From NCBI GenBank assembly GCA_947570615.1, contig CANOVJ010000029.1, positions 1-44,122 on the forward strand: a stretch of 44,122 nt of DNA. The letters are read 5' to 3'. Positions 1-44,122 of the stretch are shown piece by piece. The stretch's first letter is position 1. Each line of letters begins with the position of its first letter. The position numbers and the translations under genes were made by a program. The stretch comes from an uncultured Lachnospiraceae bacterium. GTDB taxonomy: Bacteria > Bacillota > Clostridia > Lachnospirales > Lachnospiraceae. The notes beneath the pieces are model-generated. The model saw only the letters and a list, made by a program, of their open reading frames with translations, was not told where the DNA came from and searched no databases.

Positions 1-43
1 ACGTGGCACCACAAATGGTGCCGCGGTGCATATCGGTTTATAA
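1..43 (+). CDS. Possible 3' end of an upstream gene (partial)
   Basis: One forward frame is open from the window edge and ends in TAA at 41-43, giving the tail RGTTNGAAVHIGL. A promoter for the next gene follows at 72-100, which fits a gene ending here. The fragment is too short to recognise, and chance openness is quite possible. A small hairpin (GGCACCA/TGGTGCC, 5-22) lies inside it. Confidence 0.25.
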   Translation, partial: RGTTNGAAVHIGL

Positions 44-71
44 GTTTAACCTGGAAATTCCCTGATTCTCC

Positions 72-100
72 TTTACTGTTACACCGGTTATCTCTATAAT
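72..100 (+). promoter_or_regulatory. Probable housekeeping promoter of the HAD gene
   Basis: TTTACT (72-77) and a perfect TATAAT (95-100) are separated by 17 bp. Transcription would start near 107, giving a leader of about 145 nt that contains two tandem copies of the dispersed intergenic repeat. Confidence 0.55.
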
Positions 101-117
101 GGAGTCTAAAACATGTT

Positions 118-195
118 CAACAAACGCTGGCACGCTCCGCGAGAGCGCTTATTGTAACAACGGACGGCACGCTTCGTGAACTGTCCTTATGTTAA
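118..195 (+). repeat. Two tandem copies of a dispersed intergenic repeat
   Basis: Copy one is 118-157 and copy two is 158-195. Both begin CAACAAACG or CAACGGACG, share the core GCACGCT(C/T)CG(C/T)GA, and end in a TTATTGTAA or TTATGTTAA tail. Related units occur at 7437, 23218, 35571, 38255 and 43991. A third partial start (CAACGGATGCCGG) follows at 196. The unit is partly self-complementary and is never inside a gene here. Confidence 0.65.
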
Positions 196-253
196 CAACG
201 GATGCCGGACTTCGCCGGACATCCCTGTTTCAACCGGAAAGGAGCACTCAGAA

Positions 254-1021
254 ATGTACAGACTGATTTTACTGGATCTGGACGGGACGCTTCTGCGCCC
301 GGATAAGACCATATCGGATCACACACTCTCCGTCCTTTGCAAATGCCGGGAAAAGGGACTTCTCCTGGGAATCTCCACCGCAAGGGGCGAGTCCAACGCC
401 GTCCCCTTCATCGAATCCGTCAGGCCGGACCTGGTCATCTCCAGCGGCGGCGCTCTGGTCAGGTATGCGGGCGAGCTTCTCTTCTCCTGCGCCCTTTCCC
501 CGGAAAAAACCGCCGGGATTATCCGCTGTGCCTTTGAACTGACACAGGGACAGTGTGAGATCACCGTGGACACCCCGGGCGCCCACTACTGGAATTATAA
601 GGAGGATCCGCATATCCTCTACCCTGACTGGGGGGAGGTGCGCTACACCGACTACCAGGACTTTCACGAGCCTGCACTGAAAATCACTGTCGAGCTCCCT
701 GACGATAAGGCCGCGGAAAAGATCGCCATGGGCGGCGACTGCGACTTTGTCCACTTCTCCGACGGCAACTGGTACAAGTTCTCCAGAAAGGAAGCTACCA
801 AGGCAAAAGCCATCCACGCTCTGGCAGAGCGTCCCGGGATCAGGCCGGAGGAGATCATCGCCTTCGGGGACGACTTTGCCGACATGGAAATGCTGCGCGT
901 GTGCGGCCGGGGCATAGCCATGGGAAATGCTCTCCCGCAGGTAAAGGAAATCGCCGACGCCGTGACCCTGTCCAATGACGAGGACGGGGTAGCCATGTAC
1001 CTGGAGAAGCTTTTCCTGTGA
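254..1021 (+). CDS. Cof-type HAD-superfamily phosphatase
   Basis: This is a cytosolic haloacid dehalogenase-type hydrolase of the Cof/YbiV group, Mg-dependent sugar-phosphate or nucleotide phosphatases. Motif I is DLDGT at residues 8-12, with the nucleophile Asp8 and Asp10. Motif IV is the GDDFADME stretch near the C-terminus. The middle of the protein is the variable C2-type cap that sets substrate choice, so the substrate cannot be named. The frame is open from 176, but the ATG at 254 follows GAAAGGAG (237-244) at proper spacing and starts directly with the family's MYRLILLDLDGT opening, giving 255 residues, usual for the family. The gene stands alone and converges on the anti-sigma gene. 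Confidence 0.88.
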   Translation: MYRLILLDLDGTLLRPDKTISDHTLSVLCKCREKGLLLGISTARGESNAVPFIESVRPDLVISSGGALVRYAGELLFSCALSPEKTAGIIRCAFELTQGQCEITVDTPGAHYWNYKEDPHILYPDWGEVRYTDYQDFHEPALKITVELPDDKAAEKIAMGGDCDFVHFSDGNWYKFSRKEATKAKAIHALAERPGIRPEEIIAFGDDFADMEMLRVCGRGIAMGNALPQVKEIADAVTLSNDEDGVAMYLEKLFL

Positions 1022-1072
1022 TGATGACCGGGGCCGGCCCACCTGTGACTCAATGCGCCGGCCTCTTCCTGC

Positions 1073-2197
1073 TCACTCCCGGGCCTGCCCGTGAAGCTTC
1101 TTAACCCCGAAGGTTTCGTTTCCGTTATAGATCAGATCCACCTCCGCGGCCTCGTCCTTCACCAGCGCCAGGGAGGACCAGGCGGGCAGATCCACCATCA
1201 GCTCCCGGCCTTCGCCGAGCTGTCCTGAGTCGTCCCTCAGCACCGTCACAGTATAAAGGATTCCCGGAGGGCTTCCGTCCTGTCTTTCGAAATCATTTGT
1301 GATTTCCTCCACTCTGATCACCACGTGCTCAAAAACGGCTCCTTCCGCCGGAAAATCCGGCCCGGCGTCGCTCTGCGTCATTTCGCTCTCCGTTGCGGCG
1401 GCTTCATCCGAAGCATCCGCCGTGGCTTTGCTCTCCTCCTTCCTCTTCGAGGACTCCTGTATTCCACCGGCCTGCCCGGCATCGCTGTCCTGCATGGACT
1501 GCGCCGCGCCTGCCTGGAGGGCGCCATCCCGTATGCTTCCCGCCAGGTCGCCTGTACCCTTCTCGCCTGCATCCATTTCTCCTGCGTCTGTCAGGCCTGC
1601 TTCTGCGGTGTCCGCCGCTCCTGTGCCTGCCGCTCCTGCATCTGCCGTGTCCGCTCCGTCTGCGCCCGCTGTACCTGCTGCTCCGCCCGCATCCGCCGCA
1701 TCGTCCACAGCTCCTTCTTCCCGGGCCGGCTTCGCCGCATTCTCCGGCATGGCCTCGCAGATTTCCGGCGCAGACTCCATATCCATACTATCTGCCGCCG
1801 CCATATCGATGCCCTCCGTCGCCCCGGTGCCTCCGGCCCTTCCCATCCGCAGGCCCCTGCTGCTCAAAAGCACAAACGCCGCCGGAAGGATCACCGTCAC
1901 GCACAAAGCCGCAGCCGCGATCCCGGCCACGCTCCGCAGGCTGCTGAAACCAAAACGCCTTCCTGTTTTCTTTTTTTCTGAAGCAATGGGAGTTAATGCC
2001 TCTTTCCCGTCCGGTAAAGAGCGAAGGGATTTTTCTCTCTCTGTATCGGAACCCTCCTGTGCCCCGCGGGTCGGTGTTCGATCCGCTCTGTGCTGCGGTG
2101 TGGATTTGCTCTCAAGTCCGGCCTCGATCCGCTCCCACAGATCCGGGATTTCGCTCTCGGCCAGTTCTCTGTATGCCTGTTCAAAATCCTTACTCAT
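1073..2197 (-). CDS. Probable membrane anti-sigma factor
   Basis: The protein has 374 residues, with a cytosolic N-terminus (DFEQAYRELAESEIPDLW), one transmembrane helix at about 90-115 (SVAGIAAAALCVTVILPAAF) and a long extracytoplasmic part. The outer part has a very Ala/Gly/Asp-rich low-complexity stretch at about 135-260, then a more ordered C-terminal domain. No zinc-binding HxxxCxxC anti-sigma motif is present. It is called an anti-sigma factor because its ATG overlaps the stop of the ECF sigma gene by 8 bp, the usual translationally coupled arrangement, and because the short acidic/aromatic N-terminal module followed by a single helix is common in clostridial partners of ECF factors. 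AGGAGG lies 7 nt ahead of the ATG at 2197, better than the upstream GTG at 2203. The function is inferred from context. Confidence 0.6.
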   Translation of the reverse strand: MSKDFEQAYRELAESEIPDLWERIEAGLESKSTPQHRADRTPTRGAQEGSDTEREKSLRSLPDGKEALTPIASEKKKTGRRFGFSSLRSVAGIAAAALCVTVILPAAFVLLSSRGLRMGRAGGTGATEGIDMAAADSMDMESAPEICEAMPENAAKPAREEGAVDDAADAGGAAGTAGADGADTADAGAAGTGAADTAEAGLTDAGEMDAGEKGTGDLAGSIRDGALQAGAAQSMQDSDAGQAGGIQESSKRKEESKATADASDEAAATESEMTQSDAGPDFPAEGAVFEHVVIRVEEITNDFERQDGSPPGILYTVTVLRDDSGQLGEGRELMVDLPAWSSLALVKDEAAEVDLIYNGNETFGVKKLHGQARE

Positions 2198-2795
2198 ACC
2201 CACACCTCCTCAGCTTTTTTATGGCATTCTGATACTTCCAGGTCACCGTCCCCATGGGAATCTGCATACTCCTGGCAATCTCCTTAAAGGTCATCTCGCC
2301 CAGAACCTTCAGGCTGACGATCTGACGCTCCGCGGGCTTTAAGGTGTCCAGCGCCTGGCTCACCGTCATGTTTCCCAGCACCTGACTTTCCACCTGACTT
2401 TCCCCGCCGGGAAAGCCTGTGCCCGCCTGATATGTATTCTCCTGCTTTCCATACAAAGATTTCCCGTCGCTTTCCTGCTCCGGTCCCTGACCCAGATCCT
2501 GCAGCAGCGCAGTCAACTCCTCCCGCCTGTATTTGCGCAGAAAATCAATGGCCATGTTCCGCGCCATGGTGGCCAGATAACCCTTATGGCCGTTGCCCGG
2601 CTTAAACTGCTCCGCCCTGTTCCAGAGCCGGATAAAGAATTCGCTGGTCACGTCCTCCGTATTTTCCTTATTCCGCAGCACCTCATAGACGATCCGATAG
2701 ATATATCCCGCATAACATTCGTAAATCTCCTTCAGTGCGGTCTTATCTCCCTGCGTCATCCGCGCCACGGCTTCCTCAAACTGCCGCTCGTTCAC
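2190..2795 (-). CDS. ECF-type RNA polymerase sigma factor
   Basis: A 201-residue sigma-70 family protein with only regions 2 and 4. Region 2 covers about residues 8-95, including the core-binding and -10-reading segment with GYLATMARNMAIDFLRKYRR. Region 4 covers about 150-198, with a helix-turn-helix in MTFKEIARSMQIPMGTVTWK. The linker between them (about 100-148) is longer and more Gly/Gln/Ser-rich than usual. It starts at a GTG preceded by GGAAGGGGGA. The downstream gene overlaps it by 8 bp and is its probable membrane-bound inhibitor, so the pair should respond to an envelope or extracellular signal. Target promoters cannot be told from the window. Confidence 0.88.
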   Translation of the reverse strand: MNERQFEEAVARMTQGDKTALKEIYECYAGYIYRIVYEVLRNKENTEDVTSEFFIRLWNRAEQFKPGNGHKGYLATMARNMAIDFLRKYRREELTALLQDLGQGPEQESDGKSLYGKQENTYQAGTGFPGGESQVESQVLGNMTVSQALDTLKPAERQIVSLKVLGEMTFKEIARSMQIPMGTVTWKYQNAIKKLRRCGYE

Positions 2796-2860
2796 TCCCC
2801 TCCCCCTTCCTTATGTGATACGCTTTAAGTGGCCCGCTTTTATTGGACTTATGCGCAAAA

Positions 2861-2879
2861 GGCGCAGTTCTCCTGCGCC
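2861..2879 (-). terminator. Rho-independent terminator after dapL
   Basis: GGCGCAG and CTGCGCC form a 7-bp stem with a 5-nt loop. Read on the minus strand it is followed by TTTTGCGC. It lies about 50 bp past the dapL stop and before the sigma-factor gene, separating the two units. Confidence 0.6.
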
Positions 2880-2931
2880 CTCTGTCTTTTTGCACAACAG
2901 CCTTTTCAAAAATCCCCCTGCAAAATCATTC

Positions 2932-4146
2932 CTATAATGCCTTAATCCGATCCACAGCCTCCACGGTATTTTCGTAGCTTCCAAAGGCTGTCAGCCGGAA
3001 ATAGGTCTCGCCGCTGGGGCCGAATCCGGAGCCGGGGGTTCCCACCACATTTGCCTTTTCCAGAAGAAAATCGAAGAATTCCCAGCTCGTCATTCCGTCA
3101 GGCGCTTTCAGCCAGATATACGGAGCGTTCACTCCGCCCGAAACCTGGTAGCCGGCCCCCTTAAGGCCCTCGAGAATATACCTGGCATTGTTCATGTAAT
3201 AGGCCACCTGTTTCTTAAGCTGCTCCTTTCCCTCCTGAGAGTACACCGCCTCCCCGGCCCGCTGGACGATGTAGGGAGCGCCGTTGTACTTCGTCCCGTG
3301 CCGCCTTGCCCAGAGGGAGTGAAGGGCCACGTCCCCGCACTTTAAGTCTCTGGGGATCACGGTGTAGCCAAGCCTTACTCCGGTAAATCCGGCGTTCTTG
3401 GAAAAGGAGTGGAGCTCGATGGCGCAGGTCCTGGCGCCCTCGCACTCGTAAATGGAATGGGGCACATCCTCCTCGGAAATATAGGCCTCGTAGGCCGCGT
3501 CATAGATGATCACCGCCCCTACCCGGTTGGCGTAGTCCACCCACTCCTGAAGCCGGGCTCTGGTGATGGCAGAGCCGGTGGGATTGTTGGGGAAGCACAG
3601 ATAGATCAGATCCGGCGTTTCCTGGGGGAGCTGGGGCGCAAAGCCGTTCTCCTCAAGACAGGGCATATAGATCACGTCGCTCCAGGTTTCCCTGACGCTG
3701 TCGTATGTGCCTGTCCTTCCCGCCATCACATTGGTGTCCACATACACCGGATAGACCGGATCGCAGACCGCGATCTTATTGTCCACGCTGAAAATTTCCT
3801 GAATATTTCCGGAGTCGCACTTCGCCCCGTCGGATACAAAGATCTCGTCCGCGCTGATCTGACAGCCTCTGGCCTTATAGTCGTTTTCCGCGATGGCGTT
3901 CCTTAAAAATTCATATCCCAGTTCAGGCGCATACCCCCTGAATGTCTCCGCTCTGGACATCTCGTCCACCGCCCCGTGAAGCGCCGTGATGATGGCCGGA
4001 GCCAGGGGCTGGGTCACATCCCCGATCCCCAGACGGATAATCTTTTTGTCCGGATGCGCCGCCGCATAGGCGTTCACCTTTTTTCCTATGGTGGAAAAAA
4101 GATAGCTTCCGGGTAACTTCAGGTAATTGTCGTTGATCTTAAACAT
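2932..4146 (-). CDS. dapL: LL-diaminopimelate aminotransferase
   Basis: A PLP-dependent fold-type I aminotransferase that converts tetrahydrodipicolinate and glutamate directly to LL-diaminopimelate, the one-step route to lysine and peptidoglycan precursors found in plants, chlamydiae and many clostridia. Recognisable parts are the N-terminal [17 protein letters not shown] opening, the [10 protein letters not shown] segment typical of DapL, the CFPNNPTG motif, and the Schiff-base lysine Lys250 in [15 protein letters not shown]. From the ATG at 4146 it has 404 residues, the usual length. That ATG follows AAGGAGGAG, and the frame extends upstream only without support. It is last in a run with dapF and a P-loop kinase gene. 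Its product is the substrate of DapF. Confidence 0.95.
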
Positions 4147-4228
4147 CCTTCTCTCCTCCTTGTCCGGGCAGATGCTTCTCCATGGGCACTCCGGAAAGCG
4201 CTTTCCTCTCATCTGCCGTTTTCGATTT

Positions 4229-4738
4229 TTAAAGCAATTCCCTTACAATTCTATCTGCACATTGGGCCGCACTGCACAGGCTTGTATCTACCCTCAGCCT
4301 GTACTCTATATTTTTTGCCATCAATCCATCCTGTTCATCCGACTGACTTTCATATCTGTCGCCACGGGCAATATTTCTTTTTCTGCATATATCCAGCGGG
4401 CAGTATACCTGAACCAGATCAAGCGGGTTATCTTTCAGTATTTCCAGCAGCTGCTGATAATGAGGGGATATTTCGTCTCTTTCAACTAATATTCCGTCAA
4501 TAAGTACATTTTTCCCCATATCCGAATAGAGTCTCGCAGTGTGGTACATCATAATAATAACTTCGCTGAGATATTTCCAGTAGTTTTCACGCAGATATTT
4601 TTCTCCCACCATCTCCTGAAACAAATCGTTGGCGACGACATAAAAGAATACGTCGTCACGCTCCTGAATGGCCTCGACAATGGATGTTTTTCCTGCGCTT
4701 GTCACTCCATTGAGGAAAATAATACGTCCTTTTTCCAT
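4229..4738 (-). CDS. Chloramphenicol phosphotransferase-like P-loop kinase
   Basis: A small cytosolic P-loop protein of 169 residues. The Walker A motif is GVTSAGKTS at residues 11-19. The order [16 protein letters not shown], then a mid-protein [10 protein letters not shown] strand, then [20 protein letters not shown], matches the CPT (chloramphenicol 3-O-phosphotransferase-like) family. Most family members have no proven drug-resistance role, so the substrate is unknown. It begins at an ATG 22 bp after the dapF stop with TGAGAGG upstream; a longer frame would overlap dapF. It sits between dapF and dapL on the same strand and is probably cotranscribed. Base composition is more AT-rich than both neighbours, suggesting a later insertion into the dap operon. 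Confidence 0.75.
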
Positions 4739-4760
4739 TTGGTAACCTCTCAGATTCCTG

Positions 4761-5609
4761 TCAGATCTCGATTTCTCCCTCAAACACCGTATCGGCGCTT
4801 CCGGTCATGTACACCAGGTTTTCCTTCCGATCCCACCGGATCTGCAGGCTGCCTCCCAAAAGCTTAACGCAGACCTCCTCCCCGGTCAGACCGTTCAGCA
4901 CACAGGCAACCGTCACGGCGCACGCCCCGGTTCCGCAGGCCAGGGTCTCCCCCGTCCCTCTCTCCCAGACGCGCATCTCCACATGCCCCTCGTCGATCAC
5001 CCTCACGAACTCCGTATTGACCCGTCCGGGGAACCGCTCATGGTTTTCAAACATTGGCCCGATCTTTTCCAGCGGAAAATCTGACACATCGTCCACAAAG
5101 ATCACAGCGTGGGGATTTCCCATGGACACGCATGTCATATTCCAGGATTTCCCGTCCGCCAGAATTTCCTCTCCGATCACCTGCTCCTGGTCTCCCTTCA
5201 GGGAAATGACCGGTATGTCGGCGGCTTTCAAAATCGGCGCACCCATATTGACCCTGACGGTCGATACCTTACCATCCTGAACTGTCAGATCCAGATACCG
5301 GATCTTCCCGCAGCTTATAATGCTGAGGCGGGTCTTGTCCGTGAGGCGCTTATCATAGACAAATTTGGCCACACAGCGGATGCCGTTGCCGCACATCTCA
5401 GCCCGGGAGCCGTCCATATTGTACATTTCCATCTCGAAATCCGCTTCATCGGAAGGGTTGATGAAGATCACCCCGTCCCCGCCAATCCCGAAATGCCGGT
5501 CGCTCAGACGTCTCACCAGCTCCGGCTTTTCCTGCGCATCGATCTGCTCCCTGTCTCCGTCCACATAAATATAATCATTGCCGCATCCGTGCATTTTCGT
5601 AAACTTCAT
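4761..5609 (-). CDS. dapF: Diaminopimelate epimerase
   Basis: A PLP-independent racemase converting LL- to meso-diaminopimelate, used for peptidoglycan cross-links and for lysine. Both catalytic cysteines are present: Cys73 in the MCGNGIRC motif and Cys225 in LACGTGACA. The N-terminal [17 protein letters not shown] and the central [12 protein letters not shown] signature are also typical. The length of 282 residues is normal. The ATG at 5609 follows AAAGGAGAG. It is the first gene of the dapF-kinase-dapL run, so the two consecutive steps of the aminotransferase pathway are encoded together. Confidence 0.96.
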
Positions 5610-5699
5610 TGCAATGCTCTCCTTTCGCCAGTTCTATTATGGCACATTTTTCCCCTCAAAGAAAGGAGTTTTCTGCTGTAGAGTGTGCAAAAGATGCTT

Positions 5700-7391
5700 T
5701 CACCTCAGTTTGACCGTATGAGTCACCAGATATCTGTCCCCCTGCAGCTGCTCAAACTCAAGCTCCATGGCGCAGGTGACGGCCCCCACCTGTGCCATGG
5801 CCCCCTCCATATAGCCCTGTCGGTAGGCATTCTGCCGGTAAGCGCTGTAAATCTCCTCCGCAAGAGCCTTTCCGTCAACCACGTTGGAAAAACCAAAGGA
5901 GTTAAGCCCGCCTGCGGCTACCTGTTCATAGCAGTCGTCATAATAATCCGAAAGGCTAAGGAGAACGTCCGCCTCCTCAACCCCCGCATCCGCAAGACTG
6001 CGCAGCTGCTCCTGCGGGGAGGAGCCCGCCGGGCTGTTTTCCGGGCCGGCTGCGGAATCGCCTCCCGAACTGGTATTCGGATTTCCTGCCGGGCCGGCTC
6101 CCGCGCCGCTATCCGGCTCCAGATTCCGGTAGCGCTGCCCGTTGCAGGGCGGCAGATAGACAGAGAGCTCCTGCCGCACATGGGTATCCGCGTAGTCCTG
6201 ATCCGTCTTGTTGAAATAATCGTAGTTTCCGCCCTCGGTGTCGTCCCAGGTGGTGTCCACGTTATAATAGCCGTCATCCAGAGATACGATGTTCCAGGCA
6301 TGATTCTCCCCGGCAAAGCCAGTGCAGTAATAGCAGGGGATCCCCAGCTGCTGCATCAGATACTGAAACGCTCTGGCATAACCCGCGCATACCGTCTGCC
6401 CGTTCACCAGCGCGCTGTAGGCGCTCTGGTTCATCTCCGCCCCCATATTGTAGGTAATCCGGTCGATCAGCGCGTCGTGAACCTGCTTCTCCTTCTCATA
6501 ATTGTCGGAAAGCGGGGCCGCCAGCGCCAGAATCTCATTTGCCTTTTCGCTTAAGACAGCCTTCGAGGCCTCCAGATTCTGGGCGGTGTAATTCATCCGC
6601 AGATCGATCTCCACGCAGATCCCGTCCCCCCTGTACTTACCGGAGTACGCGGTCTCCAGCCAGAAAAGCTCCGGGTGGTCGTTGTAAACCGCCGCAAAAA
6701 CTGTCCGCAGCCTGGGCGCGGTCACCTCCTCCACAGGGGCAAAGGCCATAATCAGGTCGTTGGCGTTGGCATAAATCTGACGGTAGAGGTGTTTTCCCGC
6801 CTCATCCAGCATTTCATAATAAGGATAAAAATTCGCGTCAAAAGTGAGGCCGTCCCCGGTGGAGCCTGTGCCAAGCTGATTCTGAAGCTGGCCGGCCTGT
6901 GCGTCGTCAATCTGACCTCCCTCGTCCTGAATCTGCTGATAGCCGTTTTTGCCGGATACCTGCTGCGGCGTCTGCACTCTGGATATTTCCGGGACAATAT
7001 ACTCAGGATTTACGCCCTGATCGATTCCCTCCGCCCTGGGAAGCGCGGAAGCAGGCGTTCCCTCAAACGTCTCCGCTCCGGGAAGTCCCGTTCCGGACAG
7101 CTCCGCCAGGCCGCTTCCATCCCCCGCGCCGCTTCCTCCGTCGGCATTCGTCCCCTCTCCCTCCCCGGAAGCCTCCCCCAGGGAAAAGGAATCCTTCATC
7201 AGATTACCGCCGTTAAACGCCTCCCCGGCATCATCTGCATCTGCCGATACAGCCTGCCGCCTGCCGGGATAGAGGAAATCCGCCAGCTTCTGCGTCACCT
7301 CGGGCCTCACCGCACACACCAGCACCAGGGCGCAGAAGCTCCCAAACAATACCAGAAAAATCATTGCAAGAACTTTTAAAAACTGTTTCAT
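5700..7391 (-). CDS. Exported transglutaminase-like domain protein
   Basis: 563 residues with an N-terminal membrane anchor at about 7-28 (AMIFLVLFGSFCALVLVCAV), a Gly/Ser/Asp-rich disordered linker at about 45-180, and a transglutaminase-core domain at about 190-400. The papain-like triad is intact: Cys335 in GQTVCAGYARAF, His364 in ENHAWNIV and Asp379 in YYNVDTTWDD. In bacteria this fold is usually a cell-surface peptidase, or binds or cleaves peptidoglycan cross-bridges, rather than cross-linking protein. A second Gly/Pro/Ala-rich linker (about 425-465) leads to a C-terminal helical part unlike anything recognised. The ATG follows AGGAGAAG. The cell-wall role is inferred. Confidence 0.8.
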   Translation of the reverse strand: MKQFLKVLAMIFLVLFGSFCALVLVCAVRPEVTQKLADFLYPGRRQAVSADADDAGEAFNGGNLMKDSFSLGEASGEGEGTNADGGSGAGDGSGLAELSGTGLPGAETFEGTPASALPRAEGIDQGVNPEYIVPEISRVQTPQQVSGKNGYQQIQDEGGQIDDAQAGQLQNQLGTGSTGDGLTFDANFYPYYEMLDEAGKHLYRQIYANANDLIMAFAPVEEVTAPRLRTVFAAVYNDHPELFWLETAYSGKYRGDGICVEIDLRMNYTAQNLEASKAVLSEKANEILALAAPLSDNYEKEKQVHDALIDRITYNMGAEMNQSAYSALVNGQTVCAGYARAFQYLMQQLGIPCYYCTGFAGENHAWNIVSLDDGYYNVDTTWDDTEGGNYDYFNKTDQDYADTHVRQELSVYLPPCNGQRYRNLEPDSGAGAGPAGNPNTSSGGDSAAGPENSPAGSSPQEQLRSLADAGVEEADVLLSLSDYYDDCYEQVAAGGLNSFGFSNVVDGKALAEEIYSAYRQNAYRQGYMEGAMAQVGAVTCAMELEFEQLQGDRYLVTHTVKLR

Positions 7392-7436
7392 ATCACTTCT
7401 CCTGCCTGTCGCAGACCTCGTCTGCCTTATCTTTTA

Positions 7437-7476
7437 TTAACATAAGGACAATTCGCGAAGCGTGTTGTCCGTTGTT
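7437..7476 (-). repeat. Dispersed intergenic repeat copy
   Basis: Read on the minus strand this copy begins AACAACGGACAA, has the core CACGCTTCGCGAA and ends TTGTCCTTATGTTAA. GGACAA and TTGTCC pair to form a hairpin. It lies between the recQ stop and the transglutaminase-protein gene. It is the best-formed match to the 158-195 copy. Confidence 0.65.
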
Positions 7477-7496
7477 TTTTCGCGCATCCGACTCCC

Positions 7497-9449
7497 TTAC
7501 TCCCCCGCGTTTTCCTTCACACACGCGAGAAACCTCTCCCCGTACTTCTCATACTTGTGCTCCCCCACGCCGGAGACCGAAAGCATCTCCTGCTTTGTCC
7601 GCGGCCGGACCATGCACATATGGGTCAGGGTCTTATCGGAAAAGATAATGTAGGGAGGCACCTTCTCCACCCTTGCGATCTGCGTCCGCAGAGCGCGCAG
7701 CTTTTCAAAGAGCGCCTCCTCCTGGCGGGTAAATTCCCTGCCGGCCGCGGAAAATCCGGCTCCCGCCATCCGGCGCCTTTCCCCTGTCCTGGCGGTTCTG
7801 GCCGGATGCTCCTGCTCCTTTGCCATCTTCATCAGCACCGGCTCCCGGCCCTGCAATACCGTCTCGGACTTTTCCGTCAGCCGGACCACGGCGTACTCGT
7901 CGTTTGACTGCATGAGATAGCCATGGATCAGAAGAAAGCTCATCACCTGCCGCAGTCTGTGAGCGGGTACTTTGGAGAGCTTTCCATAAAAAGGATTCTC
8001 ATTCATCCGGTAATTCCTGATCTTCGCCGTATCCGCCCCGTGAACCGTGTCGATGAGAACATTTACCCCATATCGCTGGCGGCTGCTCCTGACGCAGCCG
8101 ATCAGAGCTCCCGCAATCTCCGTCACATCCACCGTCTCAAACTGGCTCAGGCAGTTGGAACAGTTTCCACAGTAGTTCTCCCCATATTCCCCGAAATATC
8201 GAAGGATGTAATCCCGCAGACACTCGTTGGTGGTGCAGTAAAAGGTCATTTTCCGAAGCCGCTCCCGGTCCCGCTCCATGACCAGCTCCCGGGTAATCTC
8301 GTCCAGCTCCTGATTGTCCTGATTGTTTTCGATAAAAAACTGATTGGTCACCACATCCTGACCGCTATAGTACAGAATGCATTCGGAGGGCTGCCCGTCC
8401 CTCCCCGCCCTCCCGGCCTCCTGATAGTAGGACTCCAGATTTTTGGGCATTCCAAAGTGCAGGACAAAGCGCACATTGGACTTGTCGATCCCCATGCCAA
8501 AGGCGTTGGTGGCCACCATGACGGATCTGCGGTCGTAAATAAAATCCTCCTGGTTCCTTCTGCGCTCCTCGTCAGAGAGCCCCGCATGATACCGGGTCAC
8601 GGAAAAGCCCTCGGAAGCTAACCGGTCGCAGACCTCCTCCACATTTTTGCGGGTGAGACAGTAGATGATGCCGCTCTCCCCCGGATGGCATTCCAGATAG
8701 TTCTTCACCGCACCGTATCGGTCCTTTATGGCCATCACGCCGAAGTAAAGGTTCTTCCGGTCAAACCCCGTGGTGATCACCGCAGGCTCCCGGAGCATGA
8801 GAATGTCGATGATATCCTCCCTGACCTCCTTCGTGGCGGTGGCGGTAAAGGCGGCCACCACAGGCCTTTCGGGCAGCGCGTCCGTAAACTCTGTGATCTT
8901 TAAATAGCTGGGTCGGAAATCCTGCCCCCACTGGGAGACGCAGTGGGCCTCGTCCACCGCCACCATGGCGATGGGCGTATGCAGGGCAAAGTCCAGAAAT
9001 TCCGCAGTCATCAGCCGCTCCGGGGCCACATATATGATGGGATAACGCCCCTGCCCGGCAAGGGCAAGAGCCTTGCGGTACTGTCCCGGCGTCAGGGAGC
9101 TGTTGAGGTACGCCGCATGGATTCCCGCCTGATTTAAGCTCTCCACCTGATCCTTCATCAGGGAGATCAGAGGAGAGATGACCAGAGTGATCCCACGCGC
9201 CCTGCCGCCGCCAAAGGATTGGCCGGCAGGGCTGTTCTTCGCGGGCACATCCCCGCTTTCGTCCAGACTCCCCTCCATAAGCAGCGCAGGGATCTGATAG
9301 CACAGGGATTTTCCCGCCCCGGTGGGCATGATTCCCAGCACATCCTTTCCCGCCAGTATATTGTCGATCAGATACTCCTGCCCTTCCCGAAAGGAGTCAT
9401 ATCCGAAGTATTGTTTCAGTAACCTCTCTCTGTCCAATTGTGCTCCCAT
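7497..9449 (-). CDS. recQ: ATP-dependent DNA helicase RecQ
   Basis: A 3'-5' superfamily 2 DNA helicase of 650 residues for recombination and fork repair. Walker A is MPTGAGKS at residues 41-48, the DEAH box is in [20 protein letters not shown], and motif VI is in [12 protein letters not shown]. The zinc-binding cysteines of the RecQ-C-terminal region are seen in [10 protein letters not shown] and [10 protein letters not shown] winged-helix part follows, and an HRDC domain closes the protein (about 570-645). An extra Gly/Ser-rich insertion of about 25 residues lies near 62-85, between motifs I and Ia. No strong Shine-Dalgarno precedes the ATG at 9449; a TTG four codons on has GGGAG ahead of it, so the start is slightly uncertain. 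Confidence 0.95.
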
Positions 9450-9494
9450 CTGCGCTATTATGGCGCATATTTTCCCGCGTATTTCCGTAAAAAG

Positions 9495-11159
9495 TTATCT
9501 GTCCTTCAGGACCTCTGTCACGCAGCTGTGTTTTTTGGTCTCTCTGTCATAGGCGATCCCCACCGCCAGAATTCTTCCTGTATAAAAAGCGGGAGCTCCC
9601 GTCTTTGGCGCAAAGGCCAACGCATACTGTCTGTCCTTAATCTGCCGGATCGCTTCCTGCGCGCTGCCGTCAATCTTCAGCTCCAGAATAATACCGTCGT
9701 CTGCCCTGTTAATACATGGCCTGAATATAAAATCCACATATCCCTTTCCGCCTTTATCCTCCCGAATCACCTCATAGGTATTACGCGCCGACAGATAGAC
9801 GAGATTGACTATTGCGGTCAGATCCGTCTCATTGTTATAATTCAGAAGCGGAATTTCCGTACTATGGGCGTATTCCAGAATCTCCAGCATGGTATCCGTA
9901 TCCCCTTCCCTGGTTGCTTTCAGCATCCTTTCGGAATTGGACGAAAGCCTGTAAAGATATCCCAGTGAAGCCTCCTTCATCAGGAGCCCGTCAAACTGAT
10001 CCATCAGCTCCCGGTTGGGAATCGAAACGTATCCGTTCTCATAGCTCAGAAACCCGTAAACCACCATAGCGGAAAAGATTTCGTCTCTGGTACTCAGGTT
10101 CATGGATACCGCCGCATATTCCCTCACCCTGGCCGGGATAGCCGCGCCCGATACCATTCGCGCGATATCCTCCCTGACCGCATCCGTATTATGCCTGATA
10201 TAGTAAAAAATCTCATCATAAGGCCCTGCGCTTGTCCAGTAGCTGCCAAGATTATTATTGGTCAGCGAAGCGACCACCGAACGGGGATTATAAACACGTC
10301 CGCCGGAGCGTATATGATAGCCGTCATACCATATCCGCAGTTCCCTGCGCGACACTCTCCCTGCGGGATTCAGACTCCGGTATTTTGCATACAGCCCGTC
10401 CACTTCCCCGTCTGTAAACCCGAAAAACTCACTGTATTTTTCTTCCGTCGCCATCGTATACTCATAAAACATATTCAGCTCTGAACCGCTTGAATGCTTG
10501 GCTATGGGGAGAATCCCCGTCATGTAAGCCAGCTCCACGTACGGCTGATCCTTTAAAAGAGCGCTCAGGAAGCCGGTGTATGCCTTTTTATCGCTGTCCG
10601 TAACAAAATCCTGATAAAAAATATAGTCCCATTCATCCAGGACAAATATAAACTCAATATCCTGCTCCAGCTCATAAATACTGTTCAGCACATCCCAGGG
10701 AGCGTCCCCCGGCTTTATTCCCGCATTTGGATATTCCCGCATCAGGTCACTTACCATACGTTCCTGAATCCTGTCAATATACTGGCGGTAGTCCGCGCAT
10801 CCCGCCGGAGCCTCATTAAATGCAATATAAATCACGTCGTGTCGGTTCAGATGGCGTTCAAATCCGTCATTCCGGCAGATCTGCAATCTCTCGAATAATC
10901 CCCGCGCATCCCGTCCCCTTCCAAAGAAGGAGGCAATCATGCTGGCGGCAAGAGTTTTTCCGAAGCGGCGCGGCCTTGTAAGACAGATATATTTATTGCC
11001 GCGGCTTTCCGCCCTGCGCCCCCGCTCCGTTTCGTTCCCCACGGGTTCTACAAGAGGGATCAGCTCCCCCAGCATCGCCGTCTTATCAACAAAATATGTG
11101 CTTGAAACCACATCTCTGTAAATGGTATACGGTTTTTTGGAGTTCAAATACAGTCCCAT
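9495..11159 (-). CDS. AAA-ATPase-like protein with PD-(D/E)XK nuclease domain
   Basis: 554 residues of the large family with an N-terminal AAA-type domain followed by a DUF1703 PD-(D/E)XK nuclease-like domain, abundant in gut Clostridia and Bacteroidetes. The Walker A variant is RPRRFGKT (about 60-67) and the Walker B-like stretch is FIFVLDEWD. The C-terminal nuclease core reads YVDFIFRP, then IILELKID, then QIKDRQYA, so the acidic and lysine residues are intact. The cellular role is not established; proposals include defence or mobile-element functions. The ATG follows GAAAGGGG. It stands 45 bp upstream of recQ on the same strand but shows no defence-gene neighbours. Confidence 0.8.
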   Translation of the reverse strand: MGLYLNSKKPYTIYRDVVSSTYFVDKTAMLGELIPLVEPVGNETERGRRAESRGNKYICLTRPRRFGKTLAASMIASFFGRGRDARGLFERLQICRNDGFERHLNRHDVIYIAFNEAPAGCADYRQYIDRIQERMVSDLMREYPNAGIKPGDAPWDVLNSIYELEQDIEFIFVLDEWDYIFYQDFVTDSDKKAYTGFLSALLKDQPYVELAYMTGILPIAKHSSGSELNMFYEYTMATEEKYSEFFGFTDGEVDGLYAKYRSLNPAGRVSRRELRIWYDGYHIRSGGRVYNPRSVVASLTNNNLGSYWTSAGPYDEIFYYIRHNTDAVREDIARMVSGAAIPARVREYAAVSMNLSTRDEIFSAMVVYGFLSYENGYVSIPNRELMDQFDGLLMKEASLGYLYRLSSNSERMLKATREGDTDTMLEILEYAHSTEIPLLNYNNETDLTAIVNLVYLSARNTYEVIREDKGGKGYVDFIFRPCINRADDGIILELKIDGSAQEAIRQIKDRQYALAFAPKTGAPAFYTGRILAVGIAYDRETKKHSCVTEVLKDR

Positions 11160-11445
11160 TCAGTCCCCTTTCCTCTCCGCGCTTTTCTCTTGCCCCCCTC
11201 CCCGGAACCGTTGTATAATAAAAGCGGGCGTTGGTTCCGGGAGGAGTGCGTTCATCCGTATTGCCGGTGTCTCGGTTCACTTTTATGTATATCCCGGAGG
11301 AACACTCGGCAGCCGGCGCCCTTTGATTTTCAAAAGCTGTGTTTCTGCACACTCATCGGCGCGCTACTTATTTTACCACAAAACAGGCGGAAGTAAAATC
11401 ACTTCCGCCTGTTCTTACTTAAATCTGTTGTCCTTCGCTTACTTT
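11160..11445. other. Intergenic region between AAA protein and histidine kinase genes
   Basis: It holds the upstream region of the AAA-protein gene, with an AT-rich TATAATAAAA patch near 11213-11222 that gives no clean promoter pair, and the histidine-kinase terminator at 11382-11413. No gene is supported here. Confidence 0.5.
11382..11413 (-). terminator. Terminator after the two-component operon
   Basis: A perfect 13-bp stem (AACAGGCGGAAGT and its complement) with a 6-nt loop. Minus-strand reading gives a GTTTTGTGG tail. It lies 33 bp beyond the histidine kinase stop. Confidence 0.75.
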
Positions 11446-13785
11446 TTACCACTCGATTTTCACCTTAAACAGATCCCCGTCGATCTCCACCACAAGCTGG
11501 CCGCCCTGCAATTCCACAAAGCTTCTGGCGATGGCCAGTCCCAGCCCGCTCCCCTCCGTATTCCGGGAGCTGTCCCCCCGGACAAACCGCTCCGTCAGCT
11601 CCTGGGGCGCGACGTTCAGTTCCATGGCGGACATGTTCTTGAGCTCGATAAAGATTCCCTTTTGCGTCCTCTCCCCGCTCACATACACTCTGGTGTTCGG
11701 CATGGCGTATTTGATGATGTTGGTATAAAGATTTTCAAACACCCGGTATGTCTTCTGGCTGTCCAGCTTAAGAAACACCTTTTCCTCCGGAAGATGAAAG
11801 CGGAAGATCAGTCCGGCCTCCTCCACCCGGTCCTCATACTCCAGGTACACCTGCCGCATCAGGTTGCAGATATCCACATCCACCGGCGTCAGAGTGATAT
11901 TTCCGCTGGTGGCCTTGCTCACCTCGAACAGATCCTCTATCAGGTATTTCAGCCGTTCGGACTTGCGCTTTAAGACCTTAAGATACTCCCTGGTCTGTTC
12001 CGGGGAGAGCCCCTCCTGCTCCAAAAGCTCGATATAGGTGGTGATGGCGGTAAGGGGGGTCTTTAAGTCGTGGGAGACGTTGGTGATCAGCTCCGTCTTC
12101 ATCTTCTGGCTCTTTACCTCCTTATCCACCGCCGCCTTAAAGCCGTTCTGGATCCGGGAAAGCTCCTGCTTATAGGATTCGAACACGCCCCAGTCGCTGG
12201 AAAACTGTGTCTGCAGGTTGCCGTCCGCGATGGAACGGGTGGCCACAAAAAGCTGGCGGTACTGCTCCTGAATCCTGCTCATGTATTTTTTCAGCAGGAA
12301 GTAAAGGACAATCGTGTACAGAATCAGCCCAATCCACCCGAACATCCACATGGTACAGGCGATCCCCAGTATGATAAAATTAATCAGAAGAAGCCTGCGG
12401 ATGGTTTTCTCGGCCTTTCCGCCCAGGTCCGTGTGAAGAATCTCCTCCTCAAAGCGCTCCTTCCTGGTCTTAATCCAGTCCGCCACCCGCGCACAGAGCC
12501 GGACCAGGATGCTCCTCTGCCTTACAAACGTTATCACGCCCATGTCAAACACCTCCCCCAGGGTGGTGATCAGATAGTACCAGAAGCCAAACTGGGCAGA
12601 CAGCACCAAAATATTAACTGCTAAAGTCAATACCGGATAAAAATCCCCGGGCACCGCCTCCAGATACCTTCCGTAAAAATTGTCAAAAAATCCGTCGTTG
12701 GAGCAGTACACCATCCCCACCGCCCAGGGGCCAAAGGCGGCAAAGGCGCAGATCATACATGTCAGGCTGATCTCCAGACTGAGATGAAAACCGGGCAGAT
12801 GATGAAGACAGTAGCGCCTGCTCCTGGTCATAAGAAGCGCGGTCACGGCAAGAATCACCAGAAGAACCGCGTAGACCTCGCCCGTCCCTGCATTGTAGTA
12901 GGCGTTTCTGATCTCCCACCGGTAGTCGTCCACGGCAACCCCGTTTTTCCACAGGGTAAACAGATTCTGCTTCTGCTCCTGCGTCAGGGCGTAAATAAAG
13001 GTCATGCCCTTAAGCGCGTCGTTCACACGCCAGGTAAGCTTTACCAGGCGGGGCGCTTCCCCCTCATAGACGGAATCGTCAAAGCAGAGACTGCTGCCGA
13101 AGCTGAATTCGCTGCGGCTGGCAATCCCCCGGCCGACGTAATCTCCCAGAGAGTATCCCAGCAGATCCGCCTCCAGCATCGTCCGGGCATTTTTAAAAAG
13201 GGTATCCGAATCGTCCTCGTCCCTTACCGACAGATCCGCCAGATTTCCGTCATCGTCATAGGTCATCCTCACATACCAGACGTAGCTCTCCTTCGGGTCG
13301 TCCGTGCGCAGCGATTCGATCTCTCTGGCGGTATTTTTCAGAATTTCCCCGGTTTTATGGTCGATCACACAATAATCCATATATCTGCCCAGCCGCTGTG
13401 CCATCTGGCTTTTCCAGACTGCCAGCATGTTGTTCATACCCGCGGAGAGGAAATTTTTCATGGCCCCCGACGTGCCTTCCTCAAAATCCAGTCCGCTTCT
13501 CTCCATTTCCTCCAGGGTGATCTCCTCCCGCTCCATCTCCAGATACAGCTCCGCCCAGGAAATCTCCTTCCTCTGCGTCCTCTCCAGCATATTTTTGTAA
13601 AGGACGAAATTTCCCTCGTACATCTCCTGGAGAAGCTGCTGGCTCTTTAGATGATCCGTATAATAGCCGGAGGCCTCCCGCCCAAAGGCGGGATAAAAAG
13701 CCAGAAACGCTGCCACCGCCAGCAGGATCCAGACCGCAGCCGCAAGAAAACTGAATTTTTTACTGCTTTTCGATTTTGTATCCAA
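11446..13785 (-). CDS. Membrane sensor histidine kinase
   Basis: 779 residues. An N-terminal helix (about 14-32) is followed by a long extracytoplasmic sensor (about 35-300), then several membrane helices (about 303-320, 335-360, 382-407, 466-497), an HAMP-like stretch and the kinase core. The phospho-acceptor is His572 in NVSHDLKTPLTA. The N box is in FENLYTNIIKYA (about 693-704) and the G box is GSGLGLAIA (about 746-754). It should phosphorylate the response regulator encoded just upstream, whose gene it overlaps by 26 bp. The start is a TTG inside the end of that gene; no better ATG exists before the first helix. The multi-helix insertion between sensor and kinase is larger than in common VanS-type kinases. 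The signal is unknown. Confidence 0.88.
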   Translation of the reverse strand: MDTKSKSSKKFSFLAAAVWILLAVAAFLAFYPAFGREASGYYTDHLKSQQLLQEMYEGNFVLYKNMLERTQRKEISWAELYLEMEREEITLEEMERSGLDFEEGTSGAMKNFLSAGMNNMLAVWKSQMAQRLGRYMDYCVIDHKTGEILKNTAREIESLRTDDPKESYVWYVRMTYDDDGNLADLSVRDEDDSDTLFKNARTMLEADLLGYSLGDYVGRGIASRSEFSFGSSLCFDDSVYEGEAPRLVKLTWRVNDALKGMTFIYALTQEQKQNLFTLWKNGVAVDDYRWEIRNAYYNAGTGEVYAVLLVILAVTALLMTRSRRYCLHHLPGFHLSLEISLTCMICAFAAFGPWAVGMVYCSNDGFFDNFYGRYLEAVPGDFYPVLTLAVNILVLSAQFGFWYYLITTLGEVFDMGVITFVRQRSILVRLCARVADWIKTRKERFEEEILHTDLGGKAEKTIRRLLLINFIILGIACTMWMFGWIGLILYTIVLYFLLKKYMSRIQEQYRQLFVATRSIADGNLQTQFSSDWGVFESYKQELSRIQNGFKAAVDKEVKSQKMKTELITNVSHDLKTPLTAITTYIELLEQEGLSPEQTREYLKVLKRKSERLKYLIEDLFEVSKATSGNITLTPVDVDICNLMRQVYLEYEDRVEEAGLIFRFHLPEEKVFLKLDSQKTYRVFENLYTNIIKYAMPNTRVYVSGERTQKGIFIELKNMSAMELNVAPQELTERFVRGDSSRNTEGSGLGLAIARSFVELQGGQLVVEIDGDLFKVKIEW

Positions 13786-14467
13786 CGCCCCACACCACCT
13801 TCAGATATTTTGGCTCCCTCGGATTGACTTCTATTTTTTCCCGGATCTTGCGGATATGTACCATGATGGTATCCGTGTTGATCGCCTGCTCGTTCCACAC
13901 CCGCTCGTAGATCTCCTCGGCGCTGAATACTCTGCCGGGATTCTTCATCAGAAGCATCAGGATCTTAAACTCCAGCGGCGTCATCTTCACCGGCTTTCCG
14001 TCCACGCTCACCTCCACAGTCTCCTCGTTGAGCTCCAGGCCGCCGATCACGTAGACCTTATCGCTCTGCTCCCTGCCCTCCAGGGCCTCCAGAAATTTCC
14101 CATATCGGCGCAGATGGGAATTCACCCTGGCCAGCAGCTCCATGGTGGTAAAGGGCTTGGTCACATAGTCGTCGGCTCCCATGTTAAGCCCCATGATCTT
14201 ATCCACCTCCTCGGACTTGGCGGAGAGCATGATCACCGGGAAATCCCTGCCCATCTCCCGCACCTTCATCATCATGGTAATGCCGTCCATCCTGGGCATC
14301 ATCACATCCACGATAGCCAGATGAATCTCCTCCTGCCGGATCCTTTCCAGCCCCTCCACGCCGTCGGCGGCCTGAGAGACCTCATAGCCCTGATTTTTCA
14401 GGTAAATCTCGATTCCCTCCCGGATCTCCCGATCGTCCTCCACAATCAGAATATGATAAGCTGACAT
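13760..14467 (-). CDS. OmpR/PhoB-family response regulator
   Basis: 235 residues. The receiver domain (1-120) has the acidic pair at residues 11-12, the phospho-acceptor Asp54 in AIVDVMMPRMDG and Lys104 in YVTKPF. The winged-helix DNA-binding domain (about 135-232) shows MTPLEFKILMLLMKNPGRVF and VWGVGYKIEK. The ATG at 14467 follows GGGAGGG. It is translationally linked with the downstream histidine kinase by a 26-bp overlap. Upstream on the same strand are a glycosyltransferase and a DedA protein, so envelope maintenance is a reasonable but unproved theme for its regulon. Confidence 0.93.
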   Translation of the reverse strand: MSAYHILIVEDDREIREGIEIYLKNQGYEVSQAADGVEGLERIRQEEIHLAIVDVMMPRMDGITMMMKVREMGRDFPVIMLSAKSEEVDKIMGLNMGADDYVTKPFTTMELLARVNSHLRRYGKFLEALEGREQSDKVYVIGGLELNEETVEVSVDGKPVKMTPLEFKILMLLMKNPGRVFSAEEIYERVWNEQAINTDTIMVHIRKIREKIEVNPREPKYLKVVWGVGYKIEKQ

Positions 14468-14559
14468 ATCACCCTCCCTGCCGCGCCATCCGCGGCAACG
14501 CAATGCAAAACCCGCTCATGGGGTTTCGCATCCATAATCCCTGGCTGCTCCTGTTTCCT

Positions 14560-15756
14560 CTACGAGTATACCACATCTTCCCGGCGGTTTCTGTTATTAT
14601 GTTTCTGCCGTTCCCTGTCCCTGCGAAGCTCGATGGCCTGGGCATAGAGCAGAGCCGCCTCCCGGGCGATGCGCTCACAGCCGTAGCCCCCCGCCGTCTC
14701 CCTTGCGCCGGCGCGCAGAAGCTCCAGCTCCTTTTTCTCCAGAATATCCATCAGCTTCCCTGCAAATTCTGTTTCCGACACCTCTGTCATATATCCGTTC
14801 CTTCCGTTTTCCACCACGTCCCGGGTTCCGGTGGCCTTCACCGCCAGCACCGGCGTCCCCGCCGCCATCGACTCCAGCAGTACGATCCCCTGGGTCTCCG
14901 ACAGGGAGCCGAACAGGAACAGGTCGGCGGCATGGCAGTAGTTTTTGATCTCCTGGTTGGGAACCTTCCCCACAAAGACCACCTCGTCCGTAAGCCCCAG
15001 CTCTGCCGCCTGCTTTTCCAGCTCTCTGCGGTAAGGACCATCGCCGATCAGCGCCAGCCGGAAATCGCCGCCGCAGGTTTCCTTGCGCAGTCTCACACTG
15101 CGAAGGAGAAATTCGATGTTTTTCTCCTTCGCCAGCCTAGCCACGGTGCAGAAGAGATACTTTTTGCCGCCTGCAAGCTTCCTGCGGATCTCCCCGGCCT
15201 TTTCCTCATCCGGAAAAAAGCTGTCGCCGGGAAGGCCGGTGGGAAGTACCCGGATCGCGCTCTTTAAGCGGATCTCCTCCAGATAATTTTTCATAAGGGG
15301 CGTAGGGGCTGCCACCACGTCGCAGCTTCCCGTACAGCTTCTCAGGTAAAAGGGGATCACTCCCTTAAATGCCGAAAGCCCCACATAATGAAGATACTGT
15401 TCATATCTGGTGTGGTAGGTGAGCACCAGGGGCGTATGGTATTTCCAGGACAGATACCTGGCCGTGTCCCCGATCATCATGGGGTGATGGACATGGATCA
15501 CATCGAAATTCCCTTCCCGGAACCTGCGCTCGATCTCCGGATCCGCCGGATTGGGAACGGAAAATCCGCCCGCCACGCCCTTAATCAGCGCCCTGTATCT
15601 CACCACATCCTCCTCCGTTTGTTGACCGTTATAGTCAGGTGCGAAGACCACCACCTGATGCCCCATTTTACGAAGGCTCTGCGCCAGTCTGTCTACGGAG
15701 ATGGCCACCCCGGCCACGAAGGGCTTGTAATTGTTTGTCATCATTGCAATTTTCAT
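14560..15756 (-). CDS. GT4-family glycosyltransferase, probably glycolipid synthesis
   Basis: 398 residues with the GT-B architecture. The N-terminal acceptor domain opens MKIAMMTNNYKPFVAGVAIS and has the IHVHHPMMIGDTARYLSWKY segment. The C-terminal donor domain has FVGKVPNQEI and the EX7E-type motif SETQGIVLLESMAAGTPV. This pattern is closest to family 4 enzymes that move glucose or galactose from a UDP-sugar to diacylglycerol (YpfP/lipoteichoic-anchor or mono-glucosyl-diacylglycerol synthases), but mannosyl or other sugar transfer cannot be excluded. It would act at the inner face of the membrane. The ATG at 15756 follows GGGGGAG. It starts 23 bp after the DedA gene and is likely cotranscribed with it. 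Confidence 0.85.
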   Translation of the reverse strand: MKIAMMTNNYKPFVAGVAISVDRLAQSLRKMGHQVVVFAPDYNGQQTEEDVVRYRALIKGVAGGFSVPNPADPEIERRFREGNFDVIHVHHPMMIGDTARYLSWKYHTPLVLTYHTRYEQYLHYVGLSAFKGVIPFYLRSCTGSCDVVAAPTPLMKNYLEEIRLKSAIRVLPTGLPGDSFFPDEEKAGEIRRKLAGGKKYLFCTVARLAKEKNIEFLLRSVRLRKETCGGDFRLALIGDGPYRRELEKQAAELGLTDEVVFVGKVPNQEIKNYCHAADLFLFGSLSETQGIVLLESMAAGTPVLAVKATGTRDVVENGRNGYMTEVSETEFAGKLMDILEKKELELLRAGARETAGGYGCERIAREAALLYAQAIELRRDRERQKHNNRNRREDVVYS

Positions 15757-15779
15757 TATACTGTTCTCCCCCTGCGTTT

Positions 15780-16289
15780 TTAACCAAAATACCCCAGCAC
15801 CATATCTCCCAGAAAATATCCTGCTCCCACAAAAAACAGATTCCACACACAGATCCCAAGCGTGGAGCTGACCGTATAGGTCAACAGATTCATCTTCGAC
15901 ACTCCTGCCGGAATGGAGATCAGCGTGCGAATCATGGGGATCAGCTTGCTTAAGAATATCCCCACGCTGCCCTTTTCCCTCACCCAGGCCAGCTTTTGCT
16001 CAATCACGGGCCGCTGCCTGGGAAATTTGTTCAGATACTTTTCCAGAAACAGCTCCCCGCCCTTATACCCCAGCCAGTACAGGATCAGACTTCCCGTAAG
16101 TCCCGCCGCCACCGTGATGATCAGCGCCGGAATGAAATGGATATTCCCTTTTGCCGCCCAGATTCCCGCCATGGGCATGATAATCCCCGCCGGGAAGCCC
16201 GGAAGGTTCAGATATTCAAGCAGCACAATCACAAAAATCGCAATCCCGCCATACCTCGCAAAATACTGCATCATCAGTTCTACCGTCAT
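15780..16289 (-). CDS. DedA-family (VTT domain) membrane protein
   Basis: 169 residues with several hydrophobic segments. The family hallmark is the segment from FPAGIIMPMAGI through the loop to SKLIPMIRTLISIPAG, where the Arg in the FxxRxxP-like stretch is conserved. DedA proteins help recycle lipid carriers such as undecaprenyl phosphate or move phospholipids across the membrane, and support proton-motive-force homeostasis. At 169 residues it is somewhat shorter than the 200-220 usual. It is directly upstream of the glycosyltransferase gene, which fits a shared role in envelope lipid or glycan synthesis. Confidence 0.9.
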   Translation of the reverse strand: MTVELMMQYFARYGGIAIFVIVLLEYLNLPGFPAGIIMPMAGIWAAKGNIHFIPALIITVAAGLTGSLILYWLGYKGGELFLEKYLNKFPRQRPVIEQKLAWVREKGSVGIFLSKLIPMIRTLISIPAGVSKMNLLTYTVSSTLGICVWNLFFVGAGYFLGDMVLGYFG

Positions 16290-16522
16290 TTTTCATCCGC
16301 TCCTTTTCCTTTGCTGTCTGTCCGCTTTCTGTAATATATAACGGATTACATTGATACAATACCTCAGAAATCAGAACAAAAATGGGGGATAAATCTTAAG
16401 AACTTCTAAACATTCGCCTTAGATTTTCTGTAGATGGGTAAATAATTTCTCTATACGTCCGACATGAAATAATTTAACCTTGTTTATTTAAGAAAAAACG
16501 GATCAGATTTTAGTCGGATGGA
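16290..16522. other. AT-rich intergenic region between divergent units
   Basis: This stretch separates the minus-strand DedA gene from the plus-strand TetR gene. It is strongly AT-rich compared with the DedA side and marks the left edge of the atypical island. No gene or clear hairpin was seen. A weak minus-strand promoter for the DedA operon may lie near 16330-16365. Confidence 0.45.
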
Positions 16523-16551
16523 TTGACAGAAATCTCTGCCTGACATATAAT
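16523..16551 (+). promoter_or_regulatory. Consensus sigma-A promoter of the TetR operon
   Basis: TTGACA (16523-16528), a 17-bp spacer and TATAAT (16546-16551): all twelve hexamer positions match consensus. The start point would be near 16558, so the palindrome at 16563 lies at about +6 to +18, where a bound repressor would block initiation or escape. Confidence 0.85.
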
Positions 16552-16562
16552 AACAATGATAT

Positions 16563-16575
16563 ATAACTTAGTTAT
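16563..16575 (+). promoter_or_regulatory. Candidate TetR autoregulatory operator
   Basis: ATAAC-TTA-GTTAT is a perfect 5-bp inverted repeat just downstream of the promoter and just upstream of the ribosome binding site AAAGGAG of the TetR gene. Position and symmetry fit a TetR-family operator. The assignment is inferred. Confidence 0.5.
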
Positions 16576-16590
16576 CAAAAGGAGAATATT

Positions 16591-17142
16591 ATGCCGCCAA
16601 AAGTCAGGATCCCAAGAGAAGCTATTGTTGAAAAAGCATTTGAGCTGACAAAACTATATGGTTTTGAAAAAGTAACCGCGCGTTTACTTGCCAGTGAATT
16701 AAAATGCTCTACTCAGCCAGTGTTCCATGCCTTTCGCAACATGGAGGAACTAAAGGAAGAAGTTTACAAAAAAACGCAAAAACTATTTGAAGAAACCATG
16801 CTGCAACAGTCCTCTGACACAGAACCCCCCTGTTTTTTAAGCATGGGGCTAAAGTATGTGGAACTGGCTCGAAATGAAAAAAATTTGTTTCATCTTCTAT
16901 GTATGTCAGACAGCGGAACGAGACTTGAAAGCCTTTACGATCTGGCCAGGCACGTTCCAGTTCCGATTGAACCGGAAGTGTTTGTGAAAACATGGATCTT
17001 TGCGCATGGTATAGCAACGATTGTTTCTACGAACACAACGAACATTGCCCCCGAGGAAATAAGGCAGCTACTTACAGAAGCATGTGCAGGCTTCAGGTTA
17101 TATCACAATGAAAACAGAGAAAGTTCGACAAATGAAATATAA
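16591..17142 (+). CDS. TetR/AcrR-family transcriptional regulator
   Basis: 183 residues. The N-terminal helix-turn-helix domain (about 6-55) reads IPREAIVEKAFELTKLYGFE, then VTARLLASELKCSTQPVFHAF, the typical TetR recognition-helix region with a Firmicutes-style STQPVFHAFRN ending. The C-terminal ligand-binding domain (about 60-180) is helical and not assignable to a ligand. The ATG follows AAAGGAG. Its gene has a perfect promoter and a palindrome that may be its own operator. The 3' end overlaps the start region of the acyltransferase-like gene, so this regulator probably controls that gene and itself. Codon use is AT-rich, unlike the surrounding GC-rich genes. Confidence 0.88.
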   Translation: MPPKVRIPREAIVEKAFELTKLYGFEKVTARLLASELKCSTQPVFHAFRNMEELKEEVYKKTQKLFEETMLQQSSDTEPPCFLSMGLKYVELARNEKNLFHLLCMSDSGTRLESLYDLARHVPVPIEPEVFVKTWIFAHGIATIVSTNTTNIAPEEIRQLLTEACAGFRLYHNENRESSTNEI

Positions 17143-18244
17143 AAATATGAAATCAGACAGAAATTATGTGTATACAGAACGCGCGCACTTTATGTGCCCC
17201 AATATGCACTTTGGAATTATGGCAAAAACAGAAAGCAATTATGATGAAAAACGGCTGATACAGAGCATGGTCATGTGGCAACAGGATTATGAAGAATTAT
17301 CTGCCCGGGGGTGGAATGTCAGAAAAGAATGTCTGCTAAAAGTAGTGGTTTATCCAAAAGGAAGTGAATTTCAAATACTTTTTATTGCCCACCATCTTTT
17401 GTGTGACGGCAGAGGGCTTTTACAACTGGCAGAGGAATTTGCAGGGTATTATGCAGACGGAGTAATGCCGCAATTTGTGCGGGAACACTTAATTCAGGGC
17501 CTGGACGACCTTCCCCTGGACAGCGATTTACCTTTTATCAGTAAATTGATTGCAGGCGACGCAAACAGGAGATGGAAAAAGGAGGGGCAACAGGTTAAAT
17601 ATGAAGAATATAGTGCATTTGAAAGAGCCTATATTCAAAAACACAAAGTGAACCGGGAAATTATCACCGTTTGCAATCGGGAGTTAGAAGAAATACAGAC
17701 TTTATGCAAACAACAGAATATTACTGTAAACGACTGGCTGATTGCAAAGATGATGCTGGAAGAAAATACAGATAAGGTGATTATTGCAGCCGATATCCGT
17801 AATCAGACAAAATGCTACCGGCAGGGGGCAATGGGAAATTATTCTACTGCCTTTGGCGTTTCCGTGAAAAAGAACGGGGCGGATTTTATCTCCCTTGCCA
17901 GGCGCGCGGCGTCACAGGTTATAAATATATGCAGGCGCCCGCAGAAAGAAATGCTTGTGCTTGCCTGCTATATACATATGCTGCCAGAGCTGATTGACGC
18001 TGTCGCAATATCTACATCAGGAGAATTTGAGAGTAAAGCAGGAGCATTTGTGGGAAGACATATGTTTGGATATGGTTCACAAAAGGGGTATGGCATTACC
18101 AATTTGGGAAAAATCCAGAGCAATATAATTACAGAAGCTGTTTTTATACCGCCCGCTTCACCTGCCAGCCAAAAAACATGGGGCGTTCTGACGGTAAATA
18201 ACCATATGAAAATATGTACGTCAGATTTGATTGCAGAAAGGTGA
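17132..18244 (+). CDS. Condensation/alcohol-acyltransferase-like enzyme
   Basis: About 370 residues. The signature is IAHHLLCDGRGLLQLAEEF, which holds the HHxxxDG motif of the condensation-domain and CoA-dependent acyltransferase superfamily; the second His is the usual catalytic base. A C-terminal GYGITNLGKI stretch resembles the conserved TNLG/SNLG element of PapA- and AATase-like members. It is a free-standing enzyme without carrier or adenylation domains, so transfer of an acyl group from CoA or a carrier to an alcohol or amine is the best guess. The start is uncertain: GTG 17084, ATG 17108, ATG 17132 and ATG 17147 are all possible, none with a strong ribosome binding site, and the first three overlap the TetR gene. 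Translational coupling is likely. The base composition is AT-rich. Confidence 0.7.
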   Translation: MKYKNMKSDRNYVYTERAHFMCPNMHFGIMAKTESNYDEKRLIQSMVMWQQDYEELSARGWNVRKECLLKVVVYPKGSEFQILFIAHHLLCDGRGLLQLAEEFAGYYADGVMPQFVREHLIQGLDDLPLDSDLPFISKLIAGDANRRWKKEGQQVKYEEYSAFERAYIQKHKVNREIITVCNRELEEIQTLCKQQNITVNDWLIAKMMLEENTDKVIIAADIRNQTKCYRQGAMGNYSTAFGVSVKKNGADFISLARRAASQVINICRRPQKEMLVLACYIHMLPELIDAVAISTSGEFESKAGAFVGRHMFGYGSQKGYGITNLGKIQSNIITEAVFIPPASPASQKTWGVLTVNNHMKICTSDLIAER

Positions 18245-18299
18245 CATTCTTCTCACCTCCCGGAATCTTATCCTCGTCTGTCCTCCAAACGCTTTCCCT

Positions 18300-19277
18300 T
18301 CAGGTGGTCCCCCTCTCCACCAGCGTCACCGGCAGAACCGTGCGGCTGGGCACCATCTCCCCCGCCCTGGCGGAAGCGATCAGGGAAACCGCCAGGTGAG
18401 CCATCTCCCTGACCGGCTGATGAATGGTGGTGATTCCCGGCGTAGTCAGTGAGGCGATGCGGGTGTCGTCGAAGCCCACCACCTTCATCTGTCCGGGAAT
18501 GGAAATGTTCCTTCTGCTGCACGCCTGGATCACCTGTGCGGCGATCACGTCGCTTCCGGCGAAAATCCCGTCCACCCCGGAACAGGCGTCCAGCTCCTGC
18601 TCTATCAGCTCCCCGTACTCCAGCGTGTCATAGATCCGGGGATCTATGGGAACCTCCCAGTATTCCACCCCATTTTCCCGGCAGACTCCCCGAAAGCCCT
18701 CCACACGCTGATCCGCGGGCATCCCCATTCCTCTTACGCCTGTAAAGGCCAGCAGTCTTTTGCACCCCTTCCCGATAAGATGCCTTGCCGCAAGCCTGCC
18801 GCCCTGGAAATTATCGCACTCCACTGCCGAGGTGCCATGCTCCATAAAACGCTCCATGGTAATCAGCGGGCTTCCGCCATTGCTGAACACCTCCGTTCTT
18901 ACATGGCCGGAGCAAAGGATGATCCCCGCCACCCTGTTTCCGTTACAGATATCCAGATATTCTTCCGTCCTGCTCTCCCGCCCCTTGGACTTAAAAACCA
19001 GCAGCCGGTAATGCGCCTCACAGGCGGCATCGTCCAGATGGCTCAGAAGCATTGAAAAATAAGGATGATCCAGATGAGGCATAATGACTCCGATGGTGTT
19101 GGAGGAGCGCCTTGACAGGGCCCTGGCCATCTCATTGGGCTGGTAATTCAGCTTTTTCATGGCCTCATTCACCTTTTCCACCGTCTTCTCACTGATATAA
19201 CCTCTCTTGTTCAGCACTCTGGAGACGGTGGTAACGGAAAGCCCCGTCTCCCTCGCCACATCCTTCAAAGTCGCCAT
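18300..19277 (-). CDS. LacI-family transcriptional regulator
   Basis: 325 residues. The N-terminal helix-turn-helix (about 1-50) reads MATLKDVARETGLSVTTVSR with the hinge-helix region around LNYQPNEMARALS. The rest is a periplasmic-binding-protein-like sugar sensor. It lies 81 bp downstream of the double glycosidase gene on the same strand, last in the sugar locus, so it probably represses this locus until an oligosaccharide or its product binds. No obvious operator palindrome could be pinned upstream of the operon. The ribosome binding site is weak (AGGATAAGG). Confidence 0.92.
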   Translation of the reverse strand: MATLKDVARETGLSVTTVSRVLNKRGYISEKTVEKVNEAMKKLNYQPNEMARALSRRSSNTIGVIMPHLDHPYFSMLLSHLDDAACEAHYRLLVFKSKGRESRTEEYLDICNGNRVAGIILCSGHVRTEVFSNGGSPLITMERFMEHGTSAVECDNFQGGRLAARHLIGKGCKRLLAFTGVRGMGMPADQRVEGFRGVCRENGVEYWEVPIDPRIYDTLEYGELIEQELDACSGVDGIFAGSDVIAAQVIQACSRRNISIPGQMKVVGFDDTRIASLTTPGITTIHQPVREMAHLAVSLIASARAGEMVPSRTVLPVTLVERGTT

Positions 19278-19358
19278 GCCTTATCCTGCCTTTTCTGTGT
19301 TTTTTTCCTGCCGGAGCCTTCTCTCCGGCTGTCAGAGCTTTCCGCCCCTGCCCGGCCC

Positions 19359-22300
19359 TTACGCCTCCAGCCGGACGGAAATCGTGTGCCCCATCCCTGC
19401 GCAAGGAACGCAGTACAGATCGCCTCTCCTCTCAAAGGAAGCCGCGACGCCGTCCTGCCGGATTTCCTTCACCTTCTCCTGCGTCAGGAACGCGAATTCT
19501 CCCCCGCTCTTTGAACGGATGAGATACTCCCCTTCGCAGACTGTGATAACCTCCACGCAGGCCGCCGAAATATATTTATCCGTGATTCCAACCACGCAGA
19601 TTCCCTTCTTCTGCGGGATCAGGTGAAACAGCTCCGCATCCTTCGGGGCAAGACTGAAAGGATACACCGTATCCTGGCCGCAGAGAAACGCCTCTTTCCT
19701 TTTCCAGTCGTATACCCAGAACTTTTCCCAGGAGCGCTCTGCTCCCGAGCGGGGCTCTCCCGAACCGCATGCTCCAAAGCCTTCTGCCTCCGGAGTACGT
19801 TCCTTCGTCTGCGCGGGAAGATCCGACGCCCTAAGGCTTCCCTCCAAGGGCTGCGCCGTCTCCTTCACAGGGATAGCCGCCACATAGACCACATCCTCAT
19901 AGCGGTTATAAATTTTCAGGATACCGTTTCCGTCCTCTCCGCCCCGGGTGAGGCAGTCCAGGGTTGGCCTTGCCACATCCTGACAGCGCAGGATGGAGCC
20001 GTCCTCCAGAATCACCGGCCAGATCTGCTCCGGATCCGTGTTGCCCGCCCCGTCGCTTAAGTAGACCGGACCGCCGCTGATCAGACGGATCATCATATTC
20101 TGGCGCACATCCTCGTGGATGGACCAGACCATGTCCCAGTCGCACCAGTAAAAGCATCCATGGTAAATGGCATTATATGCGTTCTGCAGTGCATGCTCCG
20201 TAAAGCTGCCCCGCACCGTAGGGGTAAAGTCGTCGCTGTTGCGGGAGAGGGACGCGCTCTGGCGGTTCCACACATCCTCCGGGGCCATGCCCATACAGTT
20301 GATCAGATTCCCGCCGAAATTCAGATCCGCAGAGGCCTCCAGTCCCGTGTGTACCGCCCGGGCCAGCTTTCCGTAGCTGCAGCTTCCCCGGGCCGCGATG
20401 GAGAAAGAGCTCTGGCTGTCCACCTTGATAAAATCCACTCCTGCCCTTTTCAGGTAAGCGTGCCACTGATTCCAGAAGCCGAAGGCCGCCTCCGCCTGCG
20501 GCCGCACGGTCAGCTCCCCGTTAGGATAACGAGTGAGATAAGCCCCCAGCTCCTTTTCTGCCTGGGAGCCCTCCTCCACGCCGCACCAGTAGCCCTTCAC
20601 CGCCTGCCAGACGCCCACCTGCTCCACCTGATACTCCTGCTTCAGGATCCGCACGGTCTCCCCAATCCCCTTCGGGAATTTCTCCGGATCCGCGTCCAGG
20701 CCTGCCAGCGTCAGCTTCTCCTGGTTGGCCAGAGACCACCCGTCGTCGATGAGCACCCAGGCGATGGGAAGGTTCTTTTCACGGAACTCGTCCATCTTCT
20801 CAAGGATGGCCTTTTCGTTCACCTTCTGTCCCAGGGAATCCCAGGTACACCAGCCGATCTTCTCAAAAATCCCCGGGAACTTTTTCTCCCGTCGCAGCTT
20901 AAGACCCTTTCCGGTAAGCCGCAGAGCCATCTGCGCCGCATCCTCAATCAGGGCGTAAGGCTCCTTCCCCCTGGCGTAAACCAGGGCCAGATCCGACATC
21001 TGCGTCTGATTTGCCAGATTGGAGGAGAGCGTCAGACGGATCCCGCCCTCGAAGCCCTCCAGATCCGCGCGGTTCTCCTGCCCGCTCACCGCCAGGAAAA
21101 TGTGATACGTCTCCTTATCCTTCATCACCACAAGCTGGCTCCTTTTCGGGATCTGCCCATATTCCGTTCCAAAGGCCGGACGCGTCCACCACTCCTTGTG
21201 CTGATAAATGGAGACAAAGGACATCTCCCCGGTCATTGAAAGCTCCAGGGCCATCCCCTCCTGTTCCGCGAGAGCCGGCTGATATCCGAAGTAAGGCATT
21301 GCCCTGTGCAGGCCGCCCGTCATTTTCAGCGCAAGTCTGCCGTCCTCCCGGATCTTCTCCACCTTTATCTGCCCCGCCTGGCCGGAAAAACGCATCCCGT
21401 CCGACGCCTCCTTCTCCTGCCCGGATTCCTCACACGTGAGGATGTTCTCCACACCGTCCCTGGTGCGCAGGATGGCCCGGGTCAGGGTAAAGGGCTCCCG
21501 CTTTGCCTCCAGGATCACCGCCTGAAAGGGCTCCAGACACAGCCCCTTTTCATCCCGATCCAGCTTATCATAATTGTTCAGCAGCACGCTGCCCGCCTCC
21601 TTCCACTCCACCCTGCAGCCATCGCTCTGATAGTTGCAGATCACAAACAGTTTCTTTTCCCCGTCGTCTCTGGAATATGCGAATATATAAGGATATTCCT
21701 CCAAAACCGGCTGCAGCTCTCCCAGGGCCAGGACATGAAAGAACGCGGGGCTCTTTTTCAGGGCAATCAGCCTTTTGTAAAAGGAAAGAAGAGAGCCGGG
21801 ATCCTTCCGCTGGGTCTCGATATTGATCTGATCATGATCAGGATTCACCTTCATCCAGGGCGTCCCCCGGGTAAATCCTGCGCCCTCCCCGCCGTCCCAG
21901 GAAACCGGATACCGGGCGTTGTCCCGGCTCATGATCTCTATGAAGGCGTGCGCCTGCTCCTTCGAAAATCCCTCCTCCAGAGCGTACTGATACTGGCTCA
22001 GAGAGGAGCAGTCGTCATACTCCTCGATGCTGTCAAAGTGGATATTGCGCATGCCGATCTCCTGTCCCTGATAGATAAAGGGGGTTCCCCGCAGACAGAA
22101 ATACAAAACCGCCAGCATGGACGCCCCGTAGAAATTCCGGCCCTGGGGCGGAAGATAGGTATCCACCGACCGGGGCGTGTCGTGGGATTCCATGGCATTG
22201 GCAAGCCACCCCTTCGGCTGGATGGAGAGCTGGGAGGTAAAGAGCGCCCGGCGGATATCGTTGGCATCCCAATTTTCCCTCTGGCACCAGAAAAAGTTGG

Positions 22301-23183
22301 GCCCCACCAGCCCCGGCTGCAGATGACTGATCTCGAAAATCGTGGAAAAGAATCCGTCCTTAAGGGAGATAAAGGGAAGCATCTCCTCCCCCTGGGCTCC
22401 GGCCACCTCCCCCACCGTGAAGGCGTCATAATTTCCGTAGGTTCTCTCCTTCATCTCGTTCAGAAAAACCTCGATGCCCGGACGGTTCAAGGCTCCATAT
22501 TTTACAGAGACCATCCCGTCCTTTCCGTCAGGCTCATAAGAGGGAAGACCTTCCTCCTTCTTGATATAAGTGATCGCGTCCAGCCGAAATCCGCTGACGC
22601 CCTTTTCCAGCCAGAAATTCATCATCCGGTAGATCTCCCCCCGCAGGGCGGGATTTTCCCAGTTCAGGTCCGGCTGCTGTTTCGTAAACAGATGCAGATA
22701 ATACCAATCTGTTCCGGAAACCCTCTCCCAGGCGCTTCCCCCGAATATGGAGCGCCAGTTATTGGGCGGACAGCCCTCCTTCCCCTTTCGGAAATAGAAG
22801 CAGCTTCCGTACTCCCCCTGGGGATCCGCCAGCGCCCTCTGAAACCACTCGTGCCGGTCGGAGCAGTGGTTGACCACCAGGTCCATAACGACCCTGATCC
22901 CCCGCTCCCTGGCCTGATCGATCAGCCGGTACATATCCTCATTGGTTCCAAAGGCCGGATTGATCGCATAGTAATCCGAGATATCGTATCCGTTGTCACA
23001 CATGGGCGACTGGTTTACCGGGCTTAACCAGATCAGATCTATCCCCAGCTCCCTCAGATAATCCAGCTTCCCGGTAATCCCGTTCAGATCCCCGATCCCG
23101 TCTCCATTGGAATCCATGAAGCTCTTGGGGTAAATCTGATAGGCCACCGCCCCCTGCCACCACTTCATTTCTACGGATTTCAT
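19359..23183 (-). CDS. Two-domain glycosidase: GH13 glucosidase fused to GH36 raffinose-synthase-like domain
   Basis: 1274 residues with two glycosidase units. Residues 1-560 are a GH13 enzyme of the oligo-1,6-glucosidase/sucrase type: region I MDLVVNHC (100-107), nucleophile Asp202 in GFRLDAI, acid/base Glu259 in FTVGEV, and Asp335 in ESHDTPRS; QPDLNWENP is also typical. Residues about 565-1274 are a GH36 domain of the Sip1/raffinose-synthase subgroup: IGWCTWDSLG (776-785), VLIDDGW (810-816), probable nucleophile Asp922 in FIKVDSQ, RNSDDF (981-986) and CDWDMVW (1014-1020). Both catalytic sets are present. No signal peptide is seen, so it acts on imported sugar. Removing galactose from raffinose-type sugars and splitting the sucrose left would suit the pair; this is inferred. 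It follows the ABC permeases. Confidence 0.85.
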   Translation of the reverse strand: MKSVEMKWWQGAVAYQIYPKSFMDSNGDGIGDLNGITGKLDYLRELGIDLIWLSPVNQSPMCDNGYDISDYYAINPAFGTNEDMYRLIDQARERGIRVVMDLVVNHCSDRHEWFQRALADPQGEYGSCFYFRKGKEGCPPNNWRSIFGGSAWERVSGTDWYYLHLFTKQQPDLNWENPALRGEIYRMMNFWLEKGVSGFRLDAITYIKKEEGLPSYEPDGKDGMVSVKYGALNRPGIEVFLNEMKERTYGNYDAFTVGEVAGAQGEEMLPFISLKDGFFSTIFEISHLQPGLVGPNFFWCQRENWDANDIRRALFTSQLSIQPKGWLANAMESHDTPRSVDTYLPPQGRNFYGASMLAVLYFCLRGTPFIYQGQEIGMRNIHFDSIEEYDDCSSLSQYQYALEEGFSKEQAHAFIEIMSRDNARYPVSWDGGEGAGFTRGTPWMKVNPDHDQINIETQRKDPGSLLSFYKRLIALKKSPAFFHVLALGELQPVLEEYPYIFAYSRDDGEKKLFVICNYQSDGCRVEWKEAGSVLLNNYDKLDRDEKGLCLEPFQAVILEAKREPFTLTRAILRTRDGVENILTCEESGQEKEASDGMRFSGQAGQIKVEKIREDGRLALKMTGGLHRAMPYFGYQPALAEQEGMALELSMTGEMSFVSIYQHKEWWTRPAFGTEYGQIPKRSQLVVMKDKETYHIFLAVSGQENRADLEGFEGGIRLTLSSNLANQTQMSDLALVYARGKEPYALIEDAAQMALRLTGKGLKLRREKKFPGIFEKIGWCTWDSLGQKVNEKAILEKMDEFREKNLPIAWVLIDDGWSLANQEKLTLAGLDADPEKFPKGIGETVRILKQEYQVEQVGVWQAVKGYWCGVEEGSQAEKELGAYLTRYPNGELTVRPQAEAAFGFWNQWHAYLKRAGVDFIKVDSQSSFSIAARGSCSYGKLARAVHTGLEASADLNFGGNLINCMGMAPEDVWNRQSASLSRNSDDFTPTVRGSFTEHALQNAYNAIYHGCFYWCDWDMVWSIHEDVRQNMMIRLISGGPVYLSDGAGNTDPEQIWPVILEDGSILRCQDVARPTLDCLTRGGEDGNGILKIYNRYEDVVYVAAIPVKETAQPLEGSLRASDLPAQTKERTPEAEGFGACGSGEPRSGAERSWEKFWVYDWKRKEAFLCGQDTVYPFSLAPKDAELFHLIPQKKGICVVGITDKYISAACVEVITVCEGEYLIRSKSGGEFAFLTQEKVKEIRQDGVAASFERRGDLYCVPCAGMGHTISVRLEA

Positions 23184-23217
23184 CTCCCTGCCCTCCCCTT
23201 CTTATTATCTCTGTGTG

Positions 23218-23256
23218 AAACAACGGGCAGTCCGCAATGCGTGCTGCCCGTTGTTT
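23218..23256. repeat. Perfect hairpin related to the dispersed intergenic repeat
   Basis: AAACAACGGGCAG and its exact complement form a 13-bp stem around a 13-nt loop. The reverse-strand loop side reads CACGCATTGCGGA, close to the CACGCTTCGCGA core of the other repeat copies. It lies between the second permease gene and the double glycosidase gene and could act as a messenger-stability or partial termination element within the operon. Confidence 0.6.
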
Positions 23257-23289
23257 CGCCAATATCTTACTGCATTTCAAGGCCGCTTC

Positions 23290-24135
23290 TTACATCTTCA
23301 CAGCGCCTTCCGCTACCCCTGCCACGATATATTTCTGCAGGAATATGTACAGAACAACGATTGGTATAATCGTAACAAATACCGCCGGAAAAATCAACTC
23401 CCAGGGATTTCCATACTGTCCTGAGGTGAGCTTTGCGAAGTACAGCTCCAGCGTCAGGGTTCTGTACCCCTCCTGGTTACCGATCACCAGGAAAGGAAGA
23501 AGGTAGTCGTTCCATATCCACATACCGTTCAGAACAATCACCGTGACCGTCGTTCCCTTCAAAAGCGGAAAAACCACCTTAAAGAACATCTGAAACAGAT
23601 TGGCCCCGTCGATCAGCGCCGCCTCCTCCAAAGAGGCGGGAACGCTCTTTATAAAGCCGTGGTAGAGGAAAACCGACATACTCAGGCCAAAGCCCCCATA
23701 CATGATCACCAGCCCGTAAATGTTTTTGAGTCCCAGAGACTCAAACAGGCTCAGCAGAGGATACATCAGGGACTGAAAGGGAACCAGCATGGCCGCGGTA
23801 AAGCACATAAACAGGATGTTGGCCAGCACCGATTTGCTTCTCACCATTGCCCATGCGCAGAAGGAAGATACCACGATCAACAGCACAATGGAAAAGAAGG
23901 TCACCATAAACGTAATGCCCAGCGCCTCGAAGAAATGGATCTTCTCTATGGCATTGGCAATGTACTGAAAACTCCAGGACTCGGGCAGCGCCACAGGGGA
24001 GGCAATGATCTCGTTGTTTGACTTAAAAGAGTTAAAGAGCAGAAACACCAGTGGCGCCAGCGTATAGACAGCAAGCAGCACCAGAATCACATGGATCACG
24101 ATCTGGAGTGTTTTGTGGCGGGATTCCATTGACAT
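23290..24135 (-). CDS. Sugar ABC transporter permease, MalG type
   Basis: 281 residues with six predicted membrane helices. The cytoplasmic EAA loop, which contacts the ATPase, reads EEAALIDGANLFQMFFKVVFP. The N-terminus and ending are typical of CUT1-family second permeases. The ATG overlaps the stop of the first permease by one base (TAATG), showing tight coupling. No ATP-binding subunit gene is in the window, so a shared MsmK/MsmX-type ATPase encoded elsewhere is expected. Confidence 0.93.
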   Translation of the reverse strand: MSMESRHKTLQIVIHVILVLLAVYTLAPLVFLLFNSFKSNNEIIASPVALPESWSFQYIANAIEKIHFFEALGITFMVTFFSIVLLIVVSSFCAWAMVRSKSVLANILFMCFTAAMLVPFQSLMYPLLSLFESLGLKNIYGLVIMYGGFGLSMSVFLYHGFIKSVPASLEEAALIDGANLFQMFFKVVFPLLKGTTVTVIVLNGMWIWNDYLLPFLVIGNQEGYRTLTLELYFAKLTSGQYGNPWELIFPAVFVTIIPIVVLYIFLQKYIVAGVAEGAVKM

Positions 24136-25031
24136 TATAACTCCACCTCCTTTTTCTTGGTAACCGCAACCTGCGTCAGGGAGACCACTGCGATCAGGAT
24201 AAAGAATACCACCGCCTGCGCCTGCGCCAGGCCGTAATCGGGCGGGTTGGTATCCTTGGTGGTGCGCAGGATCTGCGTCGCCAGAAGCCTTGTGTTAAAG
24301 TTACCGTCCGTCAACGCCACGTTGGGATCCAGGAGCATGAAGCATTTGGACAGAGTCAGGAAAAATACGATGGTAAAGGAGGGCATGAGCATGGGCACCG
24401 TGATATTCTTAAACCGCTGCCAGACTCCCGCCCCGTCGATGGCCGCCGCCTCGGAAAGGTCTTTGGGGATATTGTTAAGGCCCGTGGTGTAGATCAGCAT
24501 CATGTAACCCGCCATCTGCCATGTCACAAGGATCACCAGCGCGAACATTGCCTTCCACCGATCCTGCAGCATATTGCAGAAGAAAGGAATACGGATCAGC
24601 CCGTTTTCTCCGAATATAAGCTGAGAGTACACGATCTCAAAAATGAACTGCCAGATATATCCAAGCGCCAGTCCGCCCAGCAGATTGGGAAGGAAATAGA
24701 TGGTCCGGTAAGCGCCCGAGCCCCTGTGCAGGGCAGTTGAGAGCAACGCCATCAGCAGGGAAACCACATTCAGGGAGATCACCGCCACAATGGTAAAGGC
24801 GATCGTATAGCCGAACGCACTTCTGAATTTGGAAGACTTAAAGACGCTGATATAATTGTCAAACCCCACAAAAGCTTCCCAGAAATGCTCTCCTCCTGCA
24901 AAATAGGTGCCTCTCCACCCGCAGAAGGAATAAATCACGCCGGTTGCAAAGGGCAGCAATATCACAAGGATAAAAAGGATTGCCGCCGGCAGCGCCAGAG
25001 GAATAAGCCGTTTTCTGTAATATCGATCCAT
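24135..25031 (-). CDS. Sugar ABC transporter permease, MalF type
   Basis: 298 residues, multi-spanning, with the EAA loop SEAAAIDGAGVWQRFKNITVP. It pairs with the MalG-type permease just downstream to form the membrane channel of a CUT1 oligosaccharide importer. The ATG at 25031 follows AAGGAG. It sits 97 bp after the binding-protein gene with a strong hairpin in the gap. Confidence 0.93.
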   Translation of the reverse strand: MDRYYRKRLIPLALPAAILFILVILLPFATGVIYSFCGWRGTYFAGGEHFWEAFVGFDNYISVFKSSKFRSAFGYTIAFTIVAVISLNVVSLLMALLSTALHRGSGAYRTIYFLPNLLGGLALGYIWQFIFEIVYSQLIFGENGLIRIPFFCNMLQDRWKAMFALVILVTWQMAGYMMLIYTTGLNNIPKDLSEAAAIDGAGVWQRFKNITVPMLMPSFTIVFFLTLSKCFMLLDPNVALTDGNFNTRLLATQILRTTKDTNPPDYGLAQAQAVVFFILIAVVSLTQVAVTKKKEVEL

Positions 25032-25071
25032 AGGTATTCTCCTTCAGGGGAAGTTGTTTTTAACCGGAACA

Positions 25072-25092
25072 CCGCCCCGCCAGGCGGGGCGG
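25072..25092 (-). promoter_or_regulatory. GC-rich intercistronic hairpin
   Basis: CCGCCCCGC pairs with GCGGGGCGG (nine pairs, very GC-rich, tight loop). It lies between the binding-protein and permease genes and has no U-run. Such hairpins commonly protect the 3' end of binding-protein messenger and let the binding protein outnumber the permeases. That role is inferred here. Confidence 0.55.
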
Positions 25093-25128
25093 CGTCTGAA
25101 GGCTTCTTCGCAGAGCCGTTAAAGCCGG

Positions 25129-26709
25129 TTATTCGATGCCGCCGGACTCGCACCAGCTGCTCACAACGAAATCGGCGATATCCGTGTAAGCGCTCTCGGG
25201 CCACTCGGCATTGTTTACATAATTTTCAAGCATCTGCAGACCAAATACATTGGTTGCCCATCCGCTGGGACATCCCGCGTAAGCGTCAGGAATTGTCTGA
25301 CCGTCCTGTACGTAGGAAAGAATGCAGTCGCCCAGGCAGTAGCCGGAGCTGGTCTTTGCAGGATCCGCGTTATAAGGGATAAAGGACATTTCCTCAACGA
25401 TGTACTTCATGCCCTCCTCGGTGGTGTTCAGCCATGCCAGGAATTCCTCTGCGGCTGCGCGCTCGGAATCGCTTACCTTCTCATTGATCACATAGTACAT
25501 GGATACAAATACCGGGATGGAACTGTTTAAGTGATCCACAGTAAGTCCGTTCGCCGTGATATCGCTCTGCTCAAGATCAAGCTTGATGGGCAGGAAGGTC
25601 ATGGTATCGGCAATCTCCGGATTGGCGTCGCAGAGCTGAATGTAGCACCAGTTCCCCTGCTTGATAAAGATGGCCTCGCCGTTTGCAAAGGTGGCGATGG
25701 ACTGGTCATAACCATTGATCGTGGAGCTGATCAGCTCAGGGCCCCTGGCGGTGGTCGCATGGGAAGTCTTTAAATCCAGCAGCTTTGCATATGCCTCGAA
25801 AGCGCCCTTTCCGGCTTCGAGCTGTTCCCTTGTAGCGTTGGCAGCGGCAAGAGAATTTTCAAACACTGCGTCGATGGCGATGTTAATCATGTGATCGCCA
25901 TACGTCCATTTCTCGGCTCCCGCCACGGAGAATACCCCTTTCAGGTTCTCGGCAAGCCCGCTCTTTTCCTGGAAAGCGAAGGATTTTCCGCTCAGCACAA
26001 CATCGCTGGCAGAACCGTTTTTGATGTACTCGTCCATCGCCAGGATCATCGCCTCAAACTCAGCATAGGTAGCGGTTTTGTAGGCCTCAATGAAAGCGTC
26101 CACCTGATCTGCCCCGAAAAGCGCCTCAAGCATCCTTGTGTCAACGATGTATCCGTATCCCTCAATGTTGTAAGGGATGCCGTAGCTTGTCTGTCCGTCT
26201 CTGGTGAGCCGGAAGCTCTCAGGAATTCCCTGGGCCAGACCGATGAAATCCTCATTGGTGGCTTTGGAGAGATCCATGGCATAGCCGCCCTCCACGAACT
26301 CAAGCAGAGTCTGAGCATTCTGTACGGTGAAAATGCCGGGCATATGATCAGAATTTAATTCCGCACGCAGAAGCTCCGTGCTGTCCGTACCTGATCCCAG
26401 AGTGAAAAGCTTTACCTTCTTGCCGGTGCTGGCTGAGTAAGCGTCCACCGCCGCCTGCAGCGCGTCCGCAATCTCGCCCTTTCCGTTGAAAATGTAGAGA
26501 TCATAATCTCCATCATCCGAGGGCACCTGGGCCTGCTCTGAGCCGCCATCCGTCCCCTCCGTTGTTTCGGTCTCCGCGGCAGAACTGTCCGACCCGGAAT
26601 CACCTGATCCGGAATCGCCGGATGAAGAACCGCCGTTCCCACCGCACGCTGCCAGCGACGTTACCAGTAAGCTTGTCGCCAGAATCATTGCCAGTTTCTT
26701 GAATCGCAT
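25129..26709 (-). CDS. Sugar ABC transporter substrate-binding lipoprotein
   Basis: 526 residues. The signal sequence ends in the lipobox LLVTSLAAC, so the cysteine is lipid-modified and the protein is tethered outside the membrane. A Gly/Ser/Asp/Glu-rich linker (about 23-60) precedes a family 1-type solute-binding fold. The ATG at 26709 follows AAGGAGG; the longer frame adds only unrelated residues. It should deliver an oligosaccharide to the two permeases downstream. At 526 residues it is longer than the 420-450 usual for the family. The linked double glycosidase suggests an alpha-linked galacto- or gluco-oligosaccharide ligand. Confidence 0.92.
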   Translation of the reverse strand: MRFKKLAMILATSLLVTSLAACGGNGGSSSGDSGSGDSGSDSSAAETETTEGTDGGSEQAQVPSDDGDYDLYIFNGKGEIADALQAAVDAYSASTGKKVKLFTLGSGTDSTELLRAELNSDHMPGIFTVQNAQTLLEFVEGGYAMDLSKATNEDFIGLAQGIPESFRLTRDGQTSYGIPYNIEGYGYIVDTRMLEALFGADQVDAFIEAYKTATYAEFEAMILAMDEYIKNGSASDVVLSGKSFAFQEKSGLAENLKGVFSVAGAEKWTYGDHMINIAIDAVFENSLAAANATREQLEAGKGAFEAYAKLLDLKTSHATTARGPELISSTINGYDQSIATFANGEAIFIKQGNWCYIQLCDANPEIADTMTFLPIKLDLEQSDITANGLTVDHLNSSIPVFVSMYYVINEKVSDSERAAAEEFLAWLNTTEEGMKYIVEEMSFIPYNADPAKTSSGYCLGDCILSYVQDGQTIPDAYAGCPSGWATNVFGLQMLENYVNNAEWPESAYTDIADFVVSSWCESGGIE

Positions 26710-26834
26710 TTTTTCATACCTCCTTGTTTTCCTGTGCGGCCGCTCCCCGCATGCTTCCATGAAAACCGCCGCCGTTTGTTTTTCGGCTTTATATTATGCT
26801 GTTTTCATGTGACAGTCTGAATCTGCGCAAACTG

Positions 26835-28364
26835 TCATACTTTCACAGCGTAAGCCCTGACTGGATCTGCCGCCTTCACCGTTCCTCCCGGAATGGTGGT
26901 GGTAAACGGAAATGTCCGGATCTCCATCTCGCAGCCCATTGGAGAAAAGCAAAAGCAGATTTCCTTACTGAAACACGTCTCCGGCCAGAGTGCCGTGACC
27001 GTGAAGCCGTTCTCACCGGAAAAGCAGCCGCTCATCAGCACCTGGTCCGGTACATTTCCGATCACCTCAAGCCGGTTCCCGGCCCTTGTGCCGTCAATGG
27101 CAATCTGCACCTGATGTTCCTTCTGATCCTGCAAAAAGCTCATTCTGACCCCATTTTTGGCAAAATCGAAGGAAAACTCCCTGATTCCTTCGGAAAAATC
27201 TCCTCCTACAAGCTCCTGCGCCATATTCGTCTCGAAGCAGAGCGCGCCCTCCCGGACCTGGTAGCGGATCTGATTATATCGCTCCAGCTCCTCCCGGTAG
27301 AGAGTATAATCGGGATTCTGAATACTCAGATGCCGAAGCCGGTAAGCCAGCGCCGCGCTCTCCTGCGGATTATCCGCAAGCGCAGTGACGTTCACATCCA
27401 CACGCTCCACAAACTCCCAGATGTAATCCAGCGTTTTCTGGATCCCCTCCGCCCCGATGGCTGTCTCATTCACAGAAATAATCATGTCCTGCGCCGGACA
27501 ACAGATGGAAAACTGTCCCATAGCTCCATCCGCCCGGTAAACGCCCTGCGGCTTACACATCCAGATCTGAAAGCCGTAGCCCAGAAAATTGTCCGCAGCC
27601 GGAGGATTCACCAGGATCTCCGTGGAGGAATCATTCTGACAGGAGGTGGCAAGCTTTACATAATCCTCCGCAAGGATCCTCTCTCCCTCCCACATTCCGC
27701 CGTCCAGATACAGCTTCATAAGCCGCAGATTATCCTCTGTGGCAGCAAACAGGCCTCCGCCGCCCACCTCCATACCATCCGGCATATGAAACCATCGAAG
27801 GTTGTCCGCATCAACGCCAATCTTGTCAAACAGCCTCGGCTTCAGATAATCGTGGAGCCCAAGACCGGTCAGCTTCCTGACAACAGCTCCAAGCAACGTG
27901 GAACCCATACTGTTATACATGAACGCAGTCCCCGGTTCATGCACCACCGGTATATGTAAAAAATCTCTGATCCAGTTCTTTGTGGGCGCAGGCATTTTTT
28001 CCATTCCACAGCCCATACACAACACATCCCGCACCCTGAGATGTGTGAGCAAAGGCTCCGGCATATCAGGCGCTTCCTCCGGAAAAATATCGATAATCCG
28101 ATCCTCCAGCTTAAGCAGCCCTTCCGTATATGCGATTCCCACCGCGGTGGCCGCCCATGTTTTGGTAAGCGACTGCAGACCGTGCCGCAGCCCCGGCGCA
28201 TAAGGACTCCACCATCCTTCGGCACAGATTTTGCCGTGGCGCATAATCATGATGCCGTGCATCTGCGTGTGCTCCCTCTCGAGCCGGTCCAGCAGGGCAT
28301 CGATCTCTCTGCTGTCAATCCCCACTTCCTCCGGCGTCACCCGCGCAAATTCTTTTCGTCTCAT
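26835..28364 (-). CDS. Beta-lactamase-family serine hydrolase
   Basis: 509 residues. The N-terminal class C beta-lactamase/esterase domain (about 1-340) has the catalytic SxxK pair Ser65-Lys68 in LQSLTK and the second-motif YNS in FMYNSMGS. No signal peptide is seen. The C-terminal 170 residues are a beta-rich extra domain found in cytosolic members of this family. Relatives include esterases, D-aminopeptidases and carbohydrate esterase-like enzymes. Being first in the run ahead of the sugar importer, removing acyl groups from an imported sugar is one possibility, but no substrate is established. The ATG at 28364 follows GGGAAAATT. Confidence 0.8.
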   Translation of the reverse strand: MRRKEFARVTPEEVGIDSREIDALLDRLEREHTQMHGIMIMRHGKICAEGWWSPYAPGLRHGLQSLTKTWAATAVGIAYTEGLLKLEDRIIDIFPEEAPDMPEPLLTHLRVRDVLCMGCGMEKMPAPTKNWIRDFLHIPVVHEPGTAFMYNSMGSTLLGAVVRKLTGLGLHDYLKPRLFDKIGVDADNLRWFHMPDGMEVGGGGLFAATEDNLRLMKLYLDGGMWEGERILAEDYVKLATSCQNDSSTEILVNPPAADNFLGYGFQIWMCKPQGVYRADGAMGQFSICCPAQDMIISVNETAIGAEGIQKTLDYIWEFVERVDVNVTALADNPQESAALAYRLRHLSIQNPDYTLYREELERYNQIRYQVREGALCFETNMAQELVGGDFSEGIREFSFDFAKNGVRMSFLQDQKEHQVQIAIDGTRAGNRLEVIGNVPDQVLMSGCFSGENGFTVTALWPETCFSKEICFCFSPMGCEMEIRTFPFTTTIPGGTVKAADPVRAYAVKV

Positions 28365-28464
28365 AATTTTCCCATTTCTGCGCAGCCCTCTGCACATGTA
28401 AGGTTTTAACGCTTCCCTTTATCTTCTCGAACTTATGTTTTGATTTTTCGTTATCTCTAAGTCA

Positions 28465-28493
28465 ATACTAATACTTCTTTTTAAATATGTCAA
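28465..28493 (-). promoter_or_regulatory. Probable promoter of the sugar utilisation operon
   Basis: On the minus strand TTGACA (28493-28488), 17 bp and TAGTAT (28470-28465). The -35 is perfect and the -10 has four of six matches. It lies about 100 bp upstream of the serine hydrolase ATG. No catabolite-response or LacI-type palindrome was recognised next to it. Confidence 0.5.
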
Positions 28494-28648
28494 CTGGTTA
28501 ATATACATTTTGTTATAGATAAATTACCTTTTTCCTCACTGACTATTAATATCCTACAATTTATGACTGGATTTTTATCTGTAACATCATTAAAAGTCCA
28601 TTTTTCACGCTTTCTGGCATGAATGTTTTATCTTTATCTGGTTGTTCC

Positions 28649-28670
28649 ATATGTCAACCCATTGACATAT
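28649..28670. repeat. 9-bp inverted repeat, possible operator
   Basis: ATATGTCAA and TTGACATAT flank CCCA. Each arm contains TTGACA. It lies between the flagellin terminator and the sugar operon promoter. A regulator site or a weak plus-strand terminator (TTTT follows on the plus strand) are both possible. Confidence 0.4.
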
Positions 28671-28730
28671 TTTTCGCTTCAAAAACTCCTGCCCTGCGCC
28701 CCTGCTCTCAGTTTCTTTATAAATTCAATA

Positions 28731-28755
28731 AGGCGCTCACCTTTCGTGAGCGCCT
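28731..28755 (-). terminator. Flagellin terminator
   Basis: A perfect 10-bp stem AGGCGCTCAC/GTGAGCGCCT with a 5-nt loop, about 48 bp past the flagellin stop. The tail is AU-rich (TTATTGAATTT) rather than a pure U-run. Confidence 0.65.
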
Positions 28756-28802
28756 CCGATGCCTGCAAAATAAGTATTCTTTTTTTGAAACTCGTTCTGT
28801 TA

Positions 28803-30431
28803 TTATCCAAGTAAGGACAGAACGCCCTGGTTGGACTGATTCGCCTGTGCGAGCATAGCCTGGCCGGCCTGTGCAAGGATATTGTTGTTGGAGTATTTTA
28901 CCATCTCGGTGGCCATGTCCGTATCGCGGATCTGGGACTCTGCGGCGGTGGTGTTCTCCACAATATTGTCCAGGTTGTTGATGGTGTGCTCCAGGCGGTT
29001 CTGGACCGCGCCCAGATCGGAACGCTGCTGGGATACCTTCTTGATTGCGCCCTTGAGGGTCTCGATGGTCTCTCTTGCGCTGTCCTGTGTGGTAACGCCC
29101 GTCTCCTTGAGAACGTCAACCCCGATTCCTGCCGCGCTCATGGCCTCGATCTCCACACTGATGGTGTTGCGCAGGTCGCCCTCTGCTCCTACATGCAGTC
29201 TGAACTCCAGCATGGGACCTGCCGCCCCGGCTTCGGGCTTAAAATCGAAGTATTTGCCGATCTGCTCGGCGCCGATCTCTACCACAGTGCCGGTTCCGTC
29301 ATCCAGGAAAAGCCCTCCCTTGTATACGCCAAACTCATCGAAATAGGTAGATACCGTATCGTCTGTCAGAGCCGGGCCGGTAGCGGAGCCTGCCAGAATG
29401 GGGGTTCCCTTCGCCTCGAAATAGGTTCCCAGGTCAGCTTCCGCAATCTGCTGCGCGCCGGTCTGAGGAGTCTGAGCCCCATGAGGCGTATTGACGTCCG
29501 CGGCAACCTTATACAGCATCGCGCCGTCCTTGTACTTTAAGTTTCCATCGGCATCCAATTCCACGTACTTGTCGAGGGTGCCGGTGGTTGCAGTGGTCGC
29601 GGCGGTCCCCGTAACTACAGCTACACCAGTGGAAGTCGTTCCAGCACCGACATTCGCAGCAGCCAGATTAGCGGCCGTTACAAAGGTGAGGCCCGCTTTT
29701 GCAGTGACAGTCCCGTCATCCGCCACATCAAAATAGGTGGCAAGATTTGCTGCTGTTACCTCCACATGGTCGGTTGCTGATGTGCCGCCGCCTGAAGGGC
29801 TCACACATAATACATTTGTCCCAAGCGCAGTCGCATCCAGCGCCATGGATGCCGCTGTGGCTCCACTGGTAGCCGTAACCGCGTCCGTCTCGCCGGCCCC
29901 GTACACAGCCGCCGCGCCGGCCTTAAGCCCAATCGTCATCTCTCCCAGCTTCTTCGCCGCGTCATTCATGGTGACGGTCTGTTTAACGGCCGGAGCGTCT
30001 GCCGCGGCGTCGTTTCCGCCCTTGAGCAGATACAGCTCGTTGAACTTGGTGGTCTCGGCCACACGGTCGATCTCGTCGATCAGGGCATTGACCTCGCTCT
30101 GGATGTACTCGCGCTCCTCCGAGGAATTCGTTCCGTTGGCCGCCTTGGTTGCCAGCTCGTTCATTCTCTGGAGCATGTCGTGTACTTCGGTGAGAGCGCC
30201 CTCCGCCGTCTGTACCGCGCTGATCCCGTCCTGCGCATTCAGGGAAGCCTGCGTGAGACCTCTGATCTGCCTTCTCATCTTCTCGCTGATGGCCAGACCC
30301 GCCGCATCATCCGCCGCACGGTTGATCTTATAACCGGATGATAATTTCTCGGTGGACTTTGCCTGTGACTTTGTGGTCAGACCGAGCATTCTGTTCGAGT
30401 TCATTGCCGTTAAATTGTGTTGTACTACCAT
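28803..30431 (-). CDS. fliC: Flagellin
   Basis: 542 residues. The conserved D0/D1 N-terminal part (about 1-165) includes MVVQHNLTAMNSNRMLGL and INRAADDAAGLAISEKMR. The D0/D1 C-terminal part (about 445-542) ends QANQSNQGVLSLLG. These polymerise as the filament core. The middle (about 170-440) is an Ala/Thr/Gly/Val-rich, lysine-poor surface domain, unlike the ends. There is no signal peptide, as expected for the flagellar type III exporter. The ATG follows AAGGAGG. csrA lies 114 bp upstream on the same strand, and no sigma-28 promoter is seen between them, so fliC should depend on a promoter ahead of csrA. The leader carries a CsrA-like hairpin. The only sigma-28 promoter nearby is in the invertible segment, pointing away. 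Confidence 0.96.
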   Translation of the reverse strand: MVVQHNLTAMNSNRMLGLTTKSQAKSTEKLSSGYKINRAADDAAGLAISEKMRRQIRGLTQASLNAQDGISAVQTAEGALTEVHDMLQRMNELATKAANGTNSSEEREYIQSEVNALIDEIDRVAETTKFNELYLLKGGNDAAADAPAVKQTVTMNDAAKKLGEMTIGLKAGAAAVYGAGETDAVTATSGATAASMALDATALGTNVLCVSPSGGGTSATDHVEVTAANLATYFDVADDGTVTAKAGLTFVTAANLAAANVGAGTTSTGVAVVTGTAATTATTGTLDKYVELDADGNLKYKDGAMLYKVAADVNTPHGAQTPQTGAQQIAEADLGTYFEAKGTPILAGSATGPALTDDTVSTYFDEFGVYKGGLFLDDGTGTVVEIGAEQIGKYFDFKPEAGAAGPMLEFRLHVGAEGDLRNTISVEIEAMSAAGIGVDVLKETGVTTQDSARETIETLKGAIKKVSQQRSDLGAVQNRLEHTINNLDNIVENTTAAESQIRDTDMATEMVKYSNNNILAQAGQAMLAQANQSNQGVLSLLG

Positions 30432-30438
30432 AATTTTA

Positions 30439-30475
30439 CCTCCTTGGCTGTACCGAATGTAAATCCGTTTACATT
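30439..30475 (-). promoter_or_regulatory. Candidate CsrA-binding leader of flagellin mRNA
   Basis: On the minus strand AATGTAAA-CGGA-TTTACATT is a perfect 8-bp stem presenting CGGA in a 4-nt loop (30475-30456). The ribosome binding site AAGGAGG (30445-30439) gives a second GGA about 22 nt downstream. A GGA in a hairpin loop plus one at the Shine-Dalgarno is the known layout for CsrA repression of hag in Bacillus subtilis. The csrA gene is immediately upstream, which strengthens the case. Confidence 0.75.
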
Positions 30476-30545
30476 GGTGTGAATTGTTTATGTGCTTTTT
30501 TATAATGACCGGACGGCCCTGGTCCCTTGCCGGACCGACCGGTTA

Positions 30546-30821
30546 CTACCTCTGCGGACAGCGCTTTACCTGCGCCTTTGCTTTTCCGGCTTCCCTCTTC
30601 ACATATCTCTCCGGATGCTCCTGCTGCGCGTAATATCTGGGGAGCTGCGCCCTCTCCTGTTCCGTGGCGTTTTTCTCAAGTACGGTGCTCCTGACGATGT
30701 TCTTATCCCGGGGAGCGTCCACCATGATCCTTAAGTGCTTCCCCGTTCCGCCCAAAAACACCAGCCTGATATCCTCGCCGATCATCAGATATTCTTCCGT
30801 GCTCACTGTCAGTCTTAACAT
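30546..30821 (-). CDS. csrA: CsrA-family translational repressor
   Basis: 91 residues. The MLRLTVSTEEYLMIGEDI opening, then the FLGGTGKHLRIMVDAPRD strand and Arg44 in NIVRSTV match CsrA, a dimeric RNA-binding protein that covers GGA motifs at ribosome binding sites and represses flagellin until FliW removes it. Two unusual features stand out: the usual Arg6 of the LTR stretch is Val, and there is a basic C-terminal extension of about 30 residues (CsrA is commonly 61-75). The ATG at 30821 follows GGGAGG; the frame runs further upstream into the inverted repeat without support. It is upstream of fliC on the same strand and downstream of the left recombination repeat, so both genes would be read by the promoter of the inverted segment. 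Confidence 0.88.
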   Translation of the reverse strand: MLRLTVSTEEYLMIGEDIRLVFLGGTGKHLRIMVDAPRDKNIVRSTVLEKNATEQERAQLPRYYAQQEHPERYVKREAGKAKAQVKRCPQR

Positions 30822-30860
30822 GCCAACCTCCCTGTCTTTCTCAGCAATCCCTGCCTGTTT

Positions 30861-30893
30861 CGAATGCAACACTCTGTTAACAAGTGTTGCATT
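30861..30893 (+). repeat. Left inverted repeat (IR-L) of a predicted invertible segment
   Basis: 33 bp beginning CGAATGCAACAC and ending AGTGTTGCATT, itself nearly palindromic: 10-11-bp arms around a centre containing TGTTAACA. Its reverse complement recurs at 31619-31651 with one mismatch and no gap. Paired arms around a short core are the usual form of a tyrosine-recombinase site. It lies 39 bp upstream of the csrA ATG. Confidence 0.9.
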
Positions 30894-30898
30894 ATAAT
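30893..30898 (+). promoter_or_regulatory. -10 box of the recombinase gene at the repeat edge
   Basis: A perfect TATAAT begins at the last base of IR-L, about 50 bp upstream of the recombinase ATG. Any -35 contact would fall inside the repeat, where no good TTGACA is seen. Because the two repeats are nearly identical, the promoter would keep the same upstream bases in either orientation. Confidence 0.45.
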
Positions 30899-30947
30899 TA
30901 AAACAGCCGCCGGACGCCTGTTTTACACGAAAGGAGCATATTCAAAA

Positions 30948-31532
30948 ATGAGCACAACACAGCCAATCAGAGATTCCGCATTGCTTCATGAGTTCAAGGA
31001 TTTTTATCTGGAAAAGGAGAGAAACATCCGAAACTACGCCCTGTGCATACTGGGGCTGAACACTGCCCTGCGCATCACGGATATTCTGGAATTGAAATGG
31101 GGAGATCTGTATGATTTCAGCAGAAACTGTTTTCTGGAGCATCTGACTGTCACAGAAAAAAAGACCGGGAAGTCGAGCACAATCGCCCTGAACCACTCGG
31201 TCGTTGACACCTTCACCACATACAGAGGGCAGCTTTCGGCGCCTCCCGCCAGGGATACCTGCCTGTTTCCCAGCCGTAAGGGCACAAATCAGCCCTTAAG
31301 CCGCAGCCAGGCCTTCCGGGTTATCAAAAGGGCCGCCCGCTCCGTGGGCCTGTGCCAGCATGTAAGCTGTCATTCCCTGCGCAAGACCTTTGGCTACCAC
31401 GCCTGGCAGCAGGGGACGCCGCCCGCTCTGCTGATGAATATTTATAATCATTCCTCCTACCAGATCACAAAACGGTATCTGGGAATTGAACAGGAGGATC
31501 GGGATAATGTTTTCAAAAATATTTCCTTATAA
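30948..31532 (+). CDS. Small tyrosine recombinase (FimB/FimE-size DNA invertase)
   Basis: 194 residues, essentially only the catalytic domain with no N-terminal SAM-like arm, matching the size of the FimB/FimE phase-variation recombinases. The catalytic set is complete: Arg42 in NTALRITDIL, a beta-hairpin Lys in EKKTGKSS, His142-x-x-Arg145 in CHSLRKTFG, His168 in YNHSSYQ, and the nucleophile Tyr177 in TKRYLGI. It would cut and exchange strands at the flanking 33-bp repeats. The ATG at 30948 follows AAAGGAG; the frame extends upstream through IR-L without support. No terminator follows inside the segment, so in this orientation its message ends at the right repeat, and in the other it could read on into csrA-fliC. 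Confidence 0.93.
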   Translation: MSTTQPIRDSALLHEFKDFYLEKERNIRNYALCILGLNTALRITDILELKWGDLYDFSRNCFLEHLTVTEKKTGKSSTIALNHSVVDTFTTYRGQLSAPPARDTCLFPSRKGTNQPLSRSQAFRVIKRAARSVGLCQHVSCHSLRKTFGYHAWQQGTPPALLMNIYNHSSYQITKRYLGIEQEDRDNVFKNISL

Positions 31533-31573
31533 AAAGGCTCGGAATAAACTTCAAAAAATTTTAAAATCCGCCC

Positions 31574-31600
31574 TAAAGTATTTCCGGCTCAGGCCGATAA
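31574..31600 (+). promoter_or_regulatory. Perfect sigma-28 (FliA/SigD) promoter facing out of the segment
   Basis: TAAA (31574-31577), exactly 15 bp, then GCCGATAA (31593-31600), the full consensus for flagellar sigma-28. The bases after TAAA (GTAT) also approach the extended form TAAAGTTT. Transcription would start near 31607, about 12 bp before IR-R. No plus-strand gene lies downstream; the next gene at 31771 is on the other strand. Inverted, it would read through IR-L into csrA and fliC. Confidence 0.88.
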
Positions 31601-31617
31601 ATATAATAGCAGACGGG

Positions 31618-31660
31618 GAATGCAACACTTGTTAACAGTGTGTTGCATTCGTCTTTTTTT
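31618..31660 (+). terminator. Terminator formed by IR-R plus T7
   Basis: Read on the plus strand, GAATGCAACAC and GTGTTGCATTC form an 11-bp stem, followed after GTC by seven T (31654-31660). It would stop transcripts from the sigma-28 promoter after about 50 nt and also end the recombinase message. IR-L has no T-run on its outer side, so the blocking effect is specific to this side. Confidence 0.75.
31619..31651 (-). repeat. Right inverted repeat (IR-R) of the predicted invertible segment
   Basis: On the minus strand it reads CGAATGCAACAC, one mismatch (A for T), then CTGTTAACAAGTGTTGCATT, the same as IR-L for 32 of 33 bases. Sequence similarity stops sharply at both ends of the repeats. The inverted alignment is gap-free, whereas a direct-repeat alignment needs gaps. 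Confidence 0.9.
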
Positions 31661-31712
31661 ATGCATATTCAGAATAATCGGGCAAAGACAGGCGACAGCG
31701 TGTACCCTGCGC

Positions 31713-31756
31713 ATATGAAAAAGCGCCGGCCACTTACGGTCAGCGCTTTCTCATAT
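31713..31756 (-). terminator. Terminator of the VOC-protein gene
   Basis: ATATGAAAAAGCGC and GCGCTTTCTCATAT pair over 14 bp with one mismatch, loop 16 nt. Minus-strand reading gives GCGCTTTTTCATATG, a stem followed by a T-run. It begins 14 bp past the stop of the minus-strand gene. Confidence 0.7.
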
Positions 31757-31770
31757 ACTTGCCTTTTCCG

Positions 31771-32157
31771 CTAAATTGCAATCCACCAGCATACGCCATA
31801 CCTGTCGATCACGGTGGCGCAGTATTTGCTCCATGGCAGCTCGTGAATCTCCTCCAGAACAACGCCGCCCTCGCGCAAAACGTCAAATGCACGCCGAACG
31901 CGCTCCTCGGTTCCCATCTCAAATACATTAAAGGTCATTGTCTCCCATCTCATTTTGTGGATCATGTCCACATCACAGGGATTTTTCGCCTCCCCTATTG
32001 CAAGAAACCCTTCGCCGTCAACTGACAATTCGCAATGCTCATAGGCAGTCCCGCTGTCATTTCTGATCTCAAAGGTGATCTGCGCGCCAAAGGCCTTACA
32101 ATATGTCTGCGCCGCCTCCATGCTGTTATTTACATAGACCTGCGTATAATTTTTCAT
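31771..32157 (-). CDS. VOC-family (PhnB-like) protein
   Basis: 128 residues of the vicinal oxygen chelate/glyoxalase fold, PhnB-like branch. The start MKNYTQVYVNNSMEAAQTYC, the central FLAIGEAKNP and the end SKYCATVIDRYGVCWWIAI are typical: a pair of beta-alpha-beta-beta-beta units and the DxxGxxW ending. Members include fosfomycin- and bleomycin-resistance proteins and many of unknown function; no substrate can be given. It has its own promoter (32187-32215) and terminator, so it is a single-gene unit. It is the nearest gene to the right of the invertible segment but runs toward it, so the sequenced-orientation promoter cannot express it. Confidence 0.82.
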   Translation of the reverse strand: MKNYTQVYVNNSMEAAQTYCKAFGAQITFEIRNDSGTAYEHCELSVDGEGFLAIGEAKNPCDVDMIHKMRWETMTFNVFEMGTEERVRRAFDVLREGGVVLEEIHELPWSKYCATVIDRYGVCWWIAI

Positions 32158-32186
32158 TGCCGCCTCCCTTTTCGTTTTGATATCTG

Positions 32187-32215
32187 ATTATAAAATATCC
32201 GTCTGTCATTGACAA
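32187..32215 (-). promoter_or_regulatory. Promoter of the VOC-protein gene
   Basis: On the minus strand TTGTCA (32215-32210), 17 bp and a perfect TATAAT (32192-32187). It lies about 30 bp upstream of the VOC ATG, which has GGGAGG as ribosome binding site. Confidence 0.7.
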
Positions 32216-32262
32216 GCGGATCCATACGTGAAAAACCCTTCCTCATTTCCGCCTGCATTGTG

Positions 32263-32291
32263 TTGACCCCGCCGGCCAGGTGTGCTACCAT
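32263..32291 (+). promoter_or_regulatory. Promoter of the GH109-like gene
   Basis: TTGACC (32263-32268), 17 bp, TACCAT (32286-32291). The start would be near 32298, about 45 nt ahead of the ATG at 32343. Confidence 0.5.
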
Positions 32292-32342
32292 CAACGTAAC
32301 AATTTTTTCAGACCGCCTGCGGGCGGCAGAACGGAGGTAAAG

Positions 32343-33545
32343 ATGGAACACATTCAAATCGGCTACGTGGGTCTGGGCGGAAGGGGCCAGAGCCTCTTAA
32401 CCGACGTCGTCCTTTCCCAGAAGGAAACAGTCACGGCGGTCTGCGACGTCTATGAGGACCGGGCCCTTAAGGGCGCGGAGCTTGTGATGGCAGCCGGGCA
32501 GGATAAGCCCCATGTCTGCACCGATTACCGGGAGCTGATCGCCGACAGCGCGGTGAACACGGTGATCGTGGCGACTGCCTGGGAATCCCACGCCGAAATC
32601 GCCATCGCCGCCATGAAGGCCGGGAAGGCCGTAGCCGTGGAGGTGGGCGGCTCCTATACTCTGGAACAGTGCTTTGAGCTGGTCAAAGTTCAGGAGGAGA
32701 CGAAGTCTCCCTTCATGTTCCTGGAGAACTGCTGCTTTGGCAGACGGGAGATGATGGTGCTCAATATGATGGAAAAGGGCGTCCTGGGCGAGATCGTACA
32801 CTGCAGCGGCGGCTATCAGCACGACCTGCGGGACGAGATCTCCTTCGGCAGGGAAAACCGGCATTACCGGCTGCGCAACTACTTAAGCCACAACTGCGAC
32901 AACTACCCCACCCATGACCTGGGACCCATCGCCAGGATCCTGAAGATCAATCGCGGTAACCGCATGATGACGCTCTCCTCCTTTTCCTCCAAAGCCGCCG
33001 GGCTCGAGGAGTTTATCCGCTCAAATAAGCCGGAGGATGAATTTCTGAAAGGGAAACGCTTTGCACAGGGGGATATCGTCACCACCATGATCCGCTGTGC
33101 CGGGGGAGAGACGATCCTCCTCACCCTGGATACCACCCTGCCCCGCTATTACAGCCGGGGATTTACCGTGCGGGGTACCAAAGGGATGTACGAGGAGGCC
33201 ACCGACTCCGTTTTCCTGGACTGTAAGGAGCACCGCGCCCATGATTTTGACTGGCTCGGCTCCTGCGCGGGCAACGCGAAGGATTATGAACAGGAGTACG
33301 ATCATCCCGTGTGGAAAAAGTACCTGTCGGAGGGCGTCCAGGGCGGCCACGACGGGATGGACTGGCTGGAATTCAAGACCTTTTTTGACGCTCTTCGCAA
33401 AGATCAGCCCATGCCTGTGGACGTCTACGACGCCGCCTCCTGGATGGCGGTGACGGCCCTGTCGGAAATGTCCATCGCCCGCGGCGGGGCTGTGGTGGAT
33501 ATCCCGGATTTCACCAGCGGAAGGTGGCACCAGGAACTGGTATAA
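32343..33545 (+). CDS. Gfo/Idh/MocA-family protein, GH109-like
   Basis: 400 residues. The N-terminal Rossmann fold binds NAD(P) through GYVGLGGRG (about 7-15). The C-terminal half resembles glycosidase family 109 (NAD-dependent alpha-N-acetylgalactosaminidases): LENCCFGRREMMVLNMMEKG, SGGYQHDLRDE, NYPTHDLGPIARIL and INRGNRMMTL all match the pattern of those enzymes, including the YPTH catalytic segment. Such enzymes cleave through a 3-keto intermediate and use the cofactor catalytically. Simple sugar dehydrogenase activity is the alternative. There is no signal peptide, unlike many GH109 proteins, so the substrate should be intracellular. The ATG follows GGAGG. It is a single-gene unit with its own promoter and a strong terminator. 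Confidence 0.85.
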   Translation: MEHIQIGYVGLGGRGQSLLTDVVLSQKETVTAVCDVYEDRALKGAELVMAAGQDKPHVCTDYRELIADSAVNTVIVATAWESHAEIAIAAMKAGKAVAVEVGGSYTLEQCFELVKVQEETKSPFMFLENCCFGRREMMVLNMMEKGVLGEIVHCSGGYQHDLRDEISFGRENRHYRLRNYLSHNCDNYPTHDLGPIARILKINRGNRMMTLSSFSSKAAGLEEFIRSNKPEDEFLKGKRFAQGDIVTTMIRCAGGETILLTLDTTLPRYYSRGFTVRGTKGMYEEATDSVFLDCKEHRAHDFDWLGSCAGNAKDYEQEYDHPVWKKYLSEGVQGGHDGMDWLEFKTFFDALRKDQPMPVDVYDAASWMAVTALSEMSIARGGAVVDIPDFTSGRWHQELV

Positions 33546-33552
33546 GGAATGC

Positions 33553-33586
33553 GGGCCCGCTCCCTGTGGTTTTCAGGAGCGGGCCC
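33553..33586. terminator. Strong, probably bidirectional terminator
   Basis: An 11-bp perfect GC-rich stem, GGGCCCGCTCC and GGAGCGGGCCC, with a 12-nt loop and then TTTCGTT. It lies between the converging GH109-like and ANTAR genes. Confidence 0.8.
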
Positions 33587-33608
33587 TTTCGTTAACATAA
33601 CGTATTCA

Positions 33609-34160
33609 TCATTTTATCATGGCAAGCACCATCTGCGCGGTTTCCACCAGGTTCGTGCCGCTGTCCATACTGCATTTCTGTATGTATTTGTGAGCCTGCT
33701 CCTCCGTCATATGGTTGCGGCTCATGAGAACCTCCTTGGCCTTTCCGATCAGCTTCTGCTCCTGCCCGGTTCTCTCCCGCGGGCCCTCCTGCCGTCTCCT
33801 CCGCCGGTTTCGTTCCATATTATGAGACATCATACCGATGGTCTCCACCAGCTCATGGACCTTAAGGGGCATGGAAAGACACATGACGCCGCTTCCGGTG
33901 AGATTCTCGCTGATCACATGCCGGGAGGCCATCACCAGCATTTCAAATCCCGGCGGAAGATCCTCAAGAAGCTGGGAGTAAATCATATCCGCCAGCTTAT
34001 AAGCGCACAGCACAATACCGCCGTGCAGGCCGTCCGCAAGGGCAATCGCCTGTGCCCCGGTGGTACAGGCTCCCGCCACCGGAATCCCGTTTCTGACAAG
34101 AAGATTTTTGATGTTCCTCACGTCCTCTGCTTTTGGGAGAACTACAATTATGCCTGTCAT
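33609..34160 (-). CDS. ANTAR-domain transcription antiterminator
   Basis: 183 residues. The N-terminal half is a receiver-like domain in which the phospho-acceptor position is not aspartate (the strand reads GIVLCAYKLAD), a pseudo-receiver form seen in clostridial nitrogen regulators. The C-terminal 55 residues are an ANTAR RNA-binding domain (QKLIGKAKEVLMSRNHMTEE, then AHKYIQKCSMDSG). ANTAR proteins bind paired hairpins in nascent RNA and prevent terminator formation. The gene starts 46 bp after glnA on the same strand, so it is probably cotranscribed with and regulates glnA, whose leader has a terminator. The ATG at 34160 follows GGAGAGGG. An Arg-rich coil (about 120-135) joins the domains. 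Confidence 0.9.
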   Translation of the reverse strand: MTGIIVVLPKAEDVRNIKNLLVRNGIPVAGACTTGAQAIALADGLHGGIVLCAYKLADMIYSQLLEDLPPGFEMLVMASRHVISENLTGSGVMCLSMPLKVHELVETIGMMSHNMERNRRRRRQEGPRERTGQEQKLIGKAKEVLMSRNHMTEEQAHKYIQKCSMDSGTNLVETAQMVLAMIK

Positions 34161-34206
34161 AAACTTTCCCTCTCCGGAAGGCACGCACCCGTCCTGCGTC
34201 CGTCTC

Positions 34207-35541
34207 CTAAAACCGGTTCAGATACTGTCCGATCTCCCATTCTGTGACCTGTGCGCGGTAATCCGCCCATTCCTGCTTTTTTGCCCGGATGTATTTTCGG
34301 GACACATGTCTGCCCAGCGCCTCCTGGATGAACTCATCCTTCTCCAGCTCATACACCGCCTCGATCAGCGTCCCCGGTATGGCCTCGATCCCTTTCGCCT
34401 TCCGTTCCTCCTCGGACATGGAAAAGATATTGCAGTCCACGCTCTGCGGCGGCAGAATCTGATTCACAATGCCGTCCAGCCCGGCCCGCAGGCACACGGC
34501 CAGCGCCAGATACGGATTGGCGGACGGATCCGGACAGCGCAGCTCGATCCGGGTTCCCTCCCCTCTGGCGGCGGGAATGCGGATCAGCGGGCTTCGGTTG
34601 GTAGCGCTCCAGGCCAGATAGACCGGAGCCTCATAGCCCGGCACCAGACGTTTGTAGGAATTCACCAGCGGATTGGTGATGGCCGCCATCCCCTTCATGT
34701 GCTTCATGATCCCGCCGATAAAGTAATACGCCGTCCGGCTTAAGCCCAGCGCATCCTCCGGGTCGGCAAAGACATTTTTTCCCTCCCTGGAAAGGGACAT
34801 ATTGATGTGCATGCCGGAACCGTTTACCCCGAATCTGGGCTTGGGCATAAAGGTCGCGTGGAGCCCGTGGCGTTTGGCAATGGTCTTCACCGCCAGCTTG
34901 AAGGTCATAATATTGTCGGCCGTGGTCAGAGCCTCGTCATATTTAAAATCGATCTCGTGCTGGGCGGGAGCCACCTCATGATGGGAGGCCTCGATCACAA
35001 AGCCCATATCCTCCAGCGTCAGCACAATATCCCTTCTGGCGTTTTCTCCCAGATCCAGAGGGCCCAGGTCAAAATAGCCCGCCTGCTCATGGGTCAGGGT
35101 GGTGGGCATTCCGTTCTCATCCGTGTGGAAAAGGAAAAACTCGCACTCCGGTCCCACCTCGAATCTGTACCCCAGCCTGGCCGCCTCGCCCAGGGCGCAT
35201 TTCAAAATGTACCTGGGATCCCCCTCGAAGGGCTTTTTGTCCGGCCGGTACACGTCGCAGATCATCCTTGCCACCTTCCCCTGCTGAGGACGCCAGGGAA
35301 AAATCTCCAGCGTATCCGGATCCGGGTAAAGGTACATATCCGATTCCTCGATCCGCGCAAAGCCCTCGATGGAGGAGCCGTCAAACATACACTCATTATC
35401 CAGCGCCCTTTCAAGCTGGCTGGCCGTGATGGCCATATTTTTGAACGTCCCGAACATATCCGTAAACTGGAGCCTGATAAACTCCACGTCCTCATCCCGC
35501 ACCAGTTCCATGATATCCTTTTTTGAATACCGCTTTCTCAT
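34207..35541 (-). CDS. glnA: Glutamine synthetase, type I
   Basis: 444 residues, the short GSI-alpha length. It makes glutamine from glutamate, ammonia and ATP. Recognised segments are [11 protein letters not shown] and [20 protein letters not shown] (N-terminal beta-grasp), [11 protein letters not shown] (metal-binding Glu), [22 protein letters not shown] (ammonia and glutamate site) and [10 protein letters not shown]. The C-terminal adenylylation tyrosine loop of GSI-beta enzymes is not seen, so feedback inhibition and leader control are the likely modes. The ATG at 35541 follows AAAGGGA. It has its own promoter (35676-35704) and a leader terminator, and precedes an ANTAR gene. Confidence 0.96.
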
Positions 35542-35570
35542 AATATCTGTCCCTTTCTCAAACAATATGT

Positions 35571-35611
35571 CAACAAACGCCGTCACGCTTCGCGAGACTT
35601 CCTTATGTTAA
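35571..35611 (+). repeat. Dispersed intergenic repeat copy in the glnA leader
   Basis: Begins CAACAAACGCCG, has the core TCACGCTTCGCGAG and ends TCCTTATGTTAA. It lies immediately downstream (in the direction of glnA transcription) of the leader terminator and is therefore part of the full-length glnA message. Confidence 0.65.
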
Positions 35612-35662
35612 AAACGGCGTTCCCATATCGCCGGATTCCTTATCCGCCGGTATAAGAACGCC
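35611..35662 (-). terminator. Leader terminator (attenuator) upstream of glnA
   Basis: On the minus strand GGCGTTC and GAACGCC close a long hairpin whose upper part contains CGGAT/ATCCG around AAGGA, and it is followed by GTTTTTAAC. It lies between the glnA promoter and gene, so full-length message needs readthrough. The upper loop AAGGA(A) has the A-then-G spacing (first and fourth base) favoured by ANTAR proteins, though its closing pair is imperfect. Confidence 0.65.
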
Positions 35663-35675
35663 CTTGTTCTGTTTC

Positions 35676-35704
35676 ATGATAAGACCGCGCCGCTTCTTTG
35701 TCAA
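35676..35704 (-). promoter_or_regulatory. Promoter of glnA
   Basis: On the minus strand TTGACA (35704-35699), 17 bp and TATCAT (35681-35676). All -35 bases and five of six -10 bases match. The leader would be about 128 nt. Confidence 0.75.
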
Positions 35705-35822
35705 TACAAAATTTTCATCCCCGGACTGTATACGCAAATCGTCCCCGTTTTCTCAGACCGCAAGGCATATTTCCCCTGACCCGATAATACTATAATAAAA
35801 AGAATGTAACGGGGAATATCCT

Positions 35823-36311
35823 ATGAGCTCCAAAACCAAAATCGTTGTACTTCATCTGAAGGAATTAATATATACCGGCATCTTTGCCCTGCTGGGAATA
35901 TTATTTATCATCCTTCTCATTATTATGTTCGTGCCGAAGGATAAAGAAAAGAACAATGCGGTGGAAGCGCCCGCTCCCTCCTATGTGCCGGGGATCTATA
36001 CCACCTCCCTGGTGCTCAGCGACAATACGGTGGATGTGGCGGTTACCGTGGATGAAAACAACATCAACGATATCCGTATCGTCAATCTGGATGAAGCCGT
36101 GGCCACCATGTTCCCTCTGCTGGAGCCTTCCTTCGACGACCTGGCCAACCAGATCATGAAAAACCAGTCGCTGGATAATATCACCTACTCTGATGACAAC
36201 AAGTACACCTCCATGGTGCTCTTAAACGCCATCAGAACCACTCTGGATAAGGCGGCGGCCCCGAGTCCTTCTCCTTCCGGCAGTCCCTCCGCCCCGCCTG
36301 CGGCTGCATGA
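35823..36311 (+). CDS. Small membrane-anchored protein, weakly FMN-binding-domain-like
   Basis: 162 residues. One membrane helix at about 18-38 (GIFALLGILFIILLIIMF), then an outer domain (about 55-145) and a Pro/Ser/Ala-rich tail (PSPSPSGSPSAPPAAA). The outer domain opens GIYTTSLVLSDNTVDVAVTV and ends with ITYSDDNKYTSMVLLNAIRT, a pattern that recalls FMN_bind domains (GxYxG start and SGATxTS near the end). However, the SGAT flavin-attachment motif is absent here (YSDDNKYTS), so flavin binding is doubtful. No operon partner is evident; it is divergent from glnA. A TATAAT (35791-35796) may be its -10, without a good -35. The function is unknown. Confidence 0.7.
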   Translation: MSSKTKIVVLHLKELIYTGIFALLGILFIILLIIMFVPKDKEKNNAVEAPAPSYVPGIYTTSLVLSDNTVDVAVTVDENNINDIRIVNLDEAVATMFPLLEPSFDDLANQIMKNQSLDNITYSDDNKYTSMVLLNAIRTTLDKAAAPSPSPSGSPSAPPAAA

Positions 36312-36348
36312 TCTTTGCTCCGGCGGCAGTAAGACGGCATGAGGAACC

Positions 36349-38121
36349 TCATTCCCTCCCGGTAAAGGGCTCAGCATTCCTGAGCGCATACTTACCCGCA
36401 TAGCGTTCATAATCCTGCCTGAACTGCTCACTGTCGCTGCGCAGCTCCCGGAGGGATTCGTGCAGGTTCATATCCCTGGGCGTGATCTCCGTCACACAGC
36501 CTGCGATATTGGAGCAGTGGGCCGCCGTGCGCTCCAGATTGGTGAGCAGATCCGACCACACAAACCCGGCCTCGATGGAGCAGTTTCCCTCCTGCAGGCG
36601 CAGGATATGGCGGGTGCGCATCTGCTCCTTGAGCTGGTCGATCACCTGCTTTAAGGGCTCCACCAGCGCCGCCTGTCCTCCGTCGTCCCGGGAAAAGGCG
36701 CAGAGGGAGAGGGTAAGGATCTCCTCCACCGCCCGGGTGAGCACTGAGAGCTCCGACCGGGCCGCATCCGTAAAGGAAAGCTTCTTTTCCCGCATCTCCC
36801 GGGCCGATTCCAGCAGGTTCACCGCGTGATCCGAAATCCGCTCAAAATCCCCGATGGCCTTTAACAGCTTCGCAGCCTGCCTTCTGTCCGCTTCGCTCAC
36901 CGGCTTTGCGCAGAGCTTTACCAGATAAGTGCCCAGGCTGTCCTCGTAGCGGTCGGTTTTCTCCTCCATTTCCCGGATCGCCTTTCCCTGCGCCGGGGAA
37001 TAATCGTGCAGCGCGCCCAGAGCGCCTTTGAGCGCGTCGGCCGCTGTCTGCGCCATGTCCGCCGCCACCCCGCGGCACCGCTCCAGGGCGATGGGAGGGG
37101 TGACCATCAGACGCTCGTCCAGCTCCGCCAGCTCCTCTCTCTGGCCGGACTCCGGCACCAGACGTTTTACCAGCCTCTCCAGAACGCCGGAGAGGGGAAG
37201 CATCAGCAGGGTGCAGAGCAGGTTAAAGGCCGAGTGTGCCAGCGCGATGTCAAAAAGGGAAACCGCCCTCCCCAGAACGGCCGGAGCGAGGAGGAGCTTT
37301 ATCCCCCAGAATACCGCCAGCAGCGCCGCCGTCCCGATCACGTTAAAGAGAAGATGTACAAGGGCTGCCCGTCTGGCGTTTTTGTTGGCTCCGATGGAGG
37401 AAACCATCGCCGTCACACAGGTGCCGATGTTCTGCCCCATGATGATGGGAATCGCCGCGCCCAGGGACACCTGCCCGGTCACCGCCAGCGCCTGGAGGAT
37501 GCCCACCGACGCGGAGCTTGACTGGATGATGGCCGTCAGCACCGCCCCGGCCAGCACCCCCAGAAAGGGATTCTGAAAAAGAAGAAACAGCGACTGAAAG
37601 GCCGGGACCTGCGCCAGCCCTGACACCGCCCCGGACATGGTCTCCATTCCGAACATCAGCGTGGCGAAGCCCAGCAGAATCATTCCCGTATCCTTCTTTG
37701 CGGCATCCTTTATGAACATGTAAAGAATGATGCCCGCAAAAGCCAGCACCGGCGTGAAGGAGGAGGGCTTCAAAAGCCGCACAAAGAGGTTGCCGCTGTC
37801 GATCCCTGACAGGCTTAAGATCCACGCCGTCACCGTAGTGCCGATGTTGGCTCCCATGATCACGTTGATGGCCTGCTTTAAGGTCATCAGTCCCGAATTG
37901 ACAAAGCCCACCACCATCACCGTTGTGGCCGAGGAGCTCTGGATCACCGCCGTCACCAGAAGGCCGGTGAAAAGCCCCGCCGCCCGGCCCGTGGTCAGTC
38001 TCCCCAGAAGAAGCCGCAGGCTCCCGCCGGCCCGGCGCTCCAGGGCCTCTCCCATCACACTCATTCCGAACAGAAACAGACTCAGGCCTCCCGCCATTGT
38101 CAGAACATTAAAAATATCCAT
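36349..38121 (-). CDS. Na/Pi cotransporter family protein with PhoU-like tail
   Basis: 590 residues from the ATG at 38121, which is 9 nt from AAGGGAG; an ATG at 38130 directly abuts that site and is less likely. The membrane part (about 1-310) has the two inverted-repeat hallmarks, each with QSSSA: TAVIQSSSATTVMVVGF and TAIIQSSSASVGILQAL, as in NptA/SLC34 transporters. The C-terminal part (about 350-570) is a PhoU-like helical domain (for example AIGDFERISDHAVNLLESA). It should import phosphate with sodium, or serve as a phosphate-linked regulator. The gene is preceded by a promoter, a yybP-ykoY-like riboswitch and a terminator (38293-38474), so it appears to be under metal-ion control. Confidence 0.9.
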   Translation of the reverse strand: MDIFNVLTMAGGLSLFLFGMSVMGEALERRAGGSLRLLLGRLTTGRAAGLFTGLLVTAVIQSSSATTVMVVGFVNSGLMTLKQAINVIMGANIGTTVTAWILSLSGIDSGNLFVRLLKPSSFTPVLAFAGIILYMFIKDAAKKDTGMILLGFATLMFGMETMSGAVSGLAQVPAFQSLFLLFQNPFLGVLAGAVLTAIIQSSSASVGILQALAVTGQVSLGAAIPIIMGQNIGTCVTAMVSSIGANKNARRAALVHLLFNVIGTAALLAVFWGIKLLLAPAVLGRAVSLFDIALAHSAFNLLCTLLMLPLSGVLERLVKRLVPESGQREELAELDERLMVTPPIALERCRGVAADMAQTAADALKGALGALHDYSPAQGKAIREMEEKTDRYEDSLGTYLVKLCAKPVSEADRRQAAKLLKAIGDFERISDHAVNLLESAREMREKKLSFTDAARSELSVLTRAVEEILTLSLCAFSRDDGGQAALVEPLKQVIDQLKEQMRTRHILRLQEGNCSIEAGFVWSDLLTNLERTAAHCSNIAGCVTEITPRDMNLHESLRELRSDSEQFRQDYERYAGKYALRNAEPFTGRE

Positions 38122-38130
38122 CGCATTCAT

Positions 38131-38292
38131 CTCCCTTCTTATTCTTCACCGTTTTTTTCCTTCCAATACATCCGCGCTTCCTCCGGCCAGACATCTGTCC
38201 GCGCGTTGCGCGAGCTTCCCTGATATCAGAAAAGGGCCGCAGGTTCTACTTATGTCAGCAAACGCCGCCGCGCCCTGAAAGCTGTTGTAAGC
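38131..38292. other. Leader region between riboswitch terminator and Na/Pi gene
   Basis: About 160 bp transcribed on the minus strand ahead of the cotransporter gene. It contains a degenerate copy of the dispersed repeat (38255-38290) and a second, weaker relative around 38200-38230 (GTTGCGCGAGCTTCC). No small gene was convincing. Confidence 0.45.
38255..38290 (+). repeat. Degenerate copy of the dispersed intergenic repeat
   Basis: Begins CAGCAAACGCCGCCGCGCCC and ends GCTGTTGTAA. It keeps the start and end of the consensus, but the central CTTCGCGA has decayed. Weaker than the other copies. Confidence 0.4.
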
Positions 38293-38341
38293 AAAAAGCG
38301 AGACTCTGCCGCATCATAAGGTATGCAACAAAGTCTCGCTT
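38293..38341 (-). terminator. Expression-platform terminator of the riboswitch
   Basis: On the minus strand AAGCGAGACT and AGTCTCGCTT form a 10-bp stem with further pairing inside, followed by TTTTTGC. It lies directly after the aptamer-like element and before the Na/Pi gene, where ligand-dependent antitermination would act. Confidence 0.75.
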
Positions 38342-38348
38342 CTTATTT

Positions 38349-38436
38349 ACAGGACCGGATCCCCGCAGGGATCGTACTGACGGCCAGGTAAACACGGATG
38401 GAACGCTTCCCTCCGCGTGAGCTACTCCCTTTCCTT
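38349..38436 (-). ncRNA. Candidate yybP-ykoY (Mn2+) riboswitch aptamer
   Basis: Read on the minus strand, AAAGGGAGTAGC (38432-38421) matches the conserved first-loop signature of yybP-ykoY RNAs (consensus AAAGGGGAGUAGC), a short ACGC/GCGT stem follows, and GGCCGTCAGTACG carries the second conserved CGUCAnUACG loop. GATCCC/GGGATC forms the distal hairpin and GGCCG pairs with CGGTC. These RNAs sense Mn2+ and switch on metal exporters. A terminator and then a Na/Pi cotransporter gene follow, which is an unusual target. The assignment is from recalled consensus, not a covariance search. Confidence 0.7.
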
Positions 38437-38444
38437 CTGCCTGG

Positions 38445-38474
38445 AGTATAGCATCTGCGGCGATTTCCTGTCAA
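38445..38474 (-). promoter_or_regulatory. Promoter of the riboswitch-Na/Pi unit
   Basis: On the minus strand a perfect TTGACA (38474-38469), 18 bp and TATACT (38450-38445). The start would be near 38438, just at the 5' edge of the aptamer, as expected. Confidence 0.75.
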
Positions 38475-38577
38475 CAAAAAGATTTTACAAAACAGCCTGT
38501 CCTTTTCGCGGCCCATGGAGTATACTGGTTACTGTTGTGCGATACATATTTTTCGGAAAATACGGAGGAGAAACGCC

Positions 38578-39936
38578 ATGCCTGACCGGAAAACATCCTT
38601 TTACAGAAATTTCTTCTGCATCTATTTCCCGCTGGTGCTGCAAAATGTGATCACCTTAAGCGTCAATCTGGCCGACAATATCATGCTGGGAGCCTACAGC
38701 GAAACCGCCCTCTCCGGCGTGGCCGCGGCGAACCAGATTCAGTTCATCTACCAGCAGCTCCTCGCCGCCCTGGGGGACGGGCTGGTGATCTTCTGCAGCC
38801 AGTATTGGGGAAAACGGGCCACAGAGCCCATGAAAAGGATCTCCGCGGCGGCCATGCATCTGGCCCTTGGCATCGCCGTGATCCTCTTTTCCCTGATCAG
38901 TCTTTTCCCTTATCAGGCGATCCATATTTTCACCACCGACGAGCCGATCATCCGGGAGGGGATGACTTATCTGAACATCATCCGGTTCACCTACCTGTTT
39001 TTTGCCGTCACCCAGATCCTGCTGGCCACCCTGCGCAGCACGGAGGTGGTGAAAATCGCCCTGTGGCTCTCCGTCATGACCTTCTTTGTAAACTGCTCCG
39101 TCAACTACGCGCTGATTTTCGGCCACTTCGGCGCACCCCGGCTGGGCTGTGCCGGCGCGGCCATCGGAACGCTGGCCGCCAGGATCCTGGAAACTGCGGT
39201 GATCATCCTCTATCTGAGCAGGCGCTCCCACACTTCGTCGGGCCTGCGGCTGCATATAAAGGATTACCTGAGAACCGACCGCGTGCTTCGAAACGATTAT
39301 CTGAAAATCATCCTGCCCATACTGGCGGTTCAGGGCCTGTGGGGACTCAACACGGCTTTGCAGACCGTCATCCTGGGGCATATGACCGCGGCGGCCATCG
39401 CGGCAAACAGCGTGGCCTCCACCCTGTTTCTGCTGGCCAAATCCGCGGCGGTGGGAGCCGCCTCCACCGCCTCCGTCATCATCGGAAAGACCGTCGGCGC
39501 CGGGGATCTGGAGCTGGTAAAGCAGTATTCCCGAAAGCTGCAGCGGCTCTTTCTCGTGATCGGCGCCGTGTCCGGGATTTTCCTGTTTTTTATCCGCATC
39601 CCGGTCCTGAGCCTTTATCAGCTCACCCCGGCCACAAAGGAAATGGCCAATCATTTCCTGATTATTCTGAGCGTGGTGTGCGTGGGAATGTCCTATCAGA
39701 TGCCCACCAACATCGGCATCATCCGGGGAGGCGGAAACGCCATGTTCGTGGTCCGGCTTGACCTGATCAGTATCTGGCTCATCGTCCTGCCTCTGTCCTT
39801 TTTCATGGCCTTTGTGGTGAAGGCCTCCCCGGAGGTGGTGATCTGCTGCCTGAACGCCGACCAGATCTTTAAGGGCATACCGGCCTTTCTGGAATCCCAT
39901 TACGGAAACTGGATCCGAAAGCTGACGCGGGACTGA
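38578..39936 (+). CDS. MATE-family efflux transporter
   Basis: 452 residues with about twelve membrane helices in two homologous halves. The N-terminal FPLVLQNVITLSVNLADNIM and GVAAANQIQFIYQQ segments are typical of the NorM/DinF-like Na+- or H+-driven multidrug exporters. The substrate is unknown. The ATG at 38578 follows GGAGGAG; the frame opens at 38515 without support. It is divergent from the riboswitch-Na/Pi unit, and the two promoters share the 38430-38520 region, but the riboswitch is on the opposite strand and does not control this gene. Confidence 0.93.
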   Translation: MPDRKTSFYRNFFCIYFPLVLQNVITLSVNLADNIMLGAYSETALSGVAAANQIQFIYQQLLAALGDGLVIFCSQYWGKRATEPMKRISAAAMHLALGIAVILFSLISLFPYQAIHIFTTDEPIIREGMTYLNIIRFTYLFFAVTQILLATLRSTEVVKIALWLSVMTFFVNCSVNYALIFGHFGAPRLGCAGAAIGTLAARILETAVIILYLSRRSHTSSGLRLHIKDYLRTDRVLRNDYLKIILPILAVQGLWGLNTALQTVILGHMTAAAIAANSVASTLFLLAKSAAVGAASTASVIIGKTVGAGDLELVKQYSRKLQRLFLVIGAVSGIFLFFIRIPVLSLYQLTPATKEMANHFLIILSVVCVGMSYQMPTNIGIIRGGGNAMFVVRLDLISIWLIVLPLSFFMAFVVKASPEVVICCLNADQIFKGIPAFLESHYGNWIRKLTRD

Positions 39937-39953
39937 GCGATGCGCATAAAGAA

Positions 39954-39978
39954 CGGGCAGAATACACGCTCCTGCCCG
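39954..39978 (-). terminator. Probable terminator between converging genes
   Basis: CGGGCAG/CTGCCCG, 7-bp stem with an 11-nt loop. Minus-strand reading continues TTCTTTATG, so it would mainly serve nadE. On the plus strand no U-run follows. Confidence 0.5.
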
Positions 39979-40006
39979 CCTCACGATACCATCATATTCT
40001 GATATT

Positions 40007-41917
40007 CTATAACTCCTGCGCCTGCTCCAGCCAGATCCGCACACAGGCGTCCGACGGCATCCGCAGATCCCCCCTGGGGGAGAGGGCCACGCTTCCCACC
40101 TTGGGCCCGTCGGGCAGGCAGGAACGCTTGAACTGCTGGGAAAAGAATCTCCTGTAAAAGATTTTCAGCCACTTAAGGATCACATCCTCCCCATACTGCC
40201 CCGCAAAGGACTGCCGGGCGATCCGGTAGATCTTTGCAGGCTCATAGCCCCACCGGAGCATGTAATACAGGAAGAAGTCGTGCAGCTCATAGGGCCCCAC
40301 CAGCTCCTCCGTACGCTGGGAAATCCTTCCGTCCACAGGGGGCAGAAGCTCCGGGCTCACCGGCGTATCCAGCACATCCAGCAGCACCTCCGAAAGCGCC
40401 TGATCCTTACAGGTGTCCGCGCAGAACTGCACCAGATGGCGCACCAGCGTCTTGGGCACCCCGGCGTTCACCCCGTACATGGACATGTGGTCGCCGTTGT
40501 AGGTGGCCCACCCCAGCGCCAGCTCCGACATATCCCCGGTTCCGATCACCATGCCGTTTGTCTGATTGGCAAGATCCATCAGGACCTGGGTGCGCTCCCT
40601 GGCCTGTCCGTTTTCATAGGTCACGTCGTGTCTGTCCACACTCTGTCCGATATCCCGGAAATGAACCTCCACCGCCCTTCGGATGTCCACCTCCTTAAGA
40701 GACGCCCCCAGCGCACGGGCCAGCTTGCAGGCATTGTCGTAGGTCCTGTCCGTGGTGCCAAAGCAGGGCATGGTAACCGCCAGGATATTCTTTCTGGGAA
40801 GCTTGAGAAGATCAAAGGTTCTGGCCGTCACCAGAAGGGCCAGCGTGGAATCCAGGCCTCCGGATACCCCTGCCACCGCCTTTTCACAGCCCGTATGCTC
40901 ACACCGCTTTTTCAGCCCCATGGACTGGATGGAAAGAATCTCGTCACACCGTCTGGCCCTCTCCTTCTCATCCTCCGGCACAAAGGGCATGGCGGGAAAG
41001 CTTCTGGTCAGCCTGGTATCCTCCTTTTTCAGGGAAAAAGGGATCACCCGGTATCCGGCCTTCTCCCCGCAGGAAAAGGTATTCATCCTCCTGCGCTCCA
41101 TGCGCAGTCTGGAAATATCAATATCCCCGTACACGATCTGGCTCCTGAATGTTTTACTCTGGGCAAGGATCGTGCCGTTCTCCGCTATGATGTCGTGGCC
41201 CCCGAAGACCAGGTCCTGGGTGGACTCCCCCTCCCCGCCGCTGCAATAGACATAGCCCGCGATCAGCCGCGCGCTGGAGGATTTCACCAGCATTTCCCGG
41301 TAAGCGTCCTTGCCGACGGTTTCATTGGAGGCGGAGAGATTTACAAGCAGCGTGGCCCCGGCCATGGCGTGGGAGATCCCCGGCTGGTCGGGAGCCCAGA
41401 TATCCTCGCAGATCTCGCATCCCACCATAAGCCCTTCCATCCCCTGCCCTTCCAGCAGGATGTCCGTGCCGAACCAGATGTCCTTCCCCTCAAAGGAAAA
41501 GAGCTCCGCCTCCCGGTTTCCCGGACAGAAATGCCTGGTCTCGTAAAACTCCCCGTAGGAAGGAATAAACGCCTTGGGGATCATGCACAGCACCTCCCCC
41601 CTGTGCAGCGCCGCCGCCACATTGTAAAGCTTTCCCCTCCTCTCGACGGGAAGCCCCACAAAAATCAGGGCGTCCGTATTTTCGGTAAACGCCGCGATCC
41701 TGCACAGCTGCTCCCTGCAGGAGGCAAGAAGCCTCTCCTGCAAAAACAGATCGCCGCAGGTGTAGCCGCTGATGCACAGCTCCGGAAGGACGATCACCTT
41801 CGCCCCCTGCGCTGCCGCCACCTTTATCCCCTCGCAGATCTGCTCTCTGTTAAATATCGTGTCCGCCACCTTCACTCTGGGGGTGACGGCCGCCGCCTTT
41901 AAAAATCCATGCTTCAT
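40007..41917 (-). CDS. nadE: Glutamine-dependent NAD+ synthetase
   Basis: 636 residues with two enzymes in one chain. The N-terminal nitrilase-type glutaminase domain (about 1-285) has its catalytic triad Glu46 in VLPELCISG, Lys115 in MIPKAF and Cys170 in CEICEDIW. The C-terminal synthetase (about 320-600) has the SGGxDS pyrophosphate loop in GVSGGLDSTLALL. Ammonia released from glutamine is channelled to amidate nicotinate adenine dinucleotide to NAD+. The length is usual for the long bacterial form. It starts 10 bp after hslO and is probably cotranscribed with it. Confidence 0.96.
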   Translation of the reverse strand: MKHGFLKAAAVTPRVKVADTIFNREQICEGIKVAAAQGAKVIVLPELCISGYTCGDLFLQERLLASCREQLCRIAAFTENTDALIFVGLPVERRGKLYNVAAALHRGEVLCMIPKAFIPSYGEFYETRHFCPGNREAELFSFEGKDIWFGTDILLEGQGMEGLMVGCEICEDIWAPDQPGISHAMAGATLLVNLSASNETVGKDAYREMLVKSSSARLIAGYVYCSGGEGESTQDLVFGGHDIIAENGTILAQSKTFRSQIVYGDIDISRLRMERRRMNTFSCGEKAGYRVIPFSLKKEDTRLTRSFPAMPFVPEDEKERARRCDEILSIQSMGLKKRCEHTGCEKAVAGVSGGLDSTLALLVTARTFDLLKLPRKNILAVTMPCFGTTDRTYDNACKLARALGASLKEVDIRRAVEVHFRDIGQSVDRHDVTYENGQARERTQVLMDLANQTNGMVIGTGDMSELALGWATYNGDHMSMYGVNAGVPKTLVRHLVQFCADTCKDQALSEVLLDVLDTPVSPELLPPVDGRISQRTEELVGPYELHDFFLYYMLRWGYEPAKIYRIARQSFAGQYGEDVILKWLKIFYRRFFSQQFKRSCLPDGPKVGSVALSPRGDLRMPSDACVRIWLEQAQEL

Positions 41918-41927
41918 AGTCTCTTCC

Positions 41928-42800
41928 TCACCGTTTCAGCAGCCCCTTCAGCTCCTCCACCGTAAACTGATAGGAGGTATTGCAGAAGTGGCAGTTTACC
42001 TCGATCTCCTTCCCCTCGGAGATCATCTCGCCGATTTCCTTTTTTCCGATACTGATGATGGCTTTCTCCACCCGCTTTTTGTCACAGCTGCAGTGAAACT
42101 GCACCGGAAGGGTTTCCAGCGTCTCCGGCTCCATGCCCGCAAGGAGAAGCCCCAGCATTTCCTCCGGGCTTTTTCCCTCATCCAGCACCTGAGTGACCGT
42201 GGAAAAGGCGGCCAGATTCTGCTCCAGCCGGGCGATGGTCCCTTCCTCCACAAAGGGCATGAGCTGTACAATAAAGCCTCCTGCCGCTCTTACCGTGTTA
42301 TCCCTCTCCATCAGAACCCCCAGCCCCACGCTCGAGGGCACCTGCTCCGAGGAGGCGAAGTAATATGTCAGATCATCCGCGATCTCTCCGGTCTGCAAAT
42401 CAGTCTGCCCCACATAGGGCTCCTTTAACCCCATATCTTTTATCACACGCAGCATTCCCCGGCCCACCGCGCCCCCCACGTCCAGCTTGCCCGCCGGGCT
42501 GGGCGGAAGCATCGCCTGGGGCTCGATGGCGTAGCCCTTTACATTTCCCTTTCCGTCCGCAGTCACCGTCATCCCCTTTACGGGACCGTCTCCGCTGACC
42601 TGCAAGGTCAATAAGTCCTTCTCCCCTTTCAGCATGGCTCCCATCATCACGCCGCCGCTCATCAGCCTGCCCAGCGCCGCGCTCACCACCGGACTCGTAT
42701 TGTGAACCTTCCGGGCTGTCTCCACCAGATTCCGGGAGGTGACGGCAAAGGCCCTGATCTGCGCCCCTGCCGCCGTCATTCTTACCATATAATCAGACAT
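41928..42800 (-). CDS. hslO: Redox-regulated chaperone Hsp33
   Basis: 290 residues. The N-terminal part starts SDYMVRMTAAGAQIRAFAV and includes the conserved GDGPVKGMTV stretch. The C-terminal zinc-binding redox switch has four cysteines as CSC (in FHCSCDKK) and CxxC (in NCHFCNTS). Oxidation forms disulfides, releases zinc and turns on holdase activity in the cytosol. The ATG at 42800 follows GAGGAG; a longer frame to 42908 lacks support. It is followed after 10 bp by nadE. Confidence 0.95.
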   Translation of the reverse strand: MSDYMVRMTAAGAQIRAFAVTSRNLVETARKVHNTSPVVSAALGRLMSGGVMMGAMLKGEKDLLTLQVSGDGPVKGMTVTADGKGNVKGYAIEPQAMLPPSPAGKLDVGGAVGRGMLRVIKDMGLKEPYVGQTDLQTGEIADDLTYYFASSEQVPSSVGLGVLMERDNTVRAAGGFIVQLMPFVEEGTIARLEQNLAAFSTVTQVLDEGKSPEEMLGLLLAGMEPETLETLPVQFHCSCDKKRVEKAIISIGKKEIGEMISEGKEIEVNCHFCNTSYQFTVEELKGLLKR

Positions 42801-42941
42801 AGCTCTCCTCATTTCTGTTTTTCGCACCTGCTTGATCCCTGTCTGCACAGCATCCGCACCTGGCTGTGTATTTCCTTTAAAAATAGCAGAACGTCCCGCA
42901 TAAGTCAATCGTTACATCGCCGCCCGGGCTGACTTTGCGAC

Positions 42942-42970
42942 TTGATTTTTCCAGTGTAAGGACGCATAAT
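42942..42970 (+). promoter_or_regulatory. Probable promoter of the methyltransferase gene
   Basis: TTGATT (42942-42947), 17 bp, CATAAT (42965-42970). The start would be near 42977. The 110-nt leader contains TTAATTCC twice (around 42984 and 43003). Confidence 0.5.
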
Positions 42971-43085
42971 ATCTTATGGAACGTTAATTCCATTGGATAT
43001 TAATTCCAGTTGTCCCTTCGGAGGGGACGGGCAACGGCCGGAGCGTTTGTCCCGGCGCTATATTGTGTATTCAGGGAGGATTGCG

Positions 43086-43985
43086 GTGGAGGCGTATACG
43101 GGTTTTGCCAGTGTATATGATATTTTTATGGACAATACGCCCTATGAGGAATGGGCGGAGTTTGTGGCGTCTCTGATCAAGCGCTACGGGATCAGCAGGC
43201 CGGTAAGGGGAAAGGACGGGGCGGGAGAAATCCTGCGAAAAGCCCCGGATACAGACTGTGGGGAGGCTTCGAACAGGAAGACAGAGCCCGTGGACAGTGA
43301 TTTTGGCACAGAGGATGAGCTCCTGGCTTCCGAGCGGGATCTGGTGGTGGACCTGGGATGCGGGACGGGGGTTCTCACAGAGCTTCTTTTCCGGATGGGC
43401 TACGATATGATCGGTGTGGATCACTCACAGGAGATGCTGGAGGCCGCCCTTTCGAGAAAAGCAGAGTCAGGCAGCGAAATCCTCTATCTCTGCCAGGATA
43501 TGCGGGAGCTTGAGCTGTACAGCACGGTGGGGACAGTGATCAGCGTCTGCGACTGTGTGAATTATCTCCTGGAGGATGAGGATGTGGAGCGCACCTTTTC
43601 CCTGGTGAACAATTACCTCTATCCCGGCGGGCTTTTTATCTTTGATTTCAACACGGTTTATAAGTACGGGCAGGTGATCGGGGATACCACCATTGCGGAG
43701 AACCGGGAGGAATGCAGCTTTATCTGGGAAAACTATTATCACGAAGAGGAACGGGTGAATGAGTACGACCTGACTGTTTTTGTGAGAGAGGAAAAGAGCG
43801 GTCTGTTTCGACGGTTTACGGAAACCCATTTCCAGAGGGGCTACACGCCACAGGAGATGACGGGTTTTGTGGAGAAAGCGGGGATGCGGGTGGTGTGTGT
43901 GCTGGATGCCGACACCCATAGGGAGGTCGGCCCGGAAAGCGAGCGCGTCTATGTGGTGGCCCGGGAGTGCCGGAAAAAGCCGTGA
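43086..43985 (+). CDS. Class I SAM-dependent methyltransferase
   Basis: 299 residues from a GTG at 43086, 6 nt after AGGGAGGA; the family opening AYTGFASVYDIFMDNTPYEEW begins right there (shown here only as a landmark). Motif I is VVDLGCGTG (about 90-98), then GVDHSQEML for the acidic ribose contact, and DMRELEL as a later motif. The C-terminal half resembles small-molecule methyltransferases of Firmicutes of unknown substrate. Between the N-terminal helix and motif I there is an extra hydrophilic stretch of about 45 residues, which is odd for the family. It is a single-gene unit ended by a strong terminator. Confidence 0.87.
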   Translation: MEAYTGFASVYDIFMDNTPYEEWAEFVASLIKRYGISRPVRGKDGAGEILRKAPDTDCGEASNRKTEPVDSDFGTEDELLASERDLVVDLGCGTGVLTELLFRMGYDMIGVDHSQEMLEAALSRKAESGSEILYLCQDMRELELYSTVGTVISVCDCVNYLLEDEDVERTFSLVNNYLYPGGLFIFDFNTVYKYGQVIGDTTIAENREECSFIWENYYHEEERVNEYDLTVFVREEKSGLFRRFTETHFQRGYTPQEMTGFVEKAGMRVVCVLDADTHREVGPESERVYVVARECRKKP

Positions 43986-43990
43986 AAAAA

Positions 43991-44027
43991 CAACGGACAG
44001 CACGCTCCGCGAGTCAGCTTGTTGTAA
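43991..44027 (+). repeat. Dispersed intergenic repeat copy
   Basis: Begins CAACGGACAG, core CACGCTCCGCGAG, ends CTTGTTGTAA. It lies directly after the methyltransferase stop and before the terminator, again in a gene gap. Confidence 0.65.
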
Positions 44028-44028
44028 T

Positions 44029-44065
44029 AAATTTCCCCGAAGCCAGGAGCGCTTCGGGGAAATTT
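44029..44065. terminator. Bidirectional terminator
   Basis: A perfect 15-bp stem, AAATTTCCCCGAAGC and its complement, loop 7 nt, with A/T-rich ends on both sides. It sits between the converging methyltransferase gene and the truncated gene at the window edge. Confidence 0.85.
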
Positions 44066-44067
44066 TG

Positions 44068-44122
44068 TCAGTCGATCAGATTATATTCTCTGTACAGCTG
44101 TTTTCTGGCCTCCTCGTCGGAA
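44068..44122 (-). CDS. 3' end of a truncated minus-strand gene
   Basis: The minus-strand frame entering from the window edge ends SDEEARKQLYREYNLID followed by TGA at 44070-44068. The terminator just beyond supports a real gene end. It is too short to recognise. Confidence 0.5.
   Translation of the reverse strand, partial: SDEEARKQLYREYNLID

Follow-up and report, generated by a model that had tools for sequence, protein, structure and literature searches.

Background

The fim switch of E. coli works by promoter inversion, which is carried out by FimB and FimE, tyrosine recombinases of about 200 aa. In Salmonella, FljA represses fliC by a translational mechanism and does not belong to the CsrA family. 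Flagellins are ligands of TLR5 and targets of phages.

Passages of PMC9368917 describe FljA as a repressor of fliC and place its action at the promoter. The Salmonella H segment (hin, fljBA) carries the recombinase gene and a promoter inside the flipping DNA, and its second flagellin is co-encoded with a repressor of the other one. The flagellar switch of C. difficile (Cdi4) is 154 bp long with 21-bp repeats; its tyrosine recombinase RecV is encoded elsewhere, its target is the flgB operon and it regulates after transcription initiation (portions of PMC5386303). In the FliW-CsrA-Hag system of Bacillus subtilis, CsrA blocks flagellin translation at leader sites, one of them over the Shine-Dalgarno sequence (portions of PMC7652899 and PMC6529632). 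In PMC3720852, commensals of the genera Eubacterium and Roseburia are described as having flagellins that promote inflammation and vary in abundance in the gut.

Here we analyze a stretch of 44,122 nt (the window), which is contig C29 of a 4.05-Mb assembly of a motile gut bacterium, an uncultured member of the Lachnospiraceae (112 contigs, 94.8% complete). A first-pass annotation had predicted in it a self-contained tyrosine-recombinase switch of csrA and flagellin. We consider it very probable that positions 30861-31651 are indeed a self-contained invertible promoter controlling two genes, here called csrA2 and fliC2. The sequence itself provides the sites, the recombinase gene, the promoter, the asymmetry of the flanks and the conservation.

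The predicted invertible segment and its recombination sites

The predicted segment (30861..31651, 791 bp with both sites included) is delimited by inverted repeats. As already seen in the first pass, they are 33 nt long and occupy 30861-30893 and 31619-31651; the repeat search confirms identity in 32/33 positions (97% complementary). Only one gene, that of a small tyrosine recombinase, lies between them. Each repeat is an imperfect palindrome, in which half-sites of about 11 bp flank a short asymmetric spacer, as in a recombination site. The proximal site on the csrA side (30861..30893, plus strand) is composed of half-sites AATGCAACACT and AGTGTTGCATT with the spacer CTGTTAACA, and there is no T-run on its outer side. 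The distal site (31619..31651, minus strand) has the very same spacer. The site core pattern matches twice in the window, both times with 0 mismatches, against a mean of 0 in 100 dinucleotide shuffles.

Because tyrosine recombinases require matching overlap sequences, identity of the central bases is the expected mark of recombination. Over the 42 related loci described below, the six central bases of the two sites differ within a locus in 0/252 cases, whereas shuffling of the distal hexamers among loci yields a mean of 139.6 mismatches and a minimum of 114 (1000 shuffles). There are 29 distinct central hexamers among the 42 loci, and spacers differ by about half from locus to locus. Half-sites do diverge within loci (15.8% in the outer and 7.4% in the inner ones); the repeat finder requires an exact 8-base seed, which favors similar arms, but this does not bias toward the center over the half-sites. 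The promoter is thus surrounded by inverted sites with matching crossover regions. None of the 42 spacers is palindromic, so the sites presumably gain direction and inversion would be favored. To judge from these comparisons, the identical central bases show at least past exchange, not its present rate.

The recombinase

The gene inside the segment (30948..31532, plus strand) encodes the complete tyrosine recombinase of 194 aa announced by the first-pass annotation. It matches Phage_integrase PF00589 with 93.2 bits (cut-off 27.1) and its catalytic residues are intact: R42, K72, H142, R145, H168 and Y177 are invariant across 21 aligned recombinase sequences and correspond to R-K-HxxR-H-Y, which we take to be the catalytic set of tyrosine recombinases. 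PF00589 is the sole Pfam match at E 0.001, and a serine recombinase domain as in Salmonella Hin is not among the matches. The best solved relative of the 21-sequence profile is XerA (5hxy) with 51.9 bits.

In four comparisons with close relatives, dN/dS is 0.083-0.105 for the recombinase and 0.097-0.182 for csrA2; some dS values exceed 1, so the ratios are rough. Judged by these ratios, both genes are under purifying selection, which would be hard to explain if they were never expressed.

With the Salmonella H segment, the locus shares an invertase gene and a promoter between inverted sites, adjoining a second flagellin operon. A co-encoded repressor of the other flagellin is here a candidate only and, unlike FljA, a CsrA-family protein (CsrA2). 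Hin is a serine recombinase, while that of the window is a tyrosine recombinase. The locus works like the H segment without being a member of it, since its recombinase is of other class; an independent, convergent likeness to Hin-fljBA with an unrelated recombinase, as first proposed, is supported. The E. coli fim switch likewise has tyrosine recombinases of this size and an inverting promoter. The recombinase of the window nevertheless reaches only 42.1 and 48.7 bits with NF007370 and NF007371, NCBIfam models of tyrosine-type DNA invertases that presumably represent FimB/FimE, and stays below their cut-offs of 221 and 222. Further, its gene lies inside the segment and the target is flagellin. 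In one relative, L077, the gene lies outside, and the 181-bp inverted-repeat segment (L077:9375-9555) holds the promoter only. As in Cdi4, a tyrosine recombinase of a clostridium would invert DNA that controls flagella; unlike in Cdi4, the recombinase is encoded inside the segment, the promoter moves and the target is one flagellin operon. The B. subtilis system differs in that here a second CsrA, lacking the FliW-contact residue, is added under control of the switch. As far as the accessible text of openly licensed PMC literature goes, we found no description of a tyrosine-recombinase csrA2-fliC2 switch; inverton surveys by PhaseFinder/PhaVa (PMC11868660) may list such loci.

Promoter and likely terminator

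A sigma-28-type promoter, TAAAGTATTTCCGGCTCAGGCCGATAA, is located near the right end of the segment (31574..31600, plus strand) and points out of it, away from csrA-fliC. It is the only 0-mismatch match to TAAAGT-N13-GCCGATAA in the window, in agreement with the perfect outward promoter noticed before. The looser pattern TAAA-N15-GCCGATAA alone is weak, since it has 4 exact matches genome-wide and, with one mismatch allowed, 25 matches compared with 22 for a reversed control. An earlier pattern with wrong spacing (7 matches, 8.06 expected) was dropped in favor of TAAAGT-N13-GCCGATAA. Combined promoter and site form a specific pattern, present in 5/397 family and 12/37 genus genomes (own genome in both); its reversed control occurs 0 times among the matches listed for these genomes. 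The host genome encodes a FliA-type sigma factor.

The best sigma-28 match of the segment lies near its distal end and points outward in all 42 loci, the window included. Scores are at least 13.6 in 40 of them; the other two are L161 (8.1) and L079, whose 2.5 is indistinct from its second-best match of 1.8 on the opposite strand. Within 900 nt outside the segment, sigma-28 matches above 12 that face csrA or fliC are found in 0/42 loci.

The hairpin of the distal site together with a T-run just beyond the segment (31617..31660, plus strand, RNA fold -20.2 kcal/mol) is a likely terminator. On the csrA flank, a T-run is usually absent. The T-run is stronger outside the distal than outside the proximal site in 38/42 loci, equal in four (L075, L079, L080, L086) and weaker in 0 (Wilcoxon p 6e-8). 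This asymmetry suggests that the flanks are built as a terminator on one side and a target operon on the other.

The probable course of the switch is as follows. The internal recombinase would bind the two palindromic sites, and strand exchange across the identical central spacer would flip the segment. In the sequenced state, predicted to be OFF, the sigma-28 promoter would fire outward into the hairpin and T-run. Inversion (ON) would bring it to the upstream side of csrA2, at a distance of about 90 bp, from where it would drive csrA2-fliC2; the transcript would run on across the proximal site, where the outer flank is free of a T-run. Cells in the ON state would then make a second flagellin, larger than the main one, in addition to it or in its place. 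Inversion in living cells, transcription of csrA2-fliC2 in the ON state and the role of the new filament are what we infer from the sequence.

Conservation of the layout

Searches for the recombinase covered 37 genomes of the genus, a species-genome collection (68 loci) and 397 genomes of the family; at E 1e-40 or better, the family yielded 30 matches, counting the own genome. We scanned 112 loci for repeats (14 from the genus, 68 from the species collection, 29 from the family and the window), 110 of them with a recombinase match. A repeat pair with neighboring csrA or flagellin was present in 47; after removal of five duplicates (L058, L059, L070, L155, L159), 42 non-redundant loci share the layout, the window among them; near-identical pairs, for example L064/L065 and L075/L080, are still counted. 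By recombinase sequence, L029 equals L058 and L030 equals L059, L029 and L030 coming from two genomes of the same genus.

Ten loci were left unoriented (L041, L087, L089, L094, L106, L110, L120, L156, L169, L174); a repeat pair is present in them, but neither csrA nor flagellin was found in the stretch. Twelve had a target and no repeat pair found by the script; for L058 and L067 the repeats were then set by hand. Scanning the ten pairless loci and the target-less L063 revealed no target-facing match above 5.4; outward matches reached 12.2 (L031) and 18.9 (L157).

The recombinase gene points away from csrA, as in the window, in 35/42 loci and toward it in 7/42 (type B). The csrA2 class, defined by matches to profile positions 1-50 with 57.8-65.1 bits, is present in 13/37 genus genomes, and 12 of the 13 also have a close recombinase, the exception being G025. 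Four genomes (G015, G020, G030, G034) harbor two places each with recombinase and csrA2. In G015, two csrA2-fliC2-recombinase modules are about 6.5 kb apart (G015:C17:212385-220516); in the other three, the modules are on separate contigs. Two modules with different site sequences are found together in the genomes of L029 and L069 and of L061 and L067. That relatives have the same layout points to promoter inversion as a means by which gut commensals vary their flagellar coat.

Several other arrangements were observed. In L207 (G006:C161), a second csrA2-fliC pair is present about 3.5 kb from the switch module with a site upstream, and neither recombinase nor promoter was found in the 700 bases examined there. 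A second flagellin adjoins a recombinase gene fragment near the intact module of L060 (5437-6181). More distant relatives of the recombinase (L091-L106, L109; 40-47% identity) lie in stretches where neither csrA nor flagellin was matched; one of them, in L094, is surrounded by 167-bp inverted repeats, and the assembly CAJTCR contains four copies of such a relative.

Orientation of the predicted switch

The sequenced state of the window was originally predicted OFF, and the promoter pointing away from csrA-fliC bears this out. The same orientation is found in 42/42 loci. Five further modules also point away by coordinates (G019:C14, G210:C3, the second in G015:C17, G020:C26, G034:C25; G026:C82 is not counted). 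An intact ON form was not found among the loci surveyed. The first-pass annotation had proposed a search for the flipped form in related genomes and had named its absence as refuting; on this point the outcome, none in 42 loci, is against it.

Two kinds of ON candidates were rejected. Type-B loci are not flipped forms. In them, too, the promoter faces away from the target, which makes them OFF loci whose recombinase gene is reversed within the segment. In L082, which is uncounted, the repeats lie on the left-hand side of the recombinase gene and do not enclose the promoter preceding fliC.

With ON and OFF at equal frequency in the populations sampled, 42/42 OFF would be very unlikely. Either OFF predominates, or inversion is rare or biased, or the switch is locked. 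Biased recombinases do exist, as FimE is limited to the ON to OFF direction (a passage of PMC5386303). The named records in our set are mostly metagenome assemblies, which report the majority form.

Could the switch of these lineages have been active once and now be locked OFF, fully or almost so, with its recombinase decaying or kept for another reason? Apart from the single orientation, some cases of decay fit such a view. There is an in-frame stop in the L168 recombinase, those of L111 and L115 are matched in two pieces, and L146, in a one-contig genome, has fliC, recombinase and one recognizable site, while a repeat pair and csrA were not found. Further, in G025:C155 (L251), csrA2 is accompanied by both sites, of which the proximal one is decayed, and by a promoter that points outward (score 14.2), and the DNA between the sites lacks a recombinase gene; by its sequence, this is likely a relic stuck OFF. 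Permanently silent genes should decay, however, and the dN/dS of about 0.1 for the recombinase and 0.10-0.18 for csrA2 (four close relatives) counts against locking, as do central spacers identical in 42/42 loci despite their fast evolution. We regard locking as improbable.

The genome G010 provides what looks like the opposite outcome. In its locus L220 (G010:C70), a flagellin with a fliC2-type leader has a sigma-28 promoter directly upstream, together with a type-B site that has decayed. The promoter-linker-site stretch is identical to the OFF composite of L249, from the same genus, in 58/73 columns; the alignment scores 83, and 200 shuffles reach 45 at most. Shuffles are also exceeded in alignments with L245, L247 and L234; with the type-A composites L236, L241 and L238 they are not. 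G010 has a single csrA, no csrA2 and no close recombinase (best 1.9e-8), in a genome 89% complete. On the alignment, L220 looks like a fossil ON junction of a lineage that would have become fixed ON and lost the rest, as drawn from this one genome, 89% complete.

L220 also bears on a different reading, which takes the outward orientation as the working state. The promoter would produce a short RNA ending at the distal hairpin, and csrA2-fliC2 would use another, unrecognized promoter. The uniform outward direction in 42/42 loci agrees with this, and the hairpin and T-run would indeed stop such a transcript. Yet no other sigma-28 match above 12 is present within 900 nt (a scan that concerns sigma-28 promoters only), and in L220 this promoter-site unit precedes a flagellin. 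We hold this reading to be very improbable. For the invertible promoter, the uniform OFF state across assemblies is a sharp, testable oddity.

The predicted switched operon and the main flagellin

Of the csrA and flagellin genes reported 40 bp beyond the left repeat on the minus strand, the placement is right for csrA2 (30546..30821, minus strand, 91 aa), which is 39 bp to the left of the repeat; fliC2 (28803..30431, minus strand, 542 aa), the predicted switched gene, only follows downstream of csrA2. The self-contained switch proposed in the first pass is supported by spacer identity, terminator asymmetry, purifying selection and one fossil ON junction. Its two targets had to be corrected: the flagellin is a second one and csrA is a diverged paralogue.

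The main flagellin is located elsewhere in the genome, on C9, and has its own sigma-28 promoter (score 29.5 on a matrix trained on switch promoters), which is why fliC2 is regarded as second. C9 also carries FlgK, FliD-like and FlaG-like genes, and fliW next to a canonical csrA of 74 aa (csrA1). Two more flagellin-like genes are on C5 and C14. The first 101 residues of fliC2 and the main flagellin are 93% identical. Counted from the corresponding start, the main flagellin has 272 aa and fliC2 has 542, so that a large central domain would be gained in the ON state. Since the main flagellin is under a fixed promoter, it is probably filament composition that switches, rather than motility.

CsrA2 matches PF02599 with 57.2 bits (cut-off 27) and falls below the CsrA equivalog cut-offs of NF002469 (35.3 bits, 73 required) and TIGR00202 (26.7 bits, 70.1 required). 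Arg44 is retained in 42/42 csrA2 and Leu4 in 34/42, while Asn55 is present in 0/42; each of the three residues is found in 30/30 canonical csrA. Parts of PMC7652899 name Arg44 and Leu4 as particularly critical for RNA binding by CsrA, and parts of PMC6529632 report that the N55D protein of B. subtilis CsrA is deficient in FliW binding. From retained Arg44 and missing Asn55, CsrA2 may be a FliW-blind flagellin repressor in the part played by FljA in Salmonella. The case for RNA binding is weakened by other changes: Arg6 of csrA1 is replaced by a hydrophobic residue in 42/42 csrA2, and just 12/42 have K or R at position 7. The alignment at position 55 is uncertain because csrA2 tails vary in length, and three csrA2 have N one column away.

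The leader of fliC2 contains a hairpin, AATGTAA-ACGGAT-TTACATT, with an ANGGAN loop of CsrA type (30456..30475, minus strand, upstream of fliC2). Such hairpins occur in 36/39 fliC2 leaders (three of the 42 loci have no flagellin start) versus 27/1950 shuffled leaders; 3/36 are over the Shine-Dalgarno site. Among main-flagellin leaders, 14/15 have one, counted without shuffle control, and 7/14 best hairpins lie over the Shine-Dalgarno site. By GGA density, the leaders of main, switched and other flagellins cannot be told apart (3.28, 3.21 and 3.30 per 100 nt).

These data allow a tentative extension of the switch, which we think possible and rather doubtful: ON might also silence the main flagellin, if the FliW-blind CsrA2 represses its translation and flagellins are exchanged as with FljA. 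The residue pattern of csrA2, the N55D precedent, the hairpins of main leaders, the adjacency of fliW and csrA1 in the own genome and the single csrA of the fossil-ON genome are in favor. The changes at residues 6 and 7, the alignment at 55, the uncontrolled count of main-leader hairpins and the 89% completeness of G010 weigh against it. So do the hairpins of fliC2 leaders, by which CsrA2 may equally act on fliC2 itself. The full scheme is about as doubtful. It would be a convergent re-invention of the Salmonella flagellin exchange, in which ON supplies the new flagellin together with CsrA2; blind to FliW, CsrA2 would silence the main flagellin post-transcriptionally, so that the filament is swapped. 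The scheme would recur across Lachnospiraceae, twice in some genomes, and be OFF in most gut cells.

If a conserved DNA switch sets which flagellin a commensal displays, the dealings of the commensal with immunity and phages become testable at one locus. The classic flagellin switch of Salmonella would have an independent counterpart with an unrelated recombinase, and CsrA would gain a phase-variable copy.

Other genes of the window

Positions 26835-28397 (minus strand) encode a beta-lactamase-family protein, which scores 214.6 bits with a model of 3-succinylated cholic acid synthase, far under its cut-off of 800. A protein of 1274 aa encoded at 19359-23183 (minus strand) combines an alpha-amylase domain with a raffinose synthase-like domain.
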